From the NCBI RefSeq assembly GCF_000948975.2, contig NZ_CP059735.1, positions 3,906,001-3,970,000 of the forward strand: a stretch of 64,000 nt of DNA, read 5' to 3'. The notes under the pieces are model-generated. The model was not told the DNA's origin. It saw only the letters and a list, made by a program, of their open reading frames with translations, and did not search any database. Below, one piece after another: positions 1 through 64,000 of the stretch; positions within the stretch are counted from its first letter, which is position 1; each line of letters begins with the position of its first letter. Made by a program: the position numbers and the translations under genes. This DNA is from Thalassomonas actiniarum (GTDB lineage Bacteria; Pseudomonadota; Gammaproteobacteria; Enterobacterales; Alteromonadaceae).

Positions 1-147
1 TACTTCCTGCCCGGTGAATACGCTACAACCCGGCTCACGGTTTTACTTAAGGAAGCGAGTATTCGCGGACATGAATATATTACCAATAACATCAAGGTGT
101 TAAACAAAGACCGCTATTTCATTAAATCATCAAAAGAAAGGGTTTAA
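1..147 (+). CDS. C-terminal end of an unrecognised protein (5' truncated)
   Basis: The reading frame is open from base 1 and closes with TAA at 145-147, which gives 48 residues (begins YFLPGEYATT, ends SSKERV). The piece is basic and hydrophilic at its end. I do not recognise a family from so short a tail. It points toward the convergently oriented protease gene, and only about 40 bases separate the two stop codons. The start lies outside the window. Confidence 0.55.
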   Translation, partial: YFLPGEYATTRLTVLLKEASIRGHEYITNNIKVLNKDRYFIKSSKERV

Positions 148-186
148 TGATAAACAACATAGCGGTACTTAATTACCCGGGCTTTA

Positions 187-1455
187 CTATCTGTCGGTAC
201 ATGCCCCTAAATATCTCCAGACATTGCTGAAAATATCCGGTTGCGCGCCGGCAGACCACCAAATAGCCTGATATTTTCTGTTATGGTAGCTGACAACATC
301 GTTTAGCGCATAAATAGTCGCGCTATTCCAGGGTGCAAGGCCATCACAGCCAGTATCAACACTCCCTATTTTAACCAGGTTGGAAGTCGTTCCCGTTTGC
401 CCTTTAGTGTCGGTTACCGTCAAAGTCACGATATAGTCGCCATCATGAGCATAATAGTGGTTTGGCTCGTAAGCACTTGAGAGTTGCGAACCATCGCCAA
501 AGTCCCAGGAATAACTCTCTATGCCTTTATCGTCCGTTGAACCATTACTAAAGCTGACATTATTACCCGTTACCATACTGCTAAACCTTGCCACCGGCTT
601 TTCATCGCCACCAGGACCTGCGGTGATACCGGTTTTACGCTCGATCCAGTCGGTATAACTGCTGGTACGGGTGAACGCCGTTGCCCCCTGACATGACCGG
701 CCCCAGCTCACGGTGCCTATGCTGTAAACATCGCCATTGGCATTAACCGCAAACGGACCACCACTGTCGCCATTACAAGCCGAAGTACCGTTAGGACCGC
801 CACCACAGATCACCGAATTGGGCACATTAGACTGCAGCTGGCTGCTACAGCTTGCATTTGACAATACCGGTAAGGCAACTTCTCTTAAGACATCACTTGG
901 GCTGCCGTTATTGCTGGTAAGTCCCCACCCGGAAACCGTCACGTAGCTGCCGACACCGGCATATTGACTTTCAATAGCTGCCGTAGGCAGTTTTGCCGGG
1001 GTATATTGGCTGTCAGCCGGCGTTGCCAAGCGTAATAAGCCAATATCATAACCGGTTTGATAACCGCCGGAGCGCCAGTTTTCATGGGTAATGATCTGGC
1101 TTACCCTGTGGGTATCACCGTCATTGGCCCTGAGATTATGCGCACCAACTTTTACCGTCAGGGTATTGGTTGAAACCTGGCCTAAACAATGGGCTGCCGT
1201 TAACACCCACTCACTGCTGATCAAGGTACCACCACAGCCCTGCTGCCCGTTAAGCAATAACGCAACCTGATGGGGTTTTGAATAGGGAGCAGTAACATTG
1301 CCGCCGACAATCTGGATACCGACATCCCGGGCGGGCTTCTCAACTTCAGACAAACAATAACCGGCAGCAGAGACAAAGCCACTTGCTAAAATTGTACTTT
1401 TTAACATCCAGCTCAGCTTGTTGCCGTTGAGAGTCTTCTTCGCTTCTTTCAACAT
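187..1455 (-). CDS. Secreted S1 (chymotrypsin-fold) serine protease with PKD and chitin-binding modules
   Basis: A predicted secreted endopeptidase. From the chosen start, an N-terminal hydrophobic signal region is followed by a short pro-segment ending at IVGG (about 49-52), the usual zymogen activation site. The triad is visible: His89 in LTAAHC, Asp137 in DIGLL and Ser231 in GDSGGP. The residue six before the catalytic Ser, chymotrypsin position 189, is Ser rather than Asp, so trypsin-like specificity is not implied. A PKD domain (about 287-365, YSWDFGDGS) and a CBM5/12-type chitin-binding module (about 370-420, paired Trp and YHNRKYQAI) follow. Two ATGs compete (1461 and 1455). AAAGGA abuts the first but sits 6 nt from the second, so I chose 1455. 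The modules suggest it acts while bound to chitin or other particles. Confidence 0.9.
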   Translation of the reverse strand: MLKEAKKTLNGNKLSWMLKSTILASGFVSAAGYCLSEVEKPARDVGIQIVGGNVTAPYSKPHQVALLLNGQQGCGGTLISSEWVLTAAHCLGQVSTNTLTVKVGAHNLRANDGDTHRVSQIITHENWRSGGYQTGYDIGLLRLATPADSQYTPAKLPTAAIESQYAGVGSYVTVSGWGLTSNNGSPSDVLREVALPVLSNASCSSQLQSNVPNSVICGGGPNGTSACNGDSGGPFAVNANGDVYSIGTVSWGRSCQGATAFTRTSSYTDWIERKTGITAGPGGDEKPVARFSSMVTGNNVSFSNGSTDDKGIESYSWDFGDGSQLSSAYEPNHYYAHDGDYIVTLTVTDTKGQTGTTSNLVKIGSVDTGCDGLAPWNSATIYALNDVVSYHNRKYQAIWWSAGAQPDIFSNVWRYLGACTDR

Positions 1456-2280
1456 GATCATTCCTTTATTTTATTATTTTATAATGCTTTATAATTTTAT
1501 TTTTCAACACACGCCATCCGAGACGCACCTTAGATATAATCTCAGATCAAATTTCGATCAAGCTTTATTTTTCATCAACATCTGCTTAAACAGCGAGCAA
1601 CAACAGACAAGAGAGAACCAAAAGACAGCAAAAACAAAGAATTAAACACAAAAGAAGAATCCGATAAAAAAGTTTGGTTATATGACAGTTTTTTAAGAAA
1701 AAAGTACCACTTTCACTTTACTGTCATAGAAAAAGGCTATAGTGCATTATTTTTTATTTGCTACTGACTTTACTAAAGCCTTAGCTAATAGCTTGCGCTA
1801 AATAAAATTGCTGACGGCAACAAAAACCTATTTAAGCCAAGACTCCCACTTACGCTTGTACCCGATATGGCACCAGCTTTTTCCAGACAAATACCTGTAA
1901 CTGAGCATTAATGCTTCTTTACCAATTCCATACCCAGCCGACACAAAAAAGCATAAATCTTAGATAAACTCTCGGATAACCACACCCCGTTCAGGAGCCT
2001 TAAATACAGAATTAGTGCACCAAAAGACACCGAACAACCAGGCTATAATTACCAAATAAAAATTTAATTTTATCCGTTCAAAGTGAATCTAGCCGGTGGG
2101 ATTTATTGATAGCAAGCCTGGTAGTTGTTCATAAAACATGCATATGTTTCTCTACCACAACAAAACAAACACAATCAATAAAAATCAATAAAATACAATC
2201 AAGTGCTGCTATCCCTGGCTCAGCACCTTTATAAGCCACCACAAAATCAATTAACAACAATTGCACACCATTACAACCTT
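1456..2280. other. AT-rich gene-free stretch upstream of two divergent genes
   Basis: About 820 bases between the protease start and the promoter of the next gene hold no convincing reading frame on either strand. The stretch is AT-rich with many A and T runs, and I see no tRNA or other structured RNA. Promoter signals for the protease are probably near 1470-1560, but I could not pick one with confidence. Confidence 0.5.
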
Positions 2281-2310
2281 TTGATAACCAAATAAAACAC
2301 TCGTTATACT
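2281..2310 (+). promoter_or_regulatory. Probable sigma-70 promoter of the small exported protein gene
   Basis: TTGATA (2281-2286) and TATACT (2305-2310) are separated by 18 bases, close to the consensus -35 and -10 hexamers. Transcription would begin near 2317, giving a leader of about 50 nt before the ATG at 2366. This rests on pattern matching only. Confidence 0.6.
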
Positions 2311-2365
2311 ATATCGACCAATAGGGAAGCTTAGTTCCCTATTAAGTAACACAATGGAGAATTTA

Positions 2366-2761
2366 ATGAATTTTAAAGGAATTGCCCTGGCAGTAGCTGC
2401 TATGGCCTCAGTTAATGCCTATGCCGCCAATGACGTTTACGGTACGGTCAGTGAAATACACCTGCGCTCGGGTGATAATGGCGATCACGACATCTATGTC
2501 CGTCTTGATGTGATGAAAGACTATTCCACCTTTGAATCTTGTATTATCGACGGCGGCACCATGACCTGGGATCTGGATATGTCATCCCCGGTAATGCCTC
2601 AGCAGTATCAAATGTTACAACGTTCTTACAGTGAAAAATTACCGGTCGTGATTAGCGGTTTCGCAGACGTTTGTGCAAACGGTAACACCAACTCAGACAA
2701 AATCTTTGAGTTAAGCCCCTGGTCCTGGGATGCTTACTTAAACAAGCCTCAGGCTAATTAA
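2366..2761 (+). CDS. Small exported protein of unknown function
   Basis: The product has 131 residues. A classical signal peptide (MNFKGIALAVAAMASVNAYA, cleavage probably after AYA) implies export to the periplasm. The mature part is acidic, carries two cysteines (in FESCIID and FADVCAN) that could pair, and resembles small single-domain periplasmic proteins, but I do not recognise a family. An ATG 12 bases earlier (2354) is in frame, but its own bases form GGAG 6 nt ahead of the ATG at 2366, so the later start is preferred. It stands alone, with a promoter upstream and a hairpin downstream. Confidence 0.8.
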   Translation: MNFKGIALAVAAMASVNAYAANDVYGTVSEIHLRSGDNGDHDIYVRLDVMKDYSTFESCIIDGGTMTWDLDMSSPVMPQQYQMLQRSYSEKLPVVISGFADVCANGNTNSDKIFELSPWSWDAYLNKPQAN

Positions 2762-2775
2762 ATCTTAACTTGGGT

Positions 2776-2798
2776 ATGAGGCTGATTTTCAGCCTCAT
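2776..2798 (+). terminator. Hairpin downstream of the small exported protein gene
   Basis: A perfect 10-bp stem (ATGAGGCTGA / TCAGCCTCAT) closes a 3-base loop 14 nt after the stop codon. No long T-run follows, so it may be a weak terminator or an mRNA 3' stabiliser. A second inverted repeat, TTACAGGGC / GCCCTGTAA (2808-2847), lies just beyond it. The rest of the interval to 3110 shows nothing else I can name. Confidence 0.55.
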
Positions 2799-3110
2799 TA
2801 TCTGGCTTTACAGGGCTATGTTTGCGTTGACTGTTGCTGCCCTGTAACAAGTCGCGAACTCTATTTTTATCCATACATTTCATATAGTTGAACCTTTCGT
2901 ACTGCTATCGATACAGTGCGGGCAATTGGCATAAATATTAAATGCCAGCCCAGGGAGATTTTTCCGGTATTTTGTACTATCACTAACAGGTGAATTCCCC
3001 GTCAGCGGAGGTGTTTAAAGAAGAGAATCTGCAAATAAACCAAGCGCTGCCCCTAAGTGCACCACCACTCAGAGACAGCTAACCACAACAGATAAACAGA
3101 GGTATCTATC

Positions 3111-3260
3111 ATGGCTAATCCTAATGATATGCCAGAGTTTCACTCGGTTAAAGTTTCTTTAACAGAAAATATACCAACCCCCATAACCAAGTTTCCACCG
3201 CCAGTCTATGGCAACAGCTATACGCCGTTAAGTCGCAAGGGAGGAAGCTGCCATGTCTGA
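3111..3260 (+). CDS. Short ORF, first gene of an overlapping pair
   Basis: This 49-residue frame begins MANPNDMPEF and ends at TGA 3258-3260. AGAGG lies 8 nt before the ATG. The stop overlaps the start of the next gene (ATG 3253) by 8 bases, the arrangement expected for translational coupling. The peptide is proline-rich in the middle (PTPITKFPPP) with no signal peptide or membrane segment. The family is unknown. The good ribosome binding site and the overlap argue that it is real, though it could be only a leader peptide. Confidence 0.5.
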   Translation: MANPNDMPEFHSVKVSLTENIPTPITKFPPPVYGNSYTPLSRKGGSCHV

Positions 3261-3534
3261 ATCAAAGTTACCCCTGACGGAGGATGCCGTCAAAAGGGAG
3301 CAGCTGTCGGACGATTTTGCCAACCTGCGTGAAGACTTTAGCAAATTCAGCGAAGAATGCGCCTTCCTGTTCGATGCATTCGCAGCGATTACCCGCGAGC
3401 CAGAATGCATCACGGAGCACACCAGTGAAGGTATCAGGCACCTGTGTTTTTGGCTCAAATATCAGGTTATCGGCTACCGGGAGAAAATAGAAGAAACACA
3501 GGAGTGCTGGAGAGTGCTTAACCGCAAGAAGTAA
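3253..3534 (+). CDS. Small hypothetical cytoplasmic protein
   Basis: A 93-residue protein preceded by a strong Shine-Dalgarno (GGGAGGAAG, 6-7 nt from the ATG). It is charged and apparently mostly helical (EDAVKREQLSDDFANLREDF), with four cysteines and no signal peptide. I do not recognise the family. It is probably translated together with the overlapping 49-residue ORF upstream. An inverted repeat some 45 nt downstream may end the transcript. Confidence 0.65.
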   Translation: MSESKLPLTEDAVKREQLSDDFANLREDFSKFSEECAFLFDAFAAITREPECITEHTSEGIRHLCFWLKYQVIGYREKIEETQECWRVLNRKK

Positions 3535-3577
3535 TGTTAACTACGTAAAATTGAGTAAGGCTTAAACGGAGCAAAAA

Positions 3578-3629
3578 GCGGGCGAGTCAACGGCAATATT
3601 AGTTTCAGCTATGTCAGTGACCCGCCCGC
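3578..3629. repeat. Long inverted repeat, possible terminator
   Basis: GCGGGCG-A-GTCA (3578-3589) pairs with TGAC-C-CGCCCGC (3618-3629) with one mismatch around a 28-base loop. No T-run follows on either side, so its role as a terminator is uncertain. The rest of the 3535-3860 interval shows no gene. Confidence 0.4.
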
Positions 3630-3860
3630 CATTAACTGCAATCCATACCTTTTATCGCTACTGGCTACCAATCCTAATGTCGTGATAATCCCCCTTATAG
3701 CGGAACTTTTCATACCCCAGTCTATACCGTGGTGAATAATTAACAGCAACACTAAATGCAAACAAAGCCCTATATAGACAATGATGCCTCAGCAAAAAAC
3801 AAAAATTATTGTCAGTACCTATACTAAACATACTTAGCATACTTCATTTATTATTTACTG

Positions 3861-4679
3861 ATGACTTACCGGGTTTTTACGCACTTACCTAGCAGTAAAC
3901 CGGCAATCGCGGTTATTCTGGCATTGCTTTTTTTCAGCGCCAGTTTATCGGCTAAAATCCAAGTGAATGTCGGCGGTTATTATTATCCCCCCTTTGTCGA
4001 AGTTACCGAAGGTAAGGCCAGCGGTATCACCCTGACAATGCTGGAAATCCTTAACCGCCAACAAGACCAGTACCAGTTTAACTTTACCCTCACCACGGCG
4101 AAACGCCGCTACCAGGACTTTAGCGCTAAAAAATACGATGTCATTTTCTTTGAAAATTTAGCCTGGGGCTGGCAAGACTTTCCGCTGGAAATTTCCGAGG
4201 TCTACCTCACCGGTGAAGAAATTTATCTTGCCCTGCAAAAACCGGGACGCGGACAAAAGTATTTTGACAATATCACGGATAAAATCATCGCCGGCATTCT
4301 CGGTTATCACTATCGTTTTCTGGACTACAACATAGATGAAGTCGCAATAGCTTCTAGCCATGAAATTATCTTATCTGAAAGCCACCAGAGCAATATTGAT
4401 TTACTGCTTAACGAAAAAGTCGACATTGCCGTCATCAACCGCTCTTATTTACAGCAGTATTTTTACCGGCATCCGCACATCAGAAACAGATTCCTCATTT
4501 CAGATAAATTAGACCAGCGTTATACCCACAATACCCTGATCAGGAAAAACTCCCCGATAACCGTCAAAGCCTTCAACCACTTGTTAAAGCAGTTAAAAGA
4601 CAATGGCTCACTAAAACGTTTATGGCAACAATATCACCTGGATTCAGGCTCGGCTTACCCCAAGAAAAAATCACGATAA
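3861..4679 (+). CDS. Orphan periplasmic substrate-binding protein (family 3 type)
   Basis: The 272-residue product has a hydrophobic N-terminal segment (about 15-30, AVILALLFFSASLSA) typical of a signal peptide. A type 2 periplasmic binding fold follows, recognisable from VGGYYYPPFVE, GITLTMLEIL, KYDVIFFENLAWG and a C-terminal LKQLKDNGSLKRLWQQY helix. Such proteins bind small solutes such as amino acids. No permease or ATPase gene is adjacent, so it may work with a transporter encoded elsewhere or as a sensor. Two distant paralogues lie at 21.7 and 55 kb in this window. The start has no clear Shine-Dalgarno, so the N-terminus is somewhat uncertain. Confidence 0.8.
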   Translation: MTYRVFTHLPSSKPAIAVILALLFFSASLSAKIQVNVGGYYYPPFVEVTEGKASGITLTMLEILNRQQDQYQFNFTLTTAKRRYQDFSAKKYDVIFFENLAWGWQDFPLEISEVYLTGEEIYLALQKPGRGQKYFDNITDKIIAGILGYHYRFLDYNIDEVAIASSHEIILSESHQSNIDLLLNEKVDIAVINRSYLQQYFYRHPHIRNRFLISDKLDQRYTHNTLIRKNSPITVKAFNHLLKQLKDNGSLKRLWQQYHLDSGSAYPKKKSR

Positions 4680-4840
4680 AGTTAACCGCCTGACAACATT
4701 TAGCACCAGCAACAGCCCTGCCCGGCCCCGCAAGCACAAGAGTAAATGCACAACCGGAAAAAATTCGCTAAAATAGCCGGAATTTCCTCGCGAATAACGC
4801 GCGCCTAAGCGCAATGCAGTTAACCATACTTAGGACACCT

Positions 4841-5539
4841 ATGCCACAGACAAGTAAACATTTAATTTGGGACCTGCCGGTACGCCTGTTTCACTGGAGC
4901 TTTGCCCTGACCATGCTCGGCGCCTGGTATACCTCGGGCCAGGAAGGGAAATACATTGAATATCATATGCAACTGGGCTATTTAGCCCTGGGTTTACTCA
5001 TCTTTCGGGTGTGCTGGGGTTTTATCGGCCCCAAACATGCCAGGTTTACTCAATTTGTGCCCTCGCCGATCAAACTTGTTCATTACCTTAAAAGTATCAA
5101 ACAAGGTACCGCAAGCCCTTCTCCCGGACATAATCCGCTTGGTAGCCTGATGGTATTAACCATGATCACCCTGGTATCGCTTCAAGCGATCAGCGGATTA
5201 TTTATCAGTGATGATGTTTTTTCTTCCGGCCCCTATTACGGCAGCCTGGACAGTGAAACGGAAAAGTTAATGAATACCCTGCACCATAATGTTTTTAACT
5301 ACATCTGGCTGTCCATTGGCCTGCACCTGTTGGCCATTGGCTATTACTGGCGGGTGAAAAAACAAAACCTGGTGGTGCCTATGATCACAGGGAAAAAATC
5401 CGCGCCGGAAGTATCACCGGAAGATGGTATCAGCAGTTCGCGCCTGGTGCTGGCATGTGTTGTGGTAATAGCCGCGGCGGCCTTTGTATACTGGCTGGTG
5501 GTACTCAATGCCCCCGAGATAACGGAGTATTATTATTAA
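4841..5539 (+). CDS. Cytochrome b561-like membrane protein
   Basis: A 232-residue di-haem b-type cytochrome related to the b subunits of Ni/Fe hydrogenases and to cytochrome b561. It opens with the characteristic WDLPVRLFHW, whose His is a haem ligand. Further conserved histidines lie in YHMQLGYL and in LHHNVFNYIWLSIGLHLL, and there are four to five membrane spans. It would move electrons across the inner membrane, probably between quinone and a periplasmic c-type cytochrome. AGGA lies 5 nt before ATG 4841, which I prefer to an in-frame ATG at 4814. The convergent neighbour encodes cytochrome c', a pairing seen in other proteobacteria. Confidence 0.85.
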   Translation: MPQTSKHLIWDLPVRLFHWSFALTMLGAWYTSGQEGKYIEYHMQLGYLALGLLIFRVCWGFIGPKHARFTQFVPSPIKLVHYLKSIKQGTASPSPGHNPLGSLMVLTMITLVSLQAISGLFISDDVFSSGPYYGSLDSETEKLMNTLHHNVFNYIWLSIGLHLLAIGYYWRVKKQNLVVPMITGKKSAPEVSPEDGISSSRLVLACVVVIAAAAFVYWLVVLNAPEITEYYY

Positions 5540-5574
5540 TTCTTGCCAGGGTTGAGCAAATCATAACGGATAAT

Positions 5575-5618
5575 AAATGCCGCAACCTTTGACTAATTAA
5601 AACCAGGTTGCGGCATTT
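5575..5618. terminator. Bidirectional terminator between the cytochrome genes
   Basis: AAATGCCGCAACC (5575-5587) and GGTTGCGGCATTT (5606-5618) form a perfect 13-bp stem with an 18-base loop. It lies between two convergent stop codons and would serve both directions. Confidence 0.75.
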
Positions 5619-5679
5619 CTTATTTTACACCTTCGCGGTTACCAACTCGCTATAACAAAAAAAGCTCAGTAGCTAAGTT

Positions 5680-6153
5680 TTATTCCGCTTTAAAGTCATC
5701 ATGGCAACCGCCACAAGTTTTACCGACACCGCCGATAGCCCCTTTAATGGCCGAACTGTCTTTCGCCGCAGCCACTTTTTGCAATTTGGCTGAAGCCAGG
5801 GTTAAGTCGTTAATACGCTTGCTATAATCGTCGCCATGCTTCCAGATTTTATCCAGCGCTTCGGTTTCCACTTTAAAACCGGAAGTATCTGTTTTGCTGT
5901 AATCGGCAATCATTAATGATAACTGATTGATGCGCGTGGCATGTTTTTCCACGGCCACCGGGTCCATCGGCATTTTTCCCCGGGCCATGGCCCCTAAAGG
6001 TCCCATATTACTGCCCAATAAACTAAAGACCGACTGGCGTAATTCGGTGGCTTTTTTCGCGTGCTTTAATGACTTTGCCGGCTCTGCCACTACGGTAAAG
6101 GCCGCACATGAAACGAGGGTAGCAAGGGCAACAGATACTTTGATAAACTTCAT
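5680..6153 (-). CDS. Cytochrome c'
   Basis: A 157-residue periplasmic haemoprotein. A signal peptide (about 1-23, ending VVA) precedes an all-alpha domain, and the single haem motif CGGCH sits near the C-terminus (Cys147, Cys150, His151), the hallmark of class II cytochromes c. Family members form four-helix bundles with a five-coordinate haem that binds NO and CO, and serve in NO protection or electron transfer. GAGG lies 4 nt before the ATG. The gene converges on the b561-like cytochrome gene, a likely membrane partner (inference). Confidence 0.85.
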   Translation of the reverse strand: MKFIKVSVALATLVSCAAFTVVAEPAKSLKHAKKATELRQSVFSLLGSNMGPLGAMARGKMPMDPVAVEKHATRINQLSLMIADYSKTDTSGFKVETEALDKIWKHGDDYSKRINDLTLASAKLQKVAAAKDSSAIKGAIGGVGKTCGGCHDDFKAE

Positions 6154-6423
6154 AAAACCTCAATTATTATCTTTCAACTCTTATGATCAGCTGATGCTGA
6201 TTTCATTATTTTGGACATGCTTTACACATTGACTCTTTCCCTGATTTTTCTCAAACAGGTTCAGTTTAGATCATGCCACAATATATTTATCAATGAAAAG
6301 TGAATATTTAACTTTATTCAGTCACCAGAGGAGCTTTCCCCCGGCTATCAGGCCAAAAAAGTATCAATTGAATTCTTACCGAGAAATGAGTATCCACTGC
6401 CACTGCCTGCACCATAGCTATTT

Positions 6424-6742
6424 TTACTCGATAATTTCGGATGCCGGTAACAGGCATACATCGACCCCATAATCCACTTGTGTTTTACCGGGAACAATCG
6501 CATATCGCCAGGGAGCCGGATTCGCACCTGTGCTGGTGTCTTTCACTTTGGTTTTGCTTTTACTCCTGTTCCAGCCAAACGTTTATTCCAGTAGGCCATC
6601 AGCACCTTTAATCATCGTATTTTTAGTATCCTCAGCAAAGATACCCATCGACGAGCCTTTGGCCATGACATATAAAATAAGGGCCGTACCTGCCGTTTCA
6701 TAATAAGTTTTGGAAACCTCTGTATACCCACACCGTTTATAT
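6424..6742 (-). pseudogene. Decayed remnant of a GH88/GH105-type unsaturated glycuronyl hydrolase
   Basis: Reading the minus strand, one frame gives ETAGTALILYVMAKGSSMG and then KGADGLLE before a TAA near 6590. This resembles the E-[TS]-[SA]-G-T-A-L region of GH105 enzymes. A shifted frame continues to DYGVDVCLLPASEIIE and stops at 6424-6426, matching the usual YGxGAFLLAASE ending. Stops and a frame change interrupt it, there is no start, and only about the last third of such an enzyme is present. I read it as a gene relic beside the beta-glucanase gene. The match is from memory of the family, not from an alignment. Confidence 0.55.
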
Positions 6743-6855
6743 GGCAATCAAATTAATTTCCCTTTACAGACAATGACATCCTGATAACGCCCCAGTGTTC
6801 ATTTATAAGCCCGGTTTAATAAACGCTCTTATTGTTTATTGTAAAAAAACACGCA

Positions 6856-6869
6856 TGTAAGCGCTTTCA
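6856..6869. promoter_or_regulatory. Candidate LacI-family operator, distal copy
   Basis: TGTAAGCGCTTTCA is a near-perfect palindrome with a central AAGCGCTT, the core used by many LacI/CcpA-like sugar repressors. It differs at one position from the perfect copy 135 bases downstream. Both lie upstream of the glucanase fusion gene. Confidence 0.6.
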
Positions 6870-6990
6870 TTTGTGTTTTTTTTAGTCTATAGTTTTCCTG
6901 CTAATGAGGAGAGCACTTTTTACTGGTAACGGAACACAGATAAAAAATAAACTAAAGCCTAAATTTTTCCGATAATTATTTAAATAAAAA

Positions 6991-7004
6991 TGTAAGCGCT
7001 TACA
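6991..7004. promoter_or_regulatory. Candidate LacI-family operator, proximal copy
   Basis: TGTAAGCGCTTACA is a perfect 14-bp palindrome 128 bases before the ATG of the glucanase fusion gene. With the copy at 6856 it could support repression by a looped LacI-type dimer pair. No LacI-type regulator gene lies in this window, so the regulator must be encoded elsewhere. The remaining bases of 6743-7131 are AT-rich and show no gene. Confidence 0.65.
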
Positions 7005-7131
7005 GTTTATTTTGTTTCTTTCAGACATTGGATTTATGCCAACAAAATAACCCGGCGACAATGGTAAGTCTTAGCGATTACACCACGAATAGAACTAAAA
7101 CACTAAAATAATTACAATAAGGAATAATGCA

Positions 7132-10100
7132 ATGAAAACAACGAGTAACTCTTGGCCATGGCGACAGCCAATGAGGTTAATACGCCCCGGGTGGCCCGTC
7201 ACCTTATTGACCCTGACGACCCTGATAGCCCCCGCTCAGGGTGCTGACTGGCCAACAGAGCAAATCGGTGCGGGTGCCGTCAGCCTCGAAGCCGTCGGCG
7301 AGCAAATTTTTGACTGGCAGGGACCCTTTGCCCGCTCGAGCCGGACAACACCGGAAAATCCCTATTTAACGGCAAACTTCACCGGCCCTGTCCCTACTAA
7401 CGACTGGGCATCGAGCTTGATCATGGATCCCTTTTCCAAATCCCTCTATGCCCATCCGTTAAGCTTTAAAGCCACTAATGAAGGCCTGGAAATCAGCCTG
7501 CCGCCGCTGTCCATCGGCAGCGTTGATAACATGGGGGAAACTTCCGTCAGGCGTATGCATGACGGCAATGTCGATTTAGTGGTAAAACCATCAACTTTCG
7601 CCCCGAACGATGCTAGGGCGGATAAAATCACCGACTGGAGTTATGATCTGGTGATGGCCAATGGCGACAAGGCAATGAAAGCCACCATAGGCCATGGCCT
7701 GCCCTATGCTTTTTTTGAATTTACCGGTAGCGAGCCTGTGGTAAGCTTAAAGCGCGGCACCAGCATGAATATCGTCAGCAATAATGGCCACCAACTCCAT
7801 ATCCGGATATGGGATCCGGTAGCAAATCACTATAACCATTATGGTTTATTTGCGCCTACAGGCACCAGCTGGAGCATTTCTGCCACACAAATCAGCGCTG
7901 ACCTGCCTGAAGGCAAAAATTATTTCACCGTCGCCGGCCTGCCCGATGGCACCAACACCACTTTCTTAGCCTTTGCCGATAAAGCCTATAACTTTGTGAC
8001 CGATACCCGGGTTTCCTGGTCGGTAAGCGACAGCAGTGGTCAGGTAAGCACCCAATATCAGGTAACGACTACAGCCAAAAGCGAAGGCAATAATAGCGGT
8101 ACCCTGATGGCGCTCTACCCGCACCAGTGGCGTAATCTCAGCGGCAACACCACAGGCAGCCAATATGAGAGTATTCGCGGCATCATGAAGCTTGTCGCCG
8201 GCAACAGTTTCACCACAGTGATGGATTACCATGGTATTTTACCCCGGATGCCTGACCTGCCCGATGCCGCTGCCGTGGCTGAGATCACCGGGCACCTTTC
8301 AGATTATTACGGCTACGGCGCGTCATTAACGCCCAAGTTTATCCAACCCGGGGCCGATGGCGGCAATACCGGTTATGATACCTACTGGATGGGCAAAAAT
8401 CTTAACCGCCTTTCCGGCTTGATCGGCATTGCCGATATGCTTGATGACAGCGACAGTGGGGTAGCCCCCATGACAACCGATATGCTTAGCAGCTTAAAAG
8501 ACCAGCTGGAATACTGGTTTGACGGTAATAAACCCACGCCGGACAGTTATTTTTATTACAACCAGGACTACGGCACCTTGATCGGTTACCCGGCAAGTTA
8601 TGGCTCGGATAACGATCTCAACGACCATCACTTTCATTACGGCTACTGGATCAATGCCGCCGCCCAGATCGCCCTGCGGGATCCCGACTGGGCCCAGGAC
8701 GAAAACTGGGGCGGTATGGTCAAAGAGCTGATCAATGATATCGCCGGTTATGACAGAGGCAGCAACCGCTATCCGTTTTTGCGTAATTTTGATATCTATG
8801 AAGGCCATTCCTGGGCATCGGGCACCGTGCCCCACGACCCGGACGGCGTCTGGGCCGGAGGCAACAATAACGAAGCTTCCTCCGAAGGCATCAACGCCTG
8901 GGCCGGTTTGATCCTCTGGGGAGAAGCCACCGGCGATAAGGCCATCCGGGATCTGGGGATCTACCTCTACACCCATGAAGTCGAGACCGCCAACAGCTAC
9001 TGGTTTAACCTTTACGGCGATATCGGCCATAAGGATTACCCCAATGTCGAAGCCTCCCGGGTCTGGGGCGGCGGTTATGATCACAGCACCTGGTGGACAG
9101 AAGACCCGGTCCAGACCCATGCCATCAACTTTTTACCTATCACCGCCGCCTCCATGTACCTGGGGGAAAACCCGGGTTTTGTCCAACGAAACTTCGATGC
9201 CATCTGGAGCGAATATGAACTTTGGGACGGCAACGGCGGACAGGAAGACAAGGAACTGATGCGGGACCGCTGGCAGGATTTGATCAGCGAATACCTGGCG
9301 TTTGCCGACCCGGATGCCGCCCTTGCCCGCTGGAAGTCCACCAATATCGAAGACGATCCGGTAAACGGTATCGACCCGGCACTGGGCATCGAGTTTGGCG
9401 AGTCCAGGGCGCATACCTACCACCATATAAAATCCCTGCAACTACTGGGACAGCCCGACTTTAGCATACGGCCGGTGGGTCACAGCCTGGGCCTGGTGTT
9501 TAATAAAAACGGCGTGAAAACCTATGTTGCCTATAATGCCGGAAATACGGCTAAAACCCTGCTCTTTAGCGACGGCAAAGGCCTGGTGGTCCCGGCAAAC
9601 AGCATGGCCCAGGGAGCAGGTATCGCAATAGCAGACAGCGACAATGACGGTGTCGCCGATCCCATAGATCTTTGCCCGAATACCCCCCCGGGTACTCAGG
9701 TCGATGCCAGCGGCTGTCCGGCCACGGTTACCGACAGTGACAACGACGGCGTGATTGACAGCCTGGATCTATGTCCGGACACCCCGCCAGGCACCCAGGT
9801 CGATGCCAGCGGCTGCCCGGTAACGGTTCCCGACAGTGACAACGACGGCGTTGCCGACAACTTAGATCAATGTCCGGACACCCCGCCAGGCACCCAGGTC
9901 GATGCCAACGGCTGCCCGGTAACGCTTTCCGACAGTGATAATGACGGCGTTGCCGACAACTTAGATCAATGTCCGGATACCCCGCCAGGCACCCAGGTCG
10001 ATGCCAACGGCTGCCCGGTAACGGTTCCCGACAGTGACAACGACGGCGTTGCCGACAATTTAGATCTGTGCCCGGGCACCCCGCCAGGCACCCAGGTCGA

Positions 10101-13100
10101 TGGCAACGGCTGTCCCCTGGTCGTACAGGAATTCGGCATTACACAAAACGCTACCACTTCGGTCACCTTTTATGTCAACACCAACGACTGGGCGATAGTG
10201 CACTACCAGGTAAACGGCGCAGGCCAACTCAACGTGCAAATGACAGACAACGGCTCGCGCAATGAGTACACAGTCACCGGCCTCGCCCCGGGAGACAGCA
10301 TAGATTACTGGTTTACCTACAACACGCCAACCGGCGCTATTGATACCCCGCCCCAGCCCAGCTACACGGTCACGGGCAACACCACCCCAAACGACAGCGA
10401 TGGCGACGGTGTGCCGGACAGCAGTGATTTATGCCCGGGTACGCCTGCGGGCACCCAGGTCGACAACTCAGGCTGCCCGGCAATCGAACCTGAGCCTACC
10501 CCTGACGATGATTTTGGCATTACCCAGCCAAGCACCAGCTCAGTCAGCTTTTATGTCAACACCAGCGACTGGGCCATAGTCCACTACAAGGTCAACAATG
10601 GTGCCCAGCAAAACGTCACTATGGTGGCCGCCGGCAGTCAAAAAACCTATACCGTAGCAGGGCTGAATCCCGGAGACAGCATAGATTACTGGTTTACCTA
10701 TAACACGCCTACAGGCGCCATAGATACTCCGCCCCAGCCCACCTACCAGGTTTCGTCAGCGCCGGACGGACCGGATACCCCGGATCCGGACAGCGATGGC
10801 GACGGTATTCCCGATAGCCGTGATTTATGTGCCGATACCCCATCGGGCACCCAGGTAGATAATAACGGCTGCCCGGTAAGCACGCCGGTTAACCGGGAAG
10901 TTGCCAGCGCCAGCGGCCTGCTGGTGGGAGGCGCTGATTCCTCCTTTCCCGGCTTTACCTTATACCGCTTTGATAACGACAGCGCCGGCCAGAGCAACTG
11001 CTTTGATACCTGTGCGCAAAGCTGGCCGCCGCTGCTGGTTACCGACGGGGTACCCTCGGGCATCCCTCAGCAAAGCGATTTGAGCACAATCGATCGGGGA
11101 AACGGTACGTTCCAGGTGGCTTACCTGGGAAAGCCCCTGTATTTTTATAGCGGCGACACGGCTGCCGGACAAACCCGCGGCCAGGGCCTGAGCGGTCTCT
11201 GGTGGACCGTCGCTTACGGCCAGCCGCTGGGAGAAATTGTTCCCCTGTACGATGAAAATACGCCGCTTGCCGATGCCATCACCTTCGACCGGGGCGATGC
11301 CCTGATCACCCGGTTTTCTGACCGTGCGCGGGATCGCCACGCCAAGGAAAACCACTTCCAGGCCTATGATCACTTCCTCAGCTTTTACTGGGAAGACCGC
11401 ACCGCCGCCATCGAGATCATCGATTATGTTGCCAAAGGCGGCAGCAGTATCCGCATGAATGTCAAAACCCTGAACAAACTCGACGACCTGCAGGCGGAAA
11501 ACCGCTGGTGGTACATGGGCAACAACACCCTGGCGGAATATTGCGGCAACGGCGTGATGGCCACCACAGACAACCGCAACTACGTCAAAGAAGACAGCTG
11601 GAACTGCCGGGAAAACCGCCCTATCCAAATCGGCGACAAACTTGAATTTGAAATCAGCCAGTTCCTTGATGCGTCGGCGCTGGCGCGGGGGCGCTCCAAC
11701 TATTACGGCACCACCTACTTATATATCGTAGGTGAAGGCCTGATGCCCTGGGATGTCACCGACAAGGAAGCCTTTGTCGGCGGCAAGACCTTCCAGCGCG
11801 ACTCTATCCCGGTGCCCGAATCTGCCCGCGCCGGCGGCGATACCAGTTTGCATGTGCAGATGACCGCAGAGCCCGACGGCCACTTCCAGCAGATGGCCAC
11901 CAACCTTGCTTACGACAACGGCCAGCCCTGGGTGTTGGGCCGCCGTGTCCATCACAGCTCCTTTGTCGACGGCAGTCATGATGAAAATGCAGAAAACGGC
12001 ATCTTCGAGGATGTTGCCGGCTTGACCGAGCGCCATTATATCAATGAACGTTGCAGCAGCTGCCATGTGCGCAACGGCCGCGCCGTACCGGCCGGGCCAG
12101 GCGAGACACTGGAGAAATGGGTCTTTAAAGTAGGCGACGTAAACGGCAACCCTCATCCTGCCCTGGGCCGGGTACTGCAGGGCCGAGCCAGCAACGCTGC
12201 AGGTGAAGGTCTGCCCTCGATCGCATCATGGACAGAAACCGACGGCTTACGCGCCCCCAACTACCAGTTCAGCGGGGTCACCCCGGATAAGTTTTCGGCA
12301 CGGATCACGCCGCAGTTAAACGGTCTGGGCCTGCTTGAGGCCATCCCCGAAACCAGCATTCTCGCCCTGGCAGATGAAAATGACAGCAACGGCGACGGCA
12401 TCTCGGGCAAAGCCGCAAAAGTGTTGGATCCGGTCACCGGAGAGACGCGTTTAGGCCGTTTTGGCTACAAAGCGGGCAACGCCAGTGTCAAACACCAGGT
12501 CGCTATGGCCTTAAATGCCGACATGGGGGTCATGACCTCGGTCTTACCGACTCCGGACTGCGGCAGCGAGCAAAACGATTGTGCCCGCTCTAACCGCCAG
12601 CTGGCCGATGAGCACCTGGAAAACCTGGTAAAATATATTTCCCTGTTAGGGGTAAGATCCCAGCGGGATTATAACGATGCGCAAGTGCTTCGCGGCAAGC
12701 AGCTTTTTAATGACATCAGCTGCAATAGTTGTCATGTCGAGCGCTTTGAAACCAGTGAATTTCACCCTCTGGCAGAGCTGCGCAGCCAAAGCGTCTACCC
12801 ATACACAGATATGTTGTTACACGATATGGGCCCCGGCCTTGCCGATAACTTAGGCGAAGGCCAGGCAACGGGCGCCGAATGGCGTACCGCCCCGTTATGG
12901 GGCATAGGTTTAAGCGCCTGTGTCACAGGCGGCGTTACCGGTGCTCCGGGCGGCGTTGCTTTTGGCCTGGACGGCAATGAAAGCTGTACCCCGGCCCACG
13001 GCTACCTGCACGATGGCCGCGCCCGTACCCTGGATGAAGCCATTCGCTGGCACGGCGGCGAAGCGCAAAACGCCGCCCTCGCCTATCAGAACCTGCATGC

Positions 13101-13143
13101 AGACGATAAGGCAGCATTGCTGAAATTTATCGGCTCATTATAA
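7132..13143 (+). CDS. Secreted fusion: GH81 endo-beta-1,3-glucanase, TSP3 repeats, CBM56-like modules and di-haem oxidoreductase
   Basis: A 2003-residue secreted protein; AAGGA lies 8 nt before the ATG. Order: signal region (1-38); GH81 catalytic domain (about 40-780) with DLNDHHFHYG (Asp498) and NNNEASSEGIN (Glu581, Glu585), where acid/base candidates of this family lie; five calcium-type thrombospondin repeats (835-999, DSDNDGVAD); CBM56-like beta-1,3-glucan-binding module (about 1001-1080); TSP3; second CBM56-like module (about 1128-1205); TSP3 (about 1219-1247); a Yx(FWY)xxD-type secreted domain of the COG4315 kind (about 1253-1362); then about 640 residues ending in a DUF1111/DHOR-type di-haem oxidoreductase with CSSCH (1641-1645) and CNSCH (1864-1868). 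GH81 enzymes cut laminarin or curdlan-like glucans. Fusion to a c-type cytochrome is unusual and suggests redox chemistry at the glucan surface (inference). Two LacI-type palindromes lie upstream. Confidence 0.88.
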   Translation: MKTTSNSWPWRQPMRLIRPGWPVTLLTLTTLIAPAQGADWPTEQIGAGAVSLEAVGEQIFDWQGPFARSSRTTPENPYLTANFTGPVPTNDWASSLIMDPFSKSLYAHPLSFKATNEGLEISLPPLSIGSVDNMGETSVRRMHDGNVDLVVKPSTFAPNDARADKITDWSYDLVMANGDKAMKATIGHGLPYAFFEFTGSEPVVSLKRGTSMNIVSNNGHQLHIRIWDPVANHYNHYGLFAPTGTSWSISATQISADLPEGKNYFTVAGLPDGTNTTFLAFADKAYNFVTDTRVSWSVSDSSGQVSTQYQVTTTAKSEGNNSGTLMALYPHQWRNLSGNTTGSQYESIRGIMKLVAGNSFTTVMDYHGILPRMPDLPDAAAVAEITGHLSDYYGYGASLTPKFIQPGADGGNTGYDTYWMGKNLNRLSGLIGIADMLDDSDSGVAPMTTDMLSSLKDQLEYWFDGNKPTPDSYFYYNQDYGTLIGYPASYGSDNDLNDHHFHYGYWINAAAQIALRDPDWAQDENWGGMVKELINDIAGYDRGSNRYPFLRNFDIYEGHSWASGTVPHDPDGVWAGGNNNEASSEGINAWAGLILWGEATGDKAIRDLGIYLYTHEVETANSYWFNLYGDIGHKDYPNVEASRVWGGGYDHSTWWTEDPVQTHAINFLPITAASMYLGENPGFVQRNFDAIWSEYELWDGNGGQEDKELMRDRWQDLISEYLAFADPDAALARWKSTNIEDDPVNGIDPALGIEFGESRAHTYHHIKSLQLLGQPDFSIRPVGHSLGLVFNKNGVKTYVAYNAGNTAKTLLFSDGKGLVVPANSMAQGAGIAIADSDNDGVADPIDLCPNTPPGTQVDASGCPATVTDSDNDGVIDSLDLCPDTPPGTQVDASGCPVTVPDSDNDGVADNLDQCPDTPPGTQVDANGCPVTLSDSDNDGVADNLDQCPDTPPGTQVDANGCPVTVPDSDNDGVADNLDLCPGTPPGTQVDGNGCPLVVQEFGITQNATTSVTFYVNTNDWAIVHYQVNGAGQLNVQMTDNGSRNEYTVTGLAPGDSIDYWFTYNTPTGAIDTPPQPSYTVTGNTTPNDSDGDGVPDSSDLCPGTPAGTQVDNSGCPAIEPEPTPDDDFGITQPSTSSVSFYVNTSDWAIVHYKVNNGAQQNVTMVAAGSQKTYTVAGLNPGDSIDYWFTYNTPTGAIDTPPQPTYQVSSAPDGPDTPDPDSDGDGIPDSRDLCADTPSGTQVDNNGCPVSTPVNREVASASGLLVGGADSSFPGFTLYRFDNDSAGQSNCFDTCAQSWPPLLVTDGVPSGIPQQSDLSTIDRGNGTFQVAYLGKPLYFYSGDTAAGQTRGQGLSGLWWTVAYGQPLGEIVPLYDENTPLADAITFDRGDALITRFSDRARDRHAKENHFQAYDHFLSFYWEDRTAAIEIIDYVAKGGSSIRMNVKTLNKLDDLQAENRWWYMGNNTLAEYCGNGVMATTDNRNYVKEDSWNCRENRPIQIGDKLEFEISQFLDASALARGRSNYYGTTYLYIVGEGLMPWDVTDKEAFVGGKTFQRDSIPVPESARAGGDTSLHVQMTAEPDGHFQQMATNLAYDNGQPWVLGRRVHHSSFVDGSHDENAENGIFEDVAGLTERHYINERCSSCHVRNGRAVPAGPGETLEKWVFKVGDVNGNPHPALGRVLQGRASNAAGEGLPSIASWTETDGLRAPNYQFSGVTPDKFSARITPQLNGLGLLEAIPETSILALADENDSNGDGISGKAAKVLDPVTGETRLGRFGYKAGNASVKHQVAMALNADMGVMTSVLPTPDCGSEQNDCARSNRQLADEHLENLVKYISLLGVRSQRDYNDAQVLRGKQLFNDISCNSCHVERFETSEFHPLAELRSQSVYPYTDMLLHDMGPGLADNLGEGQATGAEWRTAPLWGIGLSACVTGGVTGAPGGVAFGLDGNESCTPAHGYLHDGRARTLDEAIRWHGGEAQNAALAYQNLHADDKAALLKFIGSL
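9634..10128 (+). repeat. Five tandem 99-bp units encoding thrombospondin type 3 repeats
   Basis: Units begin at 9634, 9733, 9832, 9931 and 10030, exactly 99 bases apart, each encoding a DSDNDG calcium loop followed by LCP..TPPGTQVD..GCP. The middle copies are nearly identical at the DNA level, which implies recent duplication and likely length variation between strains. Two more single units lie farther on in the same gene, each after a glucan-binding module. Confidence 0.9.
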
Positions 13144-13183
13144 GCATAAGCCGGGCTGTCCGGCAGCTGAAAGTTTTACACAC

Positions 13184-13207
13184 CAGGCCCGCTTACCGGC
13201 GGGCCTG
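13184..13207. terminator. Hairpin after the glucanase fusion gene
   Basis: CAGGCCCGC and GCGGGCCTG form a perfect 9-bp GC-rich stem with a 6-base loop, 41 nt beyond the stop of the fusion gene. No T-run follows, so it is a plausible but not classical terminator. Confidence 0.5.
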
Positions 13208-13459
13208 CTCCTTCTCCTGCAAATGCCTGAGCAGCTCAGGCTTTAGCTGCCCAAGCAGGTCGTCACTCTTCCTGCAAGCAGAAGCCAGTGCCTGCCAGCC
13301 ATCTGTCCCCAGAATCTCTATGGCCTCGACCTCTAGCCTGGCTACAGGCTGCTGGCGACATTGCCCTTGCCAGTAGCCGCTTAACCTGAAGATGCCCTGA
13401 GCCGTGTGTATCCTGCTGATGTGAAATGGCAACAATGTATAACCCCGGTCAATAACCAC
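13193..13459 (-). CDS. Doubtful small ORF, unknown function
   Basis: A GTG-initiated frame of 88 residues (MVIDRGYTLLPFHISRIHTA at the start, a charged helical end HLQEKEQARR). The frame stays open upstream to about 13540 without an ATG, and no Shine-Dalgarno precedes the GTG. Its stop lies inside the hairpin at 13184-13207. The composition is protein-like, but I know no family for it. It may be a decayed gene or noncoding. Confidence 0.25.
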   Translation of the reverse strand: MVIDRGYTLLPFHISRIHTAQGIFRLSGYWQGQCRQQPVARLEVEAIEILGTDGWQALASACRKSDDLLGQLKPELLRHLQEKEQARR

Positions 13460-13723
13460 AAGATCTGGAACAATAGCGGAGTTGGGGAAAAATGAACAGC
13501 TTTGGCTGCACCATAAAAGTAATAATGGATCCCTTTCAAGTAGCTAAAGTACCTTCCCTGAACGAGGATAAAATAGCAGCAGTCAGTTGTCCTGCCATAT
13601 ACCCGGGTAAAAAAATAACATACACTGACACGGCTAAACCTTGCTACAGGTTAATGAAAGAATGCCAAGCACAGAAACCGAGATCACCGGCCTTAGCAAC
13701 TGACCCGACAAAAGTAGGCTCCA
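13460..13723. other. Intergenic interval before the helicase
   Basis: Apart from an 80-codon frame (13492-13734, plus) that overlaps the helicase start, reads like noncoding sequence and has only GGGG as a possible ribosome site, I see nothing here. The helicase promoter is probably within it. Confidence 0.4.
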
Positions 13724-16639
13724 TTGAAGTTTAACCTGAGCATCAAGCCCAAGTGGCTGATCCGTTTGCTAAAAACACATCAAAACCATATACACCTGAA
13801 CGGCCAAGGCTTAACCTGTGCCCGCAGCGGCTTACACAGGAGCTTCCCCTGGCAGGAAATATCTGCCCTACCGGTCCTTGACCGGGGGTTTTTCTCCGCC
13901 GCCCTGGTATGGCGTCATCAGGGCAAGGTTTACCGTTTCAGCTGGTTCAAAAAGCCGCTGGCAGAAAAAGTGCTGACCCAGGCCAGCCAGGCCTGGTGTC
14001 ATGTCCATGGCCACAAGCTGGTCCGGGCCGCCGATCACTGTTGCCGGCTGTTGTACCCCAATAAAAAGAAGTGCTATTTGCGCCACCAGAGCTGGCTAAA
14101 TATTAAAGCCTGCGCACAAACCGCCCTGGCTCCCTGGCCGGAGTTCATGCCAAAAGCCTTGCTGACAGACGCACAGCAGCAAGCCTTTCATCACCTGCAG
14201 CAGTTGAGCCGCTGGAGTGAAAGCGACTTAGAGCAATACCGCCAGGCATATATCGGCCAGCAACAAAGCCGTTATGCCGATTTTTTCTGCCGGGTGGAAA
14301 GCAATCCGCTGACCACACAGCAGCAAATTGCCTGTATCAGCGACGAACACAACAATTTAGTGCTGGCAGGCGCAGGTACGGGAAAAACCAGTGTCATGGT
14401 GGGACGTACCGGTTACCTGCTGCAAAGCAAGCAGACCGGTCCCGGTGAAATCCTGCTGCTGGCGTTTGGCAACAAGGCCGCCAAAGAAATGGACGAGAGG
14501 ATCAAGCAGCGCCTGGACAGGGAAGATATCAGGGCTTCGACCTTCCATGCCCTGGGGCAGGCCATTATCAGCAAAGTCGAGGGGCGTCCCCCGCAGTTAA
14601 CACCGCTGGCACAAGATGAAACCGCTAAACAATTTTGGCTGGAGCAACAGTTACAGCAGCTGTTAACCGGCCAGGGAGCTGATCACGACTACCCTGCCCT
14701 GATCTTAAGCTATCTTGAGCGCTACCGCTATCCCAGGCACAGTGCTTTTGATTTTACCACCCTGGCACAGCACATCGACTACCTGAAAGACAATAAAATC
14801 CTCAGCCTGGCAGGCGATAAGGTACACAGCTATGGTGAGCTGCTCATTGCCGACTATTTATATAAAACCGGCATCCACTACCGCTACCGTCAACACTACT
14901 GTGTGGATCAAACAGGCACAGCTGCTGCCCCTTCAGCGGTAAAAACTCCGGATTCACGTCCCTATAAACCGGCATTTTATTTACCCGCTTACGATATCGT
15001 CATTGAATTTCGCCATCTCAAGGCTGACGGGGAAACTCCCCCGTTTATCAACCGCTCAGATTATCACCAGCAAATTGCCTGGCAGCGCCGGCTCCATAAA
15101 AGCACTGATACCCGCCTGATCGAGCTGGATGAAAATTTATTAACCGGCGCTAAGTTAACCCGGACACTTGCGCAGCAATTGAAAAAATATGCCGTGCCTT
15201 TAACCCCAGCCGATGACCAGAGTCTGCTGGCAAAGTTTGCCGACAACGGCGATTTAGCCAAACTGGGGCAGTTACTGGCCCGGACATTAACCTTATATAA
15301 GGCCGGCGGCTTTGATAAAACCCGCCTGGACAAACACCTGAAAACCTTTTATGCCGCCAAGCCCGAAGCAATAGAACGCGGCGGGCCCGAGCAGATCAAT
15401 TTAACCCTGCAGCTGCTTGCCCCCCTGTACCAGGCCTACCAGGCCATGCTGGCCAAAGAAGGGCAAATCGACTTCGACGATATGATCGCTAAGGCCACAG
15501 CCTATGTCAGCTCAGGGCAATTTACCTGCCCCTGGCGTTATATCATGGTGGATGAATTTCAGGATATCTCCGTCCCCAGGGCCAGGCTGATCAAAGCGCT
15601 GCGCGATGCCGTCAGCGGCGCTTCCCTGTTTTGTGTCGGCGACGACTGGCAGGCGATATACCGCTTTGCCGGCTCAGATGTCAGTTTAACCCGGCATTTT
15701 GCCGCTTATTTTGGCCAAACCTGCGTCACCACACTGGATAAAACTTTCCGTTTTAATAACAGCATTTGCGATATTGCCAGCCGCTTTGTCAGCCGGAATC
15801 CGGCACAATTAACGAAAAAACTGACCACGCTTGACCGGGTGAAAGCTCCGGCAATCACCCTGATGCCGCTGGCATTAACAGGGCCTTTCGATATAACAAG
15901 CTGTCAGAAGCTCAGCAACAATCTCTTCAGCCCGCTGGCCGATATCTTAAAAGGTATCGGCCTGGCGCAGGCAAAATCAGACAAGAAAAGGCCATCTTCG
16001 GTTTTGCTGCTGGCACGCTATCATCATTTACTACCGGATAAACACACGTTAGCGTCCCTGGCACAGCAATTTCCTGCATTGGCAATCAAGGGCCTGAGTA
16101 TCCATGCCAGTAAAGGCATGGAAGCCGATATCGTCTTCGTCCTTGGCTTACACCAGGGAAATCACGGCTTCCCGGCAGAAAAAAGCGAACCTCTGCTGAT
16201 AGATGCCTTATTGCCGCTCGAAGGCAATGACAGTCAAAGCCCGGCCCACGCGGAAGAACGCCGGTTATTTTATGTAGCCCTGACCCGGGCCAAAGATCAT
16301 GTTTATTTGCTGGCAGATCAACAAAAGCCCAGTGAATTTATCCGGGAGTTGCTCACAGATCAGTACCCGATAAACAAAGAAGCTGCAGATAGCTATGGCT
16401 TATCTGCAGCGTGGACAGAAAAGACTGGCCAAAACGGTTCAGCTTCAAGCCAGACAAATTGCCGGGTCTGTAAAACGGGAGTATTAACCGCCAGATCGGG
16501 ACGATACGGCAACTTTTATGGCTGTTCGAATTATCCCTATTGCGAACACCATGAAGAAGCCGGAGACAATGGCCCACAGCCATCAAGTGAAAACCGTCAA
16601 CAGCATAAAGCCGCGGCGAAAAAAGTCGTCCCGTCTTAA
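13724..16639 (+). CDS. helD: HelD-like superfamily 1 DNA helicase IV with extra insertion and C4 zinc finger
   Basis: A 971-residue UvrD-type helicase, far longer than the roughly 680 residues of E. coli HelD. An N-terminal HelD-specific region leads into Walker A LAGAGTGKTS (about 214-223), LLLAFGNKAAKEMDERI, Walker B DEFQDIS (about 609), GDDWQAIYRF, SIHASKGMEAD and LFYVALTRAKD. Between motifs (about 366-480) lies an insertion resembling the PD-(D/E)XK nuclease-like segment of some UvrD relatives (YGELLIADYL, KPAFYLPAYDIVIEF), but the expected PDF Asp is Ala. The C-terminus (about 910-945) has a topoisomerase-type C4 zinc finger (CRVC ... CSNYPYC). The start is TTG with AGG 5 nt upstream. 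It would act in DNA repair or recombination. Confidence 0.87.
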   Translation: MKFNLSIKPKWLIRLLKTHQNHIHLNGQGLTCARSGLHRSFPWQEISALPVLDRGFFSAALVWRHQGKVYRFSWFKKPLAEKVLTQASQAWCHVHGHKLVRAADHCCRLLYPNKKKCYLRHQSWLNIKACAQTALAPWPEFMPKALLTDAQQQAFHHLQQLSRWSESDLEQYRQAYIGQQQSRYADFFCRVESNPLTTQQQIACISDEHNNLVLAGAGTGKTSVMVGRTGYLLQSKQTGPGEILLLAFGNKAAKEMDERIKQRLDREDIRASTFHALGQAIISKVEGRPPQLTPLAQDETAKQFWLEQQLQQLLTGQGADHDYPALILSYLERYRYPRHSAFDFTTLAQHIDYLKDNKILSLAGDKVHSYGELLIADYLYKTGIHYRYRQHYCVDQTGTAAAPSAVKTPDSRPYKPAFYLPAYDIVIEFRHLKADGETPPFINRSDYHQQIAWQRRLHKSTDTRLIELDENLLTGAKLTRTLAQQLKKYAVPLTPADDQSLLAKFADNGDLAKLGQLLARTLTLYKAGGFDKTRLDKHLKTFYAAKPEAIERGGPEQINLTLQLLAPLYQAYQAMLAKEGQIDFDDMIAKATAYVSSGQFTCPWRYIMVDEFQDISVPRARLIKALRDAVSGASLFCVGDDWQAIYRFAGSDVSLTRHFAAYFGQTCVTTLDKTFRFNNSICDIASRFVSRNPAQLTKKLTTLDRVKAPAITLMPLALTGPFDITSCQKLSNNLFSPLADILKGIGLAQAKSDKKRPSSVLLLARYHHLLPDKHTLASLAQQFPALAIKGLSIHASKGMEADIVFVLGLHQGNHGFPAEKSEPLLIDALLPLEGNDSQSPAHAEERRLFYVALTRAKDHVYLLADQQKPSEFIRELLTDQYPINKEAADSYGLSAAWTEKTGQNGSASSQTNCRVCKTGVLTARSGRYGNFYGCSNYPYCEHHEEAGDNGPQPSSENRQQHKAAAKKVVPS

Positions 16640-16641
16640 AC

Positions 16642-16682
16642 AAAAAACCCCGCTAATCGGTTGTTAAAACCGAGTAACGGGG
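16642..16682 (-). terminator. Rho-independent terminator serving the NADAR transcript
   Basis: CCCCG-ctaa-TCGGT ... ACCGA-gtaa-CGGGG (16648-16682) folds into a stem with an internal loop. On the minus strand it is followed directly by six T residues (16647-16642). It lies about 150 nt beyond the stop of the minus-strand NADAR gene, leaving a long 3' region. On the plus strand it also sits just after the helicase stop. Confidence 0.65.
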
Positions 16683-16830
16683 AGTCTGACGTAACTGAAC
16701 TTGGCGGATGGCTTTCTTTGGTTTTTACCTGGACTTGCAGCTAAAGACCACTTTAAACAAGTGTAGACGGATCCTGTCATTTACACATTACAGCATATTA
16801 CAATAATATTTTTCCTATAAAGTCAACAAG

Positions 16831-17382
16831 TTAAACAAGCTCTTTATTTAACCGTTCCCGCACCGCCATTAACGCAAATCCCAGCAGGTTCAGTCCTTGC
16901 CAGTGAGCGGGATCTTCAATAGCCGCATCATCGGCGGCCAGGCCTACACCCCAGATATTATCCACCGGGCTTGCCTCCACCAATACCCGCTCGCCGGTAT
17001 TGAGCAAAAATGCTTTAAGTTCAGGTCGCTGGCTAAATTTAGCCAGATTAGCCTCCACGACAATAGCAAAGCGCTCCTGTTGCCAGACTTTATCGTCAAA
17101 CCCCATAACATTACGGCCTGACTTTTTAGCTTCTCCCGGGGTCCGTGCCGCCGATATTTTTTCAAACGCACTTTGATCTTTAAAAAGCAGCGCCTTGCGG
17201 GCCATCATATAATGCTCCGCGGTTGGATAGCGCCTGCCGTCAACGTCAAAAGGCGCCTGATACCATTGGCTAAAACAACTTTTGCCAATCCCTGCCTTTG
17301 GCTTTTGATGTCCCCAGAAATAAAGATATCTGACTTTTTCACCCCGGTTAAGGGCTGCATGCAAGGCTTCAAGACTTACCAT
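16831..17382 (-). CDS. NADAR family protein (YbiA-like N-glycosidase)
   Basis: The 183-residue product shows the NADAR signature: YLYFWGHQ, CFSQWYQAPFDVDGRRYPTAEHYMMARKALLF, NIWGVGLA and NLLGFALMAVRERL. YbiA-type members remove the base from riboflavin-pathway intermediates, and others act on ADP-ribosylated guanine or NAD-related compounds. No signal peptide, so cytosolic. It stands alone between the convergent helicase and the divergent thioesterase, so context does not tell which substrate it uses. Family assignment is firm; substrate is not. Confidence 0.88.
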   Translation of the reverse strand: MVSLEALHAALNRGEKVRYLYFWGHQKPKAGIGKSCFSQWYQAPFDVDGRRYPTAEHYMMARKALLFKDQSAFEKISAARTPGEAKKSGRNVMGFDDKVWQQERFAIVVEANLAKFSQRPELKAFLLNTGERVLVEASPVDNIWGVGLAADDAAIEDPAHWQGLNLLGFALMAVRERLNKELV

Positions 17383-17643
17383 ATGTTAATGAAGATCCGT
17401 AATTTAGTGGTTGTTATTTCAGGTATTCATGCCTTTTATCAGCTCAATACCCTAGTCCCGGGATACTAACATTAATACCTGCATTTAAAAATGCCGGTTC
17501 GCCACATGGGTCCCACACTCGCCATAGCGCCAATAAGCACAAAATAACCCCAACGAAGGTTTACTTTTTAAAGCGACTTTGTACTATGGTACTTTTCTTT
17601 ATTGACGCTTCATCTGACAACCAAGCAATAAGAGCCTGATTTA

Positions 17644-18063
17644 ATGCCCAATGCGATTACGATTAAAAGAAAAGTCCGGTTCGGTGATTGCGATCCCGGC
17701 GGCATAGTATATACCCCCAGGTTTGCCGACTTTGCCATAGAAGCCGTAGACAGTGCCTTAGCAGTATTATTTGAACGTAAAGGCGGCATCTCAGCACTGA
17801 TGAATTTTGGCATCATGCCACCGGCAAGATCTTTATCTTTTGAGTTTTTACACCCGGTCACCTGGGATGACGAACTCAGTATCAAGGTATCGGTGGATGA
17901 AATTCGGCTACATGCGTTTTGCTTCTTGATTGAGGGGTACTTAGCCGATAATACCCTGGCCTTTAGCGCCCGTCTGACCCAGGTTTGTGTATCGCCCGAG
18001 ACGAAAAAAACCGTCAAAATCCCGGAAATGCTTAAAGTCAGGCTGGCGCAATTACACGGATAG
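17644..18063 (+). CDS. Hotdog-fold acyl-CoA thioesterase (4HBT type)
   Basis: This 139-residue protein opens with RKVRFGDCDPGGIVYTPRF, the 4-hydroxybenzoyl-CoA thioesterase motif in which the Asp of DPGG is the usual catalytic residue. The length is normal for one hotdog domain. It would hydrolyse a small or aromatic acyl-CoA. It is not in an operon: the next gene converges on it and the upstream gene is divergent, so the substrate cannot be deduced. Confidence 0.82.
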   Translation: MPNAITIKRKVRFGDCDPGGIVYTPRFADFAIEAVDSALAVLFERKGGISALMNFGIMPPARSLSFEFLHPVTWDDELSIKVSVDEIRLHAFCFLIEGYLADNTLAFSARLTQVCVSPETKKTVKIPEMLKVRLAQLHG

Positions 18064-18194
18064 CGGCCAAACAGCCATTACCCCGCTATGAAAGCTGCTC
18101 ACCACAATAAAGTCCTTTATTGACACAGGGTATGCCGACTGGGGTGTGAATATCTTTTTTAACTGTCGTTTTTTTTAGCCTCAACCGTTTATCT

Positions 18195-19331
18195 TCAACG
18201 CCTGCGGGACCAGAATGTTGCCCCAGACCAGCGGTGCTCATGGCGATAGCATTTTTTACGCAAACGTAAATAATGTTCAAAGTGATCGACAACTTCCTGC
18301 TGATAGGCATCAAGCTGCGCCTTTTTGGTATGTTTATCAGTCGAAGTTAACTGGGTTTGCACCGCCTTGGCACCATGACAGGCTGAAGTCATGGCAAAAC
18401 CTAAGCCTATGGCGGAAATAGGATCAAAGGAAGCGGCGGCATCCCCTACGGCAATAAAGTTTTTCTTCAACACCGAATGGGTGATGTGGCTGCTGGCATT
18501 TCGCACCCAGGGGGCGCCGGCTAACACAGCCCCCCCTTTTCCGCCAAATTTAATATGTCGGCTCTGAGCGAGTAACTGCTGCCAATTCTCCGGTTGATTT
18601 AACCTGTGCTGACCGATAATATCGGCATCAGAGAAAAAAGCCACCACCTGGCGCTGATCCGGTAGTCTGGCGCAATACCACCAGCCAAGTTCATGACTCT
18701 CCATCACTTGTTCTTGTTTGGTTTTTCGGCTTTTATCAAAATGAAAAAATGCCCCGACTCCCATTAACTTGTCGTGCCTGGCACTGAGCACCCCCACCTG
18801 ACGGCAAACATCGGCCTTACGTCCGCAAGCATCAATTAAATAACGGCCATTCAGTTTAAACCGGCCCTGACTGCGGTTTTTCAGGTTCAATTGCCAGCTG
18901 TGATCGGCGCCCTGGGCAAAACCGGTACACCGGGTTCGGGAATAAACCAGGCCCCCTCTGGCAGCGACGTAACCAAGCAAGACAAAGTCAAATTTCTCCC
19001 GATCCAGGCGAAAAGCCTTGTTGTCTATGTTAAAGAGCTCCTGCACACTCACCGGCTCATCACCGCCCCAATAACTGGTTTGGTTATAACAAGGTAAAAA
19101 AGTGTCCTCGGGAAAAGCTGACTTGGTTATTTTTAAATAACCGAGTAAGTCAAAAATATCTGAGCCGACATGCTCTGCCACCCGGACATCATTTAAGTCC
19201 GCTTGTTCAACCAAAGTGACCTTAAGATCTGAGTAGGTTAACAGGGTCAATGCCGCCGCCGCCCCGGCAGGGCCTGCGCCGACAATAATAACGTCGGTAT
19301 TGATCTCTGTTTGTTCCAGCGGGTCAGTCAT
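18195..19331 (-). CDS. FAD-dependent oxidoreductase, LodB/QhpG or tryptophan-halogenase-like
   Basis: A 378-residue flavoprotein of the PHBH-type monooxygenase fold. It has an N-terminal Rossmann motif (DVIIVGAGPAGAAAALTLL), a second FAD contact FIAVGDAAASFDPISAIGLG and a C-terminal RW..ATFWSRR tail, which I associate with the LodB/QhpG group. Those flavoproteins modify residues of partner enzymes to make quinone cofactors such as cysteine tryptophylquinone. No LodA-like or quinohaemoprotein partner is visible nearby, so a free-standing hydroxylase or halogenase-like role remains possible. The subgroup call is inference from motif memory. Confidence 0.65.
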   Translation of the reverse strand: MTDPLEQTEINTDVIIVGAGPAGAAAALTLLTYSDLKVTLVEQADLNDVRVAEHVGSDIFDLLGYLKITKSAFPEDTFLPCYNQTSYWGGDEPVSVQELFNIDNKAFRLDREKFDFVLLGYVAARGGLVYSRTRCTGFAQGADHSWQLNLKNRSQGRFKLNGRYLIDACGRKADVCRQVGVLSARHDKLMGVGAFFHFDKSRKTKQEQVMESHELGWWYCARLPDQRQVVAFFSDADIIGQHRLNQPENWQQLLAQSRHIKFGGKGGAVLAGAPWVRNASSHITHSVLKKNFIAVGDAAASFDPISAIGLGFAMTSACHGAKAVQTQLTSTDKHTKKAQLDAYQQEVVDHFEHYLRLRKKCYRHEHRWSGATFWSRRR

Positions 19332-19809
19332 TGCTTGATACCCACCGAGTACACCGCGTGCGCTATGCTTAAATCGGCTTTAACCGCTATACAAGGTTTT
19401 AATTTTCTCTGTCTTATAAGCATTTGTGAAAAACTCCCTGTCAGCGGTTCCGTGATCAGTAAAGCTAAAGAGCCATTGATGAAAAGTTTCTGATAATGCA
19501 GGATTTATTAACCCCAGCCTAAGTAGAGTCTAGTTAAGGAGCAGTAAGAATTTAGTATCAGCTTGGTATCAGTTTTCGCCCTGTTTTCACTGCGGCTTGA
19601 GAAACGCAAAAAATATCCATCCTGTTGGCTATTTCCCGTCCGCCTGGCTGTACTAAACGCGATAAATTGCATAAGCTGCTTACACACAACAAAAGTTTGT
19701 GTTATAAAAGTGATGCCGATGAAAAATAATTTTCCCTCCGGCATCATAAAAACACAGATCTGTTACTCTGTTTAACACATTCTTTACATACTAATAATCA
19801 GGATCGTTG
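19332..19809. other. Intergenic region upstream of the ribokinase operon
   Basis: No gene is supported in these 478 bases. TGATGCCG (19711-19718) and CGGCATCA (19739-19746) can pair around a 20-base loop just before the ribokinase leader, and ACACAACAAAAGTTTGTGT (about 19683-19701) is an imperfect palindrome that could be an operator. Confidence 0.4.
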
Positions 19810-20700
19810 ATGACGATATTCAACTTTGGTTCGATCAATATCGACCATGTTTACTCTGTTGATCATTTTGTTCGCCCCGGCGAAACCATGACTTCGGATC
19901 ATTACCAGAAAATTCTCGGCGGTAAAGGAGCCAACCAGTCGGTTGCCCTGGCCAAAGCAGGTTGTGACGTGGTGCATGTGGGGGCGATCTCAAAACAAGA
20001 CACTCACCTTTTGGCTGAACTTGAAGGCAAAGGGGTGAATACCGAGCAAATTGCCACATTAGATCTGGCCACAGGTCATGCCATTATCCAGGTTAATAAA
20101 GAGGCAGAAAATGCCATCGTGTTGTTTGCCGGGGCCAACCATGCCCTAAACGCACCGCAAATCAAGCAAGTATTGGCCAATGCCGATAAAAATGACTGGG
20201 TACTATTACAAAACGAAACCAACGAAATCGACACCATAATCACCACAGCTAAAGCACATGGCTTAACTGTGGTTTATAATCCGGCCCCCATGGATAAATC
20301 CCTGGTTGAAAAACACTTGGCGGATATCGATTTGTTAATCGTTAATGAAGTTGAAGCCATGGATTTAGCCGGTGTCGACAATGTCGATGCTGCCCAGAGT
20401 AACCTTGTTTCGCAGCACCCTAACTTACAGATCCTGATGACCTTAGGGGCCGAAGGGGTACGTTACCTTAACGGGGAAGCTATCACACAGGTACCTGCCT
20501 TTAAAGTCAAAGCCGTCGACACCACCGCCGCCGGAGATACTTTTATCGGTTACGCCCTGGCAGGTTTTACCAATCATCTGAGTGTTGAAAACGTGCTTAG
20601 GCAGGCCTGCGCCGCCTCTGCCATCTGTGTCACCCGCGAAGGCGCCAGTACGGCGATCCCGGGCCATGAAGAAGTCAGCCAGTTTTTAAAAGAGAAGTAA
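19810..20700 (+). CDS. rbsK: Ribokinase (PfkB family)
   Basis: The product has 296 residues from ATG 19810, preceded by AGGA at 6 nt; a TTG three bases earlier is not needed. PfkB family features are the GGKGANQSVALAKAG glycine-rich motif near residue 38 and the C-terminal DTTAAGDTFIGYALAG signature with the catalytic Asp. Ribokinase phosphorylates D-ribose to ribose 5-phosphate. The next gene, one base downstream, encodes a nucleoside hydrolase that releases ribose, so the two form a nucleoside salvage operon. Specificity for ribose over another sugar or nucleoside is inferred from this context. Confidence 0.88.
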   Translation: MTIFNFGSINIDHVYSVDHFVRPGETMTSDHYQKILGGKGANQSVALAKAGCDVVHVGAISKQDTHLLAELEGKGVNTEQIATLDLATGHAIIQVNKEAENAIVLFAGANHALNAPQIKQVLANADKNDWVLLQNETNEIDTIITTAKAHGLTVVYNPAPMDKSLVEKHLADIDLLIVNEVEAMDLAGVDNVDAAQSNLVSQHPNLQILMTLGAEGVRYLNGEAITQVPAFKVKAVDTTAAGDTFIGYALAGFTNHLSVENVLRQACAASAICVTREGASTAIPGHEEVSQFLKEK

Positions 20701-20701
20701 G

Positions 20702-21652
20702 ATGACACGTAAAATTATTATTGATACAGATCCCGGCATCGATGATGCCATGGCGATCATGCTGGCATTTAATGCTCCCTCGCTTGACGTGCTGGGTTTA
20801 ACCACAACTTTTGGCAATGTCCCGGTCTCCCTGGCAACGTCCAATGCCCTGAAGCTGGCGGAGCTGGCACAAAAAAATGTCCCGGTGGCCGAAGGGGTGG
20901 CAACACCTTTAGCGGCGCCGCAATTACCTCACCCCGACTTTGTCCACGGCAAAGACGGTTTTGGTAATATCAACTGGCCGGCAGAAACCACTAAAGCCGA
21001 TGGCCGCAGCGCCGCCGAATTTATTGTCGAGACCGTACGGGCCAATCCCAACGAAGTCACATTAATCGCCCTGGGACCGCTGGGTAACCTGGCCAAGGCA
21101 CTGGAACTGGACCCGGAAATCGTCAACCTGGTGGATGAAGTGATATTAATGGGGGGCGCCGCGGTTGAGCCGGGCAATGTTACCCCGGTGGCAGAAGCCA
21201 ATATTATCAACGACCCCCACGCCGCCGATATCGTCTTTACCGCCGACTGGCCGGTGACTATGGTGGGCCTGGATGTCACCCATAAGGTGATGATGGATGA
21301 AACCTTATTGCAAAAAATCCGCGCCGCCGACAGTAAAGCCGGAGAATTGTTATATCAGTCGACCCAGTTCTATTTTGACTTTTACAATAAAACCTTCGGC
21401 ATCGAAGGCTGCTTTGTCCATGATGCTTCCACCATAGTCTATGCCATGGCCCCTGATGTCTTTACCACAGAGCCTGGCATTGTCCGCGTCGCTACCGAAG
21501 GGGTCGCCATAGGACAAACCATTATTGCCCACCCGGATAAACATTATCCACTGCCCCACTGGCAGGATAAGCCGCAAAGCAAGATCTGCATGGGGGTCGA
21601 CAGCAAGCGCCTGTTGGCCGTTATAGAAGACACCTTTGCCGGCGCCGCTTAA
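20702..21652 (+). CDS. Inosine-uridine preferring nucleoside hydrolase
   Basis: A 316-residue cytosolic enzyme of the IUNH family. The N-terminus carries the calcium-binding signature KIIIDTDPGIDDAMAI, with the conserved DPHAAD and a late HDAST motif also present. It splits ribonucleosides into base and ribose. The ATG begins one base after the ribokinase stop, so the pair is almost certainly cotranscribed, and ribose would pass to the kinase. A strong terminator closes the operon at 21682-21715. Confidence 0.92.
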   Translation: MTRKIIIDTDPGIDDAMAIMLAFNAPSLDVLGLTTTFGNVPVSLATSNALKLAELAQKNVPVAEGVATPLAAPQLPHPDFVHGKDGFGNINWPAETTKADGRSAAEFIVETVRANPNEVTLIALGPLGNLAKALELDPEIVNLVDEVILMGGAAVEPGNVTPVAEANIINDPHAADIVFTADWPVTMVGLDVTHKVMMDETLLQKIRAADSKAGELLYQSTQFYFDFYNKTFGIEGCFVHDASTIVYAMAPDVFTTEPGIVRVATEGVAIGQTIIAHPDKHYPLPHWQDKPQSKICMGVDSKRLLAVIEDTFAGAA

Positions 21653-21681
21653 GGCAATAAGCCGGCGTAAAAGCGCATATC

Positions 21682-21715
21682 AAGGCCAGAGCCGAACGGG
21701 TGACTGGCCTTTTTT
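21682..21715 (+). terminator. Rho-independent terminator of the nucleoside salvage operon
   Basis: AAGGCCAG (21682-21689) pairs with CTGGCCTT (21704-21711), with a T-run through 21715, about 30 nt after the hydrolase stop. Confidence 0.85.
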
Positions 21716-21749
21716 CACTCTTTTTTTCTATATTTCTCAATAAGTTTTG

Positions 21750-22478
21750 TTAAAGTCCCGTCAGCCTGTGCCCGCTTGAGTTCGCGGTTAATTTCGGGTA
21801 ATAACATCGCACAGGGGATTTTCTTGAGAAGGCAAAATGCACCGCCAGCGCGGCAAGCAGGGTCGGCAAAGCAACACTTGTGGTATGCAACTGGCGCTGT
21901 TTCAAGTAACTGAACATATCGGCATGGTCATGAATAAGATAATCCGTCAAACCGCTAAATAATGCCCGGATCATCACCTTTTTGTCGCTTAGCTCCTGTA
22001 GCTGCAATTTCTTTTCCCGGATAATACGGCCAAAGTCTTCGCCAAAGCTGCTGCCGCTCAGGTAAATGCCGGTTAAACCTTTCAAGTCGGCATAGTGTTG
22101 ATAAGGAAAAACCTTGTCGTTTAAGACAAAAATATAGGACTTATTATAAAAATAGGGCCTGGGGTACTGAAAAATCGCCCCTCTGGGCTCATTCCAGTAC
22201 AAGGCGGACATCATATCCAGCTGGCCGGATTCTAAATATTTTAACCCCCTCTTCCAGGGAAGCCAGGCCTTAAATTCAAGCTTAAGCGCCATTTTATCCC
22301 CGATATGCCGGATCAGATCATAACCTATGCCTTGAGGGTGCTCGGTGTCTTTAGCGACAAAAGCCACGGGAAACCAGCGGTTTGAGCCACCAAGCACAAC
22401 TTTATGGCAGATATTCTCTTGTGCAGCCACTGGCTGAGACAAAAACATCAGCAAAGATAACAAGAACAGTTTGAGCAA
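21750..22478 (-). CDS. Periplasmic substrate-binding protein with a frameshift near the C-terminus
   Basis: The 242-residue frame is a family 3 type solute-binding protein with a signal peptide (LFLLSLLMFLSQPVAA), GIGYDLIRHIGDKM and GQLDMMSALYW. It starts at TTG with AGGGGG 5 nt upstream. After HFAFS (near 21820) the frame yields an unrelated tail. A shift of one base gives KIPCAMLLPEINREL and then AQADGTLTKLIEKY, ending at TGA 21715-21717, which is the normal C-terminal helix of the family and matches the paralogue at 55 kb. A one-base indel (real mutation or sequencing error) therefore truncates the last lobe. No transporter genes are adjacent. Confidence 0.75.
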   Translation of the reverse strand: MLKLFLLSLLMFLSQPVAAQENICHKVVLGGSNRWFPVAFVAKDTEHPQGIGYDLIRHIGDKMALKLEFKAWLPWKRGLKYLESGQLDMMSALYWNEPRGAIFQYPRPYFYNKSYIFVLNDKVFPYQHYADLKGLTGIYLSGSSFGEDFGRIIREKKLQLQELSDKKVMIRALFSGLTDYLIHDHADMFSYLKQRQLHTTSVALPTLLAALAVHFAFSRKSPVRCYYPKLTANSSGHRLTGL

Positions 22479-22537
22479 GAGAACCCCCTGTTACGAATAC
22501 CTGCCGCCTAAAGGCTGAAGCAATAAACAGGATAGTT

Positions 22538-22567
22538 GAAAAAGCTTTACCTGCATCAGGGTAAAGC
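22538..22567 (-). terminator. Rho-independent terminator of the MATE gene
   Basis: On the minus strand GCTTTACC and GGTAAAGC form an 8-bp stem with an 8-base loop immediately after the MATE stop codon, followed by five T residues (22543-22539). Confidence 0.8.
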
Positions 22568-22569
22568 CT

Positions 22570-23898
22570 TTATCCGGCCAGCTTTTTCATCGAGACTTGC
22601 AACTGAAACAGCAATAATATCCCCGTCAGCGCCAGCCCCAAACCGATCCCCGCCCAGATCCCCGCCAGCTGAAAATTAGCCATCAACAGCCAGGCCGCGG
22701 GCAGCCCCGCCAGGCAATAGCCGACGGCGGTTAACAGTGCCGGCACAGTAACAATTTTTAACCCCCGCAAGATATTAAGCGCCATTAACTGCCAGGCATC
22801 CACCACCAGGCAACAGGCGGTGACCAGGATCACGGTCGGCAGGATCAACACCAGCTCTTCAAAAAGCACATCTTGCTCACTGGCAAATAAAGCGGTTAAT
22901 CCATTGGGATACAAGATAAAGGCTATCCCGATCACCGCGCTGATCACAGTCGCCAGCACTAAACCGTTTACCGATGTCTTTTTAATTTCGGCTTTACCCT
23001 GTCCGGCGCCAAATTGCTGCCCGACTTCCATCGATGTCGCCTGGGCAATGCCAAAGGCAATATTCCAGGAAAAGCTTAAAATTTGCAGGGCGATCTGGTG
23101 TATTGCCAGCGATACCGCCCCTAAAGTGCCTGCCATCAGGGCGGCTCCCGAGATCAAACTGTATTCGGTTAAGGTGGCGAGCGCGACCGCACTACCGATT
23201 TTTATCAAAGGTAAAGTCGTCGCCAGGCGATATTCGGACCACAGGCGCCAGGGGCGATAGCGGCTAAATGCCGGACGGGTAAACAGCCAAAAGAGATATC
23301 CCGCTGCAGTAATAAAAGCGGCAATTGCCGTTCCCGCCCCTATGCCGCTCACCCCGAGGTGAAAATGAAACGCCAACAAATAACTCAGCACAATATTTAA
23401 CAGCACAGAAATTACAGTGATCCACAGCACCGACTTACCCGCAGCAAAAGCCACAGCAAAACTGCGCGCCACCAACAGCAGCAGGGTCGGTAGCATGGCC
23501 CATTTAAGCGTATCCAGATATTGCATGGCGACGGTAATGATAGCACCGTCCTGCCCGGCCAGGACAAATAAAACCTCAAGGTTGTAAAACAGCGGCAACA
23601 GCGCCAGGGAAACCAGTACAGACAATAACAGGCTGCCTTTAATGATTTTACGGATTTCCCGCTCATTTTCCCCGCCCCGCCCTTGTTCGCCACAAGCTAT
23701 CGCCAGTAAATTGGCCGACGAGCCGATCACACTGTGCACCAGGATAAAGATAAAACCATAAACCGAGGCCGCCAAACCACCGGCAGCCAAGGTAGTGACG
23801 CTGATCTGCGCCATCATCCAGACATCGGACAATACCATCAGCTGGGCGACTAATTGTGAAATGATCAGAGGTACTGCCAGTTTTACTAATTTTTTCAC
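22570..23898 (-). CDS. MATE family efflux transporter
   Basis: A 442-residue inner membrane protein with about twelve hydrophobic segments. The N-terminus MKKLVKLAVPLIISQLVAQL and MVLSDVWMMAQIS match the first helix of MATE (NorM/DinF-like) exporters, which swap cations for drugs or metabolites. Length is typical. It is transcribed divergently from a LysR-type gene across about 150 bp, so that regulator is the likely controller. The substrate is unknown. Confidence 0.88.
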   Translation of the reverse strand: MKKLVKLAVPLIISQLVAQLMVLSDVWMMAQISVTTLAAGGLAASVYGFIFILVHSVIGSSANLLAIACGEQGRGGENEREIRKIIKGSLLLSVLVSLALLPLFYNLEVLFVLAGQDGAIITVAMQYLDTLKWAMLPTLLLLVARSFAVAFAAGKSVLWITVISVLLNIVLSYLLAFHFHLGVSGIGAGTAIAAFITAAGYLFWLFTRPAFSRYRPWRLWSEYRLATTLPLIKIGSAVALATLTEYSLISGAALMAGTLGAVSLAIHQIALQILSFSWNIAFGIAQATSMEVGQQFGAGQGKAEIKKTSVNGLVLATVISAVIGIAFILYPNGLTALFASEQDVLFEELVLILPTVILVTACCLVVDAWQLMALNILRGLKIVTVPALLTAVGYCLAGLPAAWLLMANFQLAGIWAGIGLGLALTGILLLFQLQVSMKKLAG

Positions 23899-24049
23899 CT
23901 TAAGGCCCTATTACTTTGAATATCAGCCAAGATACCCGGGAGTTACTTGCTTTTCAAACGACATTTATGCGAATCTGGCATGCAGAAATCTCATGCGAAA
24001 AATCATACTAAAAACCGAGTTCAAAAAAGCGTCCAGCCGGAGAGGTCCA

Positions 24050-25036
24050 ATGCAACGTCATGTTTTAAAACGCCACGGTAAATTGCCGCAATCCCTCAAC
24101 AGCTTGCGGGTATTTGAAGCGGCCGCCCGCTATTTAAGTTTTACCGATGCCGCCACAGAGCTCAATGTCACCCAAAGTGCCGTCAGCCGCCAAATCCGCC
24201 AACTCGAAGATAACTTAGGTTTAACCTTGTTTATCCGCCTGCACAGATCGCTGGCGTTAACCAATGAAGGACGGGAATTATCCACCTTATTGACCCGGCA
24301 GTTCGGAGAATTAAACCGCGCTATTTATCAACTGACTCCTTCACAGCAGGGGGAGTTGAAGGTTAAGGTAGAAACCAGTCTGGCTTCACGCTGGCTCGCA
24401 GGACGTATGGTGAATTTTCGCCGGCAATACCCGGACATCCAGGTAGAATTAACCCTGGCCTGGTTTCAAAACGGTGTTAATGTCAATCTTGAAAGCGGCG
24501 GTTATGATGTCGCCATCTTCGGCGAAAAATACCCGGATGCCCGTTACAGCAACAATATGTTAAGAAAAGAAGTGATGGCGCCGGTTTATGCTCCCGCCCT
24601 GAGTACAGGCAATAAAGCCTTATCGTTAGCCGATACTTTATCCTTACCCAGAATACATCCGACCCAGGACAGGGCTGACTGGCATGGCTGGCTGCATTTT
24701 AACGCCATTGCCGATCACAGCCTGGATAAAGGCATCACCTTCAATAGCTTAGATCTTGCCGTCAGTGCCGCCACCAGCGGCGAAGGCGCGGCTATGGTGG
24801 ATATTATGTTGATCTTAGAGCAGCTCAAAGAGCAACAATTGTTGCTGCCTGCAAATGCCCGTTTATGCCACAGCCCGTGGCAATACTATTACTACCTTGC
24901 GCCGCAAAGCAACGCCGATAAGGAAGCCGGCATTTTTATTCACTGGCTCAAGCAGGAAATGGCCCATGACATCACCTTATTAGAGCAGCTTTGCCAACAG
25001 CATGGCTGGCAAATGCCCGATAAAGCAAGTTATTAA
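24050..25036 (+). CDS. LysR family transcriptional regulator, GcvA-like
   Basis: The protein has 328 residues from ATG 24050, with GGAGAGG 5 nt upstream. The frame stays open farther 5', but that part overlaps the divergent transporter gene and is not protein-like. The N-terminal helix-turn-helix is clear (LNSLRVFEAAARYLSFTDAA, then VTQSAVSRQIRQLE), followed by a LysR effector-binding domain. GcvA-type members share the PQSLNSLRVFEAAAR opening. The spacer to the MATE gene has two ATGCGAA direct repeats (23967 and 23993) that could be its sites. It probably regulates the divergent exporter (inference). Confidence 0.87.
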   Translation: MQRHVLKRHGKLPQSLNSLRVFEAAARYLSFTDAATELNVTQSAVSRQIRQLEDNLGLTLFIRLHRSLALTNEGRELSTLLTRQFGELNRAIYQLTPSQQGELKVKVETSLASRWLAGRMVNFRRQYPDIQVELTLAWFQNGVNVNLESGGYDVAIFGEKYPDARYSNNMLRKEVMAPVYAPALSTGNKALSLADTLSLPRIHPTQDRADWHGWLHFNAIADHSLDKGITFNSLDLAVSAATSGEGAAMVDIMLILEQLKEQQLLLPANARLCHSPWQYYYYLAPQSNADKEAGIFIHWLKQEMAHDITLLEQLCQQHGWQMPDKASY

Positions 25037-25181
25037 CCCACGCAGCCAGTAATAGGACATGACTACCTTAGACACAAAGCTCATAAACCAAGGGCCTTAT
25101 TGTTGACGGCTAAACTTAACAAGCTTGCTAAAAGCCCCGCCGGCGGCTCTGAAGCATAAATCCCTTTACTTTCACGGAGGA

Positions 25182-26198
25182 TCACCAACGGGTCGCTAAA
25201 GGGGAGTTTACCGTCACCCCCTGCGTTGCTGGCGTTAATCCCTTATCCCGATCATCGCAGCCAGGCAAACCAGGCGTCAAACAAAGACGGATAATGTCAC
25301 TACGATCTTTATCGGCGAAACCTTGACTAAGGTACTGATAAAAGCGGCCCGCAGACGTTTGCGCTGTTGTTTTTTCCGCCGGGTTATCCGTATTAATATC
25401 ATGGTTTAACAAGTGGCCGAATGCCTGTTCGATATGTGACCAGGAAAAAGGATACTGGCTATGCTTGATGGCCGAGGAAATAGTACCGTCAAGCGCCTGG
25501 GTTTCGACATAAGAGCTGACATGAATCATCTCCAGCGCGGGAAAGTTATGCTTTAAAGTTTCCAGTGATACAATCACGGTCGTGACGGTATCCTCCCCTT
25601 CATAAAACTCCAGGGTATGCTCCATCGGCGCCAGCGCCTTGCCCGAGCTGTCTTCAAGCAGCAAATCCAGATAGGTAGTAAAAGTTCCTCCCTGTACCGA
25701 ATTTTTCGTGTGTATGACCAGGTAGGGACTATTATCTTGCGGGGAAATGGCGACATTCATGGCTAAGAATACATGTCTGGCATTTTTCATTTTATCTGAC
25801 AACGCAGCTATTTGCATCGGGGTGGGAAAGAGCTTTTCCAGCTGTTGCTGCTGCTGTTTCAATTCCATGTTCCGATGTAAATGGGGAAACTCCTCCTCAC
25901 TGATATCCGCCTTATCCAGACGAGATTTCACCAGGTTGAAATGACACATATTGGTCATATCCAGCTCGCGTACCCCGAGGGCATTCTTAGCCACCTTCAC
26001 CGACTGGCTGTCATAAGCAATCTCCAGCGGAACCGGCTGGCCAATGCGAAATCCCGGATAATTGGCGTGATAACTAAAAGGGTTATTAATAAGTGACGCG
26101 GTGAGTGAGCTATCTATCTCCGGCAAAGCGAAAAGCTCTAACGGCGATAACAGCAGTAAAACCATAAAAACTATGGTTCCTTGGCTGGGTGTTTTCAT
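25182..26198 (-). CDS. Secreted protein of unknown function
   Basis: The 338-residue product starts at ATG 26198. An in-frame ATG at 26207 abuts AGG too closely, while the chosen one sits 9 nt from it. A signal peptide (about 1-25, TIVFMVLLLLSPLELFA) implies export. The mature part has a Gln-rich helical stretch (LKQQQQQLEKL, about 115), beta-rich middle segments (YLVIHTKNS, TTYLDLLLED) and two close cysteines near the end (LCLTPGLPGCDD) that may form a disulfide. I recognise no family. No operon partner is apparent. Confidence 0.7.
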   Translation of the reverse strand: MKTPSQGTIVFMVLLLLSPLELFALPEIDSSLTASLINNPFSYHANYPGFRIGQPVPLEIAYDSQSVKVAKNALGVRELDMTNMCHFNLVKSRLDKADISEEEFPHLHRNMELKQQQQQLEKLFPTPMQIAALSDKMKNARHVFLAMNVAISPQDNSPYLVIHTKNSVQGGTFTTYLDLLLEDSSGKALAPMEHTLEFYEGEDTVTTVIVSLETLKHNFPALEMIHVSSYVETQALDGTISSAIKHSQYPFSWSHIEQAFGHLLNHDINTDNPAEKTTAQTSAGRFYQYLSQGFADKDRSDIIRLCLTPGLPGCDDRDKGLTPATQGVTVNSPLATRW

Positions 26199-26571
26199 TG
26201 TAATCATCCTTGATTAGTTTTAATGTGATCTTCACTAATCCAGGATTGCTGATAGTTTACCGTGCAAAAATCCCTTTTGCTCAACCGGGTACAGACAAGA
26301 GTATCCCCGCCAGGCGGAAATATTTGCCGGCAGCTTCCCCGGTAAACTGCTTTAATAACGGTACGCTATTAATCAATCCTTTGATCAGAGCATATCATTA
26401 GTGCTACCTTTCCTTTACATAATAGCAACAACACCCACTATACTGGCAGTTCAAAAAAACTACAACTATAAAAAAGCTTTTATTTACAGATATTTCGCTT
26501 AGGTGACTTATACTTTATTGAACCCGCCCGGCATTGTCCCTTAGCCAGGCAGACGAAAAACAGCGGCTTGT
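26199..26571. other. Gene-free spacer
   Basis: About 370 bases between two minus-strand genes. I see no ORF, hairpin with T-run or repeat that I would defend. It should hold the promoter of the secreted protein gene. Confidence 0.4.
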
Positions 26572-27786
26572 TCAGGCCCGGGTTAACTCACTGCACCATT
26601 TACTGGCAGAAACAAATTCCTGCTGGATCAGCTCTGCCGTCAGGGAATAATCGCTGAATTTTTCCATTAAGCTGCCATTATCGCCAAGAATATAATGGCT
26701 GGTCATAGACAACAACTTACCCAATAAACCGCTGCGGTGAATTAACGCCTCTTCTATCGGTTTTGCCAGCGGCATGGTACGCAAAATATCTGCCATCGGC
26801 ATCGCCAAAATCACCTCCATAGCACTTAGCAAGCCGGTGATAAAGGCAAAATCTTTTACCTGCTTAAAATCACTTTTTTGTGCCAGCTCCGACATCAAGC
26901 GGGCAGTGATCAAAGATTGTTTGGCGATTTCATCGGTGCATTCGCTACTCAGTTTAGACAAAGCTAAGATGGCAACAAACTGCTTTAATTTCTTTTCTCC
27001 CAGATAAGCCGCCGCCTGCTTGATCGAGGTGATCGCCACCTTAGTACCGGTGGAGACATTATTGACCATTTTCAGCAAACCTATGCTGAGATTCACATCA
27101 TGGGCCAGGATTTCGGCGATGGCATCAAAGTTCAGCGGCGTGTTCGCACTCTCGCTGATCAGCTTCAGCATTTGTGCCTTGATCGGTGACAGGGTCTGCC
27201 CGGTAACAATTTCCGGTTCATGATAGAAAAACCCCTGGAAATAGTTAAAACCCACTTCCGCCAGGGATTGCAGCTGATAGCGGGTTTCCACTTTTTCCGC
27301 CGCCAGCAGTACCCCATGTGAGCGGGCTTTGCCAATCAAAGCCCTGAGGCGTTTGATATTGATTTTTTTAACATCGATTTTGATCAGATACAAATAAGGC
27401 AACAACACGTCCCAGTGCTCAGCCAGATCATATTCAGTGAGCGCAATTCTATAGCCTTTTTCATGATAATATTTAATGATTTTAATCAGACGCTCGGTGG
27501 GAAACTCATGCCCCACTAGCTCAATGACAATGGTTTTTTTGTCAAAGAGCAGGGGAAATTTATTGATCAAATAATATTCGGTGAAATTAATAAAAGCCGT
27601 TTTTCCCAGGGTCAATGCGGCAATATCACCATGAATATGGTTCTGAATAATGAGTTTTGCACTGGCAATATCCGGGTCGATTTCTGGAAACTTATTATCC
27701 TGGCTATCCCGAAATAATAATTCATAACCTATGGTTCTGGACTTCCTATCCAGGATAGCCTGTCTGGCAATATATGTACTTTGCAT
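26572..27786 (-). CDS. EAL-like/HDOD signalling protein (YuxH/CdgJ type)
   Basis: A 404-residue cytosolic protein. Residues 1-200 resemble an EAL phosphodiesterase (opening YIARQAILDRKSRTIGYELLFR, then INFTEYYL, FQGFFYHEPE), but the DDFG loop is replaced by TEYD, so c-di-GMP hydrolysis is unlikely. Residues about 200-390 form an HDOD domain (LLKMVNNVS, TSIKQAAAYLGEKKLKQF). Such EAL-HDOD proteins control motility and biofilm formation in Vibrio and Shewanella relatives. It is monocistronic, and no clear Shine-Dalgarno precedes the ATG. Confidence 0.85.
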   Translation of the reverse strand: MQSTYIARQAILDRKSRTIGYELLFRDSQDNKFPEIDPDIASAKLIIQNHIHGDIAALTLGKTAFINFTEYYLINKFPLLFDKKTIVIELVGHEFPTERLIKIIKYYHEKGYRIALTEYDLAEHWDVLLPYLYLIKIDVKKINIKRLRALIGKARSHGVLLAAEKVETRYQLQSLAEVGFNYFQGFFYHEPEIVTGQTLSPIKAQMLKLISESANTPLNFDAIAEILAHDVNLSIGLLKMVNNVSTGTKVAITSIKQAAAYLGEKKLKQFVAILALSKLSSECTDEIAKQSLITARLMSELAQKSDFKQVKDFAFITGLLSAMEVILAMPMADILRTMPLAKPIEEALIHRSGLLGKLLSMTSHYILGDNGSLMEKFSDYSLTAELIQQEFVSASKWCSELTRA

Positions 27787-27896
27787 CTGATTAAACTAGG
27801 GTCCCTACGAAAATTTATAACCATTATTCGACATCAGCTTACGCTAAATGCTGATTTAATGTTAATAATTAATATATTATTAGTATAAATAACCGT

Positions 27897-29198
27897 TTAT
27901 TTGAGCACAAGACCCTGATTCACCCTCAAGTTTAGATCATAAATAATATCTACCTGATTAAAAGGATCTAACTCCCGGGTACATTTTTCCAGAATAAAAC
28001 TGCGGCGAAATTCCGTTGCCAGTCCTTCAAATTCAGCAATCACCTGGAATAACCAGATTTCCGCATCCCAGTCCAGCTGCCGCTGCTGTAAATACTCCAA
28101 AGCACTAAGCCCCCGCGCTTCTCCTGGGGCTGTATCTAGTATAGCGATAAAAAAGTTTTCAACATCTTCTTTGAGCGCCTGTTCGCGCGCCTGTAGCAGA
28201 CTTTCATCGACTAACTCAAACTCGCCGCCGCTTTGCGGTATCTGTACCTGCCCCTGGTGCTCTATCGGAATTTCCCGCACCAGCTCCGCCAACACTTCCG
28301 TATCGCCGCTGCGGTCCAGGCCAATGGCGGCATTGGCAATAATGGGTTTGGCCTGATTAACCAGTTCGGGGACTTTAGAGCGATTGGCGTAATCTCCGAC
28401 CCGGAAATTGGGATGCTGCTTTAAAAAAGCACTCATGCTGGCGATTAACTGCACCCGCTCCTGCTGCTGACGGAACCTTGCCATCAGTTCAACCAGGCGC
28501 TTTTGCACTTCCAGCAAGGAGCTGGCATGATCGCTGATACTCACCTGCAACTGGCTCACCAGCAGTTTACGCAAGGCGCCGTTGCTTTGTGCCAGCTCGA
28601 TCATTTCATTAAAATCGATCAGTTCAAAACCATCGAGCAAGCGCCTTAATTGTTTTTGCGCCAGTTCATTTTCACGGATTTTATCCGCCAGGTTACTGAC
28701 AAAACCAAAATCTGAATTAAGCCGGTTCCATAAACTGGCGATAGCATCACTAAACTGCCCGGTCATATCATGGACTTTTTCCGTCAATAACTGGAAGTGA
28801 TGTTCGCTGGCGGCATAATCTCCCCGGTATTGGGCATCCTGGTAATGGGTCACCCGGGTGCGGATTTGATCCAGCTGACCGGCAATATCGGCGTTGATCT
28901 GCCGCTTGCGTTCATCCTCGGTGAGACTGGCGATCAAGCCGTTAACGCCGGGACGCAGGCATAAGGCTTCCTGCTCGTCCGGACGCCATAACAGCCTGGC
29001 CTTGATCAGTTTATCCAGGGCCTGTTCGGAGACTGAGGTTTCGTCAAAATAACCGCTGATATAGGTCTGCATCAGCGGCTGGGCGTATTTACCCAGCAGG
29101 GATAAGCGCTCAACCCCAAGGGCCTGCAACCGGCTCTGGGGGGACTGCTTGCTGTTTTTGTCCATTGGCTCTTTTGTGCTCAAACCGGTCTGCCTCAA
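27897..29198 (-). CDS. MksF/MukF-like kleisin subunit of an SMC complex
   Basis: The 433-residue product is largely helical with long coiled segments (HHFQLLTEKVHDMTGQFSDA, RENELAQKQLRRLLDGFELI) and winged-helix-like ends, consistent with a kleisin that bridges SMC heads. It is the last gene of a three-gene operon behind an SMC-like ATPase and a small partner. The start is probably a TTG that overlaps the upstream stop (TTGA) with AGGAG 8 nt ahead. An internal ATG at 29165 is the alternative. The assignment rests on size, order and overlaps more than on a crisp motif. Confidence 0.6.
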   Translation of the reverse strand: MRQTGLSTKEPMDKNSKQSPQSRLQALGVERLSLLGKYAQPLMQTYISGYFDETSVSEQALDKLIKARLLWRPDEQEALCLRPGVNGLIASLTEDERKRQINADIAGQLDQIRTRVTHYQDAQYRGDYAASEHHFQLLTEKVHDMTGQFSDAIASLWNRLNSDFGFVSNLADKIRENELAQKQLRRLLDGFELIDFNEMIELAQSNGALRKLLVSQLQVSISDHASSLLEVQKRLVELMARFRQQQERVQLIASMSAFLKQHPNFRVGDYANRSKVPELVNQAKPIIANAAIGLDRSGDTEVLAELVREIPIEHQGQVQIPQSGGEFELVDESLLQAREQALKEDVENFFIAILDTAPGEARGLSALEYLQQRQLDWDAEIWLFQVIAEFEGLATEFRRSFILEKCTRELDPFNQVDIIYDLNLRVNQGLVLK

Positions 29199-29815
29199 AA
29201 CAAAGACTCCTGCTCGCTTTCTTGTTCCAGCGGCAGGCTTTCTTCGTCTTTAATAAAACGCACCAGTTCGATCAGCTGCTCTATTTTTCCGGTGACCACA
29301 TAAAATTGCCTGTCTTTATGAGGCTGGAATAAATAGCCGTTCTCTTTAAGCCGTTTAAAAATAAGTTTTAACTGGGTATCGAGGTTGTCACTGCCGGATT
29401 TGAAATAACGATCGCTGGCCAGCTGACCCAGGCGTAACCTTAACGACTGGTTGTCTTCGGTTTTAAGGACAAACTCCTGCAGTTTGATGGTATCACCGGC
29501 GCTTAAGGCGCTGTCCCGGCCCAGGCACTCCTGTACCAGCTGCATCCATTCCAGCAGCGGCAGTAAAGACTGTATCGTTTGTTTAAACTCGCGGCTTAAA
29601 TGTTCCCGGGCATCCGAGGTTAATTCCTGGTAGGCCAGGAAAAAGACGCTGCCATCCTGGCTCTGGGCAAGGCGGCGGTTAAGGGGGCGCAGGTAATGGT
29701 TAAGCTCTTCCCGGGTAACTTCATCCTGGAGGCGACGAAAGGCTTCTTCATCGGTTACGGCGCAGATGCTTTGTCCCGCCAGTAAACGTTCTAATAAGGG
29801 GCCGTGTTCTATCAT
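29195..29815 (-). CDS. MksE-like (KITE) subunit of an SMC complex
   Basis: A 206-residue protein whose ATG overlaps the stop of the SMC-like gene (ATGA), as expected for a coupled complex. It looks like a tandem winged-helix protein: LLERLLAGQSICAVTDEEAF near the start, and a late FKRLKENGYLFQPHKDRQFYV segment resembling MukE/MksE wing regions. Such subunits bind the kleisin and load the complex on DNA. The C-terminal tail is acidic (EQESEQESLF). Identification depends strongly on the operon. Confidence 0.6.
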   Translation of the reverse strand: MIEHGPLLERLLAGQSICAVTDEEAFRRLQDEVTREELNHYLRPLNRRLAQSQDGSVFFLAYQELTSDAREHLSREFKQTIQSLLPLLEWMQLVQECLGRDSALSAGDTIKLQEFVLKTEDNQSLRLRLGQLASDRYFKSGSDNLDTQLKLIFKRLKENGYLFQPHKDRQFYVVTGKIEQLIELVRFIKDEESLPLEQESEQESLF

Positions 29816-32800
29816 GCATTCACCTCAGGGCTTGTGTTTTCCAGGTTTTCTTGTGCTTGTTGCGCTTGCCCGGCGCTGCTTTGTGACTTATTTTGCGACT
29901 TATTTTTTGAGGAAAGGCGCTCGGCAATACGGCTTAATTTAGGCTCAATGCGTTGCAATCGCTTTTTCTGTTTATCGATAAGGTACCTGTGCTTAAACAA
30001 AGTTAAAACATCGGATTCAGGATTCGGGAAAGCGCCGACGATAGCAATTTTATTACTGTCACAGGCGCTGAATAATTTTTCGACATTATGATATGCCAAA
30101 GTGCCGATTTCATCTATCGGCCAGTTGATGACGATATCCGCATCGCCGCGCAATAACCGGGTAAAGGCCAGTAAGAACTTACATAAGATCAAATAGGCCA
30201 TACCGTGACTGGAAGACTCCAGCAACTGACGGTCATTTTTAATCACTAAATCTGTGCCGGCTTCATTTAAATGCAGTTCCAGCCTTAACAGGGATTCAAT
30301 CGAGTAGCTGGCATCGCTGCGCAGCAGGTCCACCACATCCGACAAGGCATCGATATAATCATCCCCCGGCAGCTGCTTGCCGGATAAACACCAGTCGTCA
30401 AACAAACCGGCAAAACGTTTCAGCGGCTGCCAGAAGTTAAGCTCGTCCACGGTGGAGATAATCTTCACCTCCGAGCGTTTGATACCGTCAAGGTTTAAAT
30501 CATCCGCCACCGCCTGGGTCAGCCGCTGGCTCTGGCCGGCAATACGGCGGTTGATGTCGCTAAAGACAGTGAAAAATTTATGCAGATCCCCGCCTATGGT
30601 TTCCCCCTGCTCCAGTATCTGCCTTTGCTGATCCGCCAGTATTTTCAACAAACCGTCAAAAACCGGCAGTTTTAAACGCACATCACAGTCGGGCTCGAGC
30701 CGTGAAAACTCGCTTTCCATCAGGCCGAGAAACTGCCCCTGGGCATCCCGCGTCAACTGGCTTTCAAAATCATTAAGACGCTCTTTTAACTCGCGTGAGA
30801 ACTTGACGCTTTGCTCCAGTCCCTGATGGGCGCGGCTGAGCCTTTCGCTGAGATCCCCTCCCTGGCCATCTTCAAGAGTACTTAAGTCACTGCTTTGCGT
30901 TAACGCGGTAAAATCAAGCTCGGCAAGTTTATTCACCAGGGGCTGCAACTGGGCAATAAAACCTGTATATTCCTGCAATAACTGCTGGGCTTGCTGGCGC
31001 TGTGACTCTATTTCCCGTTGCCGGCTGCGATAAGCCGCTTTGTGCTGGTCCAGCTCAAGGCGCAATGACTCGGCATCGGATTTAAGCGCAATTTCTTTCT
31101 CCAGATAGCCGGGGCGCTGTTTTTGCCACTCCTGGCTGATAAAGTTGCGGTACTCCCGAAGTTCGTCCTGGCGGCCGGATACCTGAGAGATATCCGCTTT
31201 TAAGGTTTTAATTCCCTCTTGCAGCTGTTTCAGGGTATTGGGATCTATGTCTTTTGAACTCAGCTCCTGGTTAAAGGCCTGCTCCAGCTGTTTGATCTGG
31301 GCGCGGTTGCTGTCGCGCTTGTCATCCACCTGGACTTCTAATTCATGGATTTGCTCGTTAAAGAGATCAATCTGCTCCTGCCAGTCCGCTTTAAATTCCA
31401 GCAATTGCTGTTGGTGATCTTCTTTAAGTTTGGCCAAACTACTTTGCTGCTGGCTGCAAATTTGCTGATGGCGCTCTTTGGCACTCGCCAATTCCTGGCG
31501 GGATAAACTTTGCCGGGCGCTGATCGCCTCTTTATGTTTTTGTGCCAGGCGGCTTTTACTTTCCCGGGCATAAGAGACTTCCTGATCGGCATCATCAAGC
31601 TTGCGCTGCTCTTGCTGGGTTATCTCCTGCAGCTGTTTCACCTGTTCATGGCTGGCGGTCAGGGCTTTTTCCGCCTGCTCCTGCTCGACTCTCGCCTGCT
31701 CGACCCGGCTCTGGGCCTGTGTCAGGCGCTCTTGCAGGGCCATTTCATCCTGGGCATATTCAGGGGCATCAACCGCAGCTAACGCCAGCTTGACACCAAA
31801 AAGTCCGTCCTGGCTTTCGGGGGCAAGCTGGGGATTTAAATCGCTGCGCTCAAGTAAAGTTTGATCGATAACCTTGCCCAGGCTATTTTCCCAGCCCGGC
31901 AGCTGAGTGCGTAAATAATGGCGCAAGCTGCCCTGCTCCGGATTTAACATCTGCTCGAGCTGCTGTAATTCCTGGCGCGCTTTATGGTGAAAAGTCCGGC
32001 TTTGCTCCAGTACGGTTTGTGCCTTATCCTGTACCTGGCGCGCCTGTTGCCACTCCCGCTGCGCCCTTTCCTTGCTTTTACTGGCCTCGCGCCACTTATC
32101 CTGGGCATAATCAAGCCGGGTATCGGCAAGCTGGCTGTCTTCCTGTTCCTGCTTGGTTGGCCCGACATTATCGATTTGTACCAGCAAACGGGTCATGATT
32201 TCCTGCTGCTGATGTAATTGTTGATCAAAACCGAGTTTCAGCTCATCGCTGCGTTTTTGATAATCATCATTAAAAGCCGACTGTTTATCGAGCTGACTGT
32301 TGCGGACATTTTCCCGCTCGCTTTCGATCGCTTTAATTTTATTCCGGTTTTTCTGGGCCAGGCGTTCCAGCGATTCATTGAGGGTAATTTTCTGCTGATT
32401 GAGCTGCTTTTCCAAATCGCCATATTGCTCCAGCAGGATTTGATATTGCTCTTGCTGCTGTTGCAGGTTCTCCCGCCATAACGGCAAGTTTTCACTGTCT
32501 TTTGACAGCTGGTCGATATCACCGTCAAGGTAACTGTCATATTGCTGCTGGATATTATCAAGCCTGGTGCCTATCACTTCCAGCTCGGCATTAACTTCAC
32601 TAAACCGGCTGTTTAAGGTATTTTCCTTATCATTAAACTCGGTTTTGATCCGGGATAAGCTTTGTTTGAGCTGGGCTAAACCTTGCTCAACATCGGCTTT
32701 TTCGGTGGTATTTTGCCCGAGATCTTCAGTTAATAACGGGCGCAGCTGAAACAGTTTAAGCTCAACATCATTAAGCTTTTGTGCCAGCAGCTCAATTTTA

Positions 32801-33558
32801 TCCTGCTCCGCCTGTAAACCTTCCAGGCGCATCGACTGACGAATTTGCTTGATCCATTCCCGCGCCTTGGTATTTTTTACCCGGGTAGTGGGCTGGACTA
32901 AACCATCTTCTTCAAAAATCGCCGCCAGCATAGATTTCAAGGTATCCATCTTGCCTTCTTTGGCATGCACCGCACTGACCAGTTTTTCAATATGGCGCAC
33001 CCTATGGCGCGAAGAAACCAGGGAGTAACGTCCCGCTAGCTGACGCAGTTTTAAGGCATCTTTGGAATTGCCGCGGATCATGCTGACATCGTTTTGGATA
33101 ATGGCCCGGTATTCGCTGGTGGCGCCGATTTTATGGGAATAGGAAATGCCTGCCCCTTTTAACTGCTTCAGCCATAACTCCTGGCTCAGGGCATTCACCT
33201 TGCCCTGGTTATCTTTCACTAACAGTTGATCATGAGTAAAAGCCCCTTCAATGAGGCGATAATTTACCCCTTCCTTGGCTTTGCTGGTCAGTACCACCTG
33301 ACAGATATTGCCTTCTTCACGCTGGTACTCGTAAACCAGGTAACTGTTATCACAAGGCAAATAAAAATCATCGAATTTCTTACGGGTTTTAGGTACCACT
33401 TTCGAAGGCAGTTCCCCGTAAAAGACCGGCACCAGGCGCTGCAAGGTGGTTTTACCCGAGGCATTGGTGCCGCAGATATTGGTATGGCCATCAAGGGCTA
33501 ATTCAACCACTCCGGGTAAGTGGGTATGAATAAGGATAATACGGCGTAGACTTCCCAT
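29812..33558 (-). CDS. MksB/DUF3584-like SMC ATPase
   Basis: A 1248-residue SMC-type ATPase from ATG 33558, preceded by GAGG 5 nt upstream; an in-frame start 13 codons earlier lacks a ribosome site. The N-terminal head has Walker A GTNASGKTT (30-38). Residues about 260-1000 are coiled coil, rich in Gln, Glu and Leu with a hinge-like break in the middle. The C-terminal head carries SSHGMAYLILCKFLLAF, a signature-like helix, and INWPIDEIGTL, a Walker B-like segment with Asp-Glu. MukB/MksB complexes organise chromosomes, and Wadjet relatives destroy plasmids with a fourth nuclease subunit. No such nuclease gene lies nearby. It leads an operon with the two overlapping small subunits. Confidence 0.75.
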   Translation of the reverse strand: MGSLRRIILIHTHLPGVVELALDGHTNICGTNASGKTTLQRLVPVFYGELPSKVVPKTRKKFDDFYLPCDNSYLVYEYQREEGNICQVVLTSKAKEGVNYRLIEGAFTHDQLLVKDNQGKVNALSQELWLKQLKGAGISYSHKIGATSEYRAIIQNDVSMIRGNSKDALKLRQLAGRYSLVSSRHRVRHIEKLVSAVHAKEGKMDTLKSMLAAIFEEDGLVQPTTRVKNTKAREWIKQIRQSMRLEGLQAEQDKIELLAQKLNDVELKLFQLRPLLTEDLGQNTTEKADVEQGLAQLKQSLSRIKTEFNDKENTLNSRFSEVNAELEVIGTRLDNIQQQYDSYLDGDIDQLSKDSENLPLWRENLQQQQEQYQILLEQYGDLEKQLNQQKITLNESLERLAQKNRNKIKAIESERENVRNSQLDKQSAFNDDYQKRSDELKLGFDQQLHQQQEIMTRLLVQIDNVGPTKQEQEDSQLADTRLDYAQDKWREASKSKERAQREWQQARQVQDKAQTVLEQSRTFHHKARQELQQLEQMLNPEQGSLRHYLRTQLPGWENSLGKVIDQTLLERSDLNPQLAPESQDGLFGVKLALAAVDAPEYAQDEMALQERLTQAQSRVEQARVEQEQAEKALTASHEQVKQLQEITQQEQRKLDDADQEVSYARESKSRLAQKHKEAISARQSLSRQELASAKERHQQICSQQQSSLAKLKEDHQQQLLEFKADWQEQIDLFNEQIHELEVQVDDKRDSNRAQIKQLEQAFNQELSSKDIDPNTLKQLQEGIKTLKADISQVSGRQDELREYRNFISQEWQKQRPGYLEKEIALKSDAESLRLELDQHKAAYRSRQREIESQRQQAQQLLQEYTGFIAQLQPLVNKLAELDFTALTQSSDLSTLEDGQGGDLSERLSRAHQGLEQSVKFSRELKERLNDFESQLTRDAQGQFLGLMESEFSRLEPDCDVRLKLPVFDGLLKILADQQRQILEQGETIGGDLHKFFTVFSDINRRIAGQSQRLTQAVADDLNLDGIKRSEVKIISTVDELNFWQPLKRFAGLFDDWCLSGKQLPGDDYIDALSDVVDLLRSDASYSIESLLRLELHLNEAGTDLVIKNDRQLLESSSHGMAYLILCKFLLAFTRLLRGDADIVINWPIDEIGTLAYHNVEKLFSACDSNKIAIVGAFPNPESDVLTLFKHRYLIDKQKKRLQRIEPKLSRIAERLSSKNKSQNKSQSSAGQAQQAQENLENTSPEVNA

Positions 33559-33761
33559 GAAGACCTCAAAGATAAGCGCAAAAACAATAAAACGCACATC
33601 TTATAGATAAATAAACACAAAACAAGTTAGCATAAAAAATTTTTTAGCCTGCAGCGGCAATTGCCTTATTTAGCATCAGCAAGCGTTTAAAAAAGACCAG
33701 TTTAAGGCGAGAAAACAGCCGGCTTAGCCAGCGACAGGCAGAGCCTTAACGGCAAAGACTA

Positions 33762-34214
33762 TTACAGATCCAGACGCATATTCACTTCGGTAATGCCGTA
33801 GCCGTTTTTTTGATAAAAACGAATCGCGTCCTGATTAAAACCAAAGACATGCAGCCAGACAGAGGGACAATTTAATGCTTTGGCCTTATCCTTAATCCAG
33901 GCCATGGCCTGACTACCGTATCCCTGACCACGATAGGGTTCATAAAGATGAATATCAAAAAGACATAAATAAGTGGCATTAAAGTCTTTCAACCACAGAT
34001 GTCCCAGCACCTGCTCACCCTCAAGCAAGACATAAAAATAATTTCCCGCTGTCTTTGCCCCCAGGGGCAAATCATCAACCGTATGCTTTTTCGCCAATTC
34101 ACGCGCCGTTTCCAGGGGAATATTATGGGCCCGGGCTATCCCCTCGGGATAGGTTTTACTGACCAGATCCATATGAGCCTGATACTGGGAAGCGGATGCT
34201 GCTTGTATTTTCAT
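33762..34214 (-). CDS. GNAT family N-acetyltransferase
   Basis: The product has 150 residues from ATG 34214, with AGGA 7 nt upstream; an ATG farther upstream at 34283 lacks a ribosome site. The acetyl-CoA motif A is clear: LFDIHLYEPYRGQGYGSQAM, followed by WLHVFGFNQDAIRFYQKNGY (motif B). It would transfer an acetyl group to an amine of unknown identity. It stands between the SMC operon and a rhomboid gene on the same strand, with about 140-200 bp gaps, so cotranscription is not evident. Confidence 0.85.
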   Translation of the reverse strand: MKIQAASASQYQAHMDLVSKTYPEGIARAHNIPLETARELAKKHTVDDLPLGAKTAGNYFYVLLEGEQVLGHLWLKDFNATYLCLFDIHLYEPYRGQGYGSQAMAWIKDKAKALNCPSVWLHVFGFNQDAIRFYQKNGYGITEVNMRLDL

Positions 34215-34328
34215 CGAACCGTCCTGCGTCGCCGTTTTTACTAAAAGGGTATTTGCCCAAAAGGATAACAGCAAGGTTAGCAATATCTGCAGCAGAAATC
34301 CCGGATAAAATCACCTGACCCCAGATAT

Positions 34329-34357
34329 CACCGCAAACAAGCGGTGCTTATTTTTTT
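34329..34357. terminator. Hairpin with T-run near the end of the rhomboid gene
   Basis: CACCGC and GCGGTG form a 6-bp stem with a 6-base loop, followed on the plus strand by CTTA and seven T residues. The polarity favours the plus strand, where no gene is present, so it may act only weakly for the minus-strand rhomboid gene whose stop it adjoins. Confidence 0.4.
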
Positions 34358-35096
34358 ATAGAGACCTGTCCGGGCTGCCATGTGTTTTTTCTTCTTTGTG
34401 GTCAAGCGCTTGCCTATCTTCGCTGCTGTCATTGGCCGCTCCTTGCCCTTGTTGCCATAGATCGCCTATCAGGTCATCTTCAGGTACCTGGGTATTTTCA
34501 TCTTCATCTTGCCAGTCATAACGTTTTACTACCGGCTTGGGATCCACCTTCCTAAAGACAATGGCACACAAAACCCCGGATAAAGCGCCAAAAAAGTGAT
34601 ATTCAAAGGAAATTTCCCGGGCCTGGGGGAAAATGGTAAATATCATGCCGCCGTACATATAAAAAGCCACCATCAGCAAAGCGACAGAGCGTTTATCCCG
34701 CCGTAAGATACCACCGATAAAAAGGTAAAAAAACAGGCCGTGGGCAATGCCACTGGCACCGATATGATAACTGGGGCGACCGAGAAACCATACCGCAAGC
34801 CCGGAGAGCAACCAGATCAAAATCAATACCCGCAGCCGGGATTTGGGGTAACCGTACCACAAGATACTGGTCAGGATAAGGATCGGTAAGGTATTACTGA
34901 TCAAGTGCTCCCATGAGCCATGGATAAGCGGAGCAAAGACAATACCGGTTAAGTCAGGCAAGGATAAGGGATAGACCCCAAAAGAAACCAGGCTCCAGCC
35001 AAAAAAGTGTTCGCACAATTTTATCCACCATAATACCAAAGTGAATAAGGCGCCCATGAGTATGCTTTTTTGCAATATGTTTTTTTCATCCTTCAT
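34356..35096 (-). CDS. Rhomboid family intramembrane serine protease
   Basis: A 246-residue multi-spanning membrane protein. The catalytic Ser115 lies in HIGASGIAHG and the partner His167 in FEYHFFGALSG, with the upstream HGSWEHLISN (His64, Asn68) that shapes the oxyanion site. It would cleave transmembrane segments of unknown clients. The last 60 residues are a charged cytosolic tail (WQDEDENTQVPEDD). It is monocistronic as far as spacing shows. Confidence 0.9.
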   Translation of the reverse strand: MKDEKNILQKSILMGALFTLVLWWIKLCEHFFGWSLVSFGVYPLSLPDLTGIVFAPLIHGSWEHLISNTLPILILTSILWYGYPKSRLRVLILIWLLSGLAVWFLGRPSYHIGASGIAHGLFFYLFIGGILRRDKRSVALLMVAFYMYGGMIFTIFPQAREISFEYHFFGALSGVLCAIVFRKVDPKPVVKRYDWQDEDENTQVPEDDLIGDLWQQGQGAANDSSEDRQALDHKEEKTHGSPDRSL

Positions 35097-35216
35097 GAAT
35101 AAAACATAGGGACAGCAAGAAAACTTATCAAGAGAGCGACGACAATTACCGCACCAGGGCGAATGTTTCCCCGAATGGCTCAGTAAAGCGGGCGGACTTA
35201 TCTCTGCCCGGCCTGC

Positions 35217-35636
35217 TTAGATAGGCGCATGAACTATCTTCCAATAGCTGTCCAGCATATTAATACAGTCGCGAAAGTTTGCTCCGGCTTCATTTTTAAC
35301 AAAATAACCGGCAACATGATGTTGATAACTATGAATAATATCTTGCTCGGCTTTGGAAGTAGTCAATACAAAGACAACACTGTCGGCGAATGTCTCATTT
35401 GCCCTGAGTGCGGTGAGAAACTCCAAGCCATTCATTCTCGGCATTTGAATATCAAGCAAAATGGTAAAAGGTTTGCTGACGACCCCGTCCTTCAACATTT
35501 CCAGTGCCTGCACGCCGTCATAAGCCCGCTTTACCGGGTTGGCAATTTTTTGTTTTTTCAAGCTGCGCTCTACCGCCATGGCATCGATATCATCATCTTC
35601 AATTAGAAATAGTGTCACTTCTTTCATATCATCCAT
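35217..35636 (-). CDS. Single-domain response regulator (Rcp1-like)
   Basis: The 139-residue receiver domain has no output domain: acidic pocket LFLIEDDDIDAMAVERSL, phospho-acceptor Asp in ILLDIQMPRMNG, and Lys in AGYFVKNEAG. The start at ATG 35636 follows GGGAG at 6 nt. Its type (PF00072 of the Rcp1 kind) usually partners phytochrome-like or CHASE histidine kinases and relays phosphate. The kinase gene ends 46 bp upstream on the same strand, so they probably form one operon. Confidence 0.9.
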   Translation of the reverse strand: MDDMKEVTLFLIEDDDIDAMAVERSLKKQKIANPVKRAYDGVQALEMLKDGVVSKPFTILLDIQMPRMNGLEFLTALRANETFADSVVFVLTTSKAEQDIIHSYQHHVAGYFVKNEAGANFRDCINMLDSYWKIVHAPI

Positions 35637-35682
35637 CTGCTTCTCCCGATGCCTGGCCTTTACCATCCTGTTCAAAACAAAA

Positions 35683-37476
35683 TCATGTATTGGCCGGATC
35701 TACTGGCCACAACACAATAATCCCGGTGCCCCGGCTGCCGTCTGAGTCTATGGTTAATTTCCCCCCCTGGTGCTCGGTAAATTTATTGACCATGGCCAGC
35801 CCCATGCCGCTGCCCTCCACCTGATCCCTGGGTCTGAGGGTCTGAAACATTTCCATCGCTTTTTTATGCAATTGCGGGGGAATACCCGGGCCGTCATCCT
35901 GCACCCGGATCTGGTGAAAGCCATTTTTTTGCTGGTAGCTGATGGTGATATTACCGACACTTTTGTCATGATGTTTAATGGCATTGGAAATCAGGTTTCT
36001 TATCACAAAATCAAACGGAATACGGGCAATCTTAAGCTTAACCCGGGGAGCCGTGCAGGAAAATCCTTCAGGGGCATCAAGAAAAGCAAAAATATCAGCT
36101 GCCATCTCCTTAAGATCAACCTCTTCATCATCATAAACTAAGCTGCCGATACGGGCATAGGCCAGCAGATCATTTAATAAGGTCATCATGCGTTCGCTGC
36201 GTTGCTTGAGTAACTGCAGGTGCCCCTTGGAGCTATCGGGGATGAACTCACTACAGTCTTCTTCAAGCCAGCCCACCAGCTGCTTAATGGCATTTAACGG
36301 CGATTTAAGATCATGGGAGGCAACATAGGAAAACTCTTCCAGATCCCGGTTGGACTTTTCCAGGTTACGGGTTTTGCTTTCCAGCTCAGCGGTCATCTGA
36401 TCCGCATAAAATAACGCCGTACGGTTCGCCCGGGATAAGAAAATAAACAACCCCAGCAACAAGCTATCTATGATAATACCTCCTATCAAAATAAAGTTGG
36501 GTTGGCTGTTATCTACCGCCTGTCGAAAACCTAAATTGGAGCGGATATCAAAATGCCACTGTCGCCCGTACATAGGCACAGTGACTTTTTTCTTAAACAT
36601 AGGCTCAGGATCGGTTTGACGGTCATAATAAAGTTCTTCGCTGTTATCTGAAATACGCACCGCCACATGGCGTTTATGCTCCGCCAACGTGCCCTGCATC
36701 AGCTTATCCATGATAAAAGGAGCATAGGTCATGCCTTTGATATAATGTTGTCGCTCACTGACTGTGGCCGGCTTTCGACCGTCAAGATAAAAAGGGGTAT
36801 AAAAAAGAAAACCGGGGGTTTGTTTTGCATCCTGTACCAGGGTTATAGGCCCGGTCAATTGTGCTTTTCCGGTGTCCCGCGCTTTAATAATCGAGGCATA
36901 ACGGTTTCTTTCAAACGCCATGTCCAGGCCCACCGCTTTACGATTCGGCTGCTCGGGTTCAATATAAGTGATCGGCCAAAACTCTTGCTTATTATGCCTG
37001 GGAAAAATCTGATAATTAGGACGGTTTTGCCGTATTTTTTGCAAATAGGACGCTAATTGATCGGGATGAATATTAAAAATAACTCCTATACCATTAATGC
37101 CGGGATAAGTTTTCTCTATATGCAGGCTATTGGCATACGCAGACCATTGCTGATAAGAAATATCGCTGCCGTTAGAATCTATCAGGGATACGCCTCCCCA
37201 GAGCGCATTTTCATAAAGCTCCATCCGCTCTTTAATCAATTCTATCGTTTGCTCCGCCTCACGTTCAAATTGCTGCTCAACTTTTTGCAATACCTGCTGT
37301 TTTGAAAAGTACCAGGCCCCCAGGGTCAACAAAATTGACAGTGCCACAACCAGGTAGTGTACCCAATGTAAATTTCCGGCATGTTCCAACTTTTTTCTTT
37401 GCTCGATGGCGTCAGGCCGCTGTTGACACCCGATGTTATGATCAGCATACTGTATCTCTTGCAAAGCTTTATCCAT
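35683..37476 (-). CDS. CHASE domain sensor histidine kinase
   Basis: A 597-residue inner membrane kinase. A transmembrane segment (about 38-60, VHYLVVALSILLTLGAWYF) and a second near 335-355 flank a periplasmic CHASE domain (YPGINGIGVIF, ITYIEPEQPNRKAVGLDMAF). The cytosolic part has the HisKA box FSYVASHDLKSPLNAIKQL (His about 387) and an HATPase domain (NLISNAIKHH, DDGPGIPP, GSGMGLAMV). CHASE domains sense small extracellular ligands. It lies upstream of a single-domain response regulator and next to a REC-GGDEF-EAL gene, which suggests a c-di-GMP output (inference). Confidence 0.9.
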   Translation of the reverse strand: MDKALQEIQYADHNIGCQQRPDAIEQRKKLEHAGNLHWVHYLVVALSILLTLGAWYFSKQQVLQKVEQQFEREAEQTIELIKERMELYENALWGGVSLIDSNGSDISYQQWSAYANSLHIEKTYPGINGIGVIFNIHPDQLASYLQKIRQNRPNYQIFPRHNKQEFWPITYIEPEQPNRKAVGLDMAFERNRYASIIKARDTGKAQLTGPITLVQDAKQTPGFLFYTPFYLDGRKPATVSERQHYIKGMTYAPFIMDKLMQGTLAEHKRHVAVRISDNSEELYYDRQTDPEPMFKKKVTVPMYGRQWHFDIRSNLGFRQAVDNSQPNFILIGGIIIDSLLLGLFIFLSRANRTALFYADQMTAELESKTRNLEKSNRDLEEFSYVASHDLKSPLNAIKQLVGWLEEDCSEFIPDSSKGHLQLLKQRSERMMTLLNDLLAYARIGSLVYDDEEVDLKEMAADIFAFLDAPEGFSCTAPRVKLKIARIPFDFVIRNLISNAIKHHDKSVGNITISYQQKNGFHQIRVQDDGPGIPPQLHKKAMEMFQTLRPRDQVEGSGMGLAMVNKFTEHQGGKLTIDSDGSRGTGIIVLWPVDPANT

Positions 37477-37556
37477 ACGCTTTCCCTGCTCTTATCTCTA
37501 GCTAAGCTATTTTCCTTATCCGGGCCGCCACCTGACGATTAATCTGATATTTTGCT

Positions 37557-39269
37557 TTACATGAGAGTCACATCGCTGGCACTCAAATATTTTTGACTGA
37601 ATTCACCGGCTGAGATCGGCCGCTCAAAATAATAGCCCTGGATCCGATTAACGGCCAGTTCCCGGCTTAATTCCAGATGCTTTTTCATCTCAACCCCTTC
37701 AAGTACCGTTTGCAGCCCTAATGAACGGATCATAAAGACTAAACCGTTTAGCAGGCGTTTATTCGGTGACGTGCCGGTTTCATTTAATAACAGGGATTTA
37801 TCAATTTTTACCGTATCTATGGGGTATTTCATTAAATGGGAAAGGGAGGAAAAACCGGTACCAAAATCATCAAGGGCAATACGGCAGCCGAGATCGCTAA
37901 TCGCCTGGATTATCATGCTTGACTGGGCCACATCCGCCAACAAGGCGGTTTCTGTCAACTCAAACTCAATACGCTCGGGTAAAATATCATGCCGGGCTAA
38001 ATTATCTTCAATACACTGCAACAGTTTTGAGTCCGATAACTGCACCGGGGATAAATTTATCGACATCGAAATAGGCTGATCGCTGGCTTCATCCCAGTCA
38101 CCTAACTGCTTGATAGCTTTAGATATTACCCAGCGTCCGATACCGTTAATCAACCGGGATTTCTCCGCTACGGGAATAAACTGCTCCGGCGACAAAATCT
38201 CGCTGCCGCTTTCCCAGCGGATCAAGGACTCCACCCCTGTCATGCTGGCCGATTCAGGGTTAATGATCGGCTGGTATAACAGGGTAAACTCATTTTTTTC
38301 CAATGCCACCGCCAGCTTTTGCTCTATTTCATAATTAAACAAAAACTGCCGCTGCATTTCTTTTTCAAAAAACGATAACTGGTTACGTCCCAGCCCTTTG
38401 GCCCGATACATGGCGATATCGGCATTTTTAAACAGCTCTTTGGCACTGTTGCCGTTACTGGGGTAAATGGAAATGCCGATGCTGGCACCGGTTTTAATGG
38501 TTTCATTGTCGATAGTAAAAGGCTTAACCAGCACTTTAAGGATACGCTTCGCCACCAGGCTGGCTTCAGTGACAGTCGTCATATTGGGCAAAGTAATAGC
38601 AAACTCATCGCCGCCGAGGCGGGAAAATAACTCATTGCCCCTGAGACAGGTATGAATGCGGTTAACCACCTTGATCAGCAACTGATCGCCGGTATCATGG
38701 CCATATTGATCATTGATAAATTTAAAATGGTCCAAATCGATTAAAATCAGCGCCAGCAGGCTGTTTCGCCTGCGACAGGCCTTCAAATCTACTTTTAACG
38801 ACTCATCAAAGCGAACACGGTTCGCCAGGCCGGTTAAGCTATCGTGCTCGGACAATATTTTGGCATCCTGGTAGCTCTGATAAAGTTGCTGTTCCAGGGT
38901 AAAGCGGGTTTGGGCATTGATGATCGCCCGGTGCAGGCGAAAGGGGGTGATCTCGGTTTTGCTGATAAAGTCCTGCGCCCCGGCCTTGATACAATTCAGT
39001 GCCAGCAACTCATCTTCCGAGTTACTCATCATTACGATGGCAATAGGGTTTAAAAAAGACTCGCCTTTTAGTTCCAGCAGTAATTCAATGCCGTTACGCT
39101 GAGGAAAAGTATGATCAAGCAAGATAACATCATAAAATCGCTGTCTTATTTTTTCCAACCCCTCATCGACGGTTTCTGCTTCATCGATAATGCAAGTGGT
39201 GCCACGGTTTAATATTCTTTTAATATGTTGACGGTCAAAGGAGTCATCATCAACGATCAGCACGTCCAT
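37557..39269 (-). CDS. Response regulator with REC, GGDEF and EAL domains
   Basis: A 570-residue c-di-GMP enzyme. The REC domain (1-120) has LIVDDDSFDRQH and phospho-Asp in ILLDHTFPQRNG. GGDEF (about 140-300) keeps FSRLGGDEFAITL, so cyclase activity is possible. EAL (about 320-560) reads ESLIRW in place of EAL but retains the key Glu and also NLSPVQL, ELTET, LDDFGTGFSSL and EGVE, so phosphodiesterase activity is also possible. The kinase gene follows it on the same strand with an 80-bp gap. A hairpin with a T-run lies about 195 nt upstream of its start. Confidence 0.9.
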   Translation of the reverse strand: MDVLIVDDDSFDRQHIKRILNRGTTCIIDEAETVDEGLEKIRQRFYDVILLDHTFPQRNGIELLLELKGESFLNPIAIVMMSNSEDELLALNCIKAGAQDFISKTEITPFRLHRAIINAQTRFTLEQQLYQSYQDAKILSEHDSLTGLANRVRFDESLKVDLKACRRRNSLLALILIDLDHFKFINDQYGHDTGDQLLIKVVNRIHTCLRGNELFSRLGGDEFAITLPNMTTVTEASLVAKRILKVLVKPFTIDNETIKTGASIGISIYPSNGNSAKELFKNADIAMYRAKGLGRNQLSFFEKEMQRQFLFNYEIEQKLAVALEKNEFTLLYQPIINPESASMTGVESLIRWESGSEILSPEQFIPVAEKSRLINGIGRWVISKAIKQLGDWDEASDQPISMSINLSPVQLSDSKLLQCIEDNLARHDILPERIEFELTETALLADVAQSSMIIQAISDLGCRIALDDFGTGFSSLSHLMKYPIDTVKIDKSLLLNETGTSPNKRLLNGLVFMIRSLGLQTVLEGVEMKKHLELSRELAVNRIQGYYFERPISAGEFSQKYLSASDVTLM

Positions 39270-39610
39270 AAGCCAGATTCTTCTTGTTAACGAATTAAAA
39301 TAGTCACCACAAGCAGACCAGGGTTAGATGCCAAATAACCGGCATTGACAATATTATAGTTAGCGCTGGCTAAATGTATTAATTTTAAACGATAAATTCT
39401 TAATAATTCGTTAAATATACTGGCTTGCAGCGATTTCTCCTGATCATTTCTTAAAATATCAAACAAAAAAACAACCCCCGGGGTTTCCTGCTTTATGCTT
39501 TAAAGGTCACTTTTACCTGCCCCCGACAGGACTTTCCGGTTATGCCCTGCTCTGTGATGACTTCATTACTTGTTAAGTTACACTTGATCTCTTGCTTAAA
39601 AGCGCCATAA
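39270..39610. other. Divergent intergenic region between the GGDEF-EAL and SPFH genes
   Basis: No ORF is supported. The interval contains a minus-strand hairpin and T-run (39465-39485) with alternative pairing partners at 39511-39550, and borders the operator-like boxes at 39611-39629. Confidence 0.4.
39465..39485 (-). terminator. Terminator-like hairpin in the leader of the GGDEF-EAL gene
   Basis: On the minus strand AACCC-CGG-GGGTT is followed by G and seven T residues (39471-39465). No complete gene lies upstream on that strand, so this could end a short leader RNA or a small RNA, or act as an attenuator for the gene starting at 39269. Confidence 0.4.
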
Positions 39611-39629
39611 TGATATCAAATTGATATCA
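39611..39629. promoter_or_regulatory. Paired TGATATCA boxes ahead of the SPFH/RHH operon
   Basis: Two copies of the palindrome TGATATCA (39611-39618 and 39622-39629) are 11 bases apart, about one helical turn, and lie 49 bases before the ATG at 39678. Tandem 8-base palindromes are how ribbon-helix-helix repressors such as MetJ and Arc bind. The second gene of this operon encodes such a protein, so autoregulation is a natural guess. Confidence 0.5.
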
Positions 39630-39677
39630 CACATCTCCTTACCCAATTAAGGGGGTGAATAAACAAGAGTGAATAAT

Positions 39678-40532
39678 ATGATCCAGGATAAAACGAGTTT
39701 TTCTAAAAATGGCTACCTAATGCTACTGGTGTTACTGGCCCTGACCGCTTTTGATTTTGCCTTACTCACCCAGGCCAAGGGCCTGTTCTTTGGCGTCACC
39801 CTTATCGGCGCGCTTATCCTGGCGTTGTGCTTTATTGGCTTTTATATGGTGCAACCCAATCAGGGCAAAGTCATGACCCTTTTTGGCGCCTATGCAGGTA
39901 CAGACAAAACGCCGGGACTGCGCTGGACCATCCCTTTTTACCTGCGCAAGAGCATCTCATTGCGGGTGCGCAATTTTGAAAGCAGCCGCCTTAAGGTCAA
40001 CGATAAAGCCGGTAACCCCATAGAAATTGCCACTGTGGTAGTATGGTCGGTAGAAGACACCGCAGAAGCCTTATTTGAAGTGGACGACTATGAAAGTTTT
40101 GTCACCATCCAAAGTGAAGCGGCACTGAGAACCCTGGCGACCTGCTACCCCTATGATCAATATCAAAAAGATGAAGTAGCCCTGCGCAGCCATGGCCAGC
40201 AAATCTCGGCTTCATTGCGGGAAGAAATACAGGAGCGGCTGAAAAAGGCCGGCATACAAGTACACGAAGCCAGGATCAGCCACCTGGCGTATGCCCCGGA
40301 AATAGCCAATGCCATGCTGCAGCGCCAGCAAGCGGCGGCAATCATTGCCGCACGCAGTAAAATTGTCGATGGCGCCGTCGGCATGGTGGAAATGGCACTG
40401 GACAAGCTCACCGAAAATGGCGTGGTGGAATTAGACGAAGAAAGAAAAGCCACTATGGTCAGCAACTTATTGGTTGTGCTTTGCGGGGATAAAAATGCCC
40501 AACCTGTGATTAATGCCGGTACCCTTTACTAG
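39678..40532 (+). CDS. SPFH (band 7/stomatin-like) membrane protein
   Basis: The product has 284 residues from ATG 39678; AAGAG lies 8 nt upstream, and a GTG three codons earlier is the alternative. Two hydrophobic segments near the N-terminus ([16 protein letters not shown] and [17 protein letters not shown]) precede the SPFH domain ([18 protein letters not shown], then [19 protein letters not shown]). Family members form membrane scaffolds that bind proteases or organise lipid microdomains. It leads an operon with a ribbon-helix-helix protein and a small membrane protein, a grouping I recall from other bacteria. Confidence 0.85.
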
Positions 40533-40610
40533 AAATGAAACATAAAGGTAAAGGGTGATGGTAAAAAGCATAGCAAAAAGTAACGGTGCAAAACCTAGGG
40601 TAAACAACTG

Positions 40611-40826
40611 ATGGCAGCAAAAAAATCCTATCCGCTTAGGATCAACCCGGAAGTACTGGCGGCGATGCAACGCTGGGCAGATGATGATCTGCGCAGCGTT
40701 AATGCCCAGATAGAATTCGTGTTGCGCGATGCCCTGGTAAAAAGTGGCCGGGTAAAATTAACCCAGAAAGTGATCACTGTGCTGGAGCAGCCCGAGTCCG
40801 AGAGCAAAAAAGAAAACCAAGAGTAG
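40611..40826 (+). CDS. Arc-like ribbon-helix-helix DNA-binding protein
   Basis: A 71-residue protein whose core YPLRINPEVLAAMQRWADDD, followed by SVNAQIEFVLRDAL, matches the Arc-type beta strand plus two helices. The basic tail is short. It lies 78 bases after the SPFH gene and 13 bases before a small membrane protein gene, so the three are probably one transcript. The likely job is autoregulation through the TGATATCA boxes upstream (inference). It could instead be a structural adapter, because RHH proteins recur beside SPFH genes. Confidence 0.78.
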   Translation: MAAKKSYPLRINPEVLAAMQRWADDDLRSVNAQIEFVLRDALVKSGRVKLTQKVITVLEQPESESKKENQE

Positions 40827-40839
40827 TAAGGAAAAGTAT

Positions 40840-41091
40840 ATGGAAGAAATCACCGGCAGTTTTTTATTGGGAATAGTCAGGGCAATATTTTTCCTGATCA
40901 GATGGTTGATCGTCGAAGCCCTGCTCGAATTCAGCTTTTACTGGATAGGCAGAGTCACTTTACTCATGTTTACCTTAGGCCACTACCCCAAAGGAGAAAA
41001 AACCAAAACTGATAAAGAAAAAATCATCTGCTTCGGGCTCCTTATTGGCGTGGTTATCGTCATAGCAGGTATATATGTTGGCCGGAGCTGA
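40840..41091 (+). CDS. Small membrane protein of the SPFH operon
   Basis: An 83-residue protein with two or three hydrophobic stretches (FLLGIVRAIFFLIRWLIVEALL, split by Arg; a final LLIGVVIVIAGIYVG) and a charged loop (YPKGEKTKTDKEK). No family recognised. AGGAAAAG lies before the ATG. Its position after the SPFH and RHH genes and before a bidirectional terminator suggests it is part of the same membrane assembly. Confidence 0.7.
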   Translation: MEEITGSFLLGIVRAIFFLIRWLIVEALLEFSFYWIGRVTLLMFTLGHYPKGEKTKTDKEKIICFGLLIGVVIVIAGIYVGRS

Positions 41092-41104
41092 TATAAAACC
41101 CTTG

Positions 41105-41130
41105 AGGGACATATTCACTATGTCCCTTTA
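41105..41130. terminator. Bidirectional terminator after the SPFH operon
   Basis: AGGGACATA and TATGTCCCT form a perfect 9-bp stem with a 5-base loop, followed by TTT on the plus strand. It lies between convergent genes. Confidence 0.75.
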
Positions 41131-41146
41131 AAGCCCTTAGCCAACC

Positions 41147-42289
41147 TTAAACCTTAACAAAAATCTTTCGCCGGTATAAAAACAGCAACAGCAACCACTG
41201 CAACAACAGCATAAAAACAACCTGCAGCAACATTTGCCAGCTTGAGGGCATCGCTTTAACGATACCGCCAAACAGACTTTGTACACTGTAATGCCAGTTA
41301 ACCAGGCTGGTGGCTAAATAAACCAGCAAGGCATTGGCGCCGATAACCGCAAAAAAGGCTCCCCATTTCTGTATGTTCAGCACATCTATCACACCGTAGA
41401 ACAGGCAAAGTAATAACAGACTAAAGCCAGAGGTCACCAGCACGAATGAACTGGTCCACAAGGTTTTATTCACCGGAAAAACCAGTCCCCAGCTATAACC
41501 AAGGGCTAGTAATAGGGCTGCCGCCAGGGCCAGATGTGTTAACAGCTTTCCCGCTTGTCCCCGCGAGGCTTTGATATGCCGCCCGGCAAAAACACCAATC
41601 AGGGCATTCACCACTGAGGTGATATTGGATAAAAGGCCTTCGGGATCTACCGCCAGGCCTTGATAGCTCGTGCCCGGTAACAGCTTTTGATCAAACCAGA
41701 CATTTAGCGCCCCCGCCCGGCTATAATCCCCGGCGCCGAAACCGCCGATGCTCACCTGGCTTAATAATAACCAGTAGCCGAGCAAGAGCATAACCGCCAC
41801 CAGGTATTGTCCCCGGTGACTGAGAAACCACACCAGCATAATCGCAACAAACCAGGCAATGCCGATGCGGCCAAGCACACTGGCAAAACGTATCTCATCC
41901 AAAGCCACCGGAATACCGCTGCTCCAGCCATGATTGTATACCACACCTAAAAATAATAATAAAAACAGACGCCTGAATGCATGAGTAACTTTTTCCCGCC
42001 TTTGCTGCACCGGATAATCCGCCAGCGGTTTTGCCGCCAAGCCGATACTCACCCCGGACAAAAAAATAAACAGCGGAAAAATCACATCATAGGCGGTTAC
42101 CCCATGCCAGGGACTATGCAACATTTGCTTGGCCAGCTCATTAAATAGCGCCATGCCGGTGAGCAGATACAGGGCGGAAAACAGCCCCTCGGCCCCCAAA
42201 ATCCAGAACATGTCAAAACCCCGTAACGCATCGACGGATAATACCCGGGAAGCTTTTCCCGCCGCATCATTTTTTACCTGGTAAGTCAT
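41147..42289 (-). CDS. HGSNAT/DUF5009-like multi-spanning acyltransferase
   Basis: The product has 380 residues from ATG 42289, preceded by AAGGGGAAG; the frame stays open upstream, but that part lacks a ribosome site. It opens SRVLSVDALRGFDMFWILG, the signature of the heparan-alpha-glucosaminide N-acetyltransferase-like (NagX, DUF5009) group, and has about ten membrane spans. Conserved pieces include DVIFPLFIFLSGVSIGLA and the intramembrane His in VYNHGWSSG. Members acetylate amino sugars across the membrane. No sugar genes lie nearby. A TGATATCA box is 102 bases upstream (42391-42398). Confidence 0.82.
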   Translation of the reverse strand: MTYQVKNDAAGKASRVLSVDALRGFDMFWILGAEGLFSALYLLTGMALFNELAKQMLHSPWHGVTAYDVIFPLFIFLSGVSIGLAAKPLADYPVQQRREKVTHAFRRLFLLLFLGVVYNHGWSSGIPVALDEIRFASVLGRIGIAWFVAIMLVWFLSHRGQYLVAVMLLLGYWLLLSQVSIGGFGAGDYSRAGALNVWFDQKLLPGTSYQGLAVDPEGLLSNITSVVNALIGVFAGRHIKASRGQAGKLLTHLALAAALLLALGYSWGLVFPVNKTLWTSSFVLVTSGFSLLLLCLFYGVIDVLNIQKWGAFFAVIGANALLVYLATSLVNWHYSVQSLFGGIVKAMPSSWQMLLQVVFMLLLQWLLLLFLYRRKIFVKV

Positions 42290-42528
42290 CTTCCCCTTCC
42301 CGGTTGCCTGAGCCTTGCCGATATGGCTTATGCGCTCTCCTGTATTTTCGATTTTGCTATCCCTACACACACAAGACAGCGCTGTCATTTTGATATCATA
42401 AAATATCCGAAGGTAAAATAAAAGCAATCTGCCAAAGCCGGAATAAAAAACGACCTATTGTAAGGGCATGAGTGAAAGGACTGGCTTTAACCCGCTTAAC
42501 ATTAAAGCTTCGTATAAAAGCATAAAGA

Positions 42529-42550
42529 GAAGCCGGTGAGTACCGGCTTC
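42529..42550 (-). terminator. Terminator of the 63-residue protein gene
   Basis: GAAGCCGGT and ACCGGCTTC form a perfect 9-bp stem with a 4-base loop. On the minus strand a T-rich tail follows (CTCTTTATGCTTTT). It is 27 bases beyond the small gene's stop. Confidence 0.7.
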
Positions 42551-42576
42551 CAAATCAATAAAAACAAGGGAGACAT

Positions 42577-42768
42577 TTAATACCTGAGTGCCCTTGAACA
42601 AGTTGAGATCACATCCTGATCTACATAGTAGGTTTTCCCGTCAACAATGATTTCAACCCTGTCATCCTTGAGGTTGTCGGTAAGATCAAACTTATCACCA
42701 ACTTTCATATAGAGATTGTCGTCCTTGAATTCCATATTATCGCGAACTTCATAACGACCTTTGTACAT
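42577..42768 (-). CDS. Small hypothetical protein
   Basis: A 63-residue cytosolic protein, strongly charged, with alternating strands (YEVRDNMEFKDDNLYMKVGD, then VEIIVDGKTYYVDQDVI). AAGG lies 8 nt before the ATG and a strong terminator follows, which supports expression as its own unit. Family unknown. Confidence 0.65.
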   Translation of the reverse strand: MYKGRYEVRDNMEFKDDNLYMKVGDKFDLTDNLKDDRVEIIVDGKTYYVDQDVISTCSRALRY

Positions 42769-42844
42769 AAGACTTACCTTCTCTGAGCAATGCCACCTTT
42801 AATTTTAGCCCTATTATGCCTTTTGCGCCGTGCCTGCCTTAATA

Positions 42845-43849
42845 TTATTCGTCGGCCAACCGGACCTCATCCGTGCCTTTAAACATCATCTCCGGGGAAG
42901 GCGGCAGCAAGGGTAACAAAATTTGCGGACGCTCTCCGGTCAGGCTCTTTAAAAAGGCAACAATATCCGAAGTCTGCTGCACCGTTAAGGTTCTCCCCAG
43001 CTGTATGCTGGCCATCACATTCACGGCTTCGCCAAGCTCCCATACCGCCCCGTCATGAAAATATGGCGCGGTTAATTCGATATTCCTTAAGGTCGGCACT
43101 TTAAACACATTTTTATCTGCCGCCCTGGAAGTGACTTGATAACGCCCGAGTGAGGTATTTTTCGTCAGGTAAGGTTTAACCACCCCCATTTTCTGGTAAC
43201 TGTTGCCGCCAACCGCAGGCCCGTTATGACAGGCAATACAGCCGATTTCTTTAAACGTTTGATAACCGCGTATTTGTTTTGCCGACAAGACATCCCCGTC
43301 TCCCTTTAACCAGAGATCGAAGTCTGAATTAGGGGTCACTAAGGTGGCTTCAAAAGCGGCAATGGCATCGGTGACTTTATCAATATTGATATTGCCTCCG
43401 CCGTATACCGCCATAAACTCTGCCTGGTACTGGGGAATGCCCGCCAGGGTTTTCACTACGATATCATGGCTCGACGCCATTTCCTTCTCGGCGACTATCG
43501 GGCCTGCGGCCTGCTCTTTTAAATCGGCTGCCCGGCCATCCCAAAATTGCGCCAGGTTATAACCGGCATTAAACACGGTCGGCGAGTTTATCGGTCCTTC
43601 GGCCCAGCCATGGCCGATAGATGTCGGCAGATTATCCGTGCCGCTGCTGGCTAGGTTATGGCAGGAGTTACAGCTGATAATGCCCGATTTTGATAATCTG
43701 GGTTCAAAAAACAGCTTTTTACCCAGCTCGACTTTAGCGGCATTTTTGATACTTACCGGCTCGATAACCTGGATAGGCTCTTGTGCCCAAGAAGATGCAG
43801 TAAAACCACCGGCGGGTAAAAGTAGAGATAAAAAAAGAAAAGATTTCAT
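42845..43849 (-). CDS. Di-haem cytochrome c peroxidase
   Basis: The 334-residue product has a signal peptide (LFLSLLLPAGGFTASSWA). It is a CcpA/MauG family enzyme with two haem motifs, CNSCH (about 59-63) and CIACH (about 204-208). Family sequences are evident: ELGKKLFFEPRLSKSG, WDGRAADLKEQAAGPI and VPTLRNIELTAPYFHDG. It reduces hydrogen peroxide in the periplasm with electrons from small cytochromes. It is monocistronic. A second member lies at 50.4 kb and a related di-haem domain is fused to the glucanase. Confidence 0.92.
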   Translation of the reverse strand: MKSFLFLSLLLPAGGFTASSWAQEPIQVIEPVSIKNAAKVELGKKLFFEPRLSKSGIISCNSCHNLASSGTDNLPTSIGHGWAEGPINSPTVFNAGYNLAQFWDGRAADLKEQAAGPIVAEKEMASSHDIVVKTLAGIPQYQAEFMAVYGGGNINIDKVTDAIAAFEATLVTPNSDFDLWLKGDGDVLSAKQIRGYQTFKEIGCIACHNGPAVGGNSYQKMGVVKPYLTKNTSLGRYQVTSRAADKNVFKVPTLRNIELTAPYFHDGAVWELGEAVNVMASIQLGRTLTVQQTSDIVAFLKSLTGERPQILLPLLPPSPEMMFKGTDEVRLADE

Positions 43850-44006
43850 ATTGTCAGCTTCCTTGTTCGCTTCCTTGTATAAAAACAGCCAACAGTGTAA
43901 CAGCCAAAAATACCTAAAAGCCCGTTAAAAACTCACAAATTTATAACAAATTTATCACGACAACAGCCAAGCAGCTTTCACTCCTGGTATCTATCCACAC
44001 ATTAAT

Positions 44007-44909
44007 TTATACACAATCTCCAGATGCCGCGATAAATAACTGCTCCCTTAACCACAGATTGGCGGGATCTTTATCAACATTTATATGCCAGTACAAATGT
44101 ACATCTATCCCGGGCAATTCAACCGGCAAAGGGTATACCTTAACGCCTAACATCCGGGAAAAAATCATCGCCGCCGTTTCAGGCAAGGTTAATAACATCT
44201 CACTTGAAGCCACCACCTGGCAGGCGGAAAATAATTGCTGGCATCTCAGCCCGACCCTGCGCTGTAAACCTAATCGCCCCAATTCAAAATCTTCAATCCC
44301 GGGACCCGAAGCCCTGGATGATACCAGTACATGGCTATGTTTAAGATAGGTGGCTAAATCCAGCCCCTTATCTTGTGCCAGGGCGCTATGATGCTCACTG
44401 GCCACCACCATAAGTTGATCATATTGAATTTGCCTGTGCCGGATATTATCGCCAACCGGCAGCAGTACATCGATTGCCAGGTCGATATCGCCACTGGCAA
44501 GTTGATGCTCCATTTCCCTGCGCATCACCCGGGTACTGGTCAGGTTTATTTTCGGCGCTTGCCTGCTCAGCCCCGACATCAGGGAAGGCAAATACAAGGC
44601 TTCCAATGAGGCATGCAGGGCAAGATTGCAGTGTTTTTGACTGGTTTGGGGGTCAAATTGTCTCGACTGTAACAGGCTTACCTGAAGTTGATGCAGGGCC
44701 TGCCTGATCTCTATGATAACATTTTTAGCCACCGCCGTTGGCCGCATCTGGTTCCCCTGCCGGATAAACAGGGGGTCGTCGAAATGTGCCCGTAATTTCG
44801 CCAGGGCATGACTTACCGCCGGTTGTGACAGGTTCAGTGCCTTGGCAGCCTTGGTAATATTGCCTTGGGCATAAATGGCATCAAAAACCGTAAACAAATT
44901 TAAATCCAT
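44007..44909 (-). CDS. LysR family regulator of the adjacent acyl-CoA operon
   Basis: A 300-residue LysR protein with the N-terminal helix-turn-helix DAIYAQGNITKAAKALNLSQ and PAVSHALAKLR, followed by a typical effector domain. It is divergent from the SDR-led operon, and a 7-7-7 inverted repeat of LysR type (44999-45019) lies between them, 90 bp from its own start. It therefore probably activates that operon in response to a pathway intermediate and represses itself (inference). Confidence 0.88.
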   Translation of the reverse strand: MDLNLFTVFDAIYAQGNITKAAKALNLSQPAVSHALAKLRAHFDDPLFIRQGNQMRPTAVAKNVIIEIRQALHQLQVSLLQSRQFDPQTSQKHCNLALHASLEALYLPSLMSGLSRQAPKINLTSTRVMRREMEHQLASGDIDLAIDVLLPVGDNIRHRQIQYDQLMVVASEHHSALAQDKGLDLATYLKHSHVLVSSRASGPGIEDFELGRLGLQRRVGLRCQQLFSACQVVASSEMLLTLPETAAMIFSRMLGVKVYPLPVELPGIDVHLYWHINVDKDPANLWLREQLFIAASGDCV

Positions 44910-44998
44910 GCTTCCCCTGTTTCCTTAGCCAGTACCCAGGCGATAACACTAAAATGCCATTCGCTGCATAAAGCCCTTCATTAATCAAAGCCCAAACA

Positions 44999-45019
44999 AC
45001 TATTCGTAGTTTGAATAGT
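44999..45019. promoter_or_regulatory. LysR-type binding site
   Basis: ACTATTC and GAATAGT are perfect 7-base inverted repeats around a 7-base centre, the T-N11-A layout of LysR sites. A related half-site, ACTATAAAGAATATTC (45022-45037), follows and may be the activation site nearer the promoter. Confidence 0.65.
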
Positions 45020-45155
45020 TAACTATAAAGAATATTCATTTGTTTAATTGTGATGACGGGCATAGCATAAGTCAACAAGCAAAACTCAGGCTTTAGCGCT
45101 AATTCAATCATCGCCTCAAGGGATGATGATACTTTATTTTAGGAGCACAGATCTT

Positions 45156-46004
45156 ATGTCAGGGAAAAGGGTCTTTATCACCGGAGGCGCCAGCGGCTTA
45201 GGCAAGGCAATAGCATGTAAATATGCCGGTGCCGGTTACCGGGTGTGCATTGGCGATGTCAACGAAAAACGGGGCCTGGCGACAATAGCAGAGTTAACGG
45301 CATCAGGCTGTGACGCCTTTTTTGTCCATTGTAATACCACCCGCCTTGAAGACTTAACTCAGGTTAAAGAGCAGATCATCAGCCGCTGGCAGGGCCTGGA
45401 CCTGGTAGTAAACAATGCCGGGATCGCCGGTACCGCAGGCCCGATTGACCAGGTCGCTCTCGATGACTGGCAGCAGGTTTTAGATGTCAACCTGCTTGGG
45501 GTGGTACGCGGCTGCCAAACCTTTACACCATTATTTAAACAACAAGGCTTTGGCTATTTTGTCAATATCGCCTCCGCCGCCGGGTTAATGAATGCGCCGC
45601 AAATGAGCAGTTATAACGTCTCTAAGGCCGGGGTTATTGCTTTATCTGAAACCCTGAAACATGAATTGGCCCCCTTTAATATCGGCATCAGTGTCGCCTG
45701 CCCTGCTTTTTTCAAAACCAACTTAGCCGAATCCATGAAATCCACCATAGACGGCTTATCGCAGCGCCTGAGCCGCTTGATGGCCCGCTCAGCCATCAGC
45801 GCAGAAGATATTGCCGATGATATTTTCACGGCCGTCGAAAGCGGCAGTTTTTGGGTGTTACCCCATAAAGCAGAACGCAGATTATGGCTGCTCAAACGTT
45901 ACCTGCCTTTTGCGTTTGATGTGCTGATGAAAAAGAAAATCGCCAAGCTGTTTACCGCGCCGAGACCTGCTACTACCAAGACGGCGGCAACGCCGCCAGG
46001 CTAA
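45156..46004 (+). CDS. Short-chain dehydrogenase/reductase (first gene of ACAD11-like operon)
   Basis: The product has 282 residues from ATG 45156 (AGGAG 10 nt upstream; in-frame ATGs at 45123 and 45126 have weaker sites). A classical SDR: cofactor motif TGGASGLGKA, NNAG, catalytic Ser in NIASAAG and YNVSK. It would oxidise or reduce a hydroxyl/keto group with NAD(P). It opens the operon controlled by the divergent LysR gene. In levulinate-type pathways an SDR interconverts 4-keto and 4-hydroxy acyl groups, which fits here but is unproved. Confidence 0.85.
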   Translation: MSGKRVFITGGASGLGKAIACKYAGAGYRVCIGDVNEKRGLATIAELTASGCDAFFVHCNTTRLEDLTQVKEQIISRWQGLDLVVNNAGIAGTAGPIDQVALDDWQQVLDVNLLGVVRGCQTFTPLFKQQGFGYFVNIASAAGLMNAPQMSSYNVSKAGVIALSETLKHELAPFNIGISVACPAFFKTNLAESMKSTIDGLSQRLSRLMARSAISAEDIADDIFTAVESGSFWVLPHKAERRLWLLKRYLPFAFDVLMKKKIAKLFTAPRPATTKTAATPPG

Positions 46005-46080
46005 GCGCTGAAAAGGCATCAGCACAGGTAAAAATTTCCTGCTTTCGCGGCAGGTGAAGATAAAAGAACAAGGATACCCG

Positions 46081-46815
46081 ATGGCCGCATTATATTTAAT
46101 CCGTCACGGTCAGGCTTCATTTGGACAAGCCGATTATGATCAATTATCCGATAAAGGATACCAACAGGCACACCTGCTGGGAGAGCACTGGCGGGCATTA
46201 GCGGCGCCGGACAAGTGTTATTGCGGCCAGTTATTACGCCACGGGCAAAGCGCCGATGCTTTTTTATCTGCCTACCGGGGCAAGGACCTGCCGCTGTTGA
46301 AACACCCGGGATTTAATGAGTTTAATCACCTGGAAGTCTTAGCCCGTTATAACCCCAGGTGGCGGGATTATCAATTGATGAACGCCGATATTGCCGGGCA
46401 GGAAAATCCGCCCGCGTTTTTACGGCAAAGCTTTACTCAGGCGATGCAGCGCTGGATAAGCGGCGCTTATGATGATTACCAGCAAACCTGGCCGCAATTT
46501 AAACAAGGCTGCCTTGATGGCCTGCAACAGGTGATCGCCCGGGAGAGCCCTTCCTTGGCAGCAAAGGGCTCAGGGGCAAAAGCAGCGGAGACTGAAGCTA
46601 AAAACATCCTGGTATTTACCTCCGGCGGCCCGATTTCGGTGATCATAGGGCATATTCTGGGGCTGGGGGATCAGCAGGCACTTACCATCAGCCAACAGCT
46701 GGCCAATACCGGGGTAAGCAAACTGCTGTTTTCACAAGGGCGTTTAAATATCGACTATATCAATAACTACCGCCACCTGGAAATCGCCGGCAAGGAGTGG
46801 GTCACCCTGAGCTGA
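46081..46815 (+). CDS. Histidine phosphatase family protein
   Basis: A 244-residue protein beginning AALYLIRHGQASFGQADYD, the phosphoglycerate-mutase-like signature with catalytic His in RHG. A late second His lies in the YLVIG-equivalent position (FTSGGPISVIIGHILGL). The start at ATG 46081 follows AAGG at 7 nt. Such enzymes remove phosphate from small molecules. It lies between two SDR genes of the ACAD11-like operon. In a pathway with phosphoacyl-CoA intermediates it might clear misdirected phosphate esters (inference). Confidence 0.82.
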   Translation: MAALYLIRHGQASFGQADYDQLSDKGYQQAHLLGEHWRALAAPDKCYCGQLLRHGQSADAFLSAYRGKDLPLLKHPGFNEFNHLEVLARYNPRWRDYQLMNADIAGQENPPAFLRQSFTQAMQRWISGAYDDYQQTWPQFKQGCLDGLQQVIARESPSLAAKGSGAKAAETEAKNILVFTSGGPISVIIGHILGLGDQQALTISQQLANTGVSKLLFSQGRLNIDYINNYRHLEIAGKEWVTLS

Positions 46816-46877
46816 TATTCAACAGCAGCGACACATGGCAATCAACAGTAATAAAACACGATTACACGGAGTGAATA

Positions 46878-47645
46878 ATGACCAGCAACAACCTATTTGA
46901 TTTAACCGGAAAAATCGCCCTAGTCACAGGGGCCAGCCGGGGGATCGGCGAATATATTGCAAAATTACTGGCTCAGTCCGGGGCCCATGTTATCGTCTCC
47001 AGCCGCAAACTTGAAGGCTGCCAGCGGGTGGTTGACGAGATCGTCAGTGAAGGCGGCAGTGCCCAGGCCATTGCCTGCCATATCGGCGACATGGCGCAAA
47101 TAGATGATATCTTTGCGCAAATTAGCGGGCAACACGGTACCCTGGATATTTTAGTCAACAATGCCGCCGCCAATCCCTACTTCGGCCATATCCTGGAAAC
47201 CGACTTAGGCAGTTTTCAAAAAACGGTGGATGTGAATATCCGCGGTTATTTCTTTATGTCCAGCGCCGGGGCGAAACTGATGAAAGAAAAAGGCGGCGCC
47301 ATCGTCAACGTCGCTTCCGTCAACGGCGTCATTCCCGGGGAAATGCAGGGGATATATTCCATCACCAAAGCCGCGGTGATCTCCATGACCCAGGCTTTTG
47401 CCAAAGAATGCGCGCAATTTAACATACGCGTCAATGCCCTGTTGCCCGGAGCGACCGATACCAAATTCGCCGCCACCTTGATCAATAACCCGGCAATATT
47501 AAAGCAGGCCATGGCCCATGTACCGATGAAGCGGGTCGCCCAGCCACAGGAAATGGCGGGTACTGTGCTGTATTTAGTGTCCGATGCCGCCAGTTACACC
47601 ACAGGTACTTGTATCAATGTCGACGGCGGCTACCTGATAGGTTAA
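46878..47645 (+). CDS. Short-chain dehydrogenase/reductase
   Basis: A 255-residue SDR with VTGASRGIGEYIA, NNAA, Ser in NVASVNG and YSITK. GGAG lies 6 nt before the ATG. The closing GGYLIG with CINVDGGY is usual for FabG-like members of acyl-CoA pathways. It precedes the dehydrogenase gene by 68 bp and probably acts on a 3- or 4-hydroxyacyl group in the same pathway. Confidence 0.87.
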   Translation: MTSNNLFDLTGKIALVTGASRGIGEYIAKLLAQSGAHVIVSSRKLEGCQRVVDEIVSEGGSAQAIACHIGDMAQIDDIFAQISGQHGTLDILVNNAAANPYFGHILETDLGSFQKTVDVNIRGYFFMSSAGAKLMKEKGGAIVNVASVNGVIPGEMQGIYSITKAAVISMTQAFAKECAQFNIRVNALLPGATDTKFAATLINNPAILKQAMAHVPMKRVAQPQEMAGTVLYLVSDAASYTTGTCINVDGGYLIG

Positions 47646-47713
47646 GGCCGGCGGGTTAAAGCATTAAAGCTTAATAAAACAGCCGCTAGATGAGGCTAAT
47701 ACAGGAAAAAGCA

Positions 47714-48925
47714 ATGAATTTTGAATACAGCGATAAGGTCAGCAACCTCAGGGCAGAATTAACGGCCTTTATGCAGGAATATATCTTTCCGGCAGAAAAG
47801 GAAATGCACAGCCAGATAGCAGAAAACCCCTGGTCGACTCCCCCATTAATGGAAACGTTAAAAGCCAGGGCCAAAGCACAGGGTTTATGGAATTTATTTC
47901 TGCCGCTCAGTTATGGCCAGTACAGCGGCGGTCTCACCAACCTCGAATATGCGCCGCTCGCTGAAATTATGGGACAAGTGATATGGGCGCCGGAAGTGTT
48001 TAACTGCGCCGCCCCCGATACCGGCAATATGGAAGTGCTGGCAAAATACGGCAGTGACGCGCAAAAACAGCGCTGGTTACAACCTTTGCTGGCGGGAGAA
48101 ATCCGCTCGGCATTTGCCATGACCGAGCCGGATGTTGCTTCCAGCGACGCCACCAATATCGCCACCAGCATCATACGCGATGGCGATGAATACGTCATTA
48201 ACGGTAAAAAGTTCTATATCAGCGGCGCCTGCCGGGAGCAATGCCAGCTGCTCATTGTCATGGGCAAGACTGATGCCGCCAACCCCAGCCGTTATCTCCA
48301 GCAGTCGCAAGTACTGGTGCCCAAAGATACCCCCGGGGTTCATATTGTCCGTCCGATGCAGGTCTTTGGTTACCAGGATGCCCCCGAAGGCCATGCTGAA
48401 ATTATTTTTGATAATGTCCGGGTGCCGGCAGCCAATATCATTTTGGGAGAAGGCAAAGGTTTTGAAATTGCCCAGGGCCGCCTGGGACCGGGCAGGATCC
48501 ACCACTGCATGCGTTCAGTCGGCGCCGCCCAGCGCGCCCTTGAGCTGATGTGCAAACGGGTCAATGAAAGACAGGTGTTCGGTCAGCCGTTAAGCAAACA
48601 GCAATCGATACGTGAAGATATCGCCAAATCTGCCTGCCAGATTGAACAGGCCAGGTTGCTGACCTTAAAAGCGGCGCAAAAAATGGACCTCGAAGGCAAT
48701 AAAGCCGCCAAAGATCTCATTGCCATGATCAAAATCATCGCCCCCAATATGGCGCTTGAGGTATTAGATCGCGCCATTCAATGCCACGGTGCCGCCGGAG
48801 TCAGCCAGGATACTTTCCTGGCCCATATGTACGCAGGGCAACGCAGCTTACGCTTAGCCGATGGGCCGGATCAGGTGCATATGATGCAACTTGGCAGGGA
48901 GTTAATAAAACGCTATGCCGGATAA
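47714..48925 (+). CDS. Acyl-CoA dehydrogenase of the ACAD10/11 type
   Basis: The product has 403 residues from ATG 47714 (AGGA 7 nt upstream). The flavin fold is evident from [16 protein letters not shown] and [13 protein letters not shown]. The C-terminal half matches human ACAD10/11: [32 protein letters not shown] and [12 protein letters not shown]. In that subgroup the dehydrogenase domain handles 4-phosphoacyl-CoAs, eliminating phosphate to form an enoyl-CoA. The kinase that would make such a substrate is the next gene, as a separate protein instead of a fusion. Confidence 0.88.
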
Positions 48926-49038
48926 TGCACTAAAGATAACGGCAAATTCCCCTGGGCAGGGAAAATAATATGTCATTTACTATTGTCAGCAGATAAATGA
49001 ACGACCCGGTCACCGAATCATTACAAGGAAATCATCAA

Positions 49039-50091
49039 ATGTCACAAATAAGTCCCATGGAGCTGGAAAAATTAACCGAGTATTTAACCGCCCAAGTCAC
49101 CGGTTTTCAGGGGCCGATGCAACTGGAAAAATTCACCGGCGGCCAGTCCAATCCCACCTATAAGGTGAGCGCCAAGTCCGGCTGTTATGTTCTGCGCAGC
49201 CAGCCCGGAGGCAAATTACTGAAATCCGCCCATGCGGTTGACCGTGAATACCGGGTATTAAACGCCCTTAAAAACAGCCGGGTACCTGTACCTGAGGTTT
49301 TTCACTTATGTGAAGACAAAACCATTATCGGTGCCATGTTCTATTTGATGGAGTTTTGCGACGGCCAGGTATATTGGGATGCCGCCTTAAAAGAAATTCA
49401 CAGCAACGACGTCAGGACCGAAATGTATGATGCCATGAACCGGGTATTGGTGGATTTGCATCAACTTGATATTCACGCCTGCGGTTTAAGCGATTATGCC
49501 AAACCCGGCAATTATTTCCAGCGCCAGTTTACACGCTGGAGCAGCCAATACCGCGCATCCCAATTACAAAAAAATATTGCCATGGATGAATTAAACCTTT
49601 GGCTGGAGGATAACCTGCCCGCAGACGATGGCCGTATCTGTTTGGTACACGGGGATTTTCGCCTGGACAATATGATGTTTCACCGCCAAAAAGGGGACAT
49701 TATCGCAGTCCTCGACTGGGAGCTGTCAACCTTAGGACACCCCTTTGCCGACCTGGCCTACCAATGCATGCAACTGCGTATGCCTCAGGGGATGGGCACG
49801 ATAGATGGCTTGCAGGGGATCAACCGGGCCAGCCTGGGTATTCCCAGTGAACAAGCCTATATCGAGTCCTATTGCCGGCGCATGAACCTGGGGAAAATAG
49901 ACAACTGGAGCTTTTATCTGGCCTTTAGCTTCTTCCGTCTGGCAGCCATCGCCCAGGGGATAGCCAAACGCGCAAGCCAGGGTAATGCCTCAAACAAGGA
50001 CGCCGCCAAGGCGGGCGCTTTTGTTGAGCCGCTGGCTTTAATGGCGCTGGACATCATCAATAAAGAAAATATCGGTGTTACCAGCTACTGA
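49039..50091 (+). CDS. Phosphotransferase of the ACAD10/11 kinase type
   Basis: The product has 350 residues from ATG 49039 (AAGGA upstream; an earlier ATG at 48997 lacks one). It is an aminoglycoside-phosphotransferase-fold kinase with the ACAD10/11-specific stretches FTGGQSNPTYKV, YVLRSQPGGKLLKSAHAVDR, catalytic HGDFRLDNMMFH and AVLDWELSTLGHPFADLAYQ. Human ACAD11 and bacterial LvaA kinases phosphorylate the 4-hydroxyl of 4-hydroxyacyl-CoAs. It is the last gene of the operon, 113 bp after its dehydrogenase partner. Function in this organism is inferred. Confidence 0.87.
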   Translation: MSQISPMELEKLTEYLTAQVTGFQGPMQLEKFTGGQSNPTYKVSAKSGCYVLRSQPGGKLLKSAHAVDREYRVLNALKNSRVPVPEVFHLCEDKTIIGAMFYLMEFCDGQVYWDAALKEIHSNDVRTEMYDAMNRVLVDLHQLDIHACGLSDYAKPGNYFQRQFTRWSSQYRASQLQKNIAMDELNLWLEDNLPADDGRICLVHGDFRLDNMMFHRQKGDIIAVLDWELSTLGHPFADLAYQCMQLRMPQGMGTIDGLQGINRASLGIPSEQAYIESYCRRMNLGKIDNWSFYLAFSFFRLAAIAQGIAKRASQGNASNKDAAKAGAFVEPLALMALDIINKENIGVTSY

Positions 50092-50417
50092 CCCTGTCCC
50101 GAGATTCAAGGAGAAATAACGGCAGGCAGGGTCATCCGGCGCTGCCCTCAGCTTTCCCTGCTTTCATCATACCTGGTGCCATCAGCGATTAGCAGATAAA
50201 AACTTTCGCTGTTTATCCTGTAATCTTTTGTAATGTACAAGCCTTGATATCAAGGCTATTACTTCACCTGAGTCATCAAGACTGCTGTCATCTATGTCAA
50301 ATGAGCACACTGGCCCGCGGTTAACGGCAAGGTGCTCTCCCTTATAAATTTGTCCTATCTGGCTTTAAACGGACCAATGCTTTTCATTGTTCAATATTTG
50401 CAACAACGGAGAATGCA
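50092..50417. other. Intergenic region before the di-haem peroxidase
   Basis: No ORF. Its main feature is the 16-bp perfect palindrome at 50241-50256. Nothing else stands out. Confidence 0.4.
50241..50256. promoter_or_regulatory. Perfect 16-bp palindrome, candidate operator
   Basis: GCCTTGATATCAAGGC is fully self-complementary and lies 162 bases before the peroxidase start. The core TGATATCA is the same octamer found twice ahead of the SPFH operon and once ahead of the HGSNAT-like gene. It could be a protein site or a small hairpin. It is not an FNR box, which needs four bases between half-sites. Confidence 0.45.
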
Positions 50418-51806
50418 ATGATGCTTACCTTATCTAAGATAAAAACACCTAGCCGTCAGTTAACCTTATTAACCAGCCTGTCCCTTTGTGCTTTAACGGC
50501 CTCGGCAACGGAGCTTAATGCCCAGTCACTGGATCAGAAATTGCGCATGAAATTAACTCATCATAATATCAGCCAAGTGACGCCCCCGCCTCCCCAGTCA
50601 CCGGCCTTAGTGGCCCTGGGGAGAAACCTTTTTTTTGAAAAGGAAATTTCCGGGCGCAGAAATATGTCCTGCTCCACCTGCCACAGTCCTATGCTGGGGT
50701 CGGCCGACGGCCAAAGCCAGTCCCGCGGACAAGGGGCAATTGGACTCGGCCCCGCCAGACGGCAAAAAGCAGATGAATTTTTCCAGTTCCTGCCCAGAAA
50801 TACCCCCAGCCTCTGGAACCGGGGGGTTAAGCAGTGGACAACCATGTTCTGGGACGGCCGCCTGGGAGGCACACCCCAAACCGGTTTTTTCTCTCCGGCA
50901 GGCGCCGATACGCCGCAAACATTCTCCAGCGCCCTGGCGGCTTTTGCCATTATGCCGGTGACACCGGACGAGGAAATGCGCGGTTTTCCCGGGCAATTGG
51001 ATGCTTTTGGCCAGGTCAATGAAATAGGTGAACTGGGCAATGAAGATTTCATCCAAATCTGGGATTTAGTCACCGCCCGGGTCACCAACCATGACGGCTA
51101 TAATACCTTACTCGCCGACGCCTTCCCCGGCGTACCCGAAAGCGAGCTGGATATCAGCCATATCAGCGAGGCACTCGGCGCCTTTATGACGGATGAATTC
51201 ACGGCATTAAACTCCCCCTTTGACCGTTACCTTAAAGGCAATAATAAGGCGCTGTCCAAGCGGGCGAAACAAGGGGCCTTGCTGTTTTATGGCCGGGCCA
51301 ATTGCGTCAACTGCCATAGCGGTGCACTGCAAACCGACCTTGATTTTCATAATATTGCCGCCCCCCAGGTAGGCACAGGCCGGGGAGATGCGGCACCGCT
51401 TGATATCGGCCGGGGTGCCATCACGGAAAATCCGGCGGATAACTTCAAGTTTCGTACTCCCTCCTTACGGAATATCACACTTGAAGCCCCCTATTTCCAT
51501 AACGGCGCCTTTGCAAAATTAACCGATGCCGTCAGGCACCACCTGGACCCGCAAGCCAGCCTGGCCAATTATGATGCCTCGCAAATAGAACCTGAGCTGG
51601 CAGGCATGTTTGTCAACGATGCCGACACAATAAATACCCTGCTCACCACCCGCTCCCCTAAACTCAACATCTCCGGCGCCCCGCTTTCAGAACGTGAAAT
51701 CAGCCAGATCTTGGCGTTTTTATCGGCGCTTACCGATCCGGATTCCCTCAATAAACTCGATATCGTGCCGGATAACCTGCCCAGCGGACTGACCCTGGCC
51801 GACTAG
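50418..51806 (+). CDS. Di-haem cytochrome c peroxidase family protein
   Basis: A 462-residue exported protein; GGAG lies 6 nt before the ATG and the signal peptide ends near SATA. Two haem sites are visible, CSTCH (about 81-85) and CVNCH (about 297-301), with typical ALGRNLFFEKEISGRRNMS, MFWDGRLGG, FRTPSLRNITLEAPYFHNGA. It is longer than the usual CcpA, close to the MauG-like group. It may reduce peroxide or oxidise a protein or small-molecule partner. It is a single-gene unit with its own terminator. Confidence 0.88.
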   Translation: MMLTLSKIKTPSRQLTLLTSLSLCALTASATELNAQSLDQKLRMKLTHHNISQVTPPPPQSPALVALGRNLFFEKEISGRRNMSCSTCHSPMLGSADGQSQSRGQGAIGLGPARRQKADEFFQFLPRNTPSLWNRGVKQWTTMFWDGRLGGTPQTGFFSPAGADTPQTFSSALAAFAIMPVTPDEEMRGFPGQLDAFGQVNEIGELGNEDFIQIWDLVTARVTNHDGYNTLLADAFPGVPESELDISHISEALGAFMTDEFTALNSPFDRYLKGNNKALSKRAKQGALLFYGRANCVNCHSGALQTDLDFHNIAAPQVGTGRGDAAPLDIGRGAITENPADNFKFRTPSLRNITLEAPYFHNGAFAKLTDAVRHHLDPQASLANYDASQIEPELAGMFVNDADTINTLLTTRSPKLNISGAPLSEREISQILAFLSALTDPDSLNKLDIVPDNLPSGLTLAD

Positions 51807-51819
51807 CTGTTCCGCACTC

Positions 51820-51854
51820 AGCGCTTGTTTTTGTTTAAGGACAAGCGCTTTTTT
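51820..51854 (+). terminator. Rho-independent terminator of the peroxidase gene
   Basis: AGCGCTTGT and ACAAGCGCT form a perfect 9-bp stem with a 12-base loop, followed by six T residues, 14 nt beyond the stop. Confidence 0.88.
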
Positions 51855-52348
51855 GTACTCCCTTAGCAGATAACCTGCGATCTCATCTCCTCACTCAGCA
51901 CAGCAACAAGTAAAGGTAGCGCTAATTCTCGCTATTATTTTCACTTTTGCCGATTAAAGTCGTCCTTTATGCTTAGTTCGCCAGATTTTACACCAGAAAA
52001 TCGTCAATAAAATAAAGAAATTACCTGATCACTCGTCACGTTTTTCATTTTTTCTTGCCATTTATTTCTCATCAGCTTTTTTAATTCGCCAGATTTTTCC
52101 TTTATGCGGCATTTCTTTCTTATATCGGAAAACCGGGTAATCGCGCTTCAACAAAAAAAATCTATCAATCTTTAAAAGACAACAAATTACAAAGAAAAAA
52201 ACTGACTTTGCAGATGTTGGCATAAAGCCTGTAAGACCCCAAACAGGGAAGCATTTATATCGGTGCAGGAAAACCAGCAAAGGATCAACAAGCATGAAAG
52301 AACTTATTACGAAATAACAATCCAGATTTAAGTTGTACGGGAGTAGTT
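51855..52348. other. AT-rich interval before the subtilisin gene
   Basis: No convincing gene. TTCGCCAGATTTT occurs twice as a direct repeat (51977-51989 and 52085-52097), each near a TTTATGC. The last part should hold the promoter of the protease gene. Confidence 0.4.
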
Positions 52349-54790
52349 ATGAAAAAAATAAAACTTGTTGCGGGTGTCTCAGGTGCCGCCTGTCTCTGTT
52401 TATTGGCAAGTTTAACCGGTGATGCGGGTAAAAATAACAGCGCTATCGCCGGGACTAACAGCAATGCCGAAAATCAAATCCCCTTACCGGACGGTTCAGC
52501 ACTTTATATCGTGCGGGGTCCCGATATCAACACCAGCCGTAGCGCCGTTTTAAACGCTGGCGGTAAGGTTGTCGAGGAACTGGGTATTATCAATGCCATC
52601 GGCGCCCGGCTGTCAACAGCAGAGGTAATATCATTATCCTCAATATCCGGTTTAACCCTGATTGCCGACCGCCCGCTTTTAACCGCATATTACGATGATG
52701 ACGACGATGATGATGGCGACTCTGGCTATGGTTATGTTAACTATGGTGGTTACGGCTATAGCAATGATGACGACGATGACGATGACGATGACGATGACGA
52801 CGATGACGATGACGAAAATTATGGCAATGGCAATAATGGCAATGGCAATGGCAATAATGGCCATGGCAACAATAGCTGCGCCCGCTCTACCGTTAATGAA
52901 GCATTCAATGAAGCCACTTTTAACAACCAGCAAGTGAGCGGCTCAGCCATAGGCTGGACCAGTGACTGGAAAGAAGATAATGATGACAATAATCCGGACA
53001 GCGGTCATATCCAGATCAGCGATGGTAAACTGCGCTTGATCGGCGGCTACTCAGGCGAATACGATATTGAGCGAGACCTTTATATTGCCAAAAATTTTGC
53101 TCATTTATCCTTTGAGCTGTCCACCAACAGCCATACCCGGTCAAATCAATACCTGACCATAGAAGTCAAAGACAAAAGGCTCGATAAAATATCGCTGCAG
53201 CCGAATATGAAGATCGTCCGCAATTACAGCCTGGCAAACTGGGCTAAAAATAAGGGGGTCGAGCTTGATTTTGAAATCGCCTATGGCCTGGATAGCGGGG
53301 CAGAAGTACAGATAGATAACATAACCCTGAGCCAGAGCAGCGATAACCCCGGGGCTTACGCCGCCGACACGATTAACGCCCGGGCATTGCATGATAACGG
53401 CATAGACGGCTCGGGAGTGACTATCGCCTTTGTTGATACCGGTGCCTGGACCAAAAGCACCACCTTTACCAAAGCAGACGGCAGCAACCGTTTATTGGCA
53501 AACTATTCGGTCATCGGCAAAAACAGCAAAGATAAAAACGGCCATGGCACCCATTTAATGAGTGTCGCCACCCAGACCCTGCCGGTACCCACCTTATGTG
53601 AAGCGGCAGGGTCTCTGCCATCGGGTATTGCCCCGGGAGCCGATCTGGTCTCCGTCAAAGCCTTTGGTAAAAATGGCGGAGGTACTTATATGTCGGTGCT
53701 AGCAGCACTGGATTTAATTCTCCAGGTAAAAGATCAGCATAATATCCGGGTCGTCAACCTCTCCTTCGGCGCCGAGCCCGTTTCCTATTACTGGGACGAC
53801 CCGGTAAACCAGGCGGTAATGCGTTTATGGGCGGAAGGCTTAGTGGTGGTGACCTCGGCCGGCAATTCCGGTCCGGATCCCATGACCATTACCCTGCCCG
53901 GCAATATTCCCTATGTGATCACCGTCGGAGCCATGACCAATGCCTTCACCTTAGATGATGGCAGCGATGACCGCATCACCCGCTTTTCCGGAGCCGGTCC
54001 TACGGTGGAAGGTTTTGTTAAGCCGGATCTGGTCGCACCTGGGGCCCATATTATTGGCCACACAGATAAAAAAGGCGCCCTTAGCAAAACGCTTGACGAT
54101 TACCAGGACATGCTCAACGACGAATACTTTTTATTTTCCGGTACCTCACAGGCCACCGCCGTGATCAGCGGCGCCGTTGCCCTGATGCTGCAACATAATC
54201 CGAACCTGTCACCGGATGAGGTCAAGTGTAAACTGCTTAGCAGCGCCCGCCCGGCAATGTTTGCCGATAACAGCTATGCCTACAGCCCTTTCAGACAAGG
54301 GTTCGGCTTAGCGGAAATCAACCAGGCGGTGCAATCACCAGCACCGGGGTGTAGCGACAGAACCCAGGATATCCTGGATGAATTAGCGGGCATAAAACAT
54401 TTCACCGGCCCGGTAAGAGCGAATGAAGCGGAGCAATTTTACATCCTTAAGCCAAATGGCTCGGTCTGGAATGAAGGCTCGGTGTGGAACGAAGGTTCAC
54501 TGTGGAACGAAGGCTCGCTGTGGAACGAAGGTTCGCTGTGGAACGAAGGCTCGCTGTGGAACGAAGGTTCACTGTGGAATGAAGGCTCATTGTGGAACGA
54601 AGGCTCCATGTGGAATGAGGGCTCACTGTGGAACGAAGGCTCACTGTGGAATGAAGGCTCGGTTTGGAACGAAGGTTCTATGTGGAACGAAGGCTCGCTG
54701 TGGAATGAAGGCAGTATCTGGAACGACAGTTCGCTCTGGAATGAAGCCGTTATTCCCATGACCTTGATGGTTGCCCCGGTTCAGGAGTAA
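52349..54790 (+). CDS. Secreted subtilisin-like (S8) protease with poly-Asp tracts and C-terminal SxWNEG repeats
   Basis: The product has 813 residues. A signal region (about 1-25) leads to an I9-like propeptide (about 45-112). Two poly-Asp runs follow, Asp116-122 and sixteen residues Asp140-155, then a Gly/Asn linker. A beta-sandwich-like domain (about 180-340) precedes the catalytic domain with Asp363 (AFVDTGA), His399 (GHGTHLMS), Asn506 (SAGNSGP) and Ser600 (FSGTSQATA). After a linker, residues 705-800 are 16 tandem hexapeptides SxWNEG with x being Leu, Val, Met or Ile. Family knowledge supports an extracellular endoprotease. The poly-Asp runs may bind calcium and the Trp repeats may anchor it to a surface or ligand (inference). 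Confidence 0.9.
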   Translation: MKKIKLVAGVSGAACLCLLASLTGDAGKNNSAIAGTNSNAENQIPLPDGSALYIVRGPDINTSRSAVLNAGGKVVEELGIINAIGARLSTAEVISLSSISGLTLIADRPLLTAYYDDDDDDDGDSGYGYVNYGGYGYSNDDDDDDDDDDDDDDDDENYGNGNNGNGNGNNGHGNNSCARSTVNEAFNEATFNNQQVSGSAIGWTSDWKEDNDDNNPDSGHIQISDGKLRLIGGYSGEYDIERDLYIAKNFAHLSFELSTNSHTRSNQYLTIEVKDKRLDKISLQPNMKIVRNYSLANWAKNKGVELDFEIAYGLDSGAEVQIDNITLSQSSDNPGAYAADTINARALHDNGIDGSGVTIAFVDTGAWTKSTTFTKADGSNRLLANYSVIGKNSKDKNGHGTHLMSVATQTLPVPTLCEAAGSLPSGIAPGADLVSVKAFGKNGGGTYMSVLAALDLILQVKDQHNIRVVNLSFGAEPVSYYWDDPVNQAVMRLWAEGLVVVTSAGNSGPDPMTITLPGNIPYVITVGAMTNAFTLDDGSDDRITRFSGAGPTVEGFVKPDLVAPGAHIIGHTDKKGALSKTLDDYQDMLNDEYFLFSGTSQATAVISGAVALMLQHNPNLSPDEVKCKLLSSARPAMFADNSYAYSPFRQGFGLAEINQAVQSPAPGCSDRTQDILDELAGIKHFTGPVRANEAEQFYILKPNGSVWNEGSVWNEGSLWNEGSLWNEGSLWNEGSLWNEGSLWNEGSLWNEGSMWNEGSLWNEGSLWNEGSVWNEGSMWNEGSLWNEGSIWNDSSLWNEAVIPMTLMVAPVQE
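54461..54748 (+). repeat. Sixteen tandem 18-bp repeats
   Basis: Sixteen 18-base units fill 288 bases inside the subtilisin gene. They encode SVWNEG, SLWNEG and SMWNEG, with the last two degenerate (SIWNDS, SLWNEA). Units differ mostly at third codon positions. All three forward frames and the reverse strand stay open here only because of the repeat. Copy number is likely to vary between strains. Confidence 0.95.
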
Positions 54791-54811
54791 ATATTAAAAC
54801 ATGTTCCGTAC

Positions 54812-54834
54812 AAAGGGCCCTCAAGGGCCCTTTT
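54812..54834 (+). terminator. Rho-independent terminator of the subtilisin gene
   Basis: AAAGGGCCC and GGGCCCTTT form a perfect 9-bp stem with a 4-base loop TCAA, ending in a T-run, 22 nt after the stop. Confidence 0.85.
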
Positions 54835-54986
54835 AACATCCAGGAGCACTACAGAATAAATTAAGTAATCGTTTTATTGCCGGCACTTTCCTTTTCCCCG
54901 TCCCCCTTCCCGATAAAGCAGGGAAAATAGCTGCCCCAATGATATACACCACACGGAAGAAATTTCTTAATAGCTTAATTTAAGGA

Positions 54987-55781
54987 CTATTCCTCTAAAA
55001 TACTGGCGGCGATCGCCTCCAGCGAACCGTCGGCTTTTAATTTTTTCAGCTCGCGGTTAAGCTCTTTCACCATAGCGGAGAGCCTGTCGGTTTTGGCGAA
55101 CTGAAATTGCAGCGGCGCCGAGCCGACAATACGCCGAGAAAAAACAAAACGGTTTTGCAGTTTCGGCGAGGATTTGATCAACCACAGCGCCACCTGCTTA
55201 TTCATCACCGCCGTACGGTTCACCCCTTCAACTAAGCGCACTAAAGTACTGAGCATGGCGAACTCCGAGGAAAAGTCCTGACGAAAAATAACTCCCTGCT
55301 CAAACAAGGGCTGCAGATCCGGATAACTATATCCCAGGTGAGTAACAATATGAGCCCCGTCAAGGGCCTGATCCGGATCAAAGCCGGGTTTGGCATCCCT
55401 ATGATAAACCAGTACATCTTCGAGATCCGCAATGGCTTCACTCCACAAATAATCACCGGGGTTATCTACCCAGCGCCGAGACTCCATCCGGGCATCTATC
55501 TGATATTTATCAAGCATATCCACCGAGCGCTTTTCCGGCATGTAAGTATATTTGAGGGTGATCCCCAGTTTCTCTGCCGCCAGTTGCAACGGCTCTATCA
55601 AGATGCCTTTAGGTTTATTGTCCTTGAGGATAATAAAAGGGGCATAACCATCCTCGGGTAAACCGATAGACAAGAATTTTTCAGATAAACAAAGGGGAGA
55701 AAATATCAGCAGCAACAGCAATAATGGCCGATAACCGCTTTTATTTTTTGCTTTCGCTGACTTTATGGCTTGCCCTGTCAT
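54987..55781 (-). CDS. Orphan periplasmic substrate-binding protein
   Basis: The product has 264 residues from ATG 55781 (AGAG upstream; ATGs at 55796 and 55826 are alternatives). A signal peptide (PLLLLLLIFSPLCLS) precedes a type 2 periplasmic binding fold: GLPEDGYAPFIILKDNKPKG, ARMESRRW and a final LNRELKKLKADGSLEAIAAS helix. It is a paralogue of the frameshifted protein at 21.7 kb. No transporter genes adjoin it, so a sensor or shared-transporter role is possible. Confidence 0.82.
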   Translation of the reverse strand: MTGQAIKSAKAKNKSGYRPLLLLLLIFSPLCLSEKFLSIGLPEDGYAPFIILKDNKPKGILIEPLQLAAEKLGITLKYTYMPEKRSVDMLDKYQIDARMESRRWVDNPGDYLWSEAIADLEDVLVYHRDAKPGFDPDQALDGAHIVTHLGYSYPDLQPLFEQGVIFRQDFSSEFAMLSTLVRLVEGVNRTAVMNKQVALWLIKSSPKLQNRFVFSRRIVGSAPLQFQFAKTDRLSAMVKELNRELKKLKADGSLEAIAASILEE

Positions 55782-55891
55782 CCTGAATCTCTGCATTTGA
55801 AAAATTAACAGGTAATTCAATAACAAGTTTAGCTGACAAGCCCTTTCTTTAAAGTATAAACTTGTAGGGAAAACTTAAAATAACAGTAACT

Positions 55892-56503
55892 TTACTTTTC
55901 TCTGCGGGTAAAGGTCGCCATCAACTTTAACGCCAGCTGCTCTAAGGAGATATCGCCGGTCACACTGAACCAGTTGGTGGTTTCGATCAGGGCGCCACGG
56001 ATAAAACCGCGCAAATACAGGGCTTCGACATTCACTTTTTCCTGCTCATGGGCCAAAGTTAATATCTCCCGCCACAGGTTTTCATAATATTCCCGCAGTT
56101 TCAAAATTTGCTGCTGGTTGCCGTCAGATAAAGCCCGCCACTCCGATACCAGCAAACTAAAACCGACAAACTGCTCGCCATGAATGGCTTTAAGCTCAAG
56201 TAAAATCAAATGTTGCAGCTTTTCCATAACATCATCCGTGGACGCCAGGGCAGCATACATGTCCGTCAAGACCCGTAAAATGGTATCAGACATGATCGCC
56301 AGCAAAATTTCTTCTTTGTTTTTAAAGTGGTGAAAAATACTGCCGCTTTGGATCCCCACCTCGGCGGCGATATCCCGCACCGTCGTTTTGGCATAACCTT
56401 TTTCTTTAAACAAACGGGCAGAGGCCTGCTGTAACCGGCCTTTGGCAGAGTTTAAATCAGCCAAAGGGCCAAATTCGTCCAGCTGTGCTAATACTTGATT
56501 CAT
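55892..56503 (-). CDS. TetR/AcrR family regulator, AtuR-like by position
   Basis: A 203-residue repressor with an N-terminal helix-turn-helix (QQASARLFKEKGYAKTTVRD, then IAAEVGIQSGSIFHHFKNKE) and a C-terminal ligand-binding helical domain. It is divergent from the six-gene acyl-CoA operon, and an 18-bp palindrome lies between them. In the P. aeruginosa atu cluster a TetR repressor, AtuR, sits in the same place and binds inverted repeats in the divergent promoter. Acyl-CoAs are the likely inducers (inference). ATGs at 56506 and 56503 are both close to GGAG. Confidence 0.88.
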   Translation of the reverse strand: MNQVLAQLDEFGPLADLNSAKGRLQQASARLFKEKGYAKTTVRDIAAEVGIQSGSIFHHFKNKEEILLAIMSDTILRVLTDMYAALASTDDVMEKLQHLILLELKAIHGEQFVGFSLLVSEWRALSDGNQQQILKLREYYENLWREILTLAHEQEKVNVEALYLRGFIRGALIETTNWFSVTGDISLEQLALKLMATFTRREK

Positions 56504-56706
56504 CATGCTCCGTACTTAATTCTCGGTAAATCGTTATCGGTTGAACATACCGCCATCACTTGCCCAAAATGGCCAAAAGTAGACGCTACTGCTCTTCTGC
56601 TTCCGATAAACAGCCTGTACAAACGCTGTTTGGCATATTTTATCGCAAAATCAGCCAATAGCGCCATCGGTGATTTTTCATCATAGTAGCAAATCAAGGA
56701 TTGCAA

Positions 56707-56724
56707 ACCAAGCGCTTGCTTGGT
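56707..56724. promoter_or_regulatory. TetR-type operator in the divergent promoter
   Basis: ACCAAGC-N4-GCTTGGT is a perfect 7-bp inverted repeat, 70-90 bases before the start of the BKACE gene and about 200 bases before the TetR gene start. Its size and position fit a TetR dimer site controlling the acyl-CoA operon. Confidence 0.7.
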
Positions 56725-56793
56725 ATTGTTGATAAAAAATACAACCTGACTTAATAAAAAGTCAATTAAGCAGGCATGAAAGAGGATAATGTC

Positions 56794-57648
56794 GTGAACA
56801 ATAAAGTTGTCATCACCTGCGCCCTGACCGGCGTACTCACAGATCCCAAACAGCACCCGGTGCCGGTCACCGTCAGTGAGATGGCACAATCCGCCAAAGA
56901 AGCCTATGATGCCGGCGCCAGTATCATGCATATCCATTTTCGCAATCAACGCCCCGGCAAAGGCCATCTGCCAAGCTGGGAGCCGGAAGTTATCGTCGCC
57001 ATCAGTGATGCCATCCGCGAACTTTGTCCCGGGGTCATTTTAAATTACACCACAGGCACCATCACCCGGGATCAAAGCGGCCCCATCGCCTGTATCAAGG
57101 CTGGAAAACCGGAAATCGCCGCCTGCAATGCCGGCAGCCTCAATTATCTAAAAGCCAAGTCCGACGGCAGCTGGGCCTGGCCCCCTATGCTGTTTCAAAA
57201 CCCGGTAGAAAAAATCGCCGAATTACTCGAAGTCATGAAAAGCACCGGCACCCGCGCCGAATTTGAATGTTTTGATTTAGGCATAGTACGCTCCGTCGGC
57301 ATGTATCAGCAGGTGGGCATGGTAGATAAACTCGATTACAACTTTGTTATGGGTGTCGCCTCCGGTATGCCGGCCGATGCCGAGCTTTTACCTATTTTAC
57401 TCAAATACATCAAACCCGGCGCCTCCTGGCAAACCACGTTAATCGGCCGCCAGGAAATCTGGCCGGTACACCAGGCAACCGCCGAACTGGGCGGGCACCT
57501 GCGCACCGGGCTCGAAGATACTTTCTATCTGCCAAGTGGCGAGCGGGCCAGCGGCAACGGCCAGCTGATTGAATCTTTGGTGGGCATCGCCGAACAGGCC
57601 GGACGGACCATCGCCAGCCCGGAAGAAGCCAGGGCACTTGTCTTATAA
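56794..57648 (+). CDS. Beta-keto acid cleavage enzyme (BKACE, DUF849, Kce-like)
   Basis: The product has 284 residues from GTG 56794 (AGAGG 8 nt upstream); an in-frame ATG at 56776 is less likely, and homologues usually begin near NNKVVITCALTG. The TIM-barrel family is recognised by CALTG, metal ligands in MHIHFRN, LNYTTGT and NFVMGVASGMPA. BKACE enzymes use acetyl-CoA to cleave a 3-keto acid into acetoacetate and a CoA ester. Here it is the first gene of an atu-like operon, the place normally taken by atuA. It may cleave or transfer CoA on a pathway intermediate (inference). Confidence 0.88.
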   Translation: MNNKVVITCALTGVLTDPKQHPVPVTVSEMAQSAKEAYDAGASIMHIHFRNQRPGKGHLPSWEPEVIVAISDAIRELCPGVILNYTTGTITRDQSGPIACIKAGKPEIAACNAGSLNYLKAKSDGSWAWPPMLFQNPVEKIAELLEVMKSTGTRAEFECFDLGIVRSVGMYQQVGMVDKLDYNFVMGVASGMPADAELLPILLKYIKPGASWQTTLIGRQEIWPVHQATAELGGHLRTGLEDTFYLPSGERASGNGQLIESLVGIAEQAGRTIASPEEARALVL

Positions 57649-57691
57649 AAGTTTTATAAGCGTTTGATAAAACACCTTATTAAGAGAAAAC

Positions 57692-58612
57692 ATGAACTAT
57701 CAGTCAATTTTTACCGCCGGCAGCTTTAACAATAAAACCGTCATCATCACCGGCGGCGGCTCAGGTATCGGCCGCTGCACCGCCCATGAACTGGCCAGCC
57801 TTGGCGCCAAAGTGATCTTGCTTGGCCGCAGCCAGCAAAAACTCGACGCTGTGCTCGATGAATTACACCAGGACGGCTACCAGGCATTTGCCTATTCCCT
57901 GGATATCCGCGACGAACAGGCAGTGATCAGCACAATTAAACAAATCTTATCCGACCTTGGCCAGGTCCATGCCCTGGTGAACAATGCCGGCGGTCAGTTT
58001 CCTTCACCGCTGGAGCATATCAGCGTCAACGGCTTTAAAGCGGTATTAGATACCAACCTCACCGGCGGCTTTATCCTGTCACGGGAGCTTTTCAACAGTT
58101 GCTTTAAACAACATGGCGGCGTGATCGTCAACATCACCGCAGACTTTCATAACGGCATGCCGCTCATGGCCCATTCCGGCGCCGCCCGTGCCGGTATGGC
58201 CAACCTGACCCAGAGCGCCGCCTGGGAATGGGGGCCTTATGGGGTACGCACCAATAATGTCGCCCCCGGCTGGGTCGCTTCCAGCGGCCTGGACAGTTAC
58301 GATGAAAAATTCCAGCAAAAACTGCGGGAAATTCAAAAACAGGTACCGCTGCAACGCCTGGCAACAGAAGCCGAGATCAGCGCCGCTATTTGTTTCCTGC
58401 TCAGTGACGCCGCCGCTTTTATCAACGGCATTACCTTAAAAGTCGACGGCGGCGCTTCCCTGGCCTCGCCTGCGGCCATTGCCCCACTGCACAAACAAGT
58501 AGCATCACAACAGCAAGTCTTTGACGGCTTTCATCGCAGCGAACCGCCCGTTTTTTTGCAAGAAACGCCTAGAAAAGAAAAGCCCGAACAGGAACAAGCA
58601 AACCATGACTAA
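57692..58612 (+). CDS. SDR family oxidoreductase, trans-2-enoyl-CoA reductase-like
   Basis: A 306-residue SDR with TGGGSGIGRCTAHELASLGA and NNAGGQFPSPLEHIS. In place of the usual Tyr-x-x-x-Lys it reads HSGAARAGM followed by EWGPYGVRTNNVAPGW, as in peroxisomal trans-2-enoyl-CoA and 2,4-dienoyl-CoA reductases. It would reduce an unsaturated acyl-CoA, occupying the place of atuB. The C-terminal 40 residues are an extended polar tail. Its stop overlaps the next start by 8 bases, indicating translational coupling. Confidence 0.85.
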   Translation: MNYQSIFTAGSFNNKTVIITGGGSGIGRCTAHELASLGAKVILLGRSQQKLDAVLDELHQDGYQAFAYSLDIRDEQAVISTIKQILSDLGQVHALVNNAGGQFPSPLEHISVNGFKAVLDTNLTGGFILSRELFNSCFKQHGGVIVNITADFHNGMPLMAHSGAARAGMANLTQSAAWEWGPYGVRTNNVAPGWVASSGLDSYDEKFQQKLREIQKQVPLQRLATEAEISAAICFLLSDAAAFINGITLKVDGGASLASPAAIAPLHKQVASQQQVFDGFHRSEPPVFLQETPRKEKPEQEQANHD

Positions 58613-60221
58613 GCTCAGCTCATATATCAATCCTCAGGGTCAGGACTACCAGGCCAACCGCGAGCAAATGCTGACGCAACTCAAACAGGTTCAAGATATC
58701 GAACAATTCTGCATCACCACAGAGCAGGAAAAACAAGGCCGCTACCACAAGAAGAACATGTTATTGCCCCGCGAGCGCTTGCAGCACTTAGTCGATCCCG
58801 GTGCGCCTTTTATCGAACTCTCCTCGCTCGCCGGTTATAAAATGGATGACGATAAGGACGGCAGCGGCGCAGGCGGCGGCTGTATTGCCGGTATCGGTTA
58901 TGTCAGCGGCGTACGCTGTCTGGTTAAAGTGGATAACTACGCCGTTAAAGGCGGTACGGTTTCCGTTTCCGGTATGGAGAAAAACCTGCGCCTGCAACAA
59001 ATTGCCATCGAAAATAAACTGCCCTATATCACATTGGCGCAAAGCGGCGGCGCCAACCTGGCCTATGCCACCAAAATCTTTGCCCCCGGGGGACGCAGTT
59101 TTGCCAACCAGGCGCGCATGTCTGCACTCGGGATCCCGCAAATTACCGTGGTCCACGGCAGCGCCACCGCAGGCGGTGCCTACCAGCCGGGGCTTTCCGA
59201 TTATGTCATCATGGTTAAAAACCAGGCCAGCATGTATCTCGCCGGTCCGCCGCTGTTAAAGGCCGCCACCGGAGAAATCGCTACCGAAGAAGCCCTCGGC
59301 GGCGCCGAAATGCATATCAAAGAGCCCGGCAGCGGCGAATATCTGGCAGATAACGACCGCGATGCCATTGCCCTGGCACGGGACATCCTGGCCATGACCG
59401 GAAGCACCTTTAGCAAAGACAAGCCACAAACCAACAGTGCTTATCCCGAACCGGCTTATCCGGTTGAAGAGCTATTAGGCATAGTCCCGGCGTTGACCAA
59501 AACCCCCTATGATGCCAGAGAAGTCATCGCCCGCATCAGCGATGGCTCACATTATCTGGAATTTAAAGCCGACTGGGATCAGCAAACGTTATGCGGTCAT
59601 ATCAAGCTCGGCGGTTTGCCCTGCGGCGTGATTGCCAACAACGGCCCGATCACCGCCAAAGGCGCGAGCAAAGCGGCGCAGTTTATCCAGCTGTGCCAGC
59701 AAAGCCAGGTGCCTTTGCTGTTTTTACACAATACCACAGGTTTTATGGTCGGCACCGAGTCCGAGCAAAGCGGCATTATCAAACACGGTTCAAAAATGAT
59801 CCAGGCAGTGGCCAATGCCACCGTGCCAAAAATCAGCATAGTGATCGGCGGCTCCTACGGCGCAGGCAACTATGCCATGTGCGGCCGGGGCTTTGATCCC
59901 AGGTTTATTTTTGCCTGGCCCAACAGCAAAACCTCAGTGATGGGCGGCGCCCAGGCAGGCAAGGTACTGCGCATCGTCACACAAGCGAAAATGCAAGCGG
60001 CAGGCGCCGTTGATACCGATAAACTGGACCAGCTCGAACAAGGCACCTGCGCCATGATAGAGCAAGGAGCCGGGGCCATTCCCTGCAGTGCCCGTCTTTG
60101 GGATGACGGTATTATCGACCCCAGACAAACCCGGGCCTTGTTGATTGAACTCTTTGACTTGTGCCGCCAGGCAGACCGGCAAGACTTAGCAAAAAATCAC
60201 TTTGGCGTCGCCCGCTTCTAG
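58605..60221 (+). CDS. Acyl-CoA carboxylase, carboxyltransferase (beta) subunit, AtuC/LiuB-like
   Basis: A 538-residue carboxyltransferase starting within the end of the SDR gene (ATG 58605). Family signs are YQANREQML at the start, the acyl-CoA and carboxybiotin oxyanion regions AQSGGANLA, GSATAGGAYQPGLSDYVIMV and GGSYGAGNYAMCGRGFDPRF. The group covers methylcrotonoyl-CoA and geranyl-CoA carboxylases. The AtuE-like hydratase and AtuD-like dehydrogenase downstream favour a geranyl-CoA-type branched substrate, but LiuB cannot be excluded. It pairs with the biotin carboxylase at the end of the operon. Confidence 0.88.
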   Translation: MTKLSSYINPQGQDYQANREQMLTQLKQVQDIEQFCITTEQEKQGRYHKKNMLLPRERLQHLVDPGAPFIELSSLAGYKMDDDKDGSGAGGGCIAGIGYVSGVRCLVKVDNYAVKGGTVSVSGMEKNLRLQQIAIENKLPYITLAQSGGANLAYATKIFAPGGRSFANQARMSALGIPQITVVHGSATAGGAYQPGLSDYVIMVKNQASMYLAGPPLLKAATGEIATEEALGGAEMHIKEPGSGEYLADNDRDAIALARDILAMTGSTFSKDKPQTNSAYPEPAYPVEELLGIVPALTKTPYDAREVIARISDGSHYLEFKADWDQQTLCGHIKLGGLPCGVIANNGPITAKGASKAAQFIQLCQQSQVPLLFLHNTTGFMVGTESEQSGIIKHGSKMIQAVANATVPKISIVIGGSYGAGNYAMCGRGFDPRFIFAWPNSKTSVMGGAQAGKVLRIVTQAKMQAAGAVDTDKLDQLEQGTCAMIEQGAGAIPCSARLWDDGIIDPRQTRALLIELFDLCRQADRQDLAKNHFGVARF

Positions 60222-60286
60222 TAGCGAACAGCAATGAAAAACAGCAAAAGATATTGCACAAAAAAATATAACTTACGGATAATATT

Positions 60287-61450
60287 ATGATTTTTACAAA
60301 TGAGCATTTGGCGTTACAACGTACGGTACAGCAATTTGTCCAACAGGAGATCAACCCCCATATCGACGAATGGGAAGAGATAGGGCAATTTCCCACCCAT
60401 AAGATCTTTAAGAAAATGGGCGATCTCGGCCTGCTGGGCATCAACAAGCCGGTAGAATACGGCGGCCTGGGACTGGATTACAGCTATGCCATTATCCTGG
60501 CGGAAGAAATCGGCGCCGCCCACTGCGGTGGTGTGCCTTTATCCATCACGGTACAAACCGATATGGCCACCCCTGCCCTGGCAAGCTTTGGCAGCGATGA
60601 ACTGCGCCGGGAGTTTCTCGCCCCCAGCATCAGCGGCGACATGGTGTCCTGCATCGCCGTATCCGAACCCGGTGCAGGCTCAGATGTTGCGGCCATCACC
60701 ACCACGGCAAAAAAAGACGGCGATGATTATATTATCAACGGCGCCAAGATGTGGATCACCAATGCCACCCAGGCGGATTATTTTTGCCTGTTGGCCAATA
60801 CCAGCGAAGGGAGTATCCACACCAACAAATCCCTGATCATAGTGCCGGCAAACTTACCCGGGGTGTCGGTGGGCGAGAAATTAAAGAAAATCGGCATGCG
60901 CAGCTCGGATACCGCACCGGTGTTTTTTGACAATGTCCGGGTGCCCCAACGCTACCGCATCGGCGAAGAAGGCAAAGGTTTTACCTACCAGATGCAGCAA
61001 TTCCAATTAGAGCGTTTAGCGGGCGCAGCCCTGTGTATCAAGGGCATGGAAAACTGCGTACAAAGTACCATAGATTATACCCGGGACCGCCAGGCCTTCG
61101 GCGCGCCGCTGATCAACAACCAGCAGATCCATTTCGCCATGGCGCATGCACAAACGGATATCGAAGCCCTGAGATCGTTAATTTACCGTGCCACCGAAGA
61201 GCTGGTGCAGGGAAAAGATGTCACTAAACTCGCCTCCATGGCCAAGTTGCTGGCAGGGAAAGTTTGCCGCACCCTGCCCGATACCTGTTTGCAATTTTGG
61301 GGCGGGATGGGCTTTGTTGAAGAATCCCTGGTCAACCGCTTATACCGCGACTATCGCCTGACCGCCATCGCCGGCGGCGCCGAGGAAGTCATGCTCGGCA
61401 TCATCTGCAAAATGATGAATATTTTACCGACACCAGCGAAAAAGGGTTAA
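60287..61450 (+). CDS. Acyl-CoA dehydrogenase, AtuD/citronellyl-CoA dehydrogenase-like
   Basis: A 387-residue flavoenzyme: CIAVSEPGAGSDVAAITTTA, ITNATQADYFCLL and RMGSSDT-equivalent KIGMRSSDTAPVFFDNVRVP. The usual YEGT loop with the catalytic Glu is replaced by IAGGAEEVMLGIICK, as I recall for citronellyl-CoA dehydrogenases. The base is then probably the Glu of QLERLAGAA, matching Glu254 of isovaleryl-CoA dehydrogenase. It would form the 2-enoyl-CoA that the carboxylase uses. It lies 65 bp after the carboxyltransferase gene and 4 bp before the hydratase gene. Confidence 0.87.
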   Translation: MIFTNEHLALQRTVQQFVQQEINPHIDEWEEIGQFPTHKIFKKMGDLGLLGINKPVEYGGLGLDYSYAIILAEEIGAAHCGGVPLSITVQTDMATPALASFGSDELRREFLAPSISGDMVSCIAVSEPGAGSDVAAITTTAKKDGDDYIINGAKMWITNATQADYFCLLANTSEGSIHTNKSLIIVPANLPGVSVGEKLKKIGMRSSDTAPVFFDNVRVPQRYRIGEEGKGFTYQMQQFQLERLAGAALCIKGMENCVQSTIDYTRDRQAFGAPLINNQQIHFAMAHAQTDIEALRSLIYRATEELVQGKDVTKLASMAKLLAGKVCRTLPDTCLQFWGGMGFVEESLVNRLYRDYRLTAIAGGAEEVMLGIICKMMNILPTPAKKG

Positions 61451-61454
61451 TACC

Positions 61455-62297
61455 GTGAAACTGCCAGCTTTTAACCAAATAGCTTGCCACCTGGAACAAC
61501 AGGTACTGTTCATCACCCTTGCGCGGGAAGAAGTCAACAATGCCATGAACCTGGCCATGGTGGAGGAGCTGATCCGCCTGTTGACTTTGGCCAATAATAA
61601 CCAGGAAATCCGCGCTGTCGTTTTCCGGGGCGCAGGAGAAAATTTTTGTGCCGGGGGCGATATTAAGGACATGGCGCAGGCACAAAAACGCCACCAGCAG
61701 GGGCAGGAAGATGCCTATTATCATTTCAACCGTTTGTTCGGCCAGTTACTTGCCCTGACCGAGCAAAGCCCCAAGGTGATTATCGCCCTGGTGGACGGTT
61801 ATGCCCTGGGGGGCGGTTTTGGCCTGGTGTGTGTCTGTGATTATGTCATTGCCACGAAAAAAGCCTATTTCGCCCTGCCGGAAACCACTTTGGGTCTGCC
61901 GCCGGCACAAATTGCGCCGTTTGTGGTAAAACGTTTAGGATTGACAACAACCCGGGAGCTCGCCCTGTTTGCGGGTGCCTTAGACGGCGAAAAGGCTGAT
62001 GCCATCAACCTGGCCAATGCCCTGGTGGAAAACCTGGATGAGGGCAAAGCGCTGCTGGAGAAAAAACTGAAACAGCTCTCACGCTGCGCTCCGGGTGCCA
62101 CAGCTATCACTAAGGCTCTGTTATTAAACCCGGAGAACTTGTCCCAGGAGGCACTGTTAGATTTGGCGGCGCAGCAGTTCTCGGCCCAGTTTACCCAAGC
62201 CCGATCAGAAGCCCTGGAAGGCACCCGGGCTTTTATGGAAAAACGCCCGCCCGAATGGGCAGCAAGCACGGCAGCAGTTGAGCAGGAGCAAGCATGA
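61455..62297 (+). CDS. Enoyl-CoA hydratase family protein, AtuE-like
   Basis: A 280-residue crotonase-fold protein. It shows EEVNNAMNLAMVEEL, VVFRGAGENFCAGGDIKDMA (oxyanion hole), DGYALGGGFGLVCVCDYVIA and LPETTLGLPPAQIAPFVVKR, the pattern I associate with isohexenylglutaconyl-CoA hydratase (AtuE) rather than 3-methylglutaconyl-CoA hydratase. It would hydrate the carboxylated product to a 3-hydroxy-glutaryl-CoA type ester. It starts 4 bp after the dehydrogenase gene and its TGA overlaps the next ATG. Confidence 0.85.
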   Translation: MKLPAFNQIACHLEQQVLFITLAREEVNNAMNLAMVEELIRLLTLANNNQEIRAVVFRGAGENFCAGGDIKDMAQAQKRHQQGQEDAYYHFNRLFGQLLALTEQSPKVIIALVDGYALGGGFGLVCVCDYVIATKKAYFALPETTLGLPPAQIAPFVVKRLGLTTTRELALFAGALDGEKADAINLANALVENLDEGKALLEKKLKQLSRCAPGATAITKALLLNPENLSQEALLDLAAQQFSAQFTQARSEALEGTRAFMEKRPPEWAASTAAVEQEQA

Positions 62298-64000
62298 GCA
62301 AAACTTTAAGCAACAGCGTTAACAAGGCTTTTAGCAAAGCTTTTGACAAGATACTGATCGCCAACCGGGGCGAGATCGCCGTGCGCATTATCAAAACCGC
62401 CAAGGCCTTAGGTTACCAGACGGTCGCAGTCTTTAGCGATGCTGACGCTGACAGTCCCCATGTTTCCCTGGCGGACTGCGCTGTACATATCGGCGCGGCA
62501 AATGTCAGTGAAAGCTACCTGGATATAGAAAAAATCATTGCTGCTGCCAAGCAAACCGGCGCCCGGGCAATACATCCGGGATATGGCCTGTTATCGGAAA
62601 ATGCCGGTTTTGCCCGCGCCTGCCAAGACAACCAGCTGATCTTTATCGGTCCGGATGCCGGGGCCATCGAACTGATGGGCAACAAGCAAGCGGCCAAAGA
62701 GGCGATGCTGGCGGCCGATATCCCCTGTATCCCGGGTTATCAGGGAGCAAAACAAGACAATAACACCTTAAAATCACAGGCAGAAACCATAGGTTTTCCG
62801 TTAATGATCAAAGCCGCAGCCGGTGGCGGCGGTAAAGGCATGCGCTTGGCCCATAGCCTTGACGACATAGAAACCTTATTTAACAGCGCCCGCAGCGAGG
62901 CGCTGGCCAGCTTTGGCAGTGAGCAGCTGATATTGGAGCGCGCCCTGGTGAATGCCCGCCATATTGAAATACAGGTTGTCCGGGATTTGCATGGCAACTG
63001 TATTCACCTGGGGGAGCGGGATTGCTCGATGCAAAGGCGCCACCAAAAGGTGATTGAGGAAGCCCCCGGGGTTAACATCGGCAATGAACTCAGGAATAAA
63101 ATGGGTCAGGCCGCGGTAAATGTTGCCAACAGCTGCGACTACCTGGGGGTAGGCACGGTTGAGTTTCTGTTAGTACAAGATAAGCAGGAAGAGGCCTTTT
63201 ATTTCCTGGAAATGAATACCCGGCTGCAGGTTGAACACCCGGTCACGGAAATGATCACCGGCATCGACCTGGTCAAATGGCAGCTCGATATTGCCCACGG
63301 TAAAGCACTGCCTTTAACCCAGGAGCAGGTTCGTTTTGACGGCCATGCCATCGAAGCCAGACTTTATAGCGAAGATCCCGCGCAACACTTTATGCCGCAA
63401 AGCGGCCAAATCAGCTTTTGGCAATCCCCCGAAGATCAGGATCAAAGTCAGGAAAACAACATACGCTGCGATCATATGCTGACACCCAGGGCCCATATCA
63501 GCCGTTATTACGATCCCATGCTGGCAAAAATCATTGTCTGGGGAGAAGACCGGGAGCAGGCCCGCAGAAGGCTTATTCAGGCCCTGCAGCAAAGCCATTT
63601 ACATGGCATCAGGCATAATAAAGCCTTTTTACTGGAACTGGCAAACAGTGAAGCCTTTGCCAATCAAGACAGTGAAAACCCGGTCCATACCCGGTTTATC
63701 GACGATAATTTAACAGCACTGAAAAGCAGCAGCCAAACACAGCTAACGCCAGAGCAATGGGCATTGGCGGCAACACTATGCTATTTTCTGCAAAGCCAGT
63801 CACTACAAGGTAAAACCTTGCAAAGTGAAACCAAGCACCAATTACCGCGGCCAACCCAAGGACCAGGCTTGGTATTAAGCAAACACATGCTATTACACTG
63901 TGACAGCGCCCCGGCAGAAAACAAGCAGCAAAGCGTGGAGATCACGCCTGTCAGCCAAGGGGAGCATATTGGCGATCAAGCGCTGTACCGGGTGCATTTG
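62294..64000 (+). CDS. Acyl-CoA carboxylase biotin carboxylase (alpha) subunit, AtuF/LiuD-like, 3' truncated
   Basis: The ATG overlaps the hydratase stop (ATGA) and the frame stays open to the window end, giving 569 residues. The biotin carboxylase domain is complete: FDKILIANRGEIAVRIIKTA, IHPGYGLLSENAGFA, ATP loop AAAGGGGKGMRLA (about 174-186), SMQRRHQKVIEEAPG and EMNTRLQVEHPVTEM. A central linker follows. The biotinyl lysine (usual EAMKM) lies beyond the window. It transfers carboxyl from biotin to the beta subunit encoded three genes upstream. Confidence 0.92.
   Translation, partial: MSKTLSNSVNKAFSKAFDKILIANRGEIAVRIIKTAKALGYQTVAVFSDADADSPHVSLADCAVHIGAANVSESYLDIEKIIAAAKQTGARAIHPGYGLLSENAGFARACQDNQLIFIGPDAGAIELMGNKQAAKEAMLAADIPCIPGYQGAKQDNNTLKSQAETIGFPLMIKAAAGGGGKGMRLAHSLDDIETLFNSARSEALASFGSEQLILERALVNARHIEIQVVRDLHGNCIHLGERDCSMQRRHQKVIEEAPGVNIGNELRNKMGQAAVNVANSCDYLGVGTVEFLLVQDKQEEAFYFLEMNTRLQVEHPVTEMITGIDLVKWQLDIAHGKALPLTQEQVRFDGHAIEARLYSEDPAQHFMPQSGQISFWQSPEDQDQSQENNIRCDHMLTPRAHISRYYDPMLAKIIVWGEDREQARRRLIQALQQSHLHGIRHNKAFLLELANSEAFANQDSENPVHTRFIDDNLTALKSSSQTQLTPEQWALAATLCYFLQSQSLQGKTLQSETKHQLPRPTQGPGLVLSKHMLLHCDSAPAENKQQSVEITPVSQGEHIGDQALYRVHL

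Follow-up and report, generated by a model that had tools for sequence, protein, structure and literature searches.

Bacterial di-haem cytochrome c peroxidases (bCCP), MauG and MbnH are mostly small periplasmic proteins. Xyn65 of Gilvimarinus xylanilyticus is a 1,3-xylanase with the layout GH26-CBM31-CBM6-Big-DHOR, and the role of its DHOR tail is also unassigned in the available text of the report (PMC9638140). Cbp2D and Cbp2E of Cellvibrio japonicus and the CBM-redox proteins of Teredinibacter turnerae likewise tether c-type redox domains to carbohydrate-binding modules (CBMs) in polysaccharide degraders; they use X158, X183, X132 and PQQ redox domains and are directed at cellulose, and the accessible portions of the reports name no hydrolase domain in them (PMC12542752, PMC8981238, PMC12055684). 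The rubber oxygenase RoxA is a secreted di-haem relative of bCCP that works at a polymer (PMC6797691).

Here we analyze a gene of Thalassomonas actiniarum that lies in a window of 64,000 nucleotides, the whole stretch of DNA considered. Like Xyn65, its product would be a secreted hydrolase that carries CBMs, ends in a DHOR domain and acts on an algal polymer with β-1,3 linkages, but it pairs GH81 and CBM56 with glucan, where Xyn65 pairs GH26 and CBM31 with xylan (PMC9638140). Compared with bCCP, MauG and MbnH, it has Asp in place of Glu, large extra loops and glucan modules. A first, sequence-only reading likened the protein to Cbp2D/E and knew of no described enzyme with this architecture. 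The likeness holds in kind, but Cbp2D/E use the single-haem domains X183 and X132 in the part of the report available (PMC8981238). The claim of novelty overlooked the GH26-DHOR protein Xyn65 (PMC9638140). In a limited search of open-licence PMC articles, none of the matches listed combined GH81 with DHOR or a laminarinase with a di-haem protein.

Features of the gene and its upstream region, with positions in the window.
Feature	Position	Strand	Basis or layout
LacI-type palindromic operator TGTAAGCGCTTTCA	6856..6869		pattern search
LacI-type operator TGTAAGCGCTTACA, perfect palindrome	6991..7004		pattern search
Whole gene, 2003 aa	7132..13143	+	GH81-TSP3-CBM56-TSP3-CBM56-TSP3-Lipoprotein_15-X-di-haem DHOR
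Putative signal peptide (aa 1-37), cleavage near APAQG/AD	7132..7242	+	judged by eye
GH81 endo-β-1,3-glucanase domain (aa 76-830)	7357..9621	+	Pfam-A and solved-structure matches, motifs
TSP3 repeats, first block (aa 831-1000)	9622..10131	+	Pfam-A
CBM56 no. 1 (aa 1002-1072)	10135..10347	+	Pfam profile
CBM56 no. 2 (aa 1129-1199)	10516..10728	+	Pfam profile
Lipoprotein_15 (PF03640) region (aa 1272-1360)	10945..11211	+	Pfam-A, NCBIfam scans
Domain X (aa 1366-1600), predicted β-sandwich ~aa 1386-1538	11227..11931	+	alignment, predicted structure
Di-haem bCCP/MauG-like domain (aa 1561-2003)	11812..13140	+	Pfam, alignments
Haem 1 motif CSSCH (aa 1641-1645), presumed peroxidatic haem	12052..12066	+	alignment
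Tyr1779, near bCCP inter-haem Trp in profile alignment	12466..12468	+	alignment
Gln1789, aligned with catalytic Gln of bCCP	12496..12498	+	alignment
Asp1797, aligned near catalytic Glu of bCCP	12520..12522	+	alignment
Haem 2 motif CNSCH (aa 1864-1868), presumed electron-entry haem	12721..12735	+	alignment
Met1899 (LLHDMG), presumed axial ligand of haem 2	12826..12828	+	alignment

The frame begins with ATG and stays open through 2003 codons without interruption. Pfam-A and NCBIfam profile scans of the translation bear out the earlier description of one frame in which TSP3 repeats and two CBM56-like modules connect GH81 to DHOR. Pfam-A places the N and C domains of GH81 at aa 82-361 (E 2.5e-11) and aa 417-741 (E 9.2e-46), and finds seven TSP_3 stretches, two CBM_56 stretches (E 2.8e-48; 93.4 and 90.6 bits versus a cut-off of 27) and two Lipoprotein_15 stretches (E 7e-17), the last being what had been called a Yx(FWY)xxD-type domain. 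YceI, FN3 and DUF1587 were absent from these scans of the 2003-aa protein. Over aa 76-830 the protein matches solved GH81 structures, among them 6fop_A (E 2.2e-181), and the motifs NDHHFHYGYW (aa 497-506) and GGNNNEASSEG (aa 576-586) contain the Asp and Glu that we take to be catalytic. Both GH81 domains are full-length and the active-site motifs are conserved, which supports assignment of this part as an endo-β-1,3-glucanase; it would hydrolyse β-1,3-glucan. The two CxxCH motifs are present as described, and the domain search, which might have returned no DHOR near them, gave DHOR (PF06537) at aa 1722-2003 (E 1.5e-61, 208.8 bits versus a curated cut-off of 22), covering profile positions 213-499 of 499.

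One concern raised with the sequence-only reading was that assembly had fused two genes. All three of the other genomes sampled from the genus (Thalassomonas or close) carry GH81, CBM56, Lipoprotein_15 and DHOR in a single open frame, of 2036, 2010 and 1793 aa; the third has one CBM56 stretch, not two. Estimates of dN/dS are 0.08-0.11 in the GH81, X and haem parts; the TSP3/CBM56 and Lipoprotein_15 parts give higher values, 0.14-0.21. The fused frame is thus kept by purifying selection among congeners, and its presence in 3/3 sampled congeners together with dN/dS rules out an assembly artefact.

Between Lipoprotein_15 and the haems lies a previously undescribed domain, which we term X. Residues 1366-1640 gave zero matches in Pfam or NCBIfam at E values up to 1, and X matched no PDB sequence beyond one chance-level row (E 0.77), so its placement in a known family was rejected. 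X is predicted to be a β-sandwich whose fold may be closest to that of CBM56; a profile comparison did not recover kinship of the two, the hhalign Prob of 0.4 falling inside the range of shuffled controls. A first structure prediction from a 15-row alignment was poor (pLDDT 47, pTM 0.34) and was left out of the results. A charged loop of X, DRxRDRHAKExxFQxYDH (aa 1397-1414), is conserved. Two proteins of the F5/8C type (L038, L039) contain X (hhalign Prob 99.3). In a xylan-type CBM31-Big-DHOR protein (L041), used as a stand-in for Xyn65's own sequence, X was not detected in the pre-haem region (hhalign Prob 0.2). Because this region has no detectable relation to X, Xyn65 supports the same kind of protein, not surely the same family. 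Neither X nor the wider X-DHOR family appeared in the sequence-only reading.

Canonical DHOR proteins (PF06537, from imelysin/iron-type loci) have the di-haem core in common with the protein described here, and across 26 rows the aligned residues are 27-38% identical; one such gene sits beside an imelysin gene in the same genome. The Pfam DHOR match begins at profile position 210-213 in the present protein and in 12 X proteins, and in the alignment haem 1 lines up with that of canonical DHOR but the preceding stretch (X) differs. Both CxxCH motifs are in register in 26/26 canonical rows and in 69/69 X-group rows (entry to this set required two CxxCH, which removed one of the 80 loci). Canonical proteins lack X, CBMs and GH domains. 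They also lack His1608 and His1616 (0/26) and, with one exception in 26, Glu1618, whereas all three residues occur in 71/71 X and F5/8C rows.

By alignment, the haem part resembles bCCP and MauG, and its Gln/Asp pocket is conserved; the hhalign match is a global one interrupted by large gaps, and the ligands are read from the alignment, not from coordinates. The Gln and Asp of the pocket are invariant (69/69 X-group rows), the Tyr1779 position holds Trp in 40 rows and Tyr in 29, and Met1899 lines up with the Met of bCCP sequences, consistent with a His/Met electron-entry haem. As Asp replaces Glu and is placed at Gln+8 versus Gln+10 in bCCP, the pocket may differ from that of bCCP. These residues bear on the idea of an O2-dependent dioxygenase of the RoxA kind, whose substrate, encountered on algae, would be an alkene or an aromatic compound. 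RoxA is a secreted structural relative of bCCP with two haems, but it acts on rubber through a pocket that uses Phe301 and Phe317 and has no acid-base residues, and the available part of the report does not mention CBM or hydrolase parts (PMC6797691). Judged by alignment, such a pocket is not found here, and a dioxygenase of this type appears highly improbable. RoxA was not among the 50 matches listed in a comparison of the di-haem domain, which rules out nothing.

The same conservation argues against a second idea, an option from the authors of Xyn65, in which the DHOR tail would bind or stabilise and have no redox activity. Recombinant Xyn65 obtained from E. coli is active as a 1,3-xylanase (PMC9638140), and hydrolysis by an enzyme of this type requires no haem; yet both CxxCH motifs, the pocket residues and Met1899 are conserved in 68-69 of 69 X-group rows, and dN/dS in the haem part equals that in the GH81 domain. 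We regard a non-redox tail as very improbable.

Across 80 X-DHOR loci, Pfam identifies N-terminal CBM56 in 47, CBM6 in 29, F5/8C in 24, GH16 in 20, GH3 in 2 and GH81 in 1. GH16 is a separate neighbour gene at some loci. For the tree, GH16 labels came to 23/80 by phmmer versus 20/80 by Pfam; one locus (L098) had GH16 by phmmer without a Pfam GH16 match at 1e-5, and the tree labels and test were redone excluding it. The several changes of GH label on the tree can reflect one gain and several losses, or repeated fusion. In sequence terms, X-DHOR is a recurrent module, and the present protein is one member of a broader family of haem proteins linked to glucan, of which little has been described.

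The reading we favor, at about an even chance, is that of a glucan-tethered, peroxide-reacting di-haem enzyme carried on a GH81 endo-β-1,3-glucanase and probably consuming H2O2. The domains, haem superfamily, pocket residues, operators and recurrence with β-1,3-glucan modules come from the sequence; from these we infer secretion, haem loading, peroxide as substrate, a donor and a benefit. The protein would most likely be secreted, its GH81 part cleaving glucan while the CBM56 modules, and perhaps X too, keep it attached. The two CBM56 modules and TSP3 linkers would thereby tether an enzyme of the bCCP/MauG superfamily to GH81. H2O2 would react at the N-terminal haem via Gln1789 and Asp1797, and a donor at the glucan surface, probably a phenolic or other small reductant, would supply electrons by way of the C-terminal His/Met haem. 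Such a peroxidase would most likely consume H2O2 at the site of glucan breakdown, for example that of an algal oxidative burst. Peroxide handling at the polymer surface, one option of the sequence-only reading, gains support.

Plain peroxide removal leaves unexplained both the conserved loop of X and the conservation of His1608, His1616 and Glu1618, and these count against the favored reading, as do the absence of the six glucan-type domains sought from 13/80 loci and the occurrence of the operator at only 9/80. Peroxide-driven oxidation of the glucan is a different possibility: X would present β-1,3-glucan to the haem module, which would oxidise or break chains with H2O2 and so aid the hydrolase on insoluble glucan. 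We consider this unlikely. Somewhat less likely again is that X-DHOR forms a class of its own, new among the oxidative enzymes of polysaccharides, in which a CBM56-like X feeds β-1,3-glucan to a peroxide-using di-haem centre. If true, a chain-breaking or oxidising X-DHOR would be a haem counterpart of the copper LPMOs, in one polypeptide with GH81, GH16 or GH3.

The two upstream LacI-type operators are shared with GH1, GH30 and TonB-receptor genes. The pattern TGWAAGCGCTTWCA has 11 sites in the 7.49 Mb genome (0 for the reversed control), several of them at genes without a clear glucan role. Genes for cytochrome b561 (4814-5539) and, on the opposite strand, cytochrome c' (5680-6153) lie upstream; as candidate redox partners they were set aside, with nothing pointing to an operon with the glucanase gene.

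The sequence-only reading also considered that the protein feeds electrons to an LPMO active on glucan, the kind of role proposed for Cbp2D, and advised a check for LPMO genes with the same operator. In vitro, LPMOs accept electrons from CjX183 of Cbp2D (PMC8981238), the T. actiniarum genome has one LPMO_10 gene, and in a search covering family AA10 (LPMO_10), this family occurs in 30/50 X-DHOR genomes versus 24/98 of the relatives searched. However, no operator with up to 3 mismatches lies in the 12-kb stretch around that single gene, and LPMO_10 is missing from 20/50 X-DHOR genomes (completeness not given) and from 5/13 glucan-type X-DHOR genomes among the relatives, one of which (G015) is a single contig with 100% completeness. 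Nor is LPMO_10 among the 25 neighbour families listed of 173, and a mere relay would not need the conserved peroxidatic pocket residues. General LPMO electron feeding is weakened by these data and seems quite improbable.

Domain X, the X-DHOR module, the bCCP/MauG-like pocket and the operators common to GH1, GH30 and TonB-receptor genes are new here. With both split and fused versions, operators and a conserved pocket in hand, the question is testable with one or two proteins. Much marine carbon is stored in laminarin and other β-1,3-glucans, whose degradation is generally presented as purely hydrolytic. A di-haem module with conserved peroxidatic residues recurs on hydrolases and binding proteins of β-1,3-glucan (GH16, GH81, GH3, CBM56) across many genera, which suggests that oxidation or peroxide handling forms a further layer of this process.

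Pfam-A resolves the uninterrupted 2003-aa protein into the N and C parts of GH81, seven TSP3 stretches, two CBM56 modules, two Lipoprotein_15 stretches and DHOR, and its GH81 part matches solved GH81 enzymes end to end (6fop_A, E 2.2e-181). The host genome comprises 7.49 Mb in two contigs. A single frame with GH81, CBM56, Lipoprotein_15 and DHOR was found in 3/3 other sampled genomes of the genus, with one CBM56 stretch in one genome and two in the other two. Against these three congeners, dN/dS is 0.08–0.10 for GH81, 0.08–0.11 for X (a predicted beta-sandwich domain preceding the haems), 0.09–0.10 for the haem part, and 0.14–0.21 for the TSP3/CBM56 and Lipoprotein_15 parts, showing that purifying selection acts on each part. 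The Pfam-A domains, congener frames and dN/dS values bear out the single-frame fusion claimed by the sequence-only reading; it is genuine and common to the genus.

Features of the window and of sampled loci
Feature	Position	Strand
Cytochrome b561-type gene, directly upstream of GH81-DHOR gene region	4814-5539	+
Cytochrome c' gene, directly upstream of GH81-DHOR gene region	5680-6153	-
Palindrome TGTAAGCGCTTTCA, upstream of gene	6856-6869	
Palindrome TGTAAGCGCTTACA, upstream of gene	6991-7004	
GH81-DHOR gene, 2003-aa frame	7132-13143	+
Di-haem CCP_MauG protein	42845-43849	-
Di-haem CCP_MauG protein	50418-51806	+
CBM31-CBM31-Big-DHOR	L041:4663-7719	
Third, divergent DHOR-like protein of host genome, 561 aa	L043:7092-8774	
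Gene row CBM6-DHOR, X-DHOR, GH16	L063:4388-12375	
GH3-CBM6-Lipoprotein_15-X-DHOR, 2112 aa	L102:3579-9914	
GH3-CBM6-Lipoprotein_15-X-DHOR, 2785 aa	L103:1560-9914	
GH5-CBM6-CBM5 gene, two adjacent frames	L142:6008-7593	-

The combination of a GH with DHOR is already in print because of Xyn65 of Gilvimarinus xylanilyticus (GH26-CBM31-CBM6-Big-DHOR). According to the available text (PMC9638140), Xyn65 accounts for 82.3% of 1,3-xylanase spectra in the secretome, the recombinant protein is an active 1,3-xylanase, and its authors state that DHOR had previously not been found in GHs, suggesting that the domain is redox-active on xylan or has a binding/structural role. GH81 with DHOR, GH16 with DHOR, and X were not found among the literature matches listed. 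Cbp2D/E and Teredinibacter turnerae proteins are analogues that, as far as the excerpts go, carry other redox domains (PMC12542752, PMC8981238, PMC12055684). The pre-haem region of the L041 protein shows no detectable relation to X; beta-1,3-xylan proteins may have acquired DHOR in an event of their own.

Searching genome contigs with the X alignment gave 200 stretches, 154 of which are relatives, and the best 80 were kept; both CxxCH motifs occur in 79/80 of these frames (exception, L104). When aligned by hhalign to 18 bCCP-type sequences from related genomes, the DHOR core matched with Prob 99.5 and E 1.3e-21, placing bCCP FWDGR..EQA..PI....EM opposite FGYKA..HQVAMALNADMG, with Gln1789, Ala1793, Asp1797 and Met1798 as the DHOR residues. 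The P-haem cavity of NgBCCP is described with Phe97, Gln108, Pro112, Glu118 and Met119, Trp98 between the haems and His/Met ligation of the E haem (available text, PMC10094543); the BthA paper, in the part available, calls a Glu/Gln/Pro pocket common to bCCP, MauG and BthA (PMC6405878). The Gln1789 and Asp1797 positions are kept in 69/69 X-group rows and 25/26 canonical (ordinary PF06537) rows, unlike RoxA, whose pocket is described in the accessible text as lacking acid-base residues (PMC6797691). Position 1779 is Trp in 40 and Tyr in 29 of the 69 X-group rows. Met1899 is present in 68/69 (the missing row, L117, stops at a contig end) and in 23/26 canonical rows. His1608, His1616 and Glu1618 occur in 71/71 X and F5/8C rows, compared to 0/26, 0/26 and 1/26 canonical rows. 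Given the pocket alignment and these counts, the pattern of X-DHOR (X plus the di-haem module) fits a peroxide-reacting di-haem enzyme with a clade-specific addition ahead of haem 1, a function that we infer.

The host genome has 11 CCP_MauG matches. Its canonical DHOR copy adjoins an imelysin gene, and DUF1111 (DHOR) is associated with imelysin loci in the available text of PMC3143127. The L043 protein matches the profile only C-terminally.

Electron donation to an LPMO had been raised as one option. The host genome has one LPMO_10 gene, and no operator with ≤3 mismatches was found in a 12-kb stretch around it. LPMO_10 occurs in 30/50 X-DHOR genomes (completeness not given) versus 24/98 relatives, counting AA10 only, and is missing in 5/13 relatives with glucan-type X-DHOR (G015, G025, G029, G040, G074; the F5/8C-type G072 and G096 were left out). 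Co-occurrence is raised, as polysaccharide degraders would lead one to expect, but is not required.

Two such palindromes, as seen upstream of the gene, occurred in 0/100 shuffles of the window. The pattern TGWAAGCGCTTWCA has 11 sites across the genome (reversed control, 0). Apart from the GH81-DHOR gene, they mark a GH1-MFS-LacI cluster and the MFS gene divergent from it, a TonB receptor, a GH30-CBM gene adjoining pieces of GH5, and genes for a CBM9-like, a beta-lactamase-family and a PEP-CTERM protein; one site falls between two genes. The regulator is probably the LacI protein of the GH1-MFS-LacI cluster. Counting from –800 to +60 around the best 80 of 154 X-DHOR frames, we found 12 operator sites in 68.5 kb versus 6 in the other 1.17 Mb, with 9/80 loci carrying one upstream; a looser pattern gave 13 versus 11 (reversed control, 0 and 2). 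From the operator set, the L142 gene appears split over two frames, one holding just the C-terminal part of GH5, and may be broken.

X is scarce, occurring in 3/369 sampled gammaproteobacterial genomes, own genome counted; PF06537 matched in 33/229 sampled genomes, 31 above the cut-off. Teredinibacter sp. ISS155 alone holds 7 of the 80 loci (L071, L092, L094, L098, L107, L114, L117), a striking expansion within a single genome. Pfam hits on the N-terminal parts of the best 80 of 154 were CBM56 47, TSP3 30, CBM6 29, F5/8C 24, GH16 20, Lipoprotein_15 19, GH3 2 and GH81 1; by phmmer with six domain types, 13 of these 80 loci had none of the six. With GH3, the L102 and L103 proteins show a third hydrolase family fused to X-DHOR. 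GH16 and X-DHOR are neighbouring separate genes at L030, L063, L101 and L106. Across 37 X-DHOR genomes there were 14 GH81 matches: the one in Thalassomonas alone sits in a frame near 2000 aa, and the other 13 frames measure 842–1467 aa.

In a quick-method tree of 71 sequences, the GH81 fusion forms one clade (support 100), with Reinekea proteins bearing CBM56 and no GH as sister, and explaining the GH labels takes no fewer than 8 changes. A single clade of the 15 GH16 rows was rejected (p-AU 6e-60). The fused gene is one lineage within a larger module family, in which, judging from the partner-domain counts, the tree, the neighbouring GH16 pairs and the GH81 frames, the redox module is the constant part and the hydrolase the varying one.
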